Positions 1 to 48,531 of a DNA stretch of 48,531 nucleotides are shown in pieces (the stretch's first letter is position 1; every line of letters begins with the position of its first letter). Made by a program: the position numbers and the translations under genes. The notes below the pieces were generated by a model. The model was given only the letters and a program-made list of their open reading frames with translations. It was not told where the DNA came from and made no database searches. Source of the stretch: Chromatiales bacterium (GTDB lineage Bacteria > Pseudomonadota > Gammaproteobacteria > Chromatiales > Chromatiaceae); NCBI GenBank assembly GCA_030145425.1, contig JAQYVO010000138.1, forward strand, positions 1 to 48,531, written 5' to 3'.

Positions 1-47
1 CTCATTGGAGGGCCAACGCTGGGTATCCGCATAGTATTAACAGGCCC
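1..47 (-). repeat. Partial copy of a dispersed inverted-repeat element, cut by the window edge
   Basis: These bases are nearly the reverse complement of the left end of the element at 16648-16913 (two differences over about 47 bases). Both carry the terminal sequence GGGCCTGTTAACA or its close variant, followed by the CGGATACCCAGCG block and the CCAATGAG block. The copy ends at base 47, where the terminal GGGCC lies, and the rest runs out of the window to the left. It lies about 70 bases upstream of surE. It is non-coding, and I see no transposase. Confidence 0.8.
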
Positions 48-120
48 GGGGATGAGGTCCAGGGGTATTTCCAGTATAGTTGGCGGCTTCAGCGCAGCGC
101 ATTGAGGTTGCCTCGAAGCA

Positions 121-873
121 GTGAGAATATTACTCAGCAACGACGACGGTTATCAGGCACCGGGATTAAGAGTGCTCATGGAGGTCCTTGCGCCATTGGC
201 CGAACTCACTGTTGTTGCACCTGAGCGAAACCGCAGTGGTGCCAGCAACTCCCTCACCCTGGATTACCCGATTCATGCGGAAACCCTGGAAGACGGGGTA
301 ATCCGGGTCGACGGTACACCAACAGATTGTGTTCATCTGGCTATTACCGGGCTTCTCGAAAAAGAGCCGGATATGGTTATCGCGGGAATCAATGCCGGCG
401 CCAACCTGGGAGACGACGTACTTTACTCCGGCACTGTTGCGGCAGCCACGGAAGGTCGATTCCTTGGCTTCCCGGCCATGGCGTTCTCCATGAACAGTCA
501 TGATCCGCAATACTACGAAACCGGCGCGCAGGTGACCGCTCAGCTGATCAGGAATCTGCAGGATAAGCCACTGGAGCCGGATACCATCATAAACGTCAAT
601 ATTCCCGACCTGCCGCTCGAAGAGCTAAAAGGTTTCCGGGCCACCCGCCTGGGGCACAGGCACAAGGCGGAGCCGGTGGTGAAATCACGGGATCCCCGGG
701 GACGTATAATATACTGGGTTGGTCCTGCCGGCGCGGAGCAGGATGCCGGTCCCGGCACCGACTTCCACGCCGTCAAGAATGGATACGTATCCGTTACACC
801 CTTGCAAATAGATTTGACCCGGCATACACATATCGAACCGCTTACCGACTGGCTTAGTGGAATAAAGCCATGA
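121..873 (+). CDS. surE: 5'/3'-nucleotidase SurE
   Basis: SurE is a divalent-metal-dependent phosphatase acting on nucleoside monophosphates (and in E. coli on short polyphosphate); it is cytoplasmic and linked to stationary-phase survival. The 250 residues match the family length. The N-terminal [12 protein letters not shown] holds the metal-binding Asp8-Asp9 pair, Ser39 lies in NRSGASN, and Asn91 lies in [11 protein letters not shown], the other metal ligands of the family. The start is GTG at 121, which opens exactly on the conserved [10 protein letters not shown]. The stop overlaps the pcm start as ATGA. The order surE-pcm-nlpD-rpoS is the classical gammaproteobacterial stress-survival block. 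Confidence 0.97.
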
Positions 874-1535
874 CCCTTGATTCACACCTGGGTATCGGGA
901 TGACCTCCCGGAGAACCCGAGAGCGGCTGATACAAAGGCTGCGCAAAGAGGGTATCAGGGACCGCTTGGTATTGAATGCCATCAGAACCACCCCCAGGCA
1001 TATTTTCGTGGATGAGGCGCTTGCCAGCCGCGCCTACGAGGATACCGCGCTGCCCATCGGACACGGACAGACGATTTCCCAGCCCTATATCGTGGCCCGA
1101 ATGACTGAACTGTTAATAGAGGCAGGGGCATTGGATACCGTTCTCGAGGTGGGCACCGGCTCCGGTTACCAGACTGCCGTGCTCTCCCTATTGGTCAATC
1201 GTATCTACAGCATTGAGCGAATCGGAGAACTGCAAAGGCAGGCACGCAGGCGCTTTCAATCCATGGGTATCAGGAACATAAGACTCCGCCACAGCGACGG
1301 TGGTCTGGGATTGCCTGACTATGGACCTTTCGACGGTATAATCGTCACTGCGGCACCCGAGGGCATTCCTCTTGCATTGGTTAATCAATTGAAGCAGGGG
1401 GGACGCATGGTGCTTCCAATCGGGGCCGACCAGGAGCAGATACTGGTTCGTGTGACCCGTACCAGTGACGGGTACGAAAAAGAACTTCTGGAAAGGGTGG
1501 TGTTCGTTCCTTTGCTGAGTGGAGTCCAGCGTTAA
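870..1535 (+). CDS. pcm: Protein-L-isoaspartate O-methyltransferase
   Basis: Pcm transfers a methyl group from S-adenosylmethionine to isoaspartyl residues in aged proteins, starting their repair to aspartate; it is cytoplasmic. The protein has 221 residues. The SAM-binding motif [10 protein letters not shown], lies at residues 92-100, and the family-typical [15 protein letters not shown] precedes it at about 62-76. The ATG at 870 overlaps the surE stop by four bases. A second in-frame ATG at 900 ([10 protein letters not shown]) lines up better with the start of many family members, so the first ten residues are uncertain. Translational coupling with surE is likely. Confidence 0.96.
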
Positions 1536-1567
1536 ATTGATTCAGAAAGGAGGAATCAAGGGCTGAC

Positions 1568-2437
1568 ATGCCTTCGTCAGTGCAGAATTTTCACCCGGTG
1601 GCCCCGGCAGACCGGAGTGCATTCAATCTTGTAATCCTGGTGCTGTTCGCGCTGATATGCACCCAGTTGCTTTCAGCCTGCGGTGCGCCGGTCCGCTACA
1701 AGGGCGATTCGCTCGAAAAGCGCAAGGTCAGAGCGGAGCACCGTCCCGCCACCTATAAGGTTCGTTCGGGGGATACGCTTTATTCCATCGCCTGGCGCTA
1801 TGGGCTGGACTTCCATGTGCTGGCGAGATGGAACGGCATCAAACCACCTCACACCATATATGCCGGACAGACTCTCCGGCTTCGTCAGCGCGGCAAGAAA
1901 ACCTCCCGAAAAACTGTGGTGAAAAAGAAAGCCACGCCTACAAAATCAGCATCCTCCAAATCCCGTAAAAAGGCAGTCACCCCGAGCCGGCAATCCACCG
2001 GAAAGAACAGCAAGCAGGCTGTCAAAGGGAGCAGCCGGCGACAACCCGTCGCTTCCAGTAAAAGATTGAAGTGGAAATGGCCTACTCAGGGCAAGGTCAG
2101 GAAAGGGTTTTCCGCCAGTGACCCAGCTCGCCAGGGTATCGAGATCGGCGGCAGCAGCGGCCAAAGAATCGCGGCATCAGAATCTGGCCGCGTAGTCTAT
2201 GCAGGGAGTGGCTTGATAGGGTATGGTCGTCTTGTAATCATTAAACATAACAAAAACTATTTGAGCGCTTACGGCCGCAATCGTAAATTGCTTGTGAAGG
2301 AGGGTGCTCAGGTCAAGAAGGGACAGGCTATTGCGGAAATGGGAAACAGCGGAAGCGGGGGACCGTCACTTCATTTCGAGATAAGAAAAAATGGTGAGCC
2401 TGTGAATCCTCTGAAGCTGCTGCCAGGCCGGCGCTGA
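1568..2437 (+). CDS. nlpD: NlpD-like lipoprotein, LysM plus degenerate LytM/M23 domain
   Basis: NlpD is an outer-membrane lipoprotein that activates the cell-division amidase AmiC at the septum. The N-terminal hydrophobic stretch ends in a lipobox, LLSAC, at about residues 34-38. A LysM domain follows (YKVRSGDTLYSIAWRYG, about 63-107), then a Lys/Ser-rich linker of about 60 residues, and a C-terminal M23 fold (about 170-289) with GIEIGG, SAYGRNRK and LHFEIR. The first and second Zn sites of active M23 enzymes are not intact (GIEI and AYGR replace the His-containing forms), as is known for NlpD/EnvC activators, so it is probably not itself a peptidase. A strong AAGGAGG lies at 1547-1553, somewhat far from the ATG. 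The rpoS promoter commonly sits inside nlpD. Confidence 0.93.
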   Translation: MPSSVQNFHPVAPADRSAFNLVILVLFALICTQLLSACGAPVRYKGDSLEKRKVRAEHRPATYKVRSGDTLYSIAWRYGLDFHVLARWNGIKPPHTIYAGQTLRLRQRGKKTSRKTVVKKKATPTKSASSKSRKKAVTPSRQSTGKNSKQAVKGSSRRQPVASSKRLKWKWPTQGKVRKGFSASDPARQGIEIGGSSGQRIAASESGRVVYAGSGLIGYGRLVIIKHNKNYLSAYGRNRKLLVKEGAQVKKGQAIAEMGNSGSGGPSLHFEIRKNGEPVNPLKLLPGRR

Positions 2438-2536
2438 GGATAGTTGCCAGACTCATAGGTGCTGACAAGGCGCTGAGCAAAGGTTCCTTTACCAGAAAAA
2501 CCGGGCAGTAATCGAAGCGAATAATGATGGAGGAGC

Positions 2537-3529
2537 ATGAACAAAAAGCCTACGGATGATAATGGTGACCAAGTCTCCATAACGTCCCAGGAAGAATTGT
2601 CGGATGACAACGGGGATACCCCGATTCCCCCAGGTAGACCGGAAGTAATCAAAAAACCGGCTGCACCCCTGTTCGGCCCGAAAGATTCCGACACAGCCCA
2701 CATGGACGCCACGCGCCTGTATCTGAGCGAAATCGGCTCCTCCAAGCTGCTCACCGCAGAAGAGGAGGTCACGCTGTCGCGGCAGGCTCAGAAAGGAGAG
2801 ATGCAAGCCCGGAAACACATGATCGAGAGCAATCTCCGGCTGGTGGTTAAGATTGCCCGTCGCTACATGAATCGGGGGCTCGCACTGCTGGATCTGATCG
2901 AGGAGGGAAATCTGGGACTGATTCGGGCAGTTGAAAAATTCGATCCGGAGCGTGGATTCAGATTTTCAACCTATGCCACCTGGTGGATCCGCCAGACCAT
3001 CGAAAGGGCGATCATGAATCAGACCCGCACGATTCGCCTCCCGATCCACGTCGTCAAGGAGATCAATGTGTATCTTCGTGCGGCTCGAAGCCTGGCGCAG
3101 ACATTGGATCATGAACCGACGGCTGAGGAGATCGCTCACCTGCTCAACAAGCCGCTCAATGAAGTCAAACGCATGCTGGGACTCAATGAGCGCATCAGTT
3201 CCGTTGACACCCCCTTCGGCAAGGATACCGACAAGCCGCTGCTGGACACCATCCCCGATAGGCAGACCCAGGACCCTTCTGTAAGTATTCAGAACGCGGG
3301 AGTAAACGCCAATCTCGACGAGTGGCTGGGCAGACTCAATGACAAGCAGAGAGAGGTGGTGGAGCGTCGTTTTGGGCTCCACGGGTACGAAAATTCTACG
3401 CTGGAACAGGTCGCCAATGAACTGGGAGTGACCCGGGAGCGGGTGCGTCAGATCCAGATGGATGCCCTGAAACGCCTCCGGGTAATCCTGGAAAAAGACG
3501 GATTCTCCGTAGACACCATCTTCAAATAG
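2537..3529 (+). CDS. rpoS: RNA polymerase sigma factor RpoS
   Basis: RpoS is the sigma factor of the general stress and stationary-phase response. The 330 residues match the family length. Region 1.2 starts at about residue 55 ([11 protein letters not shown]). Region 2 contains the core-binding and -10 recognition helices ([21 protein letters not shown], then [16 protein letters not shown]). Region 3 follows, and region 4 holds the -35 helix-turn-helix ([20 protein letters not shown]). The ATG at 2537 is preceded by GGAGGAG with short spacing. The acidic N-terminal 50 residues are variable, as expected. It closes the surE-pcm-nlpD-rpoS block. No clear hairpin terminator lies directly behind it; the next hairpin is at 3794. 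Confidence 0.97.
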
Positions 3530-3656
3530 GACTTACGTCCGAAGCCTCTCTGGGGCGTACATGATCCCGAAAACGACTGTTGGAAAGCAACCGGTAAGAC
3601 ACCGGCTGCCCGTCGAGGTATGGGAAAATGTAAGAATTTTAGAGTATTAGATTTAA

Positions 3657-3704
3657 TTGATTCAGATCAACTTCCGGAGTGCTTCCATAATTACGATAAA
3701 AAAC
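3657..3704 (+). promoter_or_regulatory. FNR/ANR-dependent class II promoter for the cbb3 oxidase operon
   Basis: TTGATTCAGATCAA at 3657-3670 is a perfect match to the FNR/ANR palindrome TTGAT-N4-ATCAA. A -10-like TACGAT lies at 3692-3697. This predicts a start near 3704 and puts the box centre at about -40.5, the spacing of FNR class II activated promoters. cbb3 oxidase operons are classical FNR/ANR/FixK targets. The implied leader to ccoN is about 190 bases. The exact -10 is inferred; CATAAT at 3686 is an alternative. Confidence 0.8.
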
Positions 3705-3760
3705 GTGCAGTTATCTGATTTATTGAATAATTCAAATGAATTGCTACAACGCTCGTGATC

Positions 3761-3789
3761 TTGACATTCATCAGGGTTTACAGTGTGAT
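3761..3789 (+). promoter_or_regulatory. Second, sigma70-like promoter with overlapping degenerate FNR box
   Basis: TTGACA (3761-3766), a 17-base spacer and TGTGAT (3784-3789) form a sigma70-like pair with a predicted start near 3796. The same bases 3761-3774, TTGACATTCATCAG, match eight of the ten fixed positions of the FNR palindrome. A regulator bound there would cover the -35 element, so it would be expected to repress rather than activate this promoter. This rests on motif reading only. Confidence 0.4.
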
Positions 3790-3793
3790 ATGC

Positions 3794-3837
3794 CCCACTC
3801 GAAACCCCTGTTTCGAGGGCTGACGGGTGGGTTTTTT
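3794..3837 (+). terminator. Hairpin with T6 tract in the ccoN leader
   Basis: Inner stem TCGAAAC (3799-3805) pairs perfectly with GTTTCGA (3810-3816) around a CCCT loop. Outer stem CCCAC (3794-3798) pairs with GTGGG (3827-3831) across a one-sided bulge and is followed directly by six T residues (3832-3837). It could terminate rpoS read-through or attenuate the ccoN transcript, whose start codon lies 56 bases further on. Confidence 0.55.
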
Positions 3838-3892
3838 CAGGAATTCCATCCTCGTTTTACCAACTCAATAAATATTCTTCTTTGGGGGGCTC

Positions 3893-5326
3893 ATGGACGC
3901 CGCAGCTGAACAAAAGTACGACTATGGTGTTGTACGTTGGTTCACCGTCATGTCAGTGGTCTACTTGGTGGTAGGCGCCATGGTCGGGGTGCTTATCGCC
4001 TCGCAACTGGCATGGCCGATTTTGAACTTTGATGTACCGTACCTTACTTTCGGGCGGCTCCGGCCACTCCATACCAATGCCGTGATATTTGCATTTGGTG
4101 GAAGCGTGCTGATGGCCACATCCTTCTACAGCGTCCAACGGACCTGCGCCACCAAGCTGTGGAGCAACAGGATGGCCTGGTTCACCTTCCTGGGCTGGAA
4201 TCTGATCATCGTATCCGCTGTGATCACCCTGCCGCTGGGCATCACCAGCGCCAAGGAATACGCCGAGTTGGAATGGCCGATCGATATCGCTATTGCGGTG
4301 GTCTGGATCAGCTATATGTTCAACTTCATCATGACCATCTCCCTGCGGAAGAGTCCGCACATCTATGTCTCGAACTGGTTCTTCCTGGGCATGATGGTGA
4401 TGATCACCTACCTGCATGTGGTCAACAGCCTGGCCATCCCCGTGGGTATGTTCAAATCCTACTCCATTTTTTCCGGTGTGCAGGACGCCATGATCCAGTG
4501 GTGGTGGGGACACAATGCCGTGGGCTTCTACCTGACCGCGGGCTTCCTTGGCATCATGTACTACTTCGTGCCCAAACAGGCAGGTCGGCCGGTCTATTCC
4601 TACCGCCTGTCAGTGATCCATTTCTGGGCACTGATGTTCGGTTACGTCTGGCTGGGAGCCCATCACCTCCAGTACACGGCACTGCCTGACTGGACCGGCT
4701 CACTGGGTGCGGCCATCTCGCTGGCCATGATCATCCCCTCATGGGGCGGCGCGGTAAACGGCATGATGACCCTCTCGGGTGCATGGGACAAGCTGCGCAC
4801 CGACTATGTGCTGCGCTTTCTCATCATGTCCCTGGCGTTCTACGCCATGTCCACGTTCGAAGGGCCGGTAATGTCTATCAAGACCGTCAACGCCCTGTCT
4901 CACTACACCGACTGGACGATTGGCCACGTGCACTCCGGAGCCCTGGGGTGGGTCGCCATGGTTGCCATCGGCGCCATTTATCATCTGATGACCCGCCTGT
5001 TCCACACCGAACTCTGGTCCACCAAGCTGGTTAATGCCCACTTCTGGACCGCTACCATCGGTACGGTGATCTACATCGTTGCCATGTGGGTTTCCGGCAT
5101 CATGCAGGGTCTGATGTGGCGCGCCTATGACGAGTACGGCACCCTGGCATACACCTTTGCCGAATCCGTCGAGGCGATGCATCCCTACTATGCGATGCGG
5201 GCCGTGGGCGGTGGGATATTCCTGTTGGGTGCGCTGCTGATGCTCATCAATATCCTGATGACCGTCGCAAAGGCCTCATCCGAAGGCAGTGTGCAGCGTG
5301 CGCGCACTGCGATTGCAGCAGCTTAA
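3893..5326 (+). CDS. ccoN: cbb3-type cytochrome c oxidase subunit I (CcoN)
   Basis: This is the catalytic subunit of the high-affinity cbb3 oxidase in the inner membrane. It reduces O2 at the heme b3-CuB centre and pumps protons. The 477 residues contain about 12 membrane helices. All expected ligands are visible: His60 and His347 for low-spin heme b, His207, His257 and His258 for CuB, His345 for heme b3, and Tyr251 (GYVWLGAHH), the residue cross-linked to a CuB histidine in cbb3 enzymes. The positions agree with those known for Pseudomonas stutzeri CcoN. The start is ATG at 3893 behind a G-rich Shine-Dalgarno. It leads the ccoNOQP operon and lies behind the FNR-type promoter. Confidence 0.98.
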
Positions 5327-5339
5327 GGGGGTCGGAAAA

Positions 5340-6056
5340 ATGTCAAACAACAACGCATCATCCGGCAAACTCCAGACCTGGATGGAGAAGAATATCTTCG
5401 CCATGTTCCTGGGTTTGCTCATCGTACTCTCTGTGGGCGGCTTGGTGGAAATCGTGCCGCTGTTCTATTTGAAGAACACCATGGAGCACAACCAGTTTCC
5501 GGAACTGGTTTGGCAGCGCCAGGAAGGCCAGACCCTCGCAGATCACAAGCCCGGGGACGGCATGCGGCCCTACAGCGCTCTGGAACTGGCGGGTCGGGAT
5601 ATCTATCAGCGCGAGGGCTGCTATCTCTGTCATTCGCAAATGATTCGTCCTTTCCGTGACGAGAAAGAGCGCTACGGCCACTATTCCCTGGCTTCAGAGT
5701 CCATGTACGACCACCCCTTCCAGTGGGGCTCAAAACGTACGGGGCCCGATATTGCCCGGCTGGGTGGCAAGTACTCGGATGACTGGCATCGCAAGCACCT
5801 GCGTGCACCCCGTTCGGTGGTGCCCGAGTCCGTTATGCCCAACTATCCCTGGCTGAAGGATACCCGAGTGAACGGTAAAACCATCCAGGCACATATGCAG
5901 GGTATGCAGACGATAGGGGTCCCCTATACGGGTGCCGACATTGAGGCCGCCGCTGGGGAGGTCGAAGGCAAGACCGAAGAGGATGCCATGGTAGCCTACC
6001 TCCAGGTCCTGGGTACGATGACAAATCTGGACGAGAACAAGGCCTACCGTGAATAG
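5340..6056 (+). CDS. ccoO: cbb3 oxidase subunit II, monoheme cytochrome c (CcoO)
   Basis: CcoO passes electrons from CcoP to CcoN. It has one N-terminal membrane anchor (about residues 19-44) and a periplasmic cytochrome c domain with the heme motif CYLCH at residues 94-98, followed by SQMIRPF, which is typical of the family. The ATG at 5340 is chosen because the reading frame upstream of it overlaps the end of ccoN (stop at 5324-5326) and adds no conserved residues; it gives 238 residues, and a GGGGG run precedes it. ccoQ overlaps the last eight bases. Confidence 0.97.
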
Positions 6057-6264
6057 CCTTCGGGACTACTTCAACACGGATTGGGGTGCCATGACCGCCA
6101 CCGACTGGTTTGGAACCATTCTGACGGTGGTCATATTCCTCCTCTTGGTAGGGCTATTTGTCCACGTCCTGCGTCCGAAGAACCGGGAAAAGTTCGAGTC
6201 GAGAAAATACATCCCGTTGGACGAGGACGAAACAGTAATTAACGGAGATAACAATGGCGGATAA
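6049..6264 (+). CDS. ccoQ: cbb3 oxidase small subunit CcoQ
   Basis: CcoQ is a small single-helix subunit that stabilises the association of CcoP with the core complex. The 71 residues carry one membrane helix (about 22-42), then the basic segment RPKNREKFE and an acidic tail (IPLDEDE) typical of CcoQ. The GTG at 6049 overlaps ccoO and gives the N-terminal YFNTDW-AMT segment that I associate with relatives; the alternative ATG at 6091 would remove it. The end overlaps the ccoP start by 11 bases. Translation is probably coupled with ccoO and ccoP. Confidence 0.88.
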
Positions 6265-7105
6265 AAATCCATTTCCGGGTGAAAACAATACCGGTCATAT
6301 CTGGGATGACAACCTGCGGGAACTGGCCAATCCGATTCCTCGCTGGTGGATGATCGGCTTCTGGGTCTCGCTTCTCTGGGTGATCTTATACAGTCTGATC
6401 TATCCGACCTGGCCGACCCTGAGCTCCTTTACCAAGGGTTTCATGGGATGGACCCAGATTAAGGAATACCAGAAAGGTATGGACGAGGTCGTAGAGATAA
6501 GATCCGAGTTCGAGACAAAGATTGCCGGCATGTCGGCAAAGGAAATCCTGGCGGATGAGGGTCTTTCGGCCTACACCGAAGCCTCTGCCAAGGTACTGTT
6601 CGGTGATAATTGTGCGCCCTGCCACGGCGGTGGCGGCCAGGGTGGCCCCGGCTATCCGGCGCTGGTGGACGATGCCTGGCTCTGGGGAGGGGCCGTCGAA
6701 AACATCGAACAAACCATCACCATGGGGCGCAAGGGGATCATGACCGCCCACGGAAAGATCCTGAAGCCTGGAGAGGTAAATGAATTGGCGCAGGCTATCG
6801 TGGACGGCAAACCCGCCTCCTCGCCGCTGTTCCTGCAAAAGGGCTGTATTGCCTGCCACGGCATGGATGGAAAGGGCATGGCCGTTCTGGGTTCTGCCAA
6901 TCTTACCGACGCCATCATTCGCTTCGTGCCGGAAGGTGACCAGACAGTTCTGGACAGTGTCAAATACACCATCATGTATGGCGTCAACGATCCCAGCAAC
7001 CCGATGAGCCGTCAGGCGGAGATGCCGAAGTTCGGTGATCGTCTTTCAAAGGATGAGATCAAGAAGCTGACGGTTTACGTCTATAAGTTCGGAGGCGGTC
7101 AGTAG
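6254..7105 (+). CDS. ccoP: cbb3 oxidase subunit III, diheme cytochrome c (CcoP)
   Basis: CcoP receives electrons from soluble or membrane cytochromes and hands them to CcoO. The 283 residues comprise one membrane helix (about 31-51), a short linker helix region, and two cytochrome c domains with heme motifs CAPCH (120-124) and CIACH (198-202). The length is normal for CcoP with a single N-terminal anchor. The ATG at 6254 has GGAG upstream and lies inside the end of ccoQ. It is followed, after 60 bases, by a small membrane-protein gene and then a terminator. Confidence 0.97.
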   Translation: MADKNPFPGENNTGHIWDDNLRELANPIPRWWMIGFWVSLLWVILYSLIYPTWPTLSSFTKGFMGWTQIKEYQKGMDEVVEIRSEFETKIAGMSAKEILADEGLSAYTEASAKVLFGDNCAPCHGGGGQGGPGYPALVDDAWLWGGAVENIEQTITMGRKGIMTAHGKILKPGEVNELAQAIVDGKPASSPLFLQKGCIACHGMDGKGMAVLGSANLTDAIIRFVPEGDQTVLDSVKYTIMYGVNDPSNPMSRQAEMPKFGDRLSKDEIKKLTVYVYKFGGGQ

Positions 7106-7165
7106 TTTAGTGACTCGGTCTGTCCCGGTAAAAACCGGGCAGTCGGACGGAATGAGGTACCAGTC

Positions 7166-7288
7166 ATGATAGATTCTGTTGTAGTGGGTTCAATCGTTGC
7201 TGTCGTAATCTGCGTGGTAATCTTTGTTTTTCTGCTGTTCAAGATTAAAGACCTGATGAACAAGGATGCCGAAGCCCACAAGAAATAG
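7166..7288 (+). CDS. 40-residue single-helix membrane protein, candidate CcoM-type oxidase subunit
   Basis: This frame encodes 40 residues starting MIDSVVVGSIVAVV, with one strongly hydrophobic helix (about residues 4-26) followed by a basic, polar tail ending AEAHKK. It lies between ccoP and the terminator at 7312, so it is transcribed with the oxidase subunits. Pseudomonas stutzeri cbb3 oxidase contains an extra single-helix subunit of under 40 residues, CcoM. This protein resembles it in size, in the valine-rich start with an acidic residue near position 3, and in the Lys-rich end. That similarity is from memory and unaligned, so the identity is inference; it could be an unrelated small membrane protein. 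An AATGAGG-like ribosome site lies upstream. Confidence 0.7.
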   Translation: MIDSVVVGSIVAVVICVVIFVFLLFKIKDLMNKDAEAHKK

Positions 7289-7311
7289 ACAATTCCGATA
7301 GAGCTGAAGTC

Positions 7312-7339
7312 AAAAGGGGGAAGTGATTCCCCCTTTTTT
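7312..7339 (+). terminator. Rho-independent terminator of the ccoNOQP operon
   Basis: AAAAGGGGGAA (7312-7322), loop GTGA, and TTCCCCCTTTT (7327-7337) form a perfect 11-base-pair stem that runs into a T tract ending at 7339. The A-rich left arm would let it act on the minus strand too. It separates ccoNOQP and the 40-residue gene from ccoG. Confidence 0.92.
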
Positions 7340-7495
7340 AATGTGCTATAAGACGTTCAGAATATTGATAATTCTCATTGTTTTGTACGGGCGTGACAGT
7401 AGACTCTGTGCCAGACTGGTGGGGCCGCCAAACTGGTATGAATTTTTATCCTTTGCGGCTGTCTGAATTGATCGATATGCACAGGAGACACACCG

Positions 7496-8929
7496 TTGAG
7501 TGACGACCGGCAGGCTAATCGGGATGCTGCGGTAGAAGAACTCTACGAAGAGGCCGCACACTGGCACGTAAACACCGGTGACGAGACCATTCATGCCAAA
7601 CGTATCCCCGGTAAATGGCGAAACCTCAAGTGGCTCTCCAGTGCGTTGTGGCTGGTGTTTTTCGTGGGTCCTTTCCTGCGTTGGGGGGACAGGCAGGCCG
7701 TCCTGTTTGATATCCCTGCCCGACAGTTCCATATTCTCGGAATAACCATTCTCCCCCAGGATTTCTGGATGCTGTCCCTGCTGCTGATCTTTTTCGCCAT
7801 TCTCCTGGCCGTGGTGACAGCGCTGGCCGGCAGGGTATGGTGTGGGTTTTTCTGTTTCCAGACAGTCTGGACAGATGTCTACACCTGGGTTGAAGAGAAG
7901 TTGGAAGGCACACCGCCGAAACGGCGCAAACTGGAAAAGGCCCCCCTGAATTTTACGAAGTTTCGGATCAAGGCGGTAAAACACACGATATGGATGGTTA
8001 TAGGTCTCGTAACGGGAATCGCCTTCGTCTCCTGGTTTGTCGATGCCTACAGTCTCTGGATCAATCTGTTCACCTTTAACCTGGGCTCAACTGCCCTGAT
8101 CACGATCTCGATGTTCACCGCCGGCACCTACGCCCTTGCGGGATTCCTGCGGGAACAGACCTGTTTCTGGCTCTGCCCCTACGCCCGAATTCAGGGCGTG
8201 ATGGTGGACAACACCACGTCTGTGCCCACCTACGATTTCCATCGTGGAGAACCCAGGGGCAGGGTGAAGAAGGGGCTGAAAAAAGAGGAGCGGACAACCG
8301 GTGACTGCGTGGACTGCAACCAATGTGTGGCAGTCTGTCCCACCGGCGTGGACATACGCCACGGACAGCAGGAAGGCTGCATCACCTGCGCACTCTGTAT
8401 AGATGCCTGCGACGCGGTGATGCAAAAACTGGATCGCCCGGTCGGCCTCATTCGCTACGAATCCCTGGACAGGCTCGATGGCAAGGAGGATCGACCGCTC
8501 CTGAAAAGGCCCAGGGTCTGGATCTACAGTGCCATACTCACACTCGCCATTTCGGGGATCGCCTATGGCCTGGCCTCCCTGGATGCCATCGAGATAAAGG
8601 CCCTGCATGCGCGTCAGCCGCTGTTCGTTCTTCAAAGTGATGGGTCTATACAAAACAAGTACACGTTGAAAATCCTGAATAAAATGACGGTCGATATGGA
8701 TGTCACCATCAGTGCGCGAGGCCCTAAAAATCTTGTTCTCGTGGGTGCGGAAGAGCCGGTAAAGTCGCGTCACGGCAGGGTCACTCCCCGCACTGTTTTC
8801 GTGCGTGTGCCCCGTGAACATGTTCTGGAAGAGACCAGACCCATTGTATTCCGTGCCGAGGGCAGGGATGAGGATGGTCAGCTTTTCGTCAGTGAGCGTG
8901 AAAATGTCTTCATCGGCCCGAAACGCTAA
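7496..8929 (+). CDS. ccoG: Cytochrome oxidase accessory iron-sulfur protein CcoG (FixG/RdxA)
   Basis: CcoG is a membrane protein with two [4Fe-4S] clusters that takes part in cbb3 oxidase assembly; cupric reductase activity preparing Cu(I) for CuB has been reported for the family. The 477 residues contain N-terminal helices (from about residue 45), a cysteine-rich segment with CVDCNQCVAVCP and CITCALCIDAC (about 264-303), another helix (about 340-360) and a periplasmic Ig-like C-terminal part. The start is TTG at 7496: AGGAG at 7483-7487 sits eight bases upstream and the resulting MSDDRQANRD is plausible. It heads the ccoGHIS maturation operon. Confidence 0.95.
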   Translation: MSDDRQANRDAAVEELYEEAAHWHVNTGDETIHAKRIPGKWRNLKWLSSALWLVFFVGPFLRWGDRQAVLFDIPARQFHILGITILPQDFWMLSLLLIFFAILLAVVTALAGRVWCGFFCFQTVWTDVYTWVEEKLEGTPPKRRKLEKAPLNFTKFRIKAVKHTIWMVIGLVTGIAFVSWFVDAYSLWINLFTFNLGSTALITISMFTAGTYALAGFLREQTCFWLCPYARIQGVMVDNTTSVPTYDFHRGEPRGRVKKGLKKEERTTGDCVDCNQCVAVCPTGVDIRHGQQEGCITCALCIDACDAVMQKLDRPVGLIRYESLDRLDGKEDRPLLKRPRVWIYSAILTLAISGIAYGLASLDAIEIKALHARQPLFVLQSDGSIQNKYTLKILNKMTVDMDVTISARGPKNLVLVGAEEPVKSRHGRVTPRTVFVRVPREHVLEETRPIVFRAEGRDEDGQLFVSERENVFIGPKR

Positions 8930-8941
8930 TCGACCCCTGAC

Positions 8942-9436
8942 ATGAGCGACAGACAGTCCGCCTGGCGGAACCCATGGATCATCACCTGGTTCGTTCTACT
9001 CGTAACTTTCATTCTGGTCAGTGGGTTCAGGATATTTTTGGCCGTGCAAACCAATCCCGGACTGGTCGACAAGGACTACTACGAAAAGGGTCAAAGCTAC
9101 GCAAAAGAGCGCTTGAGCCGGATGGCCCGTGATCCGGGTTGGAAAATGCGCATCGAAGCCCCCAAGTTTGTGGATATCGCGGTACCCACGGTATTCGGCT
9201 TTGAGGTGAAGGACAAACAGGGAACACCCGTCACACCCGATGCCGTTACCTTTTATGTCTACCGTCCCTCCGACGAGAAAGAGGATTTTTCCATGCCCAT
9301 GGAGAAGGTTGGGGCGGGACGCTATCGGACCGAGGCCAGTTTTCCGCTGCTGGGCGTATGGGATATCCTGGTAAGCGTAAAAAATGGTGAAGACGAGTAC
9401 AATACTCCTTACCGGTTCAGCGCCGGTGTGAAATAG
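8942..9436 (+). CDS. ccoH: cbb3 oxidase assembly protein CcoH (FixH)
   Basis: FixH/CcoH is a small inner-membrane protein needed for assembly or stability of cbb3 oxidase. The 164 residues have one N-terminal helix (about 11-33) preceded by WRNPWIITWF, the family's PW-containing start, then NPGLVDKDYYEKGQ, another typical segment, and a periplasmic beta-sandwich domain. The start is ATG at 8942, 12 bases after the ccoG stop, so it is co-transcribed. Copper-protein assembly is the probable context, since ccoG and ccoI flank it. Confidence 0.94.
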   Translation: MSDRQSAWRNPWIITWFVLLVTFILVSGFRIFLAVQTNPGLVDKDYYEKGQSYAKERLSRMARDPGWKMRIEAPKFVDIAVPTVFGFEVKDKQGTPVTPDAVTFYVYRPSDEKEDFSMPMEKVGAGRYRTEASFPLLGVWDILVSVKNGEDEYNTPYRFSAGVK

Positions 9437-9533
9437 AATCGACGGAATTTTTGCCGCCGGCCTGTCCGTCTGAGCCCGTTGTCCCTGTGCTGCTCAATTT
9501 CGGATTTCCATTGGATTCCAATTTCCTTCCTTC

Positions 9534-12035
9534 ATGAACGGTATCGCTGACACAGCCCATTCAGCAGAAACGCACTGTTTCCACTGCCATCTCCCGACAG
9601 ATGATTCGAACAGGGTGATGGGTGAAATCGAAGGAAAACAGCGGGGGTTCTGCTGCACCGGCTGCAAATCTGTATGCCATGCCATATACGAGGCCGGCCT
9701 CGAGGGTTTTTACCGGCGCACACCGGAGGGCGCGCTACTCGGCCCGCCACCGGAACTGCCAAGGGAACTTGCACTCTATGACCTGGACGAAGTTCAGGAG
9801 GAGTTCGTCGACGATCTGGGTGAGGTTCGGGAGATTCATCTTCTCGTTGAGGGTATTCACTGTGCTGCCTGTGTCTGGTTGATCGAGCACAGCCTGCAAT
9901 CGATGCCTGGTGTTCCCGAGGCCAGGGTCAATCTTTCCGGTCGTCGTCTTCATGTGAAATGGAACAACGGCCGTCAAAAACTTTCCTCAATTATCCAGCG
10001 ACTGGGGCAGATTGGTTACGCGGCGACCCCTTACGACCCGGACACAGCGGAAGCGCGTCTGAGTCGGGAAAACAGGAATCTTCTATACCGGCTGGCCTTT
10101 GCCGGCTTTACCATGATGAACCTGCTGTGGGTCTCCATAGCGCTGTACTCCGGTGCCGACAAGGGAGAGTTTCGCAGCCTGTTTCACTGGGTCGGATTCG
10201 CACTTGCCACACCCACAATTATCTATTCCGGCTATCCCTTTTACCGAGGGGCCTGGATCGGCCTTCGCAGATTCCACGCGGGCATGGATCTACCCATAGC
10301 CATTGGCGCCAGCATCACCTATCTCTATTCCCTCTATATCACGCTGACCGGGTCCACCACTGGGGAAGTCTATTACGACACCGTGGTCAACTTTCTGTTC
10401 GTGATCCTGGTCGGCAGATACCTGGAGGCCATATCCAAACGCCAGGCGGTAGCCTCCACCCAGCGACTGCTGGACCTTCAGCCAAGGGTTGCCACGGTGT
10501 TGCGCCAGGGAAAAGAGAAGGTCGTACCGATTCGCACTGTCAGGCCGGGAGAGACCGTGCTGGTAAAGCCAGGCGAGCATATCCCTGTGGATGGTCTTGT
10601 TACAAAGGGCCACAGCAGCGTCGATGAATCCATGCTCACCGGCGAGTCACTGGGTATAAGAAAGGAGGAGGGTGCCCGGGTATCAGCCGGGACCATCAAT
10701 GGTCAGGGGATGCTGCAGATCCGCACCGAGGGTCTGCTGAAAGATACGGCGCTGGGGCGTATTATCAGACTGGTGGAGAAGGCTCAGTCGAGCCGGGCCC
10801 CAATTCAATCCCTGGCCGACCGCATAGTCCCCTGGTTCGTTACTGTCACCATCGGCCTCGCCGCCGCGACCTTTCTCTGGTGGATGGATACGGATTTCGA
10901 GACCGCGTTGATGGCAGCCACCGCCGTGCTGATCATCACCTGCCCCTGTGCCTTCGGGCTCGCCACCCCCATGGCTATAGCAGTTGCCTCCGGTCTCGGC
11001 GCACGACATGGGATTCTGATAAAAAACGGGGAAGTGCTGGAAAAGCTTTCTAACATCGATCACTTCATCTTCGACAAGACGGGGACCTTGACCGAGGGAA
11101 AGATGTCGGTAACCTCCGTACAAACCTCGCAGGCCCACTGGATTCCCGCTGATGGAAAGATACCGGACGAACTGTCCGGAATGCTGACTACTCTGGCTGC
11201 GCTGGAACGCTATTCAGAGCATCCCGTCGCGCGTGCTCTGATAGAGCTTGCGGGCCATCTGCCGGGCTCAGAAGCATTACCGGAGGTTCTCGACTTCCGA
11301 TATCAGGCAGGATACGGGGTGGGAGCCCAGGTTGGTGGGAGACAGATACTGGCCGGCACACCGAAGTGGCTCGATTTACAGCATGCCCGGCGAAACCCGG
11401 CATTTGACATCCAGGCAGGAAAACTCGGCGCTTCGGGGTCTGGCACATTGCGCGTGGCAGTCGACGGCGCTGAGGAAGCATTGATTGGATTCGAGGATCC
11501 CGTTCGGGAGCAGGCTTCCTCTCTTCTTCGGTCATTAAGGCGTGAGGGTATAAGATTGACCCTATTGAGCGGTGACAGGAAATCAACGGCAGAGGTTATT
11601 GCCGACCGCCTGGGTGGTATGGATGTCATTGCGGAGGTGCTGCCGGAGCAGAAGGACAGGATCGTGGGTGAACTCCAGGCGGGAGGTCACCAGGTGGCCA
11701 TGGTGGGCGACGGGGTCAACGATGCCCCGGCCCTCGTTCGGTCGGATGTTGGTATCGCCATGGGATCAGGTACTGATGTCTCCATCGCCAGCGCCGATAT
11801 CGTACTGATGAGCGGTGATCTCGACAAAGTGCGTTTGGCTTCGGCCCTGTCCCGCAGGACTCTTAGGACAATCCGCCAGAATATAGGGATCTCCATCACC
11901 TACAACGTCATAATGGTCCCCCTGGCGATCGCCGCCATGATCACCCCGTTGGTCGCGGCCGTCTCCATGCCGATAAGCTCACTGCTGGTGATTGGCAACG
12001 CGGCGCGCATCAGGACACTGTTTCGGCATCCCTGA
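9534..12035 (+). CDS. ccoI: Copper-transporting P1B-type ATPase CcoI (FixI)
   Basis: CcoI exports Cu(I) across the inner membrane to supply CuB of the cbb3 oxidase. The 833 residues begin with the cysteine-rich domain specific to this subfamily (CFHCHLP and [10 protein letters not shown], within about the first 50). A heavy-metal-associated domain follows with [12 protein letters not shown] (about 107-118), eight membrane helices, TGES for dephosphorylation, the metal-binding CPC in helix 6, the phosphorylated Asp in DKTGTLTEG, and the hinge [10 protein letters not shown]. The length and motif order are intact. The ATG at 9534 has a weak ribosome site; the 97-base gap from ccoH is larger than others in this operon. 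Confidence 0.97.
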
Positions 12036-12115
12036 GGGTGTGAATCCGATAAGTGGGTTAGGTTGGAATACGATTACATTGATTAGTTACTGTTGTCCTA
12101 AATCGGAAAAAATCT

Positions 12116-12334
12116 ATGGACGTGATTTATGGCTTGATCCCCGGAATGATTCTCCTGGGGCTGATTGGCGTAGCCATTTTTTTCTGGGCCGCCAAAAGCG
12201 GGCAATTCGACGACCTGGAAGGCGAAGCCAATCGAATCCTCATGGACGATGATCTGCCACCCTCTCAGAAGCCGGAAGGAAAGCCGCAAGAGCCCGAAAG
12301 CCCCGAAGAACACCCCGTAGAGAAAAACGGTTAA
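12116..12334 (+). CDS. ccoS: cbb3 oxidase maturation protein CcoS
   Basis: CcoS is a short membrane protein required for cofactor insertion into cbb3 oxidase. The 72 residues have one N-terminal helix (about 5-26) followed directly by the signature WAAKSGQFDDLEGEANRIL and a Pro/Glu-rich tail of about 25 residues. The family is usually 50-70 residues long, so only the tail is variable. It lies 80 bases after ccoI and 19 bases before the first GTPase gene, suggesting read-through into that pair. Confidence 0.95.
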   Translation: MDVIYGLIPGMILLGLIGVAIFFWAAKSGQFDDLEGEANRILMDDDLPPSQKPEGKPQEPESPEEHPVEKNG

Positions 12335-12353
12335 TCCGCTTTTTCACCGTATT

Positions 12354-14123
12354 ATGACCTCTCACCCCCCCTTGGAGTCGCTTGAACAACTGCTCGAGCG
12401 CCTGCATACCTACTACAGGGCGTCAAAGCCTGCGCAGACAGCGTCTGACTCCACTTCGGAACAGGCCCTGATCTACGGAACAGCGCTGTTGCGACGACGA
12501 AGACTCAGGCTAAGCGGATGGCGAATCCCCACGCAACTGGTGGTCATCGGTCCAACCCAGTCCGGAAAGAGCACATTGGTCAATCTGCTTCTCGGAATCG
12601 AAGCTGCCGAGGCGAGTCCCCTGGCAGGGCATACCCGCTATCCCCAGGGCTTTACAACGTGCGGAAAAGTCGAGGCCATAAGGGAGGAACTGACGGAGCT
12701 GCTTCCCGGCTGGACCCATGTATCTTCCGGCGAGAACAACCGGAATCGAGCGGACATCTTTTCCCTGAATGATCTCGACGACCGCGGAAACCGTTTATCC
12801 GATCAATCGACGATATGGGATTCACCGGATTTCGATTCGGTCAATTCGCGGGAATACGGCGATATGGTACCGGTAATCTGCGCAATGGCGGATATTCTGA
12901 TATTGGCCGTCAGTCGCGAGAAGTACGCTGATCAAAGTGTATGGCGACTATTGAATCTGATCGCACCGGTGAAAACCCCTCTGATCATCTGCCTCAATAA
13001 GACTTCGGGACCGGAGGCGGAACAACTGCTCGTATCGATGAGACACCGTCTTGAGGAAGCGTCGATCCCATATACCGCCCTGCTGACGCTACCCTATGTG
13101 GCTGATGTACAGCAAACGCTCTGGGAGACCGGAGCGGCTGATATGATCAGAACCCGGATATCCGGGCTGCTTGACCATGCCGGCTTCGATGTCGGAGACT
13201 CGCACCTGGCATCACTGCTGAATCGTCACTGGGCTGAATGGATTCGGCCAGTGCGTCAGGAACACGCGGCGGCCGAAAAATGGCAAAACCTGGTGGACGA
13301 AGAACTCGGGCAGTTCGTGGAGCTTTACCAGCAGGACTATCTGAACAATCCCGACTACGCCGATACGATGCAGCGGGCCATCGTTGAGCTGCTCGAGCTT
13401 CTGGAAATACCGGGCATCGCCGGTGCCCTGATACAGATGCGCAAGGTGCTCACCTGGCCGGCGCGCAAGGCTCATGATGTCTACAGGAAAAAGTTTCCGG
13501 GAAGCAAGCCTGGCGGAAAAGGGCATGAGGTCAAGGTGATCGAAGAGGGCAGCACCCATCTCCTGGCCAGACTTCGACAACAGATATCGGGTCAGATTAC
13601 CGGAGAGACGCGGGTAACCATCGCCTGGTGGTCGAATCTCGATCTTCGCCTCAAGCAGGATTGCAACGATATAGAGACGGCCCTCTTTAGTGAGCTGAAC
13701 GCCTATCAAACGGAATTCGACGAACAGATTAAACAGGCCGGAAGACTCCTGTTTGAACATCTCAAGCAGCATCCGGTAACCCTGAACAGTCTGCGTGCGG
13801 CGAGAACCACTACCGATGCCATCGCCCTGCTGGTTGCCATAAAGACCGGGGGGTTCGGCTTGAGCGACCTGCTGCTCGCCCCGGCCATGCTTTCCTTCTC
13901 CTCCCTGCTCGCCGAAGGCGCGGCGGGACACTACATGACACAAGTAGAAAAGGATCTGAAAAATGCGCAGCTGGCCGCAGTGACTGACCGGCTTGCCTTT
14001 GGGATTTTGCGGAAAAGGCTGCTGGAACTGCCGGCCCTGATGTCTCAGGAGGGCTGCTGCGCCGTATCAACTCAGTGGCTGGCGGATGCAGAGAGCCAAC
14101 TGGCAATGCTGAAGGGGCCATAG
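12354..14123 (+). CDS. Large P-loop GTPase, first of a tandem pair
   Basis: I do not recognise a named gene. The 589 residues contain a Walker A motif GPTQSGKST (66-74), a G3-like segment DSPDFDSV (about 156-163) and a G4-like NKTS (215-218), where the final Asp of the usual NKxD is replaced. A long, mainly helical C-terminal part follows. A moderately hydrophobic Gly/Leu-rich stretch near residues 490-525 could touch or enter membrane. This architecture (GTPase head plus long helical region) resembles dynamin-like or YfjP/Era-like bacterial GTPases. The gene starts 19 bases after ccoS and ends 16 before the second GTPase, so all are probably co-transcribed. A role in oxidase assembly or membrane remodelling is speculation. 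Confidence 0.8.
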   Translation: MTSHPPLESLEQLLERLHTYYRASKPAQTASDSTSEQALIYGTALLRRRRLRLSGWRIPTQLVVIGPTQSGKSTLVNLLLGIEAAEASPLAGHTRYPQGFTTCGKVEAIREELTELLPGWTHVSSGENNRNRADIFSLNDLDDRGNRLSDQSTIWDSPDFDSVNSREYGDMVPVICAMADILILAVSREKYADQSVWRLLNLIAPVKTPLIICLNKTSGPEAEQLLVSMRHRLEEASIPYTALLTLPYVADVQQTLWETGAADMIRTRISGLLDHAGFDVGDSHLASLLNRHWAEWIRPVRQEHAAAEKWQNLVDEELGQFVELYQQDYLNNPDYADTMQRAIVELLELLEIPGIAGALIQMRKVLTWPARKAHDVYRKKFPGSKPGGKGHEVKVIEEGSTHLLARLRQQISGQITGETRVTIAWWSNLDLRLKQDCNDIETALFSELNAYQTEFDEQIKQAGRLLFEHLKQHPVTLNSLRAARTTTDAIALLVAIKTGGFGLSDLLLAPAMLSFSSLLAEGAAGHYMTQVEKDLKNAQLAAVTDRLAFGILRKRLLELPALMSQEGCCAVSTQWLADAESQLAMLKGP

Positions 14124-14139
14124 GGCCGGTGAGTTTCCA

Positions 14140-15765
14140 ATGAAAGATCAATACGAACAGGACCTGCTTGCCCTGGAGGCATGGGCACAATCGTCAAACG
14201 AGGCAGGTTGGCTTCCATCAAGGGAATTGGATGAACTGGGCAGGCTCGAGAAACAGCAGGCGGAGGCGCTGTTTGCGCAACAAGGTCAGCGTCCCCTCAT
14301 TGTGGCCTTTTTCGGTGGTACGGGCGTCGGCAAGAGCAGTCTGCTAAATCGGCTGGCAGGTGTGCAGATCGCCAGGGTCGGTGTGGAACGCCCAACGTCA
14401 CGAGAGGCAACCCTTTATCTGCACCGGGATTACCAGATCGGTAATCTGCCCGAAGAGCTGCCGATGGATGAAACCCGTATTGAGTATCACGACGACGACA
14501 GCCGCCGGCTGATTGCCTGGCTGGACATGCCGGACATCGACAGCGTGGTCGAACAACACCGACAACTGGTGGAAGCGTGGCTCCCCTATGTGGACTGGCT
14601 GATCTACGTCATGAGCCCTGAACGCTATCAGGACGACCTCGGTTGGCGGTTTCTGCAGCAGCGGGGCAATCGACACTCCTGGCTGTTCGTCATCAATCAC
14701 TGGGATCAGGGAAATGAGGCCCAGGCAGGCCAGTTGTACGGCCGTCTGGAAATAGAGGGATTCAAAGAACCCCGAATACTTCGCACCTGTTGCCTGCAGG
14801 ATTCGCATCCAGATGAGTTCTCCAAGCTGGAGGAGACCGTAGACCGTGCAATCCGCAGCTACGGACTGGAGCTATTGCAACAGCTGGGCCTGCAGGCGCG
14901 GCACAGGGAACTGCGCTCGCTTGCCGCCCGCTATGCGGCGGTTCTCGATTCATGGCATCTGGAGGCTTTGCAAGCGCCCTGGCAGGACATTTTGAATCAA
15001 CATCTGGACGGAATCGGTAATGAGCTTATGCTCAATGCCGATCTCATGGCGCGATCCCTCAAAGAAACTCAACATCTGGGCTTCCGCAAGACCGGGCTGC
15101 CAGCAGAGACGCTTCAGCAACTGCCTGATCGGCTGCCGGCGGATACATGGAACCGGCGCATCGATACCAGGATGGACACCCTGATACTGGATTTACAGCA
15201 GCGGCTGCGGGATAAGGGAATTCAACTGCCCCCTATAGAGAGGGCCTTCGACGGTTTTGGCGTACAGGTCGTGCGCGAGAGATTTCTTGCACAAAGCGGT
15301 AAAACGATCGCAAGGGCAGTGGCAAGACCGGGGACTTTACTCACGAGAGGTTTGAATCGGTTGCTTAACTGGCTGACCTGGCTGCTGCCTCTGCTCGCCT
15401 CCGTGTGGGCCACCTTTCATGTGGTAATTGGTTTCTATGGGGGAACTAGATACGGCGAGGCGTTTCTGGGCATCGATTTTGCCGTGCACGCCCTGTTGCT
15501 CATCCTGTTGTCCTGGCTGATACCCTGGCTGCTATCGCGCCGTCTTGAGCCGTCAGCGGCGGCTTCGGCGGGCAGGGGGTTGAAACAGGCTATTGGCCGG
15601 TGCCTCGGCGATACCCGGAAAGAAGGCGGGGAGATCCTGCAGGTTATGATCCGGGATCTACAGGATCAACGGGCAGGCCTGGCGTCCATAAGGGACGGGA
15701 TGGAGAAAGACACGCCTGAGTCTGCGCCCCTGGCGGGCGCAGGTAGTCTTTACTCCGCCGGTTAG
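14140..15765 (+). CDS. Large membrane-anchored P-loop GTPase, second of a tandem pair
   Basis: No gene symbol can be assigned with confidence. The 541 residues contain Walker A GGTGVGKSS (59-67), a possible switch I Thr in RPTSREAT (about 84-91), G3-like DMPDIDSV (129-136) and G4-like NHWD (186-189). After a helical middle part, two hydrophobic segments (about 408-435 and 448-470) should anchor it in the inner membrane. The G3 form D-x-P-D-x-D-S-V is shared with the upstream GTPase, so the two are probably homologous and may work as a heteromer. The gene starts 16 bases after its partner. It is followed by a palindromic repeat and a convergent gene. Confidence 0.82.
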   Translation: MKDQYEQDLLALEAWAQSSNEAGWLPSRELDELGRLEKQQAEALFAQQGQRPLIVAFFGGTGVGKSSLLNRLAGVQIARVGVERPTSREATLYLHRDYQIGNLPEELPMDETRIEYHDDDSRRLIAWLDMPDIDSVVEQHRQLVEAWLPYVDWLIYVMSPERYQDDLGWRFLQQRGNRHSWLFVINHWDQGNEAQAGQLYGRLEIEGFKEPRILRTCCLQDSHPDEFSKLEETVDRAIRSYGLELLQQLGLQARHRELRSLAARYAAVLDSWHLEALQAPWQDILNQHLDGIGNELMLNADLMARSLKETQHLGFRKTGLPAETLQQLPDRLPADTWNRRIDTRMDTLILDLQQRLRDKGIQLPPIERAFDGFGVQVVRERFLAQSGKTIARAVARPGTLLTRGLNRLLNWLTWLLPLLASVWATFHVVIGFYGGTRYGEAFLGIDFAVHALLLILLSWLIPWLLSRRLEPSAAASAGRGLKQAIGRCLGDTRKEGGEILQVMIRDLQDQRAGLASIRDGMEKDTPESAPLAGAGSLYSAG

Positions 15766-15777
15766 CACGTAGGATGT

Positions 15778-15836
15778 GGTGAGGCACGAACCGCATCGGT
15801 CGGGGAATCGGTGAACGATGCGGTTCGCAAGCTCAC
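15778..15836. repeat. Palindromic intergenic repeat between convergent genes
   Basis: CGAACCGCATCG (15787-15798) is repeated perfectly inverted as CGATGCGGTTCG (15816-15827), with 17 bases between. The complementarity extends imperfectly outwards (GTGAGGCA against GCTCAC). The GTAGGATG-type beginning resembles dispersed palindromes common in environmental gammaproteobacteria. It lies between the second GTPase gene and the convergent gene at 15888, so it may terminate transcription from both sides, although no T tract adjoins it. Confidence 0.65.
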
Positions 15837-15887
15837 GCAGCGCTGACAGCAGCACGTCGGTTCCGCGACTATGTGCATTGTTGTTCT

Positions 15888-16556
15888 TTATTGAGTCGGT
15901 TGTGCTTCGAGCGGATCGAGTAGTTCACTGAACCGGGCAGGTATCACGTACTGGAAAACTTCCCTGCCGTCAGGATTCACGGCGATGTCCAGGCCCCGGT
16001 CCGGATAGAGCCAGTGGGTGATGCCGGAGGCTTCCACGATTCGACGCGCCGGCTCACCAAAGCGGGCGGCGATAAGATCAGGCTCGAGATTAGTTCCGGG
16101 CATATAGGTAATGTGGACCACCTGGGCCTGTCCCAGCAGATCCAGATCGGGTTGTGCAAGCTCCACTTTTCTGGTCCCGTCTCCCAATTGGCTGATCCGC
16201 AGACCTCTATCGTAAAGCTGCAGTGCGGTTGCGGGGTCGACATCCAGGCTGAAAACCATGTCTGCGCGTATACCGCCCAGGTAGAGCCCCTTGAAATAGG
16301 TCTCAAAGTAGAATCTCTCAGCCGGCGAAATAAAAAGATTGGTTTTCCCCTGTTCCTGAAACGCCTCCCGGGCCTCAGCCAGGCTGCTTCTCCCGAGGGT
16401 CAAACCGAAAACCGTCGATTGGCCTCTTTCATCCACCTGAATCAGCCACGGCAACCTCGGATGCTCGTCTACGGTGCGCCCACCGGGGAGCAGAATTGCC
16501 AGTGCAACGGCGATCAATGCGGCAATGAAAACGCTGAGAAAGATTTTTCGTTCCAT
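15888..16556 (-). CDS. Hypothetical membrane-anchored protein
   Basis: I do not recognise this 222-residue protein. It starts with a short basic end (MERK) and one hydrophobic segment (about residues 5-25), which should anchor it in the inner membrane with the rest in the periplasm. The remaining 195 residues are soluble, mixed alpha/beta in appearance, without cysteines or recognisable motifs. The segment FGLTLGRSSLAEAREAFQ resembles the helix-loop beginnings of small repeat folds in envelope proteins, but I make no claim. ATG at 16556 is the only good start. It is transcribed alone, away from the inverted-repeat element at 16648. Confidence 0.75.
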   Translation of the reverse strand: MERKIFLSVFIAALIAVALAILLPGGRTVDEHPRLPWLIQVDERGQSTVFGLTLGRSSLAEAREAFQEQGKTNLFISPAERFYFETYFKGLYLGGIRADMVFSLDVDPATALQLYDRGLRISQLGDGTRKVELAQPDLDLLGQAQVVHITYMPGTNLEPDLIAARFGEPARRIVEASGITHWLYPDRGLDIAVNPDGREVFQYVIPARFSELLDPLEAQPTQ

Positions 16557-16647
16557 GGGGTTGGTACTCAGAGGCTGCTAATGATCCCGCAATTTGGGGT
16601 GTTGACAATTATCATCGCCGGATCTGGTGACGACTGCTACTTTACTT

Positions 16648-16913
16648 GGGGCCTGTTAACACTATGCGGATACCCAGCGTTGGCTCTCCAATGAGGCCAG
16701 GCAAGGCGCGCAGAGCGAAGTTTGGTCGCTCCAAATGAGCGATGCGCAACGCCGAATGGCCTCATTGGATCACCTACTCAGGGACGGGGCCATTTTTCCC
16801 CATGACCGCGTTGCACTTTCGCTTATGTACGGCAGGTACACTGCGCTCAGTGCGCCTTGTCCTGTGATAAAATGGCCTCCGTCGATGGGCATCCGCATAG
16901 TGTTAACAGGCCC
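16648..16913. mobile_element. 266-bp miniature inverted-repeat element with nested palindromes
   Basis: The ends are 28-base inverted repeats with one mismatch (16648-16675 and 16886-16913), both beginning GGGCCTGTTAACACTATGC when read inwards. Inside are two further perfect inverted pairs: CCAATGAGGCCA (16688-16699) with TGGCCTCATTGG (16757-16768), and GGCCATTTT (16788-16796) with AAAATGGCC (16869-16877). There is no transposase frame and no evident target duplication. A related end is present at 1-47. It looks like a non-autonomous MITE or a large structured intergenic repeat. Together with short flanks it fills the 16557-16948 gap. Confidence 0.85.
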
Positions 16914-16948
16914 TAGACCAATCATCGGTGGAAAATGACGGAATTTCA

Positions 16949-17143
16949 ATGGGTAACACGCTTTGGTTTATTACTATCCTAAGGGATCAGCCTTGGATCG
17001 GTTTTTTGATCGGACTGTTGTTCCTCGCTTTCATGTTTGGTTCGAAAAATCTGGTGGTTTATCTATACTCACGCAGTCAGGAGAAAAAAAAACGATCGGC
17101 TGGTATCGAGAACCCCGTGGAGAAAACATTAAGCGCGAAATAG
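16949..17143 (+). CDS. Small single-helix membrane protein, unknown
   Basis: This 65-residue protein starts MGNTLWFITILRDQPWIGFLIGLLF. It has one strong membrane helix (about 15-35), then a Tyr- and Lys-rich cytoplasmic tail with SRSQEKKKR. The ATG at 16949 is preferred over an upstream in-frame GTG at 16928, which lacks a ribosome site and would sit almost at the edge of the repeat element. It lies 61 bases before another unknown membrane protein and may be co-transcribed with it. Function unknown. Confidence 0.6.
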   Translation: MGNTLWFITILRDQPWIGFLIGLLFLAFMFGSKNLVVYLYSRSQEKKKRSAGIENPVEKTLSAK

Positions 17144-17204
17144 CGCCACGCCTGATTTCCTCGGATTTAAACAGCCCTTCGTATCGCCTTGCCCGGGTCT
17201 GATA

Positions 17205-17720
17205 ATGAAATTCGAGATAACTGAAGAAGAAAGCCACAAGGCCAAGATTCCGCATGAGATCTTTATAAGCAATCTTGTCGGGAATCACATTCTCTGGTTC
17301 ATTGCGGCACTGGGGCTGGCCGGTTCCTACATACAACCGCTGATCCTTGTGCCGGTTGTGTCCGTAGCGACCCTGACCTACATACTCTGGCGCGCACGTA
17401 AATCTCCGGGACAAGACAGCTGGTACGTAATGTGCCATTGGCAGATCTGCGCCAGGCGCAGCCGTCTGTTCATTCTGATGCTGCTGATTCTCGCCTGCGT
17501 GTCGGGATTGGGCTGGGCCGCCCACACTTATCTGGGCATGATGAAAGAGGCGGCATATGCCCTGGTGGGGGGGCTGGGCTTTCTCCCGGTCATGGTAACG
17601 GTTCTGGTGCTCATCATCATGGAATCCGACAGCCTGCACCAGGCGACTCTGTACAAGCTGCCCAAATCCATCGTCGAACGGTATTCCGGTGCCGAAATGC
17701 CGGCGACCCTTGAGGATTAA
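17205..17720 (+). CDS. Hypothetical four-helix inner-membrane protein
   Basis: I do not recognise this 171-residue protein. A soluble N-terminus of about 27 residues (MKFEITEEESHKAKIPHEIF) is followed by two paired hydrophobic segments (about 28-46 and 47-63), a basic loop with WRARKSPGQDSWYVMCHWQICARR, and two more helices (about 85-105 and 110-140). Cys, His and Trp cluster in the loop (MCHWQIC). The stop overlaps the stop of the convergent Mth938-like gene by two bases. The ATG at 17205 follows TGATA without a strong ribosome site. The context gives no functional clue beyond the preceding small membrane protein. Confidence 0.75.
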   Translation: MKFEITEEESHKAKIPHEIFISNLVGNHILWFIAALGLAGSYIQPLILVPVVSVATLTYILWRARKSPGQDSWYVMCHWQICARRSRLFILMLLILACVSGLGWAAHTYLGMMKEAAYALVGGLGFLPVMVTVLVLIIMESDSLHQATLYKLPKSIVERYSGAEMPATLED

Positions 17721-18085
17721 AGAATCAAGGCTGCTGCTACAAGCCTGCCTTCCGAGATGAGCACGTTGTAGGTACGGCAGGCTGCCGGGGTGTCCATGAT
17801 CTCAAGCCCCTTCCCGGCGTCAATGAGGGAGCGGTAAAGAGGAGGAGGCGGGAAAGCCTGGCTCTTGCCGGTGCCGAGCAGCACCAGGTCGACACCCAGC
17901 GTACTGAGCATCTCGAAATCGCCGGCCTGCAGCTGTTCCGGGGATCTGGGATGCCATTCCGGTATCACCCGGTCCGGCATCACGATCAGACTGCAGCTGT
18001 AGTGCGTATCGCCAACGACGAACTCTTTGTCGCTGTATGACCTGATCACATAGCCGTCTGCGGGGTCTTCGCGGGAAAATTTCAT
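17717..18085 (-). CDS. Mth938-like (DUF498) domain protein
   Basis: The 122 residues show the small alpha/beta fold of the Mth938/DUF498 family, with characteristic segments: DGYVIRSYSDKEFVVGD near the start, LGVDLVLLGTGKSQAFPPPPL in the middle, and ICMDT-like IMDTPAACRTYNVLISEGRLVAAALIL at the end. The family includes mitochondrial NDUFAF3, an assembly factor of complex I; the bacterial role is not established. ATG at 18085 is chosen because it opens on the conserved MKFSREDP; the frame extends ten residues upstream only to a TTG. It is convergent with the four-helix protein, and the two stop codons overlap. Confidence 0.85.
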   Translation of the reverse strand: MKFSREDPADGYVIRSYSDKEFVVGDTHYSCSLIVMPDRVIPEWHPRSPEQLQAGDFEMLSTLGVDLVLLGTGKSQAFPPPPLYRSLIDAGKGLEIMDTPAACRTYNVLISEGRLVAAALIL

Positions 18086-18217
18086 TGAATCAAGATAACA
18101 GCTGGATGAAACCAAGGCAAAAACTTGCTACCGGGGGTCAGGACAAGGGATTTGCCAAGAACCAACCAACATGCCGATACGAAGTGGTTAGGTCATTCAA
18201 CGGCGCTCGTAATTCCT

Positions 18218-18247
18218 TTGACACTTCACTTGCTGGTCGGTTAATTT
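18218..18247 (+). promoter_or_regulatory. Probable sigma70 promoter of alaC
   Basis: A perfect -35 TTGACA (18218-18223) is followed, 17 or 18 bases on, by TTAATT or TAATTT (18241-18247) as a weak -10. A start near 18254 would leave a leader of about 35 bases to the GTG at 18289. AGGAAGAGG provides the ribosome site. Confidence 0.5.
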
Positions 18248-18288
18248 AACTTGTTTGCAAAATCAGTATCCGTGAGGAAGAGGTTCCC

Positions 18289-19281
18289 GTGTCCACGCCC
18301 GAGATGGAAGAATTCCGCAGAATAAAACGCCTGCCCCCTTATGTCTTCAACATTGTCAACGAACTGAAGGCGGCGGCGCGTGCACGGGGTGAGGACATCA
18401 TCGATTTTGGCATGGGCAATCCGGATCAGCCTACCCCCCAGCACATCGTTGACAAACTGGTAGAGGTCGCGCAAAGGAAAGATACCCATCGCTATTCCAT
18501 GTCCCGTGGAATCCCGCGTCTGCGCCGCGCAATCTGCAACTGGTATATGCACCGGTTCCAGGTGGAACTTGACCCCGAGTCCCAGGCCATCGTCACGATT
18601 GGCTCCAAAGAAGGGCTGGCTCATCTCGCCTTGGCCTGCATGGGACCGGGCGATTCGGTCCTTGTGCCGAACCCCGCTTACCCGATTCACCCTTACGGCT
18701 TCGTGATATCCGGTGCCGACATCCGTCACGTACCCCTGGTGCCCGGCGTGGATTTTTTCGAAAAACTCGAAGAGACCATCGTAGACTCATGGCCACGGCC
18801 CAAGATGCTGGTATTGAACTTCCCGGGGAATCCCACTGCCCAATGCGTTGAACTGGATTTTTTTCAAAAGGTCGTAGACATGGCCCGCGAGTACAACATC
18901 TGGGTGGTGCATGACCTGGCCTACGCGGATATCGTCTACGATGGTTACGAGGCACCCTCGATACTGCAGATCGAAGGGGCGGATGATGTGGCCGTGGAAT
19001 TCTTTTCGCTTTCCAAGAGCTACAGCATGCCTGGTTGGCGGGTGGGATTCATGTGCGGCAACAAGACCCAGATACCTGAGCAGTATCGGCATATGGGATC
19101 ATTGGAGTTCAGTAAGAAACTGCTGAAGGATGCCAAGGTGGCGGTATCCCCCGGGATCGGGTTTGGAGAACACGGTGATGACCATGTCCGCTTCGGTCTG
19201 ATCGAGAATGAACACAGGACACGTCAGGCGATTCGCGGCATTCGGGAAATGTTGCGCAGAGACGAGAAAGCGGTAGCCTGA
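18289..19281 (+). CDS. alaC: Alanine transaminase AlaC-like, with apparent internal deletion
   Basis: AlaC is a PLP-dependent class I/II aminotransferase making alanine from pyruvate and glutamate. The protein starts like AlaC ([20 protein letters not shown]), holds the cofactor-binding NPAYPIH and [12 protein letters not shown] segments and the PLP lysine (Lys243) in [15 protein letters not shown]. At residue 260 the sequence jumps from GNKT straight to [13 protein letters not shown]. In E. coli AlaC about 72 residues separate these two segments. The protein is therefore 330 rather than about 400 residues and lacks the end of the large domain and the beginning of the small domain. The frame is kept. 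It may be inactive, altered, or an assembly artefact. GTG at 18289 has a good ribosome site. Confidence 0.9.
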
Positions 19282-19310
19282 GTTAGTTGGAATACAGAAA
19301 TTAGGAGTAT

Positions 19311-20630
19311 ATGGGTTTGGAACCAGTCAAAGTTGGCCTTCTTGGCCTGGGTACGGTCGGCGGCGGCACGGCCAATGTATTGGCCCGCAACGCAAGCGAA
19401 ATCGCCAGGAGGGCGGGCAGAGGCATCAGGATTACCCGGGCTGCGGCCAGGGAATATAGTCCGGAGAACATTTCCGGTATTGAAAATATCCAGATTACAG
19501 ATGATGCCTTCGAGATCGTCAACGACCCGGATATCGAGATCGTTATCGAATTGATCGGCGGCTACTCTCCGGCGAAAGAACTGGTACTTCAGGCCATCGA
19601 AAACGGCAAGCATGTCGTCACCGCCAATAAGGCGCTGATCGCCTTGCACGGCAACGAGATCTTTGCGGCGGCAAAAGCAAAAGGGGTTATGGTCGCCTTC
19701 GAGGCCGCAGTAGCGGGTGGGATCCCGATCATCAAAGCCATCAGGGAGGGACTGGCCGCCAATCACATAGACTGGGCAGCGGGTATTATCAACGGCACGG
19801 GCAACTATATACTGACCGAGATGCGGGACAAGGGCCGGGCATTCTCCGAGGCACTGGCCGAGGCCCAGGCATTGGGCTATGCGGAAGCTGATCCAACCTT
19901 CGACGTGGAGGGCATCGATGCAGCCCACAAGCTGACGATTCTCTCATCAATTGCCTTCGGGATTCCGCTGCAGTTCGACAAGACCTATACAGAGGGAATC
20001 ACAAAAATCGAACCCCAGGACGTAGCCTACGCAGGCACCCTGGGATACCGGATCAAGCATCTGGGCATCACCCGCAAAACTGACCAGGGTGTGGAGATGC
20101 GTGTCCATCCGACCCTGATACCGGAAAGGCGCCTGATCGCAAACGTGGACGGGGTCATGAATGCGGTGCTGGTTAAAGGCGATGCCGTCGGTCCGACGCT
20201 TTACTACGGTGCCGGTGCAGGTTCCGAACCCACTGCGTCGGCGGTGGTTGCCGATGTGGTAGACGTGGTGCGCGCCCTGACCACCGACCCGGATAACCGG
20301 GTACCCCACCTGGCATTCCAGGCGGAGGAGTTGTCGGATGTGCCGGTGTTGCCCATAGAGGCAGTGGAGACCGCTTACTACCTGCGCCTGCAGGCTCAGG
20401 ATCAGCCAGGTGTCATGGCCCGGATCGCCGGTATACTCGGGGACGCGGGCATCAGTATCGAAGCCATTCAGCAGAAAGAACCCCTGGAAGGGGAGACGGA
20501 TGTACCCCTGGTCCTGTTGACCCGTCGAGTGCTGGAACGCCAGATGAACCAGGCCATCGAACAGATGGAAAACCTGGATTCCGTTGAAGGAAGGGTGATG
20601 CGCATTCGCGTCGAGCAACTGGCCGGCTGA
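19311..20630 (+). CDS. hom: Homoserine dehydrogenase
   Basis: Hom reduces aspartate semialdehyde to homoserine with NAD(P)H, the branch point to threonine and methionine. The 439 residues comprise an N-terminal Rossmann domain (VGLLGLGTVGGGTANVL), the catalytic domain with EAAVAGGIPIIKAIREGL and INGTGNYIL, and a C-terminal ACT domain (from about residue 355, YYLRLQAQDQPGVMARIAGILG) that normally binds threonine for feedback inhibition. Length and motifs are complete. It starts with ATG at 19311, 29 bases after alaC, and probably belongs to the same transcript. thrC lies 3.5 kb downstream rather than adjacent. Confidence 0.97.
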   Translation: MGLEPVKVGLLGLGTVGGGTANVLARNASEIARRAGRGIRITRAAAREYSPENISGIENIQITDDAFEIVNDPDIEIVIELIGGYSPAKELVLQAIENGKHVVTANKALIALHGNEIFAAAKAKGVMVAFEAAVAGGIPIIKAIREGLAANHIDWAAGIINGTGNYILTEMRDKGRAFSEALAEAQALGYAEADPTFDVEGIDAAHKLTILSSIAFGIPLQFDKTYTEGITKIEPQDVAYAGTLGYRIKHLGITRKTDQGVEMRVHPTLIPERRLIANVDGVMNAVLVKGDAVGPTLYYGAGAGSEPTASAVVADVVDVVRALTTDPDNRVPHLAFQAEELSDVPVLPIEAVETAYYLRLQAQDQPGVMARIAGILGDAGISIEAIQQKEPLEGETDVPLVLLTRRVLERQMNQAIEQMENLDSVEGRVMRIRVEQLAG

Positions 20631-20635
20631 CCGGT

Positions 20636-21667
20636 ATGATGAAGGGTTCGTCCCTGGACCTGCTGGTGCCGGGGCTCCTGGGTCCCCTGTCTGTGCCCGC
20701 CTCCGGCAGCCTCCCGAAGCTTCCCATACTGGAAAAGATCCTCGCCAGGGGCTATCGGCACGAGTTGTCCGGCAGCGACCTGGAAACCACCCTGATGTCG
20801 CTGTTTGATTATCAACCGGATCCCGGCTGTGACTATCCGCACGGCGCCCTGAGCCGCATCGGTGACGGCTTTGAGACGGACGATCGTTACTGGCTGATGG
20901 CTGAACCGGTTCTGCTGCGTCCCGACAAGGACCGGCTGTTGCTCTTCGACAGCAGGGAGCTTTCGTTTTCCACTGACGAAGCCAGCGTGCTGGCCCGGTT
21001 GTGTACAGAACATTTCAGGGATGAGGGATTGAGACTGGAGGTTGCAGATGCCCACCGCTGGTATTTGTCTCCAGACCACGCACCTTGCTTGAAAACCAGT
21101 AATCTTGGTGATGTTTTTGGAAGGAATATGGATCTGTTTCTCCCCTCGGGTCCTGATGCACGGAGATGGCGTTCCCTGACCAACGAAATCCAGATGCTTT
21201 GGCACGATTGTTCGGTGAACCGAATGCGGGAAGAGGAGGGAAAACTTCCGATCAGCGGAATCTGGTTATCCGGGGGAGGTGTGCTCCCCACGGATGTCTC
21301 CCGCCCATTCGCCGGGATTTATGCCAATCATCCGCTGGCCACGGGTTTGGCGGCAGCCACCGGTATCCAGTGCATGGATCTTCCTGACAAGCCGAATGAG
21401 ATGTTCCGGGAAGCCGGCAGGATCTTGGCGATATATCCCGGTCTGCTTAGGCCGGTCTGGCAGGCCGATATCCATGGCTGGATGGAGGCAGCGGCGCATC
21501 TGGACGACTGGGTGAAGGATCTGCTGGGCTGTCTGGGGGGGAAATCCCTGGATGGAATCCGCATCTATCCTTGCAACGGCAAGTTCATTCAGTTAACTCC
21601 CCGTGGTTTGAGACGGTTCTGGAAACGGCCGTTATCCGTAGTTCTGCAGTTTGATCAGGAGGCCTGA
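20636..21667 (+). CDS. Cofactor-independent phosphoglycerate-mutase-like protein (RpfE type)
   Basis: The 343 residues resemble the family annotated as phosphoglycerate mutase-like or RpfE-type regulatory protein in gammaproteobacteria, often found near hom and recJ. Supporting segments are an N-terminal LLVPGLLGP, the central ISGIWLSGGGVLP and the preceding NEIQMLWHDCSVNRMRE, a helix typical of the family. The full metal-binding set of true phosphoglycerate mutases is not evident, so enzyme activity is unproven. It starts five bases after hom and is surely co-transcribed. The 3' end overlaps the convergent LysR gene by 13 bases. Confidence 0.75.
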   Translation: MMKGSSLDLLVPGLLGPLSVPASGSLPKLPILEKILARGYRHELSGSDLETTLMSLFDYQPDPGCDYPHGALSRIGDGFETDDRYWLMAEPVLLRPDKDRLLLFDSRELSFSTDEASVLARLCTEHFRDEGLRLEVADAHRWYLSPDHAPCLKTSNLGDVFGRNMDLFLPSGPDARRWRSLTNEIQMLWHDCSVNRMREEEGKLPISGIWLSGGGVLPTDVSRPFAGIYANHPLATGLAAATGIQCMDLPDKPNEMFREAGRILAIYPGLLRPVWQADIHGWMEAAAHLDDWVKDLLGCLGGKSLDGIRIYPCNGKFIQLTPRGLRRFWKRPLSVVLQFDQEA

Positions 21668-22563
21668 TCAATGTTATTCCTGGCGACTCTCGGCCAGGAA
21701 TCGGCGGCGGCTTGTCGAAGCGCCAGGACGAGGGGTTCCCGTTTGCGGTCTTTCAGAAATCCAAAGCGAAGCGTCATCGGATAACACATGCGGTCCCAGA
21801 CCACGATCTCGGATTTGGTCTGCATCGCCATGGCTTCGTCTTCGCGAATCAGCGAAATTCCGGCACCGGCCTTTACCAGGGCGTTCATCGCCGGCTCAGA
21901 CGAAGCATAGGCCACCCTTTTGGGCAGATTTCCCCGCTCGGAAAACAGTTGATCGAAGATCTGCGTGTAGGGATTTTCAGCAACCGGGAAGACCCAGGGG
22001 AGGGCAGCGAGATCCTTCCATTCCGCCTCGATCACCCGATCCCTCCAGGCAGCGGGCGCCGCAATCACAAAACCGATCTCGGCAAGATCCAGTGCCTTCA
22101 CTTCATATTCGGGAAAACTGCCGAAGAAGAAACCGCCATCCAGGGCACCGTGCCGAATATCGTCCAGGATGTTGCCGGAAACATCCTGGATGAACTGCAG
22201 CGCGAGATGCGGGTGATTCCTGGAAATTGAACCCAGGAACGCGGAAAGACGCAGAAAATCTCCATCGGTATTGACCCCGATCCTGCTGACCCCGACCACC
22301 TTCCCGCGCATCCCCTTGGCTTCGGCCACCAGATCACTCGCGGCACCCAGAACCCGATTTGCTTTTTCCCTGAGAATTCTTCCCGCCGGGGTCAGCTGCA
22401 TCCCCTTTGATGTGCGCCTGAAAAGAACCACGTCCAGCTCTCTTTCAAGCGATTTGATGTGGGCGCTAATGGCAGGCTGACTGGTAAACAGCCGTTCCGC
22501 GGCGCGAGTCAAATTACCTTCCTCGGCGACGGTCTCAAAGGTACGCAGATGGTAGAGTTCCAT
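21655..22563 (-). CDS. LysR-family transcriptional regulator
   Basis: The 302 residues begin with the LysR winged helix-turn-helix (MELYHLRTFETVAEEGNLTRAAERLFTSQPAISAHIKSLE, residues 1-40), followed by the linker helix and a periplasmic-binding-protein-like effector domain (about 90-295). LFTSQPAISAHIK is the recognition helix. The ligand cannot be deduced. It is divergent from the DUF1127 gene at 22769, and the 205-base gap between them is the likely site of its own control. It is convergent with, and overlaps by 13 bases, the phosphoglycerate-mutase-like gene. Confidence 0.95.
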   Translation of the reverse strand: MELYHLRTFETVAEEGNLTRAAERLFTSQPAISAHIKSLERELDVVLFRRTSKGMQLTPAGRILREKANRVLGAASDLVAEAKGMRGKVVGVSRIGVNTDGDFLRLSAFLGSISRNHPHLALQFIQDVSGNILDDIRHGALDGGFFFGSFPEYEVKALDLAEIGFVIAAPAAWRDRVIEAEWKDLAALPWVFPVAENPYTQIFDQLFSERGNLPKRVAYASSEPAMNALVKAGAGISLIREDEAMAMQTKSEIVVWDRMCYPMTLRFGFLKDRKREPLVLALRQAAADSWPRVARNNIDQAS

Positions 22564-22768
22564 TTAGGATCCTGTATCCAGCACCTTCACACAAGCTGTC
22601 GATGGCGGCATCTGTTGGAAGTACTCCGCCGATATCATGTTAACGGAGTGCCGGCTGGTCTTCATGGGCAGCGATCAGAATTCCTGAGAGCAGCCTTCCG
22701 AATAAACGATTGGATAATCTTAGCAGACGGCCGTAACTTAAACTCATACTGATCGTGTGAGGTAAATC

Positions 22769-22999
22769 ATGACTACGACTACTTATGGACAGATGCAGGC
22801 CAGCGGAGTTCGGCTTCCGGATATCAGGCAGAAAGCCTATTCAGATGCGACAAGTATGCTCGATCTGGCGAAACGTTTCTATCAGAGGGCGATTCAGCGC
22901 CGCCGGCTCGCGGCCATGGACGACCGCATGTTGCAGGACATCGGGATCAGCCGTGTGGACGCACTCAGAGAGGCAAGCAAACCCTTCTGGCGAGCCTGA
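22769..22999 (+). CDS. DUF1127 small basic protein
   Basis: The 76 residues end in a DUF1127 (YjiS-like) motif: RRRLAAMDDRMLQDIGISRVDALREASKPFWR at about residues 44-75. These short, Arg-rich proteins are common in proteobacteria; members in alphaproteobacteria affect RNA metabolism and phosphate or carbon physiology, but the role here is unknown. ATG at 22769 has GTGAGGTAA just upstream. It is divergent from the LysR gene, a frequent arrangement for LysR targets, and is followed by a strong hairpin. Confidence 0.88.
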   Translation: MTTTTYGQMQASGVRLPDIRQKAYSDATSMLDLAKRFYQRAIQRRRLAAMDDRMLQDIGISRVDALREASKPFWRA

Positions 23000-23041
23000 T
23001 AAGGGACACAGCCACTTTTTTTCAGGATATGCCGCTTCAAA

Positions 23042-23077
23042 CCGTGACCCCCGAACCGATGGGGGTCGCGGCATTTT
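23042..23077 (+). terminator. Hairpin terminator after the DUF1127 gene
   Basis: CCGTGACCCCC (23042-23052) pairs with GGGGGTCGCGG (23061-23071) over 11 positions with one G-T wobble and an eight-base loop, followed by CATTTT. The T tract is short but the stem is very stable. It lies between the DUF1127 gene and the convergent Gly-Tyr repeat gene. Confidence 0.75.
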
Positions 23078-23089
23078 CCTGTGGGGCAG

Positions 23090-23593
23090 TCAATTAGGCC
23101 GGAACACCGGATTGGTAGGCTGATTGTAGATCTCTGAACCCTGGTATTGAGGAACGGCAGCCGGCACCGGTTGCTGTTGAGAGGACTCCAGTTCCATTAT
23201 CCTTTGTTCCAGTTCCCTTATCCTGGCCTGAGAATCACCGTCATAGGATGGGGTTGAGGGCGGAGCAGTATAGCTGCCCCCGGATTGAGGATTGGCATAG
23301 CCCGAATTCGGAGCCCCATACCCAGGAGCACCATAGCCGTAACCCGGGGCGCCGTATCCATATCCCGGTGCACCATAGCCGTAAGGGGCTCCGTATCCGT
23401 AACCAGGAGCCCCGTACCCGGGACCATCATTGTAATAACCGTCGTTGTAGCGATTGCCACCACCCATCCACCTACCGGGACTCATCATGTTGAAGGGGCT
23501 GAATCCTGCCGCGCCGGCATCATCATTCACAACCAGGCCGGTCGATCCAAGCACTACGAAACAACAAAATAACGCTATCGTTTTTCTTTGCAC
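23090..23593 (-). CDS. Secreted Gly-Tyr-Ala-Pro repeat protein with C-terminal heptads (paralogue A)
   Basis: I do not recognise a named family. The 167 residues have a signal peptide (about 1-29, ending GAA), the motif [18 protein letters not shown] (about 34-51), about eight repeats of the type GYGAP or GYGYGAP (57-97), a Pro/Ser linker, and a short heptad segment, [13 protein letters not shown] (about 122-136), before a Gln/Pro-rich tail. The layout, the WMGG motif and even the start context (GTG CAA AxA AAA) recur in the protein at 40599, so the two are paralogues. It is probably periplasmic or surface-exposed with a flexible aromatic-Gly tract. The start is GTG at 23593 with GAGGAG upstream. 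Confidence 0.85.
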
Positions 23594-23738
23594 TTCTAAT
23601 ACTCCTCTACTGTTTTCTGCTGTTATCTACCCACACCAGTTCAGTCAAGTCAAATATTGCAAGGCCATGGCTCACAACGAGTTTCAGTTAAAACTCCAGC
23701 CGATTGCCTCCAGCTCAGGTCACCGGCAACCTCTACCT

Positions 23739-23981
23739 TCACTCGTCCAGCCACTCCACCAGATAGTAAAGTCTGAATCCCTCCGAGGATCGAGACGGAC
23801 CGTAGACGATGGCAGGAAAACGCCGGTTGCTCCGATCGGACTGCACCACCGCCTGTTCCCTGGTTGACAGGATCTCCACACAATTCTCAGGGAATCTCGT
23901 CCGCCGCCTGCGGGGAGTGAAAACCACCGCATAGTGTTTTTCCACCAAACTGCTCTGGGGATCGATCAAATGCTCCGACAT
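23739..23981 (-). CDS. Hypothetical 80-residue protein
   Basis: This frame starts with ATG at 23981 behind GAGGA and encodes 80 residues beginning MSEHLIDPQSSLVEKHYAVV. It is polar, Arg-rich, lacks a signal peptide or helix, and ends in FRLYYLVEWLDE. Overlapping frames in the same place are less protein-like, and the ribosome site favours this one. Function unknown. It may share a direction, but not necessarily a transcript, with the repeat protein gene 145 bases downstream. Confidence 0.6.
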   Translation of the reverse strand: MSEHLIDPQSSLVEKHYAVVFTPRRRRTRFPENCVEILSTREQAVVQSDRSNRRFPAIVYGPSRSSEGFRLYYLVEWLDE

Positions 23982-24063
23982 TCCTCAATTTCCTTGAACC
24001 CAGTCACCAAGCCTGATCATTGCACACAAGCGGGATCCCAACAATGTAAGTGGCCGGCCGTAC

Positions 24064-24072
24064 TGATATAAT
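24064..24072 (+). promoter_or_regulatory. Extended -10 promoter of thrC
   Basis: TGATATAAT is a perfect extended -10 element (TGnTATAAT). No good -35 lies at the usual distance, which extended -10 promoters tolerate. The predicted start near 24079 gives a leader of about 67 bases to the thrC ATG at 24146. Confidence 0.6.
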
Positions 24073-24145
24073 TCTGCCGCCTGGACGGCAGCACCACAGA
24101 CCGCTCCAGAGTAAACGTAAAGGGCTAAACCCAGGACCAATCAGC

Positions 24146-25537
24146 ATGCGTTATATCAGTACCCGTGGCGGCGTAGAACCGATCGGATTTTCCGAGGCGG
24201 TGATGATGGGGCTGGCCACTGACGGCGGCTTGCTGCTGCCTGCCGATTTCCCCGTACTAAACGCAGCCACCCTCAAAGGGTGGGCAGGCATGGGGTTTTC
24301 CGATCTGGTGGTAGAGGTGATGCTTCCCTACGTGGAGGGAGACCTGAGCCGTGAAGAACTCACAGATCTCGTCGACCGCTCCTACCGCGGTTTCAGTCAT
24401 TCCGATATCACCCCCGTGGTACGTGTGGGGGATATGCACATCCTGGAACTGTTTCACGGTCCAACCGCGGCGTTCAAGGATGTCGCGCTGCAGTTTCTGG
24501 GGAACCTGTTCCAGCTTCTTCTGGAGCGTGACGACGGACACCTGAACATCCTGGGCGCCACCTCCGGGGACACGGGCTCAGCCGCCATTTATGGAGTGCG
24601 GGGCCAGAAACGAATCGACATCTTCATTCTTCATCCCCACGACAGGGTATCGACCATACAGGAACGCCAGATGACAACGGTGTTGGACGAAAACGTCCAC
24701 AACATTGCCATCGAGGGCACATTTGACGACGGGCAGCGTATCGTGAAGGCGCTGTTCAATGATCTGAATTTCAAGCGGGAGTACAGCCTGGGCGCCGTAA
24801 ACTCAATCAACTGGGCCAGAATACTTGCCCAGGTTGTCTACTACTTCTACGCCTGGGGCCGGGTATCCGAAGGGGACGTTTCCAAAAAGGTCAGATTTTC
24901 GGTTCCCACTGGAAACTTCGGAGACATCTTTGCCGGGTATGTCGCCATGCGCATGGGTCTGCCCGTGGAGCAGCTCATCCTTGCGACAAACCGCAATGAC
25001 ATACTGACCCGGTTTGTAACCACGGGAACCTACAAGGCCCGACCTGTTCATCACACTATCAGCCCTTCCATGGATATACAGATCTCGTCCAATTTCGAAC
25101 GTTATCTCTATTACCTCCTTGACGAAGACCCCGGGCAGGTTTGCGGCCTCATGGAACAGATGGCTGCCACCGGCGAAATGACCGTATCCGGCGAAAAGCT
25201 CAAAGAAGTGCAACATATTTTCAGCGCTGTCGCGGTGAGTGAGAAACAGACACTGGAGCAAATCCGGGAAACGCGAGCCGAAAACGATTATATTCTCGAC
25301 CCCCATACGGCGGTGGGTGTGAAGGCCTCAAAACCCTACCCAGGTGCAGTCTGCCTTGCCACGGCCCATCCAGCGAAATTTGGTGACGCGGTGAAAAAAG
25401 CCATCGGAATCGAAGCGCCACCGCCGGTCTCTCTTCAGGGCCTGATGGAGAAAGAGACACGCTGCCAATTGCTTCCGGCGGATACCCAGGCAGTAAAGCG
25501 CTATATGGAAACAACACTAGGCTCCTCAAAAAAGTAA
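24146..25537 (+). CDS. thrC: Threonine synthase
   Basis: ThrC converts O-phosphohomoserine to threonine with pyridoxal phosphate. The protein starts MRYISTRGGVEPIGFSEA, typical for the family, and has the PLP lysine (Lys111) in HGPTAAFKDVALQF, the phosphate-binding LGATSGDTGSAA, and SVPTGNFGDIFAGY. The ATG at 24146 is chosen over a frame that extends 32 residues upstream, because the extension is not conserved, covers the predicted promoter, and AGGA precedes 24146. The 463 residues are normal for this class. Its stop overlaps the next start as TAATG, implying coupled translation with the isopropylmalate-synthase-like enzyme. Confidence 0.97.
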   Translation: MRYISTRGGVEPIGFSEAVMMGLATDGGLLLPADFPVLNAATLKGWAGMGFSDLVVEVMLPYVEGDLSREELTDLVDRSYRGFSHSDITPVVRVGDMHILELFHGPTAAFKDVALQFLGNLFQLLLERDDGHLNILGATSGDTGSAAIYGVRGQKRIDIFILHPHDRVSTIQERQMTTVLDENVHNIAIEGTFDDGQRIVKALFNDLNFKREYSLGAVNSINWARILAQVVYYFYAWGRVSEGDVSKKVRFSVPTGNFGDIFAGYVAMRMGLPVEQLILATNRNDILTRFVTTGTYKARPVHHTISPSMDIQISSNFERYLYYLLDEDPGQVCGLMEQMAATGEMTVSGEKLKEVQHIFSAVAVSEKQTLEQIRETRAENDYILDPHTAVGVKASKPYPGAVCLATAHPAKFGDAVKKAIGIEAPPPVSLQGLMEKETRCQLLPADTQAVKRYMETTLGSSKK

Positions 25538-27069
25538 TGGCTAAACAAAAACGGCAGGTCGATATCCTGGACACCACACTTCGCGATGGCGAGCAGACCC
25601 ACGGCGTCTCGTTTTCTCCGGCGGAAAAACTCAATATTGCCAAGGCATTGCTGGAACAGCTGCGTGTTGATCGGATCGAAGTGGCGTCTGCAAGGGTGTC
25701 CGAAGGCGAGAAGGAGGCGGTCTCCAGTATCATCGAGTGGGCAGACACAATGGGGCTTGCCGACCGGATCGAGGTGCTCGGATTTGTTGACTTCAAGAAA
25801 AGCGTCGATTGGATATGTGATGCCGGCGGCAGGGTCATAAACCTTCTGGCGAAAGGCAGTGAAAAGCATTGCCGGAATCAGTTGCACAAGACCCTGGCCC
25901 AGCATGTCGGAGATATCCGCAAAACCATAAACTATGCCCATAAGCGCGGGCTCACGGTCAATCTTTATCTCGAAGACTGGTCCAATGGCTACCGGGACAG
26001 TCCTGAGTATGTCTATGAACTGATGGAACGGCTGCAGAAAGCGGAAGTCAGTCATTTCATGCTGCCCGATACCCTGGGGGTACTCACGCCGGATGAGGTG
26101 CACAGCAGTCTCACCGACATGTTAACTCGCTTCCCGGACAGCGAGTTCGACTTCCATCCTCACAATGATTACGGACTCGGCACCGCCAATGCACTCGCAG
26201 CAGTCAGGGCGGGGATATCCACCATTCACTGCACGATCAACTGCCTCGGCGAGCGGGCGGGAAACGCTTCTCTGGCCGAAGTGACGGTAAACCTTAGAGA
26301 TCGCATGGGAATAAAGGTTTCTGTGGATGAAACCCACCTGGCGCGGCTCAGCGAGATGGTGGAAAATTTCTCCGGCAAGCGAATGGCCGAAAACACCCCC
26401 ATAGTGGGTGCGGACGTTTTTACCCAGACCAGCGGCATACACGCTGATGGCGACAAGAAGGGCGGCCTGTATCAGACCGAACTGAGTCCTGAGCGCTTTT
26501 CCAGACACCGCAGCTATGCCCTCGGAAAAATGAGCGGCAAGGCCTCTCTGCTCAAGAATCTGGAGAGACTGGATATAACGCTGACAAACGAGAATATGGG
26601 GAAGGTACTGAAGCGCGTTGTGGAACTCGGCGACTCCAAGAAGACCATCACCTCTGAAGATCTGCCCTTTATCATCGCCGAGGTCCTTGAAAGCAAGGAC
26701 TACAGCCATATCGAACTGATGAACTGTTCGATCACTTCCGGCCTGGATCTGGACTCCACCGCCAGCATTCGCGTGCGTATCGGCGATTCCGTCGAAATAT
26801 CGGCCGGGATTGGCAACGGAGGTTTTGACGCTTTCATGAACGCCATTGGAAAGGTCCTCAAGCGCTACGGCGTCAGCCTGCCAAGGCTCACGGATTTCGA
26901 GGTGAGGATCCCCAGGGGAGGGCGGACGAACGCGCTCACGGAAGCGACCATTACCTGGGATGACGAGAGGGGGACATTCAAAACCCGCGGCGTGCAGTCA
27001 AATCAGGTTTTTGCTGCCGTAAACGCAACAATCCGCATGATTAACATGCAGATGCACAACAATCAATAG
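25537..27069 (+). CDS. 2-isopropylmalate / citramalate synthase family enzyme with regulatory domain
   Basis: This is a Claisen-condensing enzyme that adds acetyl-CoA to a 2-oxo acid. The 510 residues begin with the HMGL-like TIM barrel signature DTTLRDGEQT (about 11-20), have HPHNDYGLG (about 207-215) with the metal-binding His pair, NCLGERAGNAS (about 232-242), and end in a LeuA-type regulatory dimer domain (about 370-510). Family members include isopropylmalate, citramalate and homocitrate synthases; the substrate cannot be settled by eye. Its one-base overlap with thrC suggests a link to threonine/isoleucine supply, which would suit citramalate synthase, but isopropylmalate synthase is equally compatible. 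Confidence 0.85.
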   Translation: MAKQKRQVDILDTTLRDGEQTHGVSFSPAEKLNIAKALLEQLRVDRIEVASARVSEGEKEAVSSIIEWADTMGLADRIEVLGFVDFKKSVDWICDAGGRVINLLAKGSEKHCRNQLHKTLAQHVGDIRKTINYAHKRGLTVNLYLEDWSNGYRDSPEYVYELMERLQKAEVSHFMLPDTLGVLTPDEVHSSLTDMLTRFPDSEFDFHPHNDYGLGTANALAAVRAGISTIHCTINCLGERAGNASLAEVTVNLRDRMGIKVSVDETHLARLSEMVENFSGKRMAENTPIVGADVFTQTSGIHADGDKKGGLYQTELSPERFSRHRSYALGKMSGKASLLKNLERLDITLTNENMGKVLKRVVELGDSKKTITSEDLPFIIAEVLESKDYSHIELMNCSITSGLDLDSTASIRVRIGDSVEISAGIGNGGFDAFMNAIGKVLKRYGVSLPRLTDFEVRIPRGGRTNALTEATITWDDERGTFKTRGVQSNQVFAAVNATIRMINMQMHNNQ

Positions 27070-27171
27070 GCGGGAAAAAGGGGGGGGGCAGCGATCTAAC
27101 CCAGCCCGCGCCGTTGTCTCAAGTTTACACCCGTTCCAGCCGACATTTAGTTAAGGGATTCTAAATGAGGA

Positions 27172-27669
27172 ATGGCATTGGGGATGGAACAAAGAGACAG
27201 ACTTCAGCAGGCGCTGGATGCCTGTGCGGAAAGGCTTGACAGCCTGAACAGATCATATCCGGAGCTTGCGTCGCCTATCAGTCAGGGCGCTATTGAGCAG
27301 TGGCATCAAACCAAGGTGAGCCTCGGATTGAACCCCGGGCCATCCGAGGATTTTGAATCCCAGGAAGATAATTCTGATGATTCGTTGTACGAGGCCCGGA
27401 AACTGGCCATCGAAATGCTTGAAAGCAACGGGTTGGAAGAAGTTCAGGACATTCTCCATGCCGAGCATACATTGACGCTGAATATGCCCAAGCTGGTGCA
27501 GCTCATCGGCAATACGGCTTATCGCAAGGCACTGAAAAAAGATGGGGAACTAATGCTGCACAATGCCATAACCTATGAGCAGATTGCCAATCTCTGGAAC
27601 GACCTGGAGCGACCGGCATTTGGCGCGCCGGACTGGAACTCCCACAGCGTTTCGGTCCTTCTGAGTTGA
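27172..27669 (+). CDS. Hypothetical soluble helical protein
   Basis: I do not recognise this 165-residue protein. It is acidic, lacks a signal peptide, and looks largely helical, with an N-terminal amphipathic segment (QRDRLQQALDACAERLDSLN) and a central acidic linker (EDFESQEDNSDDSLYEARK). ATG at 27172 is annotated; the in-frame ATG at 27184 (MEQRDRL), with GGGG just before it, may be the true start. It is separated from the upstream synthase gene by 102 bases containing a run of nine G, and from the HDOD gene by 122 bases. Function unknown. Confidence 0.65.
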   Translation: MALGMEQRDRLQQALDACAERLDSLNRSYPELASPISQGAIEQWHQTKVSLGLNPGPSEDFESQEDNSDDSLYEARKLAIEMLESNGLEEVQDILHAEHTLTLNMPKLVQLIGNTAYRKALKKDGELMLHNAITYEQIANLWNDLERPAFGAPDWNSHSVSVLLS

Positions 27670-27791
27670 TCGGAGGCAGATCCACTCCGCTGCCGGTCAC
27701 AGAGGAGCCGGCCGTGACTGTCGTGGGGATGGAAAACAGCCTGTGCCTGGTTAGACAGACGGAAATCGAACCACGATAAATCACGATTCTC

Positions 27792-28676
27792 ATGGGCACC
27801 CCAATGACAGCACAGGCGAGTCCTGGCAATACAGAGAAGTTCGATATCAAGGCGTTTGCCTTGGAGCTTCGCCAGGATATCGAGCAAAACCGAATCCGGT
27901 TGCCCACTCTGCCGACGATCTCACTGGAAGCCCTTCTGGTGGTTAACGATGCCGACAGCAACATGACGGACATCGCCAGGATCATTGCTAAGGACACCTC
28001 CATGGCCACCCGGCTGGTCCGGTATGGAAACAGTCCACTTTACGGGGGAGCCAACAAAGTCACCTCTGTCAAAGGGGCCGTCATCCGAATCGGGGTGGCA
28101 GCAGTAAGGAGTGCGATACTGAACCTGGCGATGCATGATGTCTTCACCACCCATCTCAAACCCATTCAGGAAAGAATGGAAGGGTTATGGAGGCACAGTG
28201 TCGCGGTGGCGATTCGTGCAGTCTTGCTGACCTCCTATTTTAAACAACTGGATAGCGGTGAGGCGATGCTCGCCGGCCTGATACACGATGTCGGTACCAT
28301 CCCGGTTCTCATCAAGGCCAGGGAGTATCCCGTGTTGCTGGACAATGGACGCAATCTGGACAAACTGGTGAGCCGCGTGCACATGTCACTTGGAAAGTTC
28401 ATCCTGTTTCATTGGAATTTCGAGCCCTTTCTGATTGATGTGGCCGGCTCCCACGATAATCTGGGCAGGGATTCCCGTGGGAAAGACGTCGATTACGTGG
28501 ATATCATACAGGTCGCCAATGTCCTGAGTTATGACGGCACCGATCATCCCTATACCCGGCTGGATCTGTCGAAGATCCCCGTTTTCGAGAAGCTGGGTAT
28601 CGACCTCATAGAAGAAGTGCGGCAAAGAATAGCGACTGGCGAGTATGCGTCTGAACTGACTGCCGCTCTGCAGTAA
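27792..28676 (+). CDS. HDOD domain signalling protein
   Basis: The 294 residues contain an HDOD domain (about 35-240), a phosphohydrolase-like fold usually without enzymatic activity that is found in signalling proteins of proteobacteria. Indicative segments are RLPTLPTISLEALLVVND, IIAKDTSMATRLVRYGNSPLYGG near the start, and the HD-like LIHDVGTIPVL at about 163-173. No GGDEF, EAL or receiver domain is attached. The start is ATG at 27792 or 27804; neither has a strong ribosome site. Partners are unknown. A palindromic repeat begins 34 bases after the stop. Confidence 0.9.
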   Translation: MGTPMTAQASPGNTEKFDIKAFALELRQDIEQNRIRLPTLPTISLEALLVVNDADSNMTDIARIIAKDTSMATRLVRYGNSPLYGGANKVTSVKGAVIRIGVAAVRSAILNLAMHDVFTTHLKPIQERMEGLWRHSVAVAIRAVLLTSYFKQLDSGEAMLAGLIHDVGTIPVLIKAREYPVLLDNGRNLDKLVSRVHMSLGKFILFHWNFEPFLIDVAGSHDNLGRDSRGKDVDYVDIIQVANVLSYDGTDHPYTRLDLSKIPVFEKLGIDLIEEVRQRIATGEYASELTAALQ

Positions 28677-28710
28677 CCGGTCCAGCCAGCACGATCACCC
28701 AATCCCGGCT

Positions 28711-28786
28711 GTAGGGTCGAATTTATTCGACCATCTGCAATCTATTTGACCATCGGCCGTAAATGGCCGAATGAATTCGGCCCTAC
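28711..28786. repeat. Dispersed double-palindrome repeat (GTAGGG...CCCTAC family), variant with internal duplication
   Basis: The element begins GTAGGGTCGAATTTATTCGA and ends GGCCGAATGAATTCGGCCC followed by TAC. It matches the 57-base units at 48225 onwards but is 76 bases long because about 19 bases around TTTATTCGACCAT are imperfectly duplicated. Each half is a hairpin and the two ends are inverted repeats of each other. The right end touches the stop codon of the minus-strand TauE/SafE gene (TAGTAGGG on that strand). Confidence 0.88.
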
Positions 28787-29547
28787 TACTGATCGGTCAA
28801 CAGCTTCAGACTTATCAACAGGCTCACAATAATAATCAGGGGACGGATGATGCGCCCCCCCTTACGGATAACGAGCCGTGCTCCCACCCTGGCACCTATA
28901 AGCTGACCGGCAGCCATGACCAGGCCCACACTCCAAACGCAATGCCCGGCAACGGCAAAAATCAGGAGCGACGCGAAGTTGCTGGTAAAATTCAGCACCT
29001 TGGTATGAGCCGTCGCCTGAACAAGGTTGAAGCCCAGCAACCCCACGAATCCGACGGCAAAAAAGGAACCCGCCCCGGGGCCGAAAAAACCATCGTAGAA
29101 TCCAACTCCGGCACCCACCGTCAGTGCGAACACAGAGCTGCCTATTTTCGGACCTGTAGTTTGCTCCCTGAGCCTGGGGCCAAACCAGAAATAGAGCGCC
29201 GTCATGATAAGTAGTACGGGAATCACCCGGATCAGAAGCTCCGTGTTTAAATGACGGACCAGTAGTGTGCCCAGGGCCGAGCCCACAAAGGTACACGCAA
29301 TGAGAAAGCCAATCTCCTTTGGATTCACCATATTTCGGCGCACGAAGTAGAGACTCGAGGACAAGGTGCCGAATGAACCCTGCAACTTGTTGGTCGCAAG
29401 CGCTTCGGTGGGTCCGAGGCCGACCGCAAGCAACACGGGCAGGGTTATCAGTCCGCCGCCACCGGCAATAGCATCCACCATGCCGGCGATAAGGCCGGTA
29501 AGAAAAAGCAACAGCAGAATATCAGGGGCAAAAGCGAATTCACTCAT
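28786..29547 (-). CDS. TauE/SafE (TSUP) family membrane transporter
   Basis: The 253 residues form about eight membrane helices with the duplicated TSUP pattern: first half GMVDAIAGGGGLITLPVLLAVGL (about 20-42) with TNKLQGSFGTLSSSLYF, second half YDGFFGPGAGSFFAVGFV (about 153-170) with ALGFN-like LLGFNLVQATAHTKVLNFTSNFASL. TSUP proteins export sulfite, sulfonates or related anions; the substrate here is unknown. The order resembles E. coli YfcA. The ATG overlaps the stop of the upstream FGE-fold gene (ATGA). The stop codon TAG abuts the palindromic repeat at 28711-28786. Confidence 0.92.
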   Translation of the reverse strand: MSEFAFAPDILLLLFLTGLIAGMVDAIAGGGGLITLPVLLAVGLGPTEALATNKLQGSFGTLSSSLYFVRRNMVNPKEIGFLIACTFVGSALGTLLVRHLNTELLIRVIPVLLIMTALYFWFGPRLREQTTGPKIGSSVFALTVGAGVGFYDGFFGPGAGSFFAVGFVGLLGFNLVQATAHTKVLNFTSNFASLLIFAVAGHCVWSVGLVMAAGQLIGARVGARLVIRKGGRIIRPLIIIVSLLISLKLLTDQ

Positions 29548-31007
29548 TGGAGCTCGCGTACCACCCGAAATCCCGTATCGTCGCTGCGCCGTGACTGGAA
29601 GTTGCGCCAGCGGTTAGCGGATCTGATTTCCCTCGCGGGAAAGCTCCAGGCGCCGCCCCTGATGACGCGAACACCGCAGTTTGGCTTCTCGACAGCAGAG
29701 CCATTTTTTGGTGCCTGGCTGAAATCATCGTTCCAGCAGTCGGCAACCCATTCGAAAACATTACCGGCGGTGTCATACAGGCCAAACGGGTTTGGATTGA
29801 ACCTCCCCACGCGGCTTGTTTGTTCCCCGTCCCACAGACCGCCGCAATCGGCGCAATTAGACCTGGCGGAACCGGATTCGCCCCCCCACCAGAACCGGCT
29901 TTGGGTTCCCCCACGGGCAGCGTACTCCCACTCGGCATCGGTAGGCAGTCTGTATCGGTTACCCGTCTGGCCGCTCAACCACCCGGTGTATGCAGTCGCC
30001 ATGTCCCAGGTTACGTTTACAACCGGCCTGCGCCCCCGACCCCACCCCTGGTCATCCGGCAATCCACAGCCGGTACTCGCACAGAACCGGTCGTAGTCCT
30101 CGAAAGTGACTTCATACACACCGATGGCAAATTCCCCAACCTCCAGTTCCGAGGACGGCTGTTCGTCGGAATCACCGTCTCCCTGCAGGTCCCCGCGAAT
30201 AAACCTCCCCCCTTCAAGTCTCATCATCTCCGGGCCCGGGGTACCATCGGGCAAATGATCCCTGAATCGCGGGTGACCCGCCTGGAAAGGGTCTAGGGCG
30301 GTAACTTTCCCGGGCCCATCCGCAGTGGAAACCTGAAAAGATATCCTGTCCAGCACCCTCGAGGGAATCGAGAGCATACTCCCGTAACGCTCCTGCACCC
30401 GAATACTCTTGGTCAGCAAATCTCCGCTGCGTCTGGACCCGTCGTGCAGGGTAAATTGGGCCCTCACCCTTTGCGCCTCTTCGGAGTACAGTACATCCAG
30501 ATGCCGGACCCGCGAGAGATCCATCAACTCAACCGAGGAATCGCTTTGAATCATCAATTCCCCGGTGGTAATTCGGGCATGAAAATAGTCCCCTGACTGG
30601 GTTTCAACCAGACTCGGGGCCAAAAACTCAATGGGTACCGACCGACCCGGAGCAAAATTAATAACGGCAATATCCCGGGTTGTCAGGGGCAGGGCAGGGT
30701 CCAGCACCCTCTCCATGACCAGATCTGTCATCTCCAATCGGCCGCTGTATAGATCACCTGACCGGGTTCTCAGAAGATCAGGTGCGGCATCTTTCCCAAA
30801 TCTGATTTCCTCAACCGCGTGCCCAGAAATCGAAACCCTTCCAAATTCCGTAGCCAGATCAAAGACTTCCACTTCAATTCCGCCATTGAATATATCTCCA
30901 TTTTTCATGGTGACCAGATCGAAATCACCAGCGGCACCCCCGGAAACCACGGGGAACAGGCTCAATAGAAGTGCGAGGAAACAGCGTGGGGACGATAAGT
31001 TGCGCAT
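29544..31007 (-). CDS. Secreted protein with C-terminal FGE/SUMF1-like domain
   Basis: A signal peptide (about 1-26) precedes about 220 residues of beta-rich sequence with repeats of the type G-x-x-x-x-G-x-I/L and D-L-V-x-M-K-N-G-D, and then a formylglycine-generating-enzyme-sulfatase domain (about 265-487). Typical segments are VGEFAIGVYEVTFEDYDRFC, PVVNVTWDMATAYTGWLSG, YRLPTDAEWEYAARGG, GLYDTAGNVFEWVADCW and VIRGGAWSF. The catalytic cysteine pair of true FGE enzymes is absent: the matching place reads SANRWRNFQ. No sulfatase is nearby. It is therefore probably a non-FGE member of the fold, active in the periplasm or structural. It overlaps the TauE/SafE gene by four bases. Confidence 0.9.
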   Translation of the reverse strand: MRNLSSPRCFLALLLSLFPVVSGGAAGDFDLVTMKNGDIFNGGIEVEVFDLATEFGRVSISGHAVEEIRFGKDAAPDLLRTRSGDLYSGRLEMTDLVMERVLDPALPLTTRDIAVINFAPGRSVPIEFLAPSLVETQSGDYFHARITTGELMIQSDSSVELMDLSRVRHLDVLYSEEAQRVRAQFTLHDGSRRSGDLLTKSIRVQERYGSMLSIPSRVLDRISFQVSTADGPGKVTALDPFQAGHPRFRDHLPDGTPGPEMMRLEGGRFIRGDLQGDGDSDEQPSSELEVGEFAIGVYEVTFEDYDRFCASTGCGLPDDQGWGRGRRPVVNVTWDMATAYTGWLSGQTGNRYRLPTDAEWEYAARGGTQSRFWWGGESGSARSNCADCGGLWDGEQTSRVGRFNPNPFGLYDTAGNVFEWVADCWNDDFSQAPKNGSAVEKPNCGVRVIRGGAWSFPAREIRSANRWRNFQSRRSDDTGFRVVRELQ

Positions 31008-31184
31008 AGTTAAGCCAAATACCCCTTACCCCGGCCGATTGGAATACCGCTTGAGGTATACCGGGATATCGTGGATCGCCAGACCGTTTTCATTGTTCTT
31101 GGACAAGTTCGACGGCTTTTGAAAAAATGACCGGCTTACAAAGCCACTGGGGCTTTACCGGATTTACCGAAAAAGGATATCAAG

Positions 31185-32429
31185 ATGCCATTGATCAAGC
31201 CATTCCCCGGGCTGCGTCCCTCAGACACCAGGGCGTGCGAAGTCGCTGCACCGCCTTACGATGTCATGACGACGGAGGAGGCGCGGGAAATGGTTTTGCG
31301 GAAACCCTGGAGTTTTCTTCACGTCTCCCGCCCGGAGATTGACCTGCCGGAAGATACCGATCCTTACTCGCCCGAAGTCTATGCAAAAGGGGTGGAAAAC
31401 TTTGATCGGATGCGAGAAGAGGGTCTGCTTTCTCAGGATGACAGACCCTGTTTCTATGTTTACCGGCTGACCATGGGAGATCATGTCCAGACAGGCATTG
31501 TCGCAGCGGCTTCGGTTGCCGCGTACGACCAACACCGTATCAGGCGCCACGAACTGACCCGGCCGAAAAAAGAGGACGACCGTGTACGCCAGATAGAGGC
31601 CCTGAATGCCCAGACCGGCCCGGTTTTCCTGATTTGTCCCAGCGACCGGATGCTGGAAGGCATACTGGCGGATTTCTGCGGGCAGCCGGCCGCAGTGGAT
31701 ATCACAGCCGATGACGGTGTACGTCACGAGCTGTGGATGATCTCTGAGGATAGCCATATAAAGCGGGTGACAGATGCCTTTGACGCCATGCAGACCCTTT
31801 ATGTGGCGGATGGGCACCATCGCTCGGCCGCCGCCTCCCGGGTTGCGGCAGGTCGCAGGAACAGCCGGCCGCAGAATGCAGGTGAGCAGCCAAGCGATTA
31901 TTTCCTCACCGTTATCTTCCCCCACGATCAGGTGCAGATCCTGGACTATAACCGGTTGATCCGCGATCTCAATGGAATGGAACAGGAGAGGTTTCTGGAT
32001 AGAATTAGCGAAGGCTTTCGTGTGGAGCCCCAGGCGGGTCCCGTTCGGCCCACAGAGACCGGTGAGTTCGGCATGTATCTGAAGGGTCAGTGGTACAGGC
32101 TGCGAATCGACCCGGCCCGCATTCCCGAAGACCCTGTCAACAGTTTGGATGTCAGTCTGCTGACCCATGAACTGATCGAACCCATTCTGGGAATCACCGA
32201 CCAACGCCAGGACGAGCGTATCGATTTCGTGGGAGGCATACGTGGATTGAAGGCGCTCCAGCATCGTGTGGATACGGGTGAAATGGCGGTAGCCTTTTCG
32301 CTCTGTCCGACGACAGTAAATGCATTGATGGCTGTTGCCGATGCGGGTCAGATCATGCCGCCAAAATCCACATGGTTCGAACCCAAGCTTGTGGATGGCC
32401 TTGTCAGCCACCTGCTCCAGGCCAAGTAA
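31185..32429 (+). CDS. DUF1015 family protein
   Basis: The 414 residues match the DUF1015 family (HTH-prefixed or SerK-like proteins): the start IKPFPGLRPSDTRACEVAAPPYDVM, the central RHELTRPKKEDDRVRQIEA and YVADGHHRSAAA at about residues 205-216. Some archaeal members are ADP-dependent serine kinases, and bacterial members have been linked to serine metabolism; I cannot say more here. ATG at 31185 has AAGGAT upstream. A small hairpin (AAAGCC/GGCTTT, 31140-31156) lies in the leader. relA starts 24 bases downstream, so the two may be co-transcribed. Confidence 0.9.
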   Translation: MPLIKPFPGLRPSDTRACEVAAPPYDVMTTEEAREMVLRKPWSFLHVSRPEIDLPEDTDPYSPEVYAKGVENFDRMREEGLLSQDDRPCFYVYRLTMGDHVQTGIVAAASVAAYDQHRIRRHELTRPKKEDDRVRQIEALNAQTGPVFLICPSDRMLEGILADFCGQPAAVDITADDGVRHELWMISEDSHIKRVTDAFDAMQTLYVADGHHRSAAASRVAAGRRNSRPQNAGEQPSDYFLTVIFPHDQVQILDYNRLIRDLNGMEQERFLDRISEGFRVEPQAGPVRPTETGEFGMYLKGQWYRLRIDPARIPEDPVNSLDVSLLTHELIEPILGITDQRQDERIDFVGGIRGLKALQHRVDTGEMAVAFSLCPTTVNALMAVADAGQIMPPKSTWFEPKLVDGLVSHLLQAK

Positions 32430-32453
32430 CCCCCGGGATCGGCGAAACCGAAG

Positions 32454-34667
32454 ATGGTCACGGTTACCACGAATGTTCCCCAGGGCGACATGCTCGATGA
32501 GCAGGATATCAAAGGCTGGTTGGATACACTGCCCGAGACCCTGAAGCCGGAGGAACGCGAGAGACTCAATGCGGCCTGTGAACTGGCTCGTGAAGCACAC
32601 CAGTCGGAAAGACTGCCAACCGGTGAGACTGTTTTAAAGCATATATTGTCGGTAGCGGAGATTCTGGTTCGGCTGGGTCTGGACTGCAGAACCCTGGTGG
32701 CAGCCATTCTTCATGATGTCCTGCTGGGCAATCATGTCAAAGTGGAGGAGCTCCAACAGCGCTTCGGGGTGCCCGTGGCCAGCATAGTCAGCGATATGGC
32801 ACGCATCGCGGCCCTGAATATGTCGCAACGGGGAACCCGGCACCTCAGTGAGGCGGATCACAAGGAAAATCTGCGCCGCATGGTGCTCAGCATCGGGGAT
32901 GATATCAGGGTGGTGTTGATCGTGCTGGCCGAGCGGCTGCACGAGATGCGGATGCTCAAGCACCTGCCCGAGCAGGAACGAATGCTCCTCGCCCGTGAAA
33001 CCGACGAGATCTATGCCCCGCTTGCCAGCCGGCTTGGGATCTGGCAGATCAAGTGGGAGCTGGAGGATCTGTGTCTTCGATATCTTCATCCTGATGAGTA
33101 CAGGAGTATCGCGAAACGGCTGGAAGGAAGAAGGGCGGAACGCGAGGTTTTCATCCGCTCCATAATCGATCTATTGCAAGAACGGCTGCTCGCCATCGGG
33201 ATAAAAGCAGAGATAACCGGGCGTCCCAAGCATATTCACAGCATCTGGCGGAAGATGAATCGCAAGGCCGTTGATTTCGATCAGATCTTCGATGTAAGGG
33301 CAGTCCGCATTATTGTGGGTTCGATTGCGGACTGTTATGCGGCGCTCGGGGTGGTGCATGGCATATGGCGGCACATACCCGGTGAGTTCGACGACTATAT
33401 CGCCACCCCAAAGGCCAACATGTACCGCTCGATACACACTGCGGTCATCGGACCCGACGACCGCCCCCTGGAGATACAGATTCGGACCCGTGAAATGCAT
33501 GCGCATTCGGAACTGGGTGTGGCCGCCCACTGGCGATACAAGGAACCGGGCAAACGAGATAGGGAATTCGAGCGTCGTATCACACTGCTGCGCGCGTGGC
33601 TCGAAACACGGGACGAGGCAGTCGAGCATGATGACTTTGTCACCAACCTCAAGACAGGTCTTGAAGCCAACCGAGTATACGTGCTGACGCCTCAGGGAAG
33701 AGTGCTTGAACTGCCGAAAGGCGCTACCGCCGTTGATTTCGCCTACGCCATTCATTCCGCGGTAGGGCACAGATGCAGGGGCGTCCGCATCAATGGAAAG
33801 ATCTCCACCCTGACCCAGCCGCTGGAGAGCGGCCAGACAGTCGAGATCATAACGGCCAGGGAGGGAGGCCCGAGCCGAGACTGGCTCAGCCCCCACCTTG
33901 GCTATATTAAGACCAATAAAGCCAGAAACCGCGTCAGGCACTGGTTGAAGCAACAAGACTACGAGCAACACCTGATCGCCGGCAGGGCAGCCCTGGACAG
34001 GGAAGTGAGCCGGCTGGGTGTGGCCAGGCCGGTGCTGGAAAATCTTCTGGATCGGTTCAACTTCAAGAAAACCGACGACCTGCTCGCGGCAATCGGCCGG
34101 GGAGAGGTATCCCCGGTCCAGGTGGCTGGGACCGGCACACCTCTCAGGGAAGAAAAACACCCCAAACCCGATCTGCCGCTTCGCAGACGAACACACAAAT
34201 CACAAGCACACGGCCTGAGTGATGTTGTGGTGGAAGGTGTGGATGATCTGATGACCAACATGGCACGATGCTGTAAGCCGGTGCCACCCGACGACATCGT
34301 CGGATACATCACCCGCGGCAGGGGGATCAGCGTACATCGTCGCAGTTGCTCCCTGATCCAGGGACTGGACGAGGAAAACAGTGCGCGGCTGGTCGATGTG
34401 TCCTGGGCCGGTCATTCCGATGAGGCCGTTTACCCCGTTGATATCCAGATCCAGGCGATGGACAGAAAGGCACTGCTGAGAGACATATCCTCAACATTCG
34501 CCAACGAGGATATCGCGGTAACAGGGGTCAACAGCCAGACCAACAGGAAAACCGATCAGGCCACCTTGTCCTTCACAATTGAGATATCCGACATGAACCA
34601 GCTGAGCCGGTTGTTGGAAAAGTTGAATCAGCTTCCGGATGTATTTGAGGTTAGAAGACAGGTGTAA
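32454..34667 (+). CDS. relA: (p)ppGpp synthetase RelA
   Basis: RelA makes (p)ppGpp from ATP and GDP/GTP on stalled ribosomes. The 737 residues have an N-terminal HD-type domain (about 60-165), the synthetase domain (about 240-350) with GRPKHIHSIWRKM, FDVRAVRIIV and EIQIRTREMH, a TGS domain (about 400-460) and a C-terminal zinc-finger/ACT part with CCKPVPPDDIVGYITRGRGISVH. The acidic EFDD motif (instead of RFKD in SpoT) and YAPLASRLGIWQIKWELEDLC mark RelA. An HD pair remains (LHDVLLGN), but the following acidic pair expected in active hydrolases is missing, so hydrolysis is unlikely. The stop is followed within five bases by a heptamer array. Confidence 0.95.
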   Translation: MVTVTTNVPQGDMLDEQDIKGWLDTLPETLKPEERERLNAACELAREAHQSERLPTGETVLKHILSVAEILVRLGLDCRTLVAAILHDVLLGNHVKVEELQQRFGVPVASIVSDMARIAALNMSQRGTRHLSEADHKENLRRMVLSIGDDIRVVLIVLAERLHEMRMLKHLPEQERMLLARETDEIYAPLASRLGIWQIKWELEDLCLRYLHPDEYRSIAKRLEGRRAEREVFIRSIIDLLQERLLAIGIKAEITGRPKHIHSIWRKMNRKAVDFDQIFDVRAVRIIVGSIADCYAALGVVHGIWRHIPGEFDDYIATPKANMYRSIHTAVIGPDDRPLEIQIRTREMHAHSELGVAAHWRYKEPGKRDREFERRITLLRAWLETRDEAVEHDDFVTNLKTGLEANRVYVLTPQGRVLELPKGATAVDFAYAIHSAVGHRCRGVRINGKISTLTQPLESGQTVEIITAREGGPSRDWLSPHLGYIKTNKARNRVRHWLKQQDYEQHLIAGRAALDREVSRLGVARPVLENLLDRFNFKKTDDLLAAIGRGEVSPVQVAGTGTPLREEKHPKPDLPLRRRTHKSQAHGLSDVVVEGVDDLMTNMARCCKPVPPDDIVGYITRGRGISVHRRSCSLIQGLDEENSARLVDVSWAGHSDEAVYPVDIQIQAMDRKALLRDISSTFANEDIAVTGVNSQTNRKTDQATLSFTIEISDMNQLSRLLEKLNQLPDVFEVRRQV

Positions 34668-34671
34668 GAAA

Positions 34672-34755
34672 GGGCCAAGGGCCAAGGGCCAAGGGCCAAG
34701 GGCCAAGGGCCAAGGGCCAAGGGCCAAGGGCCAAGGGCCAAGGGCCAAGGGCCAA
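34672..34755 (+). repeat. Heptanucleotide tandem repeat, twelve perfect copies of GGGCCAA
   Basis: The 84 bases are exactly twelve uninterrupted copies of GGGCCAA, starting five bases after the relA stop codon. Such arrays change length by slippage. It lies outside any credible gene; open frames through it encode only repeat artefacts. The remaining 114 bases to the next gene show nothing I can name. Confidence 0.98.
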
Positions 34756-34869
34756 CAGAGGATGTGGTGCCCCAGCCTTTGTGTCAATTCATATATTTGC
34801 TTGTGGTTCCAAGTGCCCTGAATCCGTAAAGTAGCACAGCACTCGAATCACCCTGTCTTCCCCTCGGCC

Positions 34870-36378
34870 CTACAATCCGTACTCCAGCTTCAATCTCAGC
34901 TGCAGCTTCTTCGCCTGCTTGAACGCTTCTTTCAGCATCAATCGATTTAGGTCCGGAAGAGAGGCGGGGTCGAGACGGTTGGGGTCATCAGAATCCATGT
35001 CGACGAGTTGCTGCTGGATCCGGAATCGCTGTATGAGATGAAAAGCCTCAATCTCTGACGCCGTCTCTTCCGGTTTCAGGTTCTGGACGGCTGCGGCGGC
35101 ACGAAGACGATCTCCGGTATTGGTTGCCCAGATGCCGTGGGTGAGGCTCCAGATTCTTGCCGCATCGATGAAAGGTCGGGCGCCATGGAGCTTGAGATCG
35201 ATGCTGTGTGGATGCTCACGACCACCGTCATAGACAAAACCGCCAATCCAATTGAGTGGGGGATCACAGGTCAGGGCCTCCTCCGTCATCGCCCTCAGAA
35301 AACGCGGGCGTTCGGGGGGCAGGGGAATCAGCCAGTTGCGCAGATTGTCGGCCAATTCGTAACTTCCGTAAATGGGTCGGAAATCGAAAAAGATTGTACT
35401 GTGCATCAGCGCCTCCGGGTCCGGAGTTCCCATCCAGCTACTGAATCTCTCCTGCCACTCAGACATGCTCAGGCACCAGAGTGGATTTCCGGACATGATG
35501 CCGCCTTTGCAGTGTTTGAAACCGCAGGCATCCAGGCCCCGGTTTACCGCTTTGGCAAAAGGGAGAAAGGCCTCACGGATAGCCTCCGTGGAAGATTCGT
35601 CACCCGGCAGAAACAGGAGCCCGTTGTCCTGGTCTGTGGAGAATGTCTGCTCCAGGCGCCCCTCAGAGCCGAAAACCAACCAGCACCAGGGAACCGGGGG
35701 CAGATCGAACTCATCCTCGACCAGTTCGATTACCCGCATGACAACCAGATCGTTCAATGCCGACATCCACTGACAGATTCCCTCCACGCCCATGCCGGCT
35801 GAAAACAGTTCCGCGCCCCGTTTACGTATTGCATCTGCGGCTTCTGACATCGCCTTGACGTCGATTGCCCCGGTCACACGATCCGCAAGAGCCTCTGCCC
35901 CCCCACCTCGAAGACCGAACAGGTCCGAACGGGAAACCACGTTGCACAGCCGGCCGTCCGGCTCAACGAGCAGGACATGCCTGACGCCGCGTTTGGTCAT
36001 CAGCACGGTCGCCCGATGGGATGGCGCATCTGCCGGAAGGGAAAAGGGGGCACCGGTCATCAAACCGGCTATGGGCTCATCCAGCCTGCCTCCGTCTACG
36101 GAGATACCGTGCACCAGATCCGTCAGTGTTACGATGCCCAGGGGAAGCTCGCTGGTGGTATCCACGACAATGATGGTATCCCCCCCTACCTGATTCATCT
36201 GCATCAATGCCTGACGGACGCTGGTGGTGGGCGACACAGTTATCGGAGCCCGCTGCGGTAGAGAACGCAAAGGCCCCTCAGAGGGCCCAAAGTAAGCGTA
36301 GGACGTGCTCAAACGTGACTTATTGCTTCCCGGCTCCAAAGCGGATTGGCTGCTGTTACCCGATTTATCCCCGTTCAT
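34870..36378 (-). CDS. CBS-pair plus DUF294 nucleotidyltransferase-like signalling protein
   Basis: The 502 residues begin with about 40 variable residues, followed by two CBS motifs (about 42-165; e.g. PLGIVTLTDLV and NVVSRSDLFGL), which bind adenosine ligands in many proteins. A DUF294 nucleotidyltransferase-like domain follows (about 180-340) with the signature WLVFGSEGRLEQTFSTDQDN, and then DUF294_C (about 350-495). This architecture is common next to ActP-type sodium/acetate symporters and is thought to regulate them; here a symporter-kinase lies in the same operon. The activity is unproven. Its start overlaps the response-regulator stop as TAATG. Confidence 0.93.
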   Translation of the reverse strand: MNGDKSGNSSQSALEPGSNKSRLSTSYAYFGPSEGPLRSLPQRAPITVSPTTSVRQALMQMNQVGGDTIIVVDTTSELPLGIVTLTDLVHGISVDGGRLDEPIAGLMTGAPFSLPADAPSHRATVLMTKRGVRHVLLVEPDGRLCNVVSRSDLFGLRGGGAEALADRVTGAIDVKAMSEAADAIRKRGAELFSAGMGVEGICQWMSALNDLVVMRVIELVEDEFDLPPVPWCWLVFGSEGRLEQTFSTDQDNGLLFLPGDESSTEAIREAFLPFAKAVNRGLDACGFKHCKGGIMSGNPLWCLSMSEWQERFSSWMGTPDPEALMHSTIFFDFRPIYGSYELADNLRNWLIPLPPERPRFLRAMTEEALTCDPPLNWIGGFVYDGGREHPHSIDLKLHGARPFIDAARIWSLTHGIWATNTGDRLRAAAAVQNLKPEETASEIEAFHLIQRFRIQQQLVDMDSDDPNRLDPASLPDLNRLMLKEAFKQAKKLQLRLKLEYGL

Positions 36379-36751
36379 TAATCGGATTCTCCCAGAAGGG
36401 ATTTAACTCTCGCAACCAGGGCACTGGTGGAAAAGGGTTTGGGTATGTAAGCATCGGCGCCAAGCGCCGCCCCCTTTGCTATCTCGGCATCCCTGCCTTT
36501 TGCGGTAAGCATGACAATACGCACCTTGTCCAGGTCATGATCCTCACGCACCGCTTTACAGACGTCGAACCCGTTGAGCTTCGGCATCATTACGTCAAGC
36601 AGTACCAGATCCGGACGCTCATTGCGGATCTTTGCCAGGCCCTCTTCTCCATCCCGGGCGACAGTTACCTCGAATCCCTCCCGCCGCATCAGGAAATCAA
36701 CGGAAATAACAATATTCTGTTCGTCATCAACTATCAGAATCTTTTTAGTCA

Positions 36752-36752
<1 letters not shown>
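36378..36752 (-). CDS. Single-domain response regulator
   Basis: The 124 residues are a complete receiver domain: the acidic pocket in LIVDDEQN (residues 9-11), the phospho-acceptor Asp53 in LVLLDVMMPKLNGFD, the Thr/Ala switch in MLTAKGRD, and the Lys in YIPKPFSTSALVARV. No output domain is attached, so it probably acts through a protein partner, as CheY does. It lies between the symporter-kinase gene (TGATG overlap) and the CBS-DUF294 gene (TAATG overlap), so the three are translated as one set. The CBS-DUF294 protein is a natural candidate for the target. Confidence 0.95.
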
Positions 36753-39496
<2,744 letters not shown>

Positions 39497-39556
39497 GCAG
39501 ACCTCCGGTCTAGGGTGTCGTGATCACTGGGTGGCGCGTCCCAATAACAGGCACCA

Positions 39557-39757
39557 TCATTGGTCCGACCCCTCGACAATCCACGCCATCACCCCAATAA
39601 GCACAGCCCAGACACCAAACAGATAAAGGTACAGAATCGGCAGGCCAAGCACTTCCTGCGGTCTGTCCAGCAGGGCCATAACAGGTGAATAGTAGAGAAA
39701 GCAACCAGCCAGGAAAACGGCAACCAGCCGCTGCCCCATCAGGGTCGATCGCCTCAT
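39557..39757 (-). CDS. Small two-helix membrane protein upstream of the symporter-kinase (CbrX-like)
   Basis: The 66 residues (MRRSTLMGQRLVAVFLAGCF at the start) have two membrane helices (about 10-30 and 40-60) linked by a loop with LLDRPQEVLGLPI, and end WIVEGSDQ. ATG at 39757 is chosen because GGGGGAA lies six bases upstream; the frame extends further only to a TTG. It precedes the symporter-kinase gene by 60 bases in the same direction. Small membrane proteins accompany many sodium:solute symporters, and a comparable gene (cbrX) precedes cbrA in Pseudomonas; the equivalence is inferred from position and size. Confidence 0.75.
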   Translation of the reverse strand: MRRSTLMGQRLVAVFLAGCFLYYSPVMALLDRPQEVLGLPILYLYLFGVWAVLIGVMAWIVEGSDQ

Positions 39758-39916
39758 CGAGGGTTCCCCCAGCAACAGAATGAACTTCGTTAGAGTATAG
39801 GGTACCCAAGGTGGATAGGGTATGCAGAACTATAAAAAAGTCCTCTGTCCACCCATCCTTGCGGGCAGTGCCGGCCCCACCATGTATGCTGACTATTTAG
39901 AAGTTCCGCCGGTAAT

Positions 39917-40414
39917 TCAGTAGCCGAGTGTCTGATGTAGATTGTCCAGCATCTCATCGAGAAAAGCCCTGTTTTGTAAAAGCTTGTTTACACGATCCTC
40001 ATCTCTTTCATCAAAATTCATGAGGGACTTAAGCGCATGGAAAAAGATATCCATATCTCTATTGATCCGTTCCTGGGCGGAGACAGAGGGAACCTGCCCT
40101 TCCGTATGGAGGACATTTCTTACAACCCTGTTATAAGCCGCGATAAGCCGGTATAGATCCCGTCTTTTTTCGCGAAACCAGGGTATTCCGAGTATCTGAT
40201 TCACCGTATCCTTGGCACTCACCTGACCATACTGAGCAAATGAGTCAATCATCTTGAAATAGAGATATCGCAGGCGCGAAAACTCCTGAAGTTTATCCGC
40301 CCGGTGTAAAGCCACCAACAGATAAAACATATCTCTGAGAATGCGCACTGCTTCCCTGTTCTCCCGCAGCCAGGGGATTCGATAAAATGCCCGCCAAGTG
40401 GAAAAAGAAACCAT
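39917..40414 (-). CDS. Hypothetical all-helical protein
   Basis: I do not recognise this 165-residue protein. It is rich in Arg, Leu, Phe and Asp/Glu, has no signal peptide, and looks all-helical. Two segments resemble each other: RIPWLRENREAVRILRDMFYLLVALHRADK near the start and GIPWFREKRRDLYRLIAAYNRVV near the middle, suggesting an internal duplication. ATG at 40414 (MVSFSTWR) has AAGGGG upstream; a GTG two codons earlier is possible. It is transcribed towards the CbrX-like gene, 160 bases away, and is divergent from the Gly-Tyr repeat gene at 40599. Confidence 0.75.
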   Translation of the reverse strand: MVSFSTWRAFYRIPWLRENREAVRILRDMFYLLVALHRADKLQEFSRLRYLYFKMIDSFAQYGQVSAKDTVNQILGIPWFREKRRDLYRLIAAYNRVVRNVLHTEGQVPSVSAQERINRDMDIFFHALKSLMNFDERDEDRVNKLLQNRAFLDEMLDNLHQTLGY

Positions 40415-40480
40415 TCGCACAACACCCCTTTCTCAATTCAATACCACTGATTCCGCCCGCCCGATAATTGACAATTCTGA

Positions 40481-40509
40481 TTGACCCCATTACCCACGAG
40501 TGCGATAAA
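40481..40509 (+). promoter_or_regulatory. Candidate sigma70 promoter of the Gly-Tyr repeat gene
   Basis: TTGACC (40481-40486), a 17-base spacer and GATAAA (40504-40509) give a plausible sigma70 pair, with a start near 40516 and a leader of about 83 bases to the GTG at 40599. Motif-based only. Confidence 0.4.
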
Positions 40510-40598
40510 GGGGATTCGAGGATATACCGGTCCCGATATCACTCCGATAGGTCAGGTTTGTCCGGTAGTGCTTAATTAAACTCCGAGGAACATAGAAA

Positions 40599-41168
40599 GT
40601 GCAAAAAAAGCTCATAAAACTTAGTGGACTGGCATTGGCGGTCAGTTTGCTGCTTACAGGTTCGGCATACGCTATGGATATGGGGAACATGATGAATCCT
40701 TCCAAGTGGATGGGGGGAAACAGGGACAGGGATCGTTATGACGATTCCTATAGAGATCCTGGATACGGCTATGGCCCAGGATACGGCGGCAGTCCCGGAT
40801 ACGGCGGAGGTCCCGGATACGGCGGAGGCCCCGGATACGGTGGCGGTCCCGGATACGGTGGCGGTCCCGGATACGGCGGCGGTCCAGGTTACGGTGGCGG
40901 TCCCGGATACGGCGGCAGTCCCGGATACAGTGGCAGTCCCGGATACGGTGGCAATCCCGGATACGGCGGCAATCCCGGATACGGTGGCAATCCCGGATAT
41001 GGCAGTGGCTCCGGATACGGTGGCGGCCCTGGATATGGGGGGGCTCCCGGTGGCGGCACCGGCTACGGTGCTCCACCCCCTTCACAAGCTCCCACCGGGT
41101 CTGACGGGTCGGCTCAGGAGATCAGGCGCCTGCAGCAACGCATCCGGCAGTTAGAGGCTGGACAGTAG
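40599..41168 (+). CDS. Secreted Gly-Tyr-Gly-Gly-Pro repeat protein with C-terminal heptads (paralogue B)
   Basis: The 189 residues have a signal peptide (about 1-25, ending AYA), then MGNMMNPSKWMGGNRDRDRYDD (about 28-49), about 15 repeats of PGYGGG/PGYGGS/PGYGGN (about 54-148), a short linker, and a heptad segment, EIRRLQQRIRQLE (about 174-186), at the very end. The order of parts and the MM-x-P-x-x-WMGG motif match the protein at 23090. The repeat DNA is a run of near-identical 18-base units, so copy number may vary between strains. The product is probably exported and flexible; function unknown. GTG at 40599 has GAGGA ten bases upstream, as in the paralogue. Confidence 0.85.
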   Translation: MQKKLIKLSGLALAVSLLLTGSAYAMDMGNMMNPSKWMGGNRDRDRYDDSYRDPGYGYGPGYGGSPGYGGGPGYGGGPGYGGGPGYGGGPGYGGGPGYGGGPGYGGSPGYSGSPGYGGNPGYGGNPGYGGNPGYGSGSGYGGGPGYGGAPGGGTGYGAPPPSQAPTGSDGSAQEIRRLQQRIRQLEAGQ

Positions 41169-41184
41169 ATCCCCTCATCAGGGC

Positions 41185-41225
41185 TGGCAGCCGCATCGCA
41201 GTTCATGCGACTGCCAACCTTTTTT
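41185..41225 (+). terminator. Terminator of the Gly-Tyr repeat gene
   Basis: TGGCAGCCGCAT (41185-41196) pairs with ATGCGACTGCCA (41205-41216) with one mismatch, and after ACC a run of six T follows (41220-41225). It lies 17 bases after the stop codon, between this gene and the convergent aldo/keto reductase gene. Confidence 0.9.
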
Positions 41226-41242
41226 CAGTTCGAGGGCAACTG

Positions 41243-42190
41243 CTACAAAATATCTGATAGATAGGCGAACATACGCTGACGCTGTGCTTCGTCGGGTAGC
41301 CGACCCTGGGCAGCGCCCAGGTTATCCACCATGTGTCGTTTCTTGCTCGTTGCGGGGATGGCGACACTGACCGATGGGTGGGAGATAATCCACTTGAGGA
41401 AGAACTGAGCCCAGCTGTCGATATCGAATTTCCCGGCCCAATCGGGAAGCTTTCTCCCCCTGACCGCTCTGAACAGCGAACCGCGTGCAAACGGGCGGTT
41501 TACGATGACCGCCATTCCGCGCTCCAATGCCAGCGGCAGAACCTGGTTTTCCGCCTCCGGTTCAGCCGGGGAATAGTTGATCTGAATAAAATCCAGCGGT
41601 TCTGAGCGCATGATCCGTGCAAGTTCATCGTGCGCTCCGTCATGATAGTGGGTGGCACCGATATATCGGATGCGCCCCTGTTCCTTCCATTCCCGCAAAG
41701 TCCGGATATGGGTCTGCCAATCCACCAGATTATGAATCTGCATCAGATCGATACGATTGGTGCGAAGCAGTTGAAATGACCTGTTCATCTGATCAACACC
41801 CGCCTTACGCCCATGGGTCCAGACCTTGGTCGCCAGAAAAACGCGGTCCCGCACCCCTAATTCAGCCATGACATCGCCAACGACGCGTTCTGCATCTCCG
41901 TACATGGGAGAGGTGTCCACCATGGCATTTTTCACATCCGCGAGAGCGGACAGGACCTCCCTCGGCCCCTGAAGCTCATCCGTACCCAACCCCACATCAA
42001 ATACCCTGGAGGTTCCCAGCCCCACCAAAGGTAAGGTTTCATTGCTTCCGGGAATAGTTCGATAGATTGTTTCCAGGGGTCGCCCGGCGAGAGCCCACCG
42101 GCTCAAAACCGGGTTTCCGGCCGCCACAGCGGCAATCACCTTCAGCAACAACCGCCTGCGACTGTTCAGTGGACCCGGACACTGCTTCAT
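41243..42190 (-). CDS. Aldo/keto reductase with probable Tat signal
   Basis: The 315 residues carry an N-terminal twin-arginine-like signal (NSRRRLLLKVIAAVAAGNPVL, about 9-29) and then an aldo/keto reductase barrel: Asp and Tyr of the catalytic tetrad in VDTSPMYG (about 91-98), Lys in FLATKVW, His in MQIHNLV, and the NADP-site region near AIPATSKKRHMVDN towards the end. Members with a Tat signal are thought to be exported folded, which raises the question of the periplasmic reductant. Substrate unknown. It is convergent with the Gly-Tyr repeat gene and divergent from the mrp operon. Confidence 0.9.
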   Translation of the reverse strand: MKQCPGPLNSRRRLLLKVIAAVAAGNPVLSRWALAGRPLETIYRTIPGSNETLPLVGLGTSRVFDVGLGTDELQGPREVLSALADVKNAMVDTSPMYGDAERVVGDVMAELGVRDRVFLATKVWTHGRKAGVDQMNRSFQLLRTNRIDLMQIHNLVDWQTHIRTLREWKEQGRIRYIGATHYHDGAHDELARIMRSEPLDFIQINYSPAEPEAENQVLPLALERGMAVIVNRPFARGSLFRAVRGRKLPDWAGKFDIDSWAQFFLKWIISHPSVSVAIPATSKKRHMVDNLGAAQGRLPDEAQRQRMFAYLSDIL

Positions 42191-42241
42191 ATTCGATACC
42201 TCCCAGCTTTACTACGCCGATTCCCCAGAGTGGTGGCTTTG

Positions 42242-42297
42242 GAATGAATTCGACCCTACGCCCCTTTCCGGAGATGGTCGAATGAATTCGACCCTAC
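42242..42297. repeat. Two direct half-copies of the CCCTAC palindromic repeat
   Basis: GAATGAATTCGACCCTAC occurs at 42242-42259 and again at 42280-42297, the second preceded by GGTC, which restores the hairpin GGTCGAATGAATTCGACC. Both are right halves of the element seen at 28711 and 48225. The following bases include TACCCACT at 42317, also found after each unit of the array at 48225. The 42191-42491 gap otherwise shows no gene; the mrp promoter should lie in its right part, but I cannot pick it with confidence. Confidence 0.8.
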
Positions 42298-42491
42298 AGT
42301 ATCGTGAATGTTAATTTACCCACTCAAACTAGGGGGAAAGCCTGTTATTTCATTCTCCAACTCACACGGTTAATATAGCCCGAATTTCCCCGGACTGTGG
42401 CTCGCTGAACGTTACAGGGTTGGTGGCGGGGTGCACTGGATGAATTCAGATGCGACATGCATCGGAACGGACTTATTGATTTGGTAACCTG

Positions 42492-45275
42492 ATGTTATTC
42501 CTTCTCGTTTGTCTCCCATTCCTCGGCGCATTGGCTGTTTACCCGGCTTCCAGATATCTGCATATACATCCTTCCCTTGTTTCCGGGCTGACCGCGACCC
42601 TGGGTCTGATCCTCGTCATCCACAACGGCATGGCTGTTTATGAAGGGGATCTCTTGCTGAATCAGCAGCAATGGATGCCCGCGATAGGGCTCTCTCTGAG
42701 CTTTCGCCTGGACGGGCTGGGGCTCTTGTTCGCCGAATTGATTCTGGGCATCGGGGTTTTGGTGATCTTTTACGCCCGTTATTACCTCACCGAGGCGGAA
42801 GCGGGTCCAAGACTTTACGCCTTCCTGCTTCTGTTCATGGGGGCAATGCTCGGATTGGTGCTCGCGGAAAACCTGCTCCTGATGCTCGTATTCTGGGAGT
42901 TGACCAGCCTTGCATCCTTTCTGCTCATCGGGTTCCGCCGACAGGATGCTGAAGCCCGGCAGGGTGCGCGACTCGCACTGTTTGTCACTGGGGGCGGCGG
43001 GTTCGCGCTTCTGGCGGCGTTGATAATACTGGGACAGATTGTCGGGAGCTATGAGCTTTCTGACGTGCTCACCAGCCGGGAACTGGTGGCGAATCATCCT
43101 CTCTATCCTCTCATTCTCGTTTTGTTCCTCCTGGGTGTGGGAACAAAATCCGCTCAATTTCCGTTCCACTTCTGGCTGCCACACGCCATGGCGGCACCCA
43201 CACCGGTGAGCGCCTACCTGCATTCGGCGACCATGGTGAAAGCTGGGATTTTCCTTCTCGGAAGATTTTTTCCGGTGCTTGCCGGTACCGATCTCTGGTT
43301 TTATCTGGTGAGCGGCATGGGTCTGTCAACTCTGCTGCTGGGGGCCTATTACGCACTGTTTCAGCATGATCTCAAGGGGCTGCTGGCTTACTCCACCATC
43401 AGTCACCTGGGACTGATCACGCTGCTGTTCGGTTTGGGCACCCCGCTGGGGGAAGTGGCCGCAGTTTTCCACGTGATCAATCACGCGGTTTTCAAGGCAT
43501 CCCTTTTTATGGCTGCCGGCATCATAGACCACGAGAGCGGCACCCGCGATATGCGAAAGCTCAATGGGTTGTTTAAGTACATGCCGTACACCGCCGTACT
43601 GGCAATGGTTGCCGCCGCCGCGATGGCCGGCGTTCCGCTGCTCAATGGGTTTCTCTCCAAAGAGATGTTTTTTGGAGAGACGGTGGCACTCAGCTGGTTG
43701 GGAGAGGCGAGCTGGCACTGGCTGTTCCCTCTGGCTGCCACGCTCGCGGGCATCCTGGCTGTGGCCTATTCACTGCGCTTCATCCATGACGTCTTTTTCA
43801 ACGGGGAACCCCGCGACCTGCCCAAGCTGCCCCATGAACCCCCACGTTGGATGAAGGTCCCGGTGGAGATTCTGGTGGTTCTCTGCATCGGCGTGGGCAT
43901 GTTCCCGAATTACACCGTCAGGCCGCTGCTCGAGGCCGCGGCGGGAGCCGTTCTGCAACAGCCCTTGCCCGAGTTCAGCCTGAGTATCTGGCATGGGTTT
44001 ACCCCGCCGCTGATCATGAGCCTGATCGCCATGGGTGCCGGTATTGCCCTGTACGGGGGACGAAAATGGGTGATCAGCGTACACGACAGGCTGCCTTTGC
44101 AGTTGAATGGAAAATGGATGGCGGAGCGCATGCTGGAGAGTTTGTTCAGCTTCGGGGCAAAAATTGATCGTCTGTTGGACAATCGCAGCCTGCAGCGTTA
44201 CAACTTTCTGCTCCTGATCAGCGCGGTGGCAGTTGGCGCTTTCGCGTTACAAGGTGAAACCCTGTTCGGCAGCGGTGAAGCCACGCCAGCCAGCATCCCG
44301 GCCCTGGTCGGAGGGTTTTTGCTCGCCGCCGGTTCGGTCACCACCGCGGCCCTTCACGGCAGGCGCCTGGTGGCGGTCATCATGCTCGGTCTCGTTGGCC
44401 TGATCACCTCGCTGCTGTTTGCCTATTTCTCGGCGCCAGACCTCGCACTTACCCAATTGCTGGTCGAGATCGTAACGGTGATCCTGGTACTGCTGGCAAT
44501 GTACTTTCTGCCGCAAACGACGCCTCCGGTGTCCAACCTGGGCCTGGTGTCCAGGGATGTGCTCCTGGGGATAGTCGCCGGAATCGGTGTGGGGATACTC
44601 TGTTATTCCATGCTCATGCAGCAGGGTGAGAGTATTTCCTCCTATTATCTGGCACAGAGCAAGCCGGGTGGCGGCGGCACCAACGTGGTAAACGTGATAC
44701 TCGTTGATTTCCGGGGCTTCGACACCATGGGGGAGATCACGGTGCTGGGTATCGCCGCCGTGGGTATTTTTGCCATGATCCAGGGTCTGGTTCTGAAGGG
44801 ACCTCGGCAGGATTGGCGCGGCGGCGCCTGGGCGAGGGATCCCCATCCCGTACTGCTGGTTACCGTTTCCAAGCTCCTGCTGCCCATCGCCCTTCTGGTT
44901 TCGGTGTTTCTTTTTCTGCGCGGCCATAACGAACCCGGCGGCGGATTCGTCGCCGGACTGGTCACAGGCGTTGCCTTGATACTGCAGTACATTGCGGAAG
45001 GCAGCGACGACACACGGCCCCGCCTGCCCTGGAACTATCTGGGGTTGATCGGCGCGGGCGTACTGATCGCTGTGCTGACAGGACTCGGGAGCTGGCTGTT
45101 TGGGTTTCCCTTTCTTACGACCTCTTTCACTTACGTGACGCTGCCCATCGTGGGTAAGTTCGAGCTGGCCAGTGCCTTGTTGTTCGACCTGGGTGTCTAT
45201 CTCGCCGTGGTGGGCACGGTATTGTTGATCCTTTCCGGCATAGGCGGCCTAAGCCGGCGGGAGAGGGAGGCCTGA
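42492..45275 (+). CDS. mrpA: Mrp Na+/H+ antiporter, fused subunits A and B
   Basis: MrpA is the largest subunit of the multisubunit Na+/H+ antiporter and is related to complex I subunit NuoL. The 927 residues comprise about 20 membrane helices. The antiporter core (about 1-500) contains FWELTSLASFLLIGFR and the lysine-bearing QHDLKGLLAYSTISHLGLI. The C-terminal part, from about residue 770 (PVLLVTVSKLLLPIALLVSVFLFLRGHNEPGGGFVAGL), is an MrpB domain, so A and B are fused, as in Pha1/group 2 Mrp systems. ATG at 42492 opens the operon. The stop overlaps the mrpC start as TGATG. Confidence 0.95.
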   Translation: MLFLLVCLPFLGALAVYPASRYLHIHPSLVSGLTATLGLILVIHNGMAVYEGDLLLNQQQWMPAIGLSLSFRLDGLGLLFAELILGIGVLVIFYARYYLTEAEAGPRLYAFLLLFMGAMLGLVLAENLLLMLVFWELTSLASFLLIGFRRQDAEARQGARLALFVTGGGGFALLAALIILGQIVGSYELSDVLTSRELVANHPLYPLILVLFLLGVGTKSAQFPFHFWLPHAMAAPTPVSAYLHSATMVKAGIFLLGRFFPVLAGTDLWFYLVSGMGLSTLLLGAYYALFQHDLKGLLAYSTISHLGLITLLFGLGTPLGEVAAVFHVINHAVFKASLFMAAGIIDHESGTRDMRKLNGLFKYMPYTAVLAMVAAAAMAGVPLLNGFLSKEMFFGETVALSWLGEASWHWLFPLAATLAGILAVAYSLRFIHDVFFNGEPRDLPKLPHEPPRWMKVPVEILVVLCIGVGMFPNYTVRPLLEAAAGAVLQQPLPEFSLSIWHGFTPPLIMSLIAMGAGIALYGGRKWVISVHDRLPLQLNGKWMAERMLESLFSFGAKIDRLLDNRSLQRYNFLLLISAVAVGAFALQGETLFGSGEATPASIPALVGGFLLAAGSVTTAALHGRRLVAVIMLGLVGLITSLLFAYFSAPDLALTQLLVEIVTVILVLLAMYFLPQTTPPVSNLGLVSRDVLLGIVAGIGVGILCYSMLMQQGESISSYYLAQSKPGGGGTNVVNVILVDFRGFDTMGEITVLGIAAVGIFAMIQGLVLKGPRQDWRGGAWARDPHPVLLVTVSKLLLPIALLVSVFLFLRGHNEPGGGFVAGLVTGVALILQYIAEGSDDTRPRLPWNYLGLIGAGVLIAVLTGLGSWLFGFPFLTTSFTYVTLPIVGKFELASALLFDLGVYLAVVGTVLLILSGIGGLSRREREA

Positions 45276-45604
45276 TGGAGCTGACCCTATCCATCCTGAT
45301 CGGTACCATGACGGCCAGCGCCGTCTATCTGTTGCTACGCGCCCGCACGTTTCCGGTCGTACTGGGGCTTTCACTGCTCGGCTATGCCGTCAATATCTTT
45401 CTGTTTGCAAGCGGCGGACTTACCCGCAACAGCGCGCCGCTGGTCGAACATGGTCTGAAAAACCTGCCGGATCCGCTGCCGCAGGCCCTGGTTCTGACCG
45501 CCATCGTCATAGGGTTCGGCATGACCGCCTTCCTGGTCGTGCTTGCACTTCGAGCCCTGCGGGATTTGGGTGACGATCGGGTGGACGGAGGTGGCGAGGA
45601 ATGA
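45275..45604 (+). CDS. mrpC: Mrp antiporter subunit C
   Basis: MrpC is the NuoK-like subunit. The 109 residues form three membrane helices and show the family segments SAVYLLLRARTFPVVLGLSLLGYAVNIFLF (about 12-41) and PDPLPQALVLTAIVIGFGMTAFLVVLALR (about 67-95). ATG at 45275 shares its A with the mrpA stop; the stop overlaps mrpD by four bases (ATGA). Confidence 0.95.
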   Translation: MELTLSILIGTMTASAVYLLLRARTFPVVLGLSLLGYAVNIFLFASGGLTRNSAPLVEHGLKNLPDPLPQALVLTAIVIGFGMTAFLVVLALRALRDLGDDRVDGGGEE

Positions 45605-47136
45605 ATCATCTGCTGCTCCTGCCCGTACTGATCCCCCTGATTGCCGGGGGCACACTGCTTCTGACAGGACGATGGGGCAGGGGTACGGACCGAATCATCA
45701 GTATCGTTTCCACCATTGCGCTTCTTTCCGTGGTCCTGCTGCTCATGGAACATGCGGCCACCGGTGAGATCATGGTCTATCACAGCGGTAACTGGCCGAC
45801 GCCCTACGGTATCGTGTTGGTTCTCGACCGGCTGAGCGCCCTGATGCTCTGCCTCGCAGCAATCCTCGCGCTGGCCAGCCTGTTTTATTCCATCAACGGC
45901 GATGACCGGATAGGACCCCGTTTTCATCTGCTGTTTCAGATGCAGTTGCTTGGAATCAACGGTGCGTTTCTTACCGGCGACCTGTTCAATCTCTTCGTCT
46001 TTTTCGAAATACTGCTGATTGCCTCTTATGCCCTGCAGTTCCACGGTGGCGGCAAAGCCAGGGTACGTGCAGCCCTGCACCTGGTGGTCCTGAACCTCGT
46101 CGGATCGGCAATTTTCCTGATAGCCATAGGTGCGATCTATGCCGCCACGGGTACGCTCAACCTGGCCGACCTTGCAGTGAAGGTGGCCGCAACGGGGACA
46201 GAACAACAGCTGCTCCTGAAAGCCGGTGGACTGCTGCTGCTTCTGGTGTTTTCCCTCAAGGCTGCGCTGGTGCCCGTGGGGTTCTGGCTGCCGCCGGCCT
46301 ACGCATCGGCCTCGGCGCCCGCGGCTGCGCTCTTCGCCATCATGACGAAGGTCGGCGTCTACGCCATATTGCGGATGCAAGGGCTGGTTTTCGGACCGGA
46401 AGCTGGGCCGGTGGCGTCGCTGCTCACCCCCTGGTTGCTGCCCCTGGGTCTGATAACGGTAGTGATAGCTACCCTTGGCGTGCTTGCGAGCCGAGAACTG
46501 CGGCGCCTGCTGGCACACCTGGTGGTGCTTTCCGCAGGCACTCTGATCCTGACATTGGGCCTTGGCTCCCCGGATGCCACCTCTTCCGCACTCTTCTACG
46601 CGTTGAACAGTACGCTGGTGGGAGGTGGTCTTTTTCTGCTTGCAGATCTCATCGCCAAGGAGCGCGGAGATGCGCTTGCCTCACTAACCCTGGAACAACC
46701 CGTGTCCAGACCGGCGCTGCTTGGATCTCTCTTTTTTATCGGCGCCATCGGAGTCGCCGGCCTGCCACCGCTTGCAGGTTTTGCCGCGAAACTCTATCTG
46801 CTTCAGAGCGCCGTTGAACATCCGATTGGGGCTTGGGTATTCGCCGTCGTGTTGGTGAGCGGACTGCTGGTGGTGGTTGCCCTGAGTCGCGCGGGCAGCG
46901 CGATCTTCTGGCGCACGGGCAACACACAAAAACTGACATCTTCGACAACCGCACTGCAATCCGTTGCCACGGCTGCACTGCTGCTCGGCTCGGCGGCATT
47001 GATGATCGGTGCCGGGGCAACGACAAGCTATACCCGCGCTGCCGCATTGCAGCTGGATGACCAGCTCGCCTATGTAAGTGCAGTACTGGAGAACCGGGTA
47101 ATCGTGGCATCCGGTTCAGTGTCGGGAGAACCCTGA
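45601..47136 (+). CDS. mrpD: Mrp antiporter subunit D
   Basis: MrpD is the second complex I-like (NuoM/NuoN-type) subunit and part of the proton or sodium path. The 511 residues have about 14 membrane helices with GDLFNLFVFFEILLIASYALQFHG (about 126-149; the conserved Glu lies in this helix), FSLKAALVPVGFWLPPAYASA (about 218-238) and the long loop-helix LASRELRRLLAHLVVLSAGTLIL. Length normal. It overlaps mrpC by four bases and mrpE by one base (TGATG). Confidence 0.95.
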   Translation: MNHLLLLPVLIPLIAGGTLLLTGRWGRGTDRIISIVSTIALLSVVLLLMEHAATGEIMVYHSGNWPTPYGIVLVLDRLSALMLCLAAILALASLFYSINGDDRIGPRFHLLFQMQLLGINGAFLTGDLFNLFVFFEILLIASYALQFHGGGKARVRAALHLVVLNLVGSAIFLIAIGAIYAATGTLNLADLAVKVAATGTEQQLLLKAGGLLLLLVFSLKAALVPVGFWLPPAYASASAPAAALFAIMTKVGVYAILRMQGLVFGPEAGPVASLLTPWLLPLGLITVVIATLGVLASRELRRLLAHLVVLSAGTLILTLGLGSPDATSSALFYALNSTLVGGGLFLLADLIAKERGDALASLTLEQPVSRPALLGSLFFIGAIGVAGLPPLAGFAAKLYLLQSAVEHPIGAWVFAVVLVSGLLVVVALSRAGSAIFWRTGNTQKLTSSTTALQSVATAALLLGSAALMIGAGATTSYTRAAALQLDDQLAYVSAVLENRVIVASGSVSGEP

Positions 47137-47630
47137 TGCCCAAACAATCATTCTGGCTTCCCCACCCCCTGCTGAGCCTGCTGCTGCTGGTTCTGTGGCT
47201 GCTTCTGAACAACACTGCCGCACCAGGCCACCTTGTTCTGGGAACCGCTTTTGGCATCATTATCCCTCTCTTTACCCGACGCTTCTGGCCACAGCGGCTG
47301 GCGGTGGGGCATTTCGCCGCAGCGTTGCGTCTCGCCGGACGTGTGATCGTCGATATCATCCGGGCGAATTTCTCCGTGGCTAAGGTGGTGCTCGGTCCAA
47401 AGAGCGCAATTCGACCCATGTTCGTGCAGGTGCCGTTGGACGTGGAATCGGATTTCGCGGTAAGTCTTCTGGCCAGTGTAATATCGCTGACACCCGGCAC
47501 GGTTTCCGCGGATATAGATGTTGAGAACCGCTGTCTGCTGGTGCATGCACTCAGTACAGGGGAACCGGATGATCTCGTTCGGCAGATCAAATCCCGCTAC
47601 GAGACCCTGATTAAGGAGATATTTCCATGA
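47136..47630 (+). CDS. mrpE: Mrp antiporter subunit E
   Basis: The 164 residues have two or three N-terminal helices and then a soluble part with VVLGPKSAIRPMFVQVPLDVESDFAVSLLASVISLTPGTVSADID, typical of MrpE. The subunit is needed for full complex assembly. ATG at 47136 shares its A with the mrpD stop; the stop overlaps mrpF by four bases. Confidence 0.94.
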   Translation: MPKQSFWLPHPLLSLLLLVLWLLLNNTAAPGHLVLGTAFGIIIPLFTRRFWPQRLAVGHFAAALRLAGRVIVDIIRANFSVAKVVLGPKSAIRPMFVQVPLDVESDFAVSLLASVISLTPGTVSADIDVENRCLLVHALSTGEPDDLVRQIKSRYETLIKEIFP

Positions 47631-47896
47631 TCGACATGGCCGTTACAGTTGCGGTGATCCTGCTTGGCGTTGCGCTACTGCTAAATGCCTGGCGGTTGTT
47701 TGTTGGTCCGGACGCCACCGACCGGATTCTTGCCCTGGACACCCTTTATATCAACGCCGCAGCACTTATCGTGCTCTTCGGTATTCGCATAGGACGCGCG
47801 GATTTCTTCGAGGCCGCCCTGCTGATTGCCCTGCTCGGATTCGTGAGCACGATGGCACTCGCGAAATACCTGCTGCGAGGAGACATCATCGAATGA
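47627..47896 (+). CDS. mrpF: Mrp antiporter subunit F
   Basis: The 89 residues form three membrane helices. The segment FVGPDATDRILALDTLYINAAALIVLFG (about 26-53) is the family signature; the conserved Asp pair lies in it. ATG at 47627 overlaps the mrpE stop by four bases, and the mrpG start overlaps its own stop by four bases. Confidence 0.95.
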   Translation: MIDMAVTVAVILLGVALLLNAWRLFVGPDATDRILALDTLYINAAALIVLFGIRIGRADFFEAALLIALLGFVSTMALAKYLLRGDIIE

Positions 47897-48225
47897 TCAC
47901 CGATATCCTTGACCTGATTACCGCTGCATTGTTGCTGCTGGGTTCAGGCTTTGTATTGATAGGATCCATCGGGCTGGCGCGTCTGCCCGATATCTTTACC
48001 CGCCTGCATGCTCCCACCAAGGCGACAACCCTGGGGGTGGGCAGCATACTCCTCGGTTCCATCGTCTATTTCTCGGTTCGTCAGGGACTGAGCCTGCACG
48101 AGGTGCTGGTCACCCTGTTTCTGTTCCTGACTGCACCGGTCAGCGCGCATCTGATCTCCCGAGCCGCCCTTCACCGGAAATGCCGCAGCCTGGCTGAGCC
48201 GCCTGGAAGCGATGATTCCCCCTAG
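47893..48225 (+). CDS. mrpG: Mrp antiporter subunit G
   Basis: The 110 residues have three membrane helices with GSIGLARLPDIFTRLHAPTKATTLGVG (about 24-50), the MrpG signature, and end in a Pro/Ser/Asp-rich tail. It completes the AB-C-D-E-F-G operon, whose genes all overlap by one or four bases and must be translated as a coupled set. The stop codon TAG is immediately followed by the first unit of the 109-bp array (TAGTAGGG). Confidence 0.95.
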   Translation: MITDILDLITAALLLLGSGFVLIGSIGLARLPDIFTRLHAPTKATTLGVGSILLGSIVYFSVRQGLSLHEVLVTLFLFLTAPVSAHLISRAALHRKCRSLAEPPGSDDSP

Positions 48226-48531
48226 TAGGGTCGAATTTATTCGACCATCGGCCGTAATTGGCCGAATGAATTCGGCCCTACAAGGATAATCTACCCACTT
48301 GATTAAGTAGTTGGCTAAAACACATTCCATCTTGTAGGGTCGAATTTATTCGACCACCGGCCGTAATTGGCCAAATGAATTCGGCCCTACAGGGGTAATC
48401 TACCCACTTGATTAAGTAGTTGGCTAAAACACATTCCATCTTGTAGGGTCGAATTTATTCGACCATCGGCCGTAATTGGCCGAATGAATTCGGCCCTACA
48501 AGGATAATCTACCCACTTGATTAAGTAGTTG
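48225..48531. repeat. 109-bp tandem array built from a double-palindrome element
   Basis: A 57-base element beginning GTAGGGTCGAATTTATTCGA and ending GAATGAATTCGGCCCTAC occurs at 48225-48281, 48334-48390 and 48443-48499. It is followed each time by the same 52-base spacer containing CTACCCACTTGATTAAGTAG, giving an exact period of 109. Units differ at only a few positions. Each element contains two hairpins (GGTCGAA/TTCGACC and GGCCGAA/TTCGGCC), and its ends are inverted repeats. The array runs past the window edge. It lies directly behind mrpG and may also affect mRNA termination or stability there. Confidence 0.95.

Follow-up and report, generated by a model that had tools for sequence, protein, structure and literature searches.

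The products of two adjacent genes directly behind a cbb3 oxidase maturation operon are very probably bacterial dynamin-like proteins that work as an obligate heteromeric pair and would tether, bend, fuse or repair a membrane. The pair lies in a 48,531-nucleotide stretch from a Chromatiaceae bacterium (GCA_030145425.1, contig JAQYVO010000138.1; hereafter the window), and its predicted folds, its distribution among genomes and the known biology of paired dynamin-like proteins (DLPs) together point to what is probably a membrane tethering or fusion machine and not a respiratory assembly factor.

Two Related GTPase Genes Follow ccoS

The two genes and the features on which the analysis draws are as follows, all on the forward strand.

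12116-12334, forward: ccoS, last cbb3 maturation gene, a neighbor outside the GTPase pair
12354-14123, forward: GTPase 1 (589 aa; protein 1), dynamin-like protein with a predicted paddle hairpin
12549-12572, forward: GTPase 1 G1 GPTQSGKS, from residues 66-73
12819-12842, forward: GTPase 1 G3 region DSPDFDSV, from residues 156-163
12996-13007, forward: GTPase 1 G4 NKTS, final Asp absent, from residues 215-218
13806-13928, forward: GTPase 1 residues 485-525, a conserved hydrophobic hairpin that may serve as a membrane paddle
14140-15765, forward: GTPase 2 (541 aa; protein 2), dynamin-like protein with two predicted membrane helices and mitofusin-like topology
14314-14337, forward: GTPase 2 G1 GGTGVGKS, from residues 59-66
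14524-14547, forward: GTPase 2 G3 region DMPDIDSV, from residues 129-136
14695-14706, forward: GTPase 2 G4 NHWD, Lys absent, from residues 186-189
15349-15552, forward: GTPase 2 residues 404-434 and 438-471, two hydrophobic segments predicted to form a transmembrane hairpin

The coordinates agree with the spacing given in an earlier note on this DNA (19 bases from ccoS to GTPase 1 and 16 from there to GTPase 2), and its reading of the motifs holds as well: the unusual G3 form D-x-P-D-[FI]-D-S is common to both proteins (DSPDFDS in protein 1, DMPDIDS in protein 2), and protein 1 lacks the final Asp of NKxD. The mutual relatedness that the same note had proposed is confirmed by BLASTP (E 7e-6) and by profile-profile comparison (probability 98.9, E 2.6e-17), with the homology located in the GTPase domain. 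Both genes are real, intact and well conserved; dN/dS is about 0.18 for each (NG86, against a relative about 83% identical), which is purifying selection and which, together with conservation across many genomes, means that the pair is not a chance observation.

Across the family, G1, the G2 Thr and the G3 D-x-P-D are conserved in practically all members of both proteins, and Asp in place of Gly in G3 is unusual for the dynamin superfamily; mitofusin G3 has Gly where the window GTPases have Asp. Neither protein carries a standard NKxD as G4 throughout, and the departures complement each other: in protein 1 the Lys stays and the Asp is mostly missing (NK in 36 of 36 sequences, Asp in 9 of 36), while the N[HQR]xD of protein 2 retains Asp in 35 of 36 sequences and replaces Lys by His, Gln or Arg. 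This may reflect an altered nucleotide preference or a composite active site. The N-x-W-D of the window protein 2 may resemble the G4 of mitofusins, for which a text search of the literature returned nothing.

Predicted Folds Place Both Proteins in the Dynamin Superfamily

AlphaFold models were built from family alignments of each protein, with mean pLDDT 79 and pTM 0.75 for protein 1 and mean pLDDT 83 and pTM 0.67 for protein 2; pLDDT falls below 50 at residues 353-374 and 501-516 of protein 1, near or in its predicted membrane part. Foldseek searches of the PDB with protein 2 return the bacterial dynamin-like protein BDLP (2j68, E 1.5e-9), the Campylobacter pair (5owv, E 2e-9) and IniA (6j72, E 3.5e-9), and those with protein 1 return 5owv (E 8.8e-8) together with LeoA (4aur) and BDLP (2j69), both at E 3.2e-7. 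In VIA-align comparisons, protein 2 matches yeast Fzo1 with Z 23.0 (rmsd 3.3 over 291 residues) and mitofusin 1 with Z 21.6 (rmsd 3.4 over 289 residues), and protein 1 matches Fzo1 with Z 19.5 (rmsd 5.6 over 305 residues). The Fzo1 and mitofusin alignments span model residues 1 to about 533 of protein 2, a range that includes both its N- and C-terminal helices, and residues 5 to 589 of protein 1. Era and other relatives that share only the G domain align over about 160 residues with Z 16-17; the surplus in the Fzo1 and mitofusin signal thus comes from the helical neck, which both models predict to be formed by the two ends of the chain. For a putative trunk, both models predict long helices, but whole-chain matches are loose (TM-scores 0.2-0.4, rmsd 14-40); differences at hinges could explain these low scores.

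At the level of sequence profiles, Pfam Dynamin_N is found at E <=0.001 in 20 of 20 members of the protein 2 family and in 13 of 18 of the protein 1 family, and against the gathering cut-off of 27 the window proteins score 28.5 (protein 2, above) and 22.4 (protein 1, below). Among Pfam families, protein 1 matches MMR_HSR1 best, and PDB searches with single sequences and profiles give mainly P-loop matches, for example to Der and Era. The earlier suggestion of dynamin-like large GTPases is upheld by the predicted folds of both proteins, which match the dynamin superfamily, and the devotion to respiratory assembly that accompanied it is not: the fold matches are to Fzo1, mitofusin 1, BDLP, IniA and LeoA, well-described families with other functions.

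Both Proteins Carry a Predicted Membrane-Binding Tip

The two membrane segments proposed earlier for protein 2 are evident as strongly hydrophobic stretches at residues 404-434 and 438-471 in family means over 20 sequences; in the model they form adjacent helices with long helices at either side, and the predicted order of the membrane hairpin is that of mitofusins. A clear transmembrane helix is missing from protein 1, which has a conserved 41-residue hydrophobic stretch with a KTGG turn (residues 485-525), predicted as a helical hairpin at low confidence, and this hairpin is likely a paddle. Judging from the hydrophobic segments in the family-mean profiles, a putative membrane-binding tip is thus present in both proteins.

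The Two Genes Are Inherited as a Pair

Of 55 relatives searched with each protein separately, 9 carry protein 1, and these same 9 carry protein 2. In a set of 369 Gammaproteobacteria, profile searches gave strong matches in 28 genomes, 26 of which carry both proteins, and at the two apparent single-protein carriers the loci are cut by contig ends; homologues of these GTPases occur in pairs, not singly, and the partners are obligate, each inherited with the other. At most loci the two genes lie next to each other, with the stop of one and the start of the next overlapping by 1-8 bases at several of them, and in one lineage (L041, L103, L104) both have been retained with other genes between them and 2.4 to about 10 kb separating them. 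Over 34 pairs, the distances in protein 1 and in protein 2 show a correlation of 0.84, as shared vertical inheritance would also produce. Large frames spanning both genes at L029 and L106 suggested natural gene fusions, a reading that we reject: the homologous stretches are in different frames or contain stops, and the long frame is a shadow frame.

All 18 loci from a single-sequence genome scan belong to MAGs labelled Gammaproteobacteria or gammaproteobacterial groups, and a 378-genome Pseudomonadota sample searched at E 1e-15 contained no carrier besides the window itself, from which the family appears to be rather rare and, so far, gammaproteobacterial.

The surroundings of the pair vary by lineage, and include an arrangement of a ubiA-like gene, the pair and a comF-like gene, another with a sigma-factor gene and a tatC-like gene, and others (names by inspection). 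At six loci (L101, L103, L104, L105, L106 and L108) the pair or one of its members is found near genes for a UbiA-like prenyltransferase, ComF-like and RadC-like proteins and a glutathione-reductase-like flavoprotein, again named by inspection, in a lineage-specific fixed neighborhood unrelated to cbb3. Genes resembling surE, pcm and lytM precede the cco operon in the window (121-2437), and in another lineage (G338; L107, 1037-4318) they come immediately after GTPase 2. Downstream of the pair, a 222-aa open reading frame on the reverse strand (15888-16556) has a counterpart after GTPase 2 in L026, with 57% identity. Elsewhere in the window, two similar-looking small proteins (23090-23593, reverse strand; 40599-41168, forward strand) are apparently paralogues, each with an N-terminal hydrophobic stretch and a part rich in Met, Gly, Asp and Tyr.

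Weighing a Respiratory Role and Other Alternatives

The cbb3 operon of the window starts with ccoN at 3893, followed by ccoO (5289), ccoP (6254), ccoG (7496), ccoH (8942) and ccoI (9534), and its CcoS is identified by TIGR00847 (63 bits against a cut-off of 28). A dedicated role in cbb3 oxidase assembly or in organizing the respiratory membrane, as the earlier note had envisaged, would fit the placement of the pair immediately behind ccoS, seen in five genomes from three related genera (three of the window genus and one from each of two other genera of the same family), as well as the gap before GTPase 1, in which no terminator-like site was seen and which, at only 19 bases, may allow co-transcription of the pair with the cco maturation genes in the window lineage. 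The neighborhood survey, however, found cco linkage in this one clade and most homologues unlinked: in the protein 1 tree the ccoS-linked sequences form a single group nested among unlinked homologues, and two genomes of the same family (G022 and G032) have the pair and the cbb3 genes on separate contigs. Moreover, ccoO is absent from 10 of the 28 pair-bearing genomes, two of them rated 100% complete in one or two contigs, and in the same ten neither ccoN nor ccoG was found above the family cut-off; conversely, 179 of 197 ccoO-bearing genomes lack the pair, and its association with ccoO among the 369 Gammaproteobacteria is not significant (Fisher p 0.24). A search of the available literature for a link of cbb3 or ccoS with dynamins returned nothing relevant. 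On linkage and phyletic distribution we reject the dedicated cbb3 role, which we regard as highly improbable, and the position of the pair beside the cbb3 genes looks accidental, a local matter of gene order, with nothing to indicate that the pair acts on the oxidase.

The alternative of ordinary GTPases, of ribosome type or like YfjP and Era, to which unrelated C-terminal helices are attached would account for MMR_HSR1 as the best Pfam match of protein 1 and for the P-loop matches of PDB sequence profiles to Der, Era and similar proteins, but the mitofusin and Fzo1 fold matches run through the helical neck and outscore those confined to the G domain, and the membrane segments are conserved, so that this reading hardly merits credence. 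A membrane-damage or phage-protection machine like Bacillus subtilis DynA is a more specific form of our main reading, and is suggested by the patchy distribution of the pair and by a weak similarity to the PADLOC LeoA profile (E 1.3e-7, only 45 residues around the P-loop); DynA is a fused DLP pair that acts only on damaged membrane. It gives phage resistance at the level of the population (PMC8844932). The neighbors of the pair nevertheless resemble core genes for the most part, in positions fixed within each lineage, and not defense islands, and PADLOC gave no defense-family match beyond the P-loop, which makes such a protective function unlikely.

A Proposed Anchored Subunit and a Proposed Paddle Subunit

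Most bacterial DLPs occur as side-by-side pairs (PMC6104087). In the Campylobacter jejuni pair, Cj-DLP1 and Cj-DLP2 singly hardly hydrolyze GTP and their 2:2 tetramer does, and efficient lipid binding is likewise confined to the mixed tetramer, which also tethers liposomes (PMC6104087); work on LeoA takes a similar view of DLP pairing (PMC4159319). By analogy with these systems, and from the architecture predicted here, we propose that protein 2 would be permanently anchored in the membrane by the two-helix hairpin within its long helical part, in the fashion of mitofusins, while protein 1 would probably insert its hydrophobic hairpin reversibly, like the paddle of Nostoc BDLP1. The two unlike GTPase domains would then pair in a GTP-dependent manner, on the same or on opposing membranes, and the membrane would as a result be tethered, bent, fused or repaired. 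We infer the hetero-oligomer, its dependence on GTP, the choice of membrane and the outcome from this architecture and these analogies.

Several known systems share features with the pair and also differ from it. The Campylobacter proteins (Cj0411/Cj0412; 5OWV, 5OXF) are likewise encoded by two adjacent divergent dynamin-like genes, have a membrane-binding tip on a trunk and rank first for protein 1 and second for protein 2 in Foldseek, but no significant sequence match to the window proteins was found, their subunits are larger (84.5 and 71.2 kDa) and include a Campylobacter-specific assembly domain, and in the window pair it is protein 2 that has a predicted transmembrane hairpin. Mitofusin 1/2 and yeast Fzo1 give the best Z-scores and share the GTPase domain, the predicted neck of N- and C-terminal helices and, with protein 2, a predicted membrane hairpin set into the helical region; the structural alignment nevertheless has about 14% identity, and the window pair is bacterial and has a second partner without clear transmembrane helices. 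Nostoc BDLP1 (2J68, 2J69) resembles protein 1 in fold and in its hydrophobic helical hairpin as candidate paddle, again with no significant sequence match to the window proteins found. LeoA/LeoBC and IniA/IniC are tandem bacterial dynamin-like genes with matching folds, although the PADLOC LeoA profile matches no more than the P-loop region (protein 2, residues 36-80; protein 1, residues 61-81). B. subtilis DynA and Streptomyces DynA/DynB, likened here by their description in the literature, are fused or paired DLPs that act on the cell membrane.

The complementary G4 losses and the unusual D-x-P-D-x-D-S switch also allow a bolder reading, in which the pair would form a composite, asymmetric GTPase active only as a mixed G-dimer; we put this forward tentatively, as speculative and less likely than not. 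Equally tentative is its extension, that the anchored mitofusin-like subunit and the transient paddle subunit would together make up a compact bacterial two-component membrane fusogen.

Tandem dynamin-like pairs have already been recognized in bacteria and few have been studied, and the window pair is a new, narrowly distributed one. With 541 and 589 residues, it would combine, in compact form, a transmembrane-anchored mitofusin-like subunit with a paddle-type partner, and its members co-occur strictly even where the genes have moved kilobases apart. Such a pair would offer a tractable system for the study of heterotypic membrane tethering. Judged by the gene order of a single lineage, it would have been mislabelled as a respiratory assembly factor, a likely misreading that the wider survey corrects.
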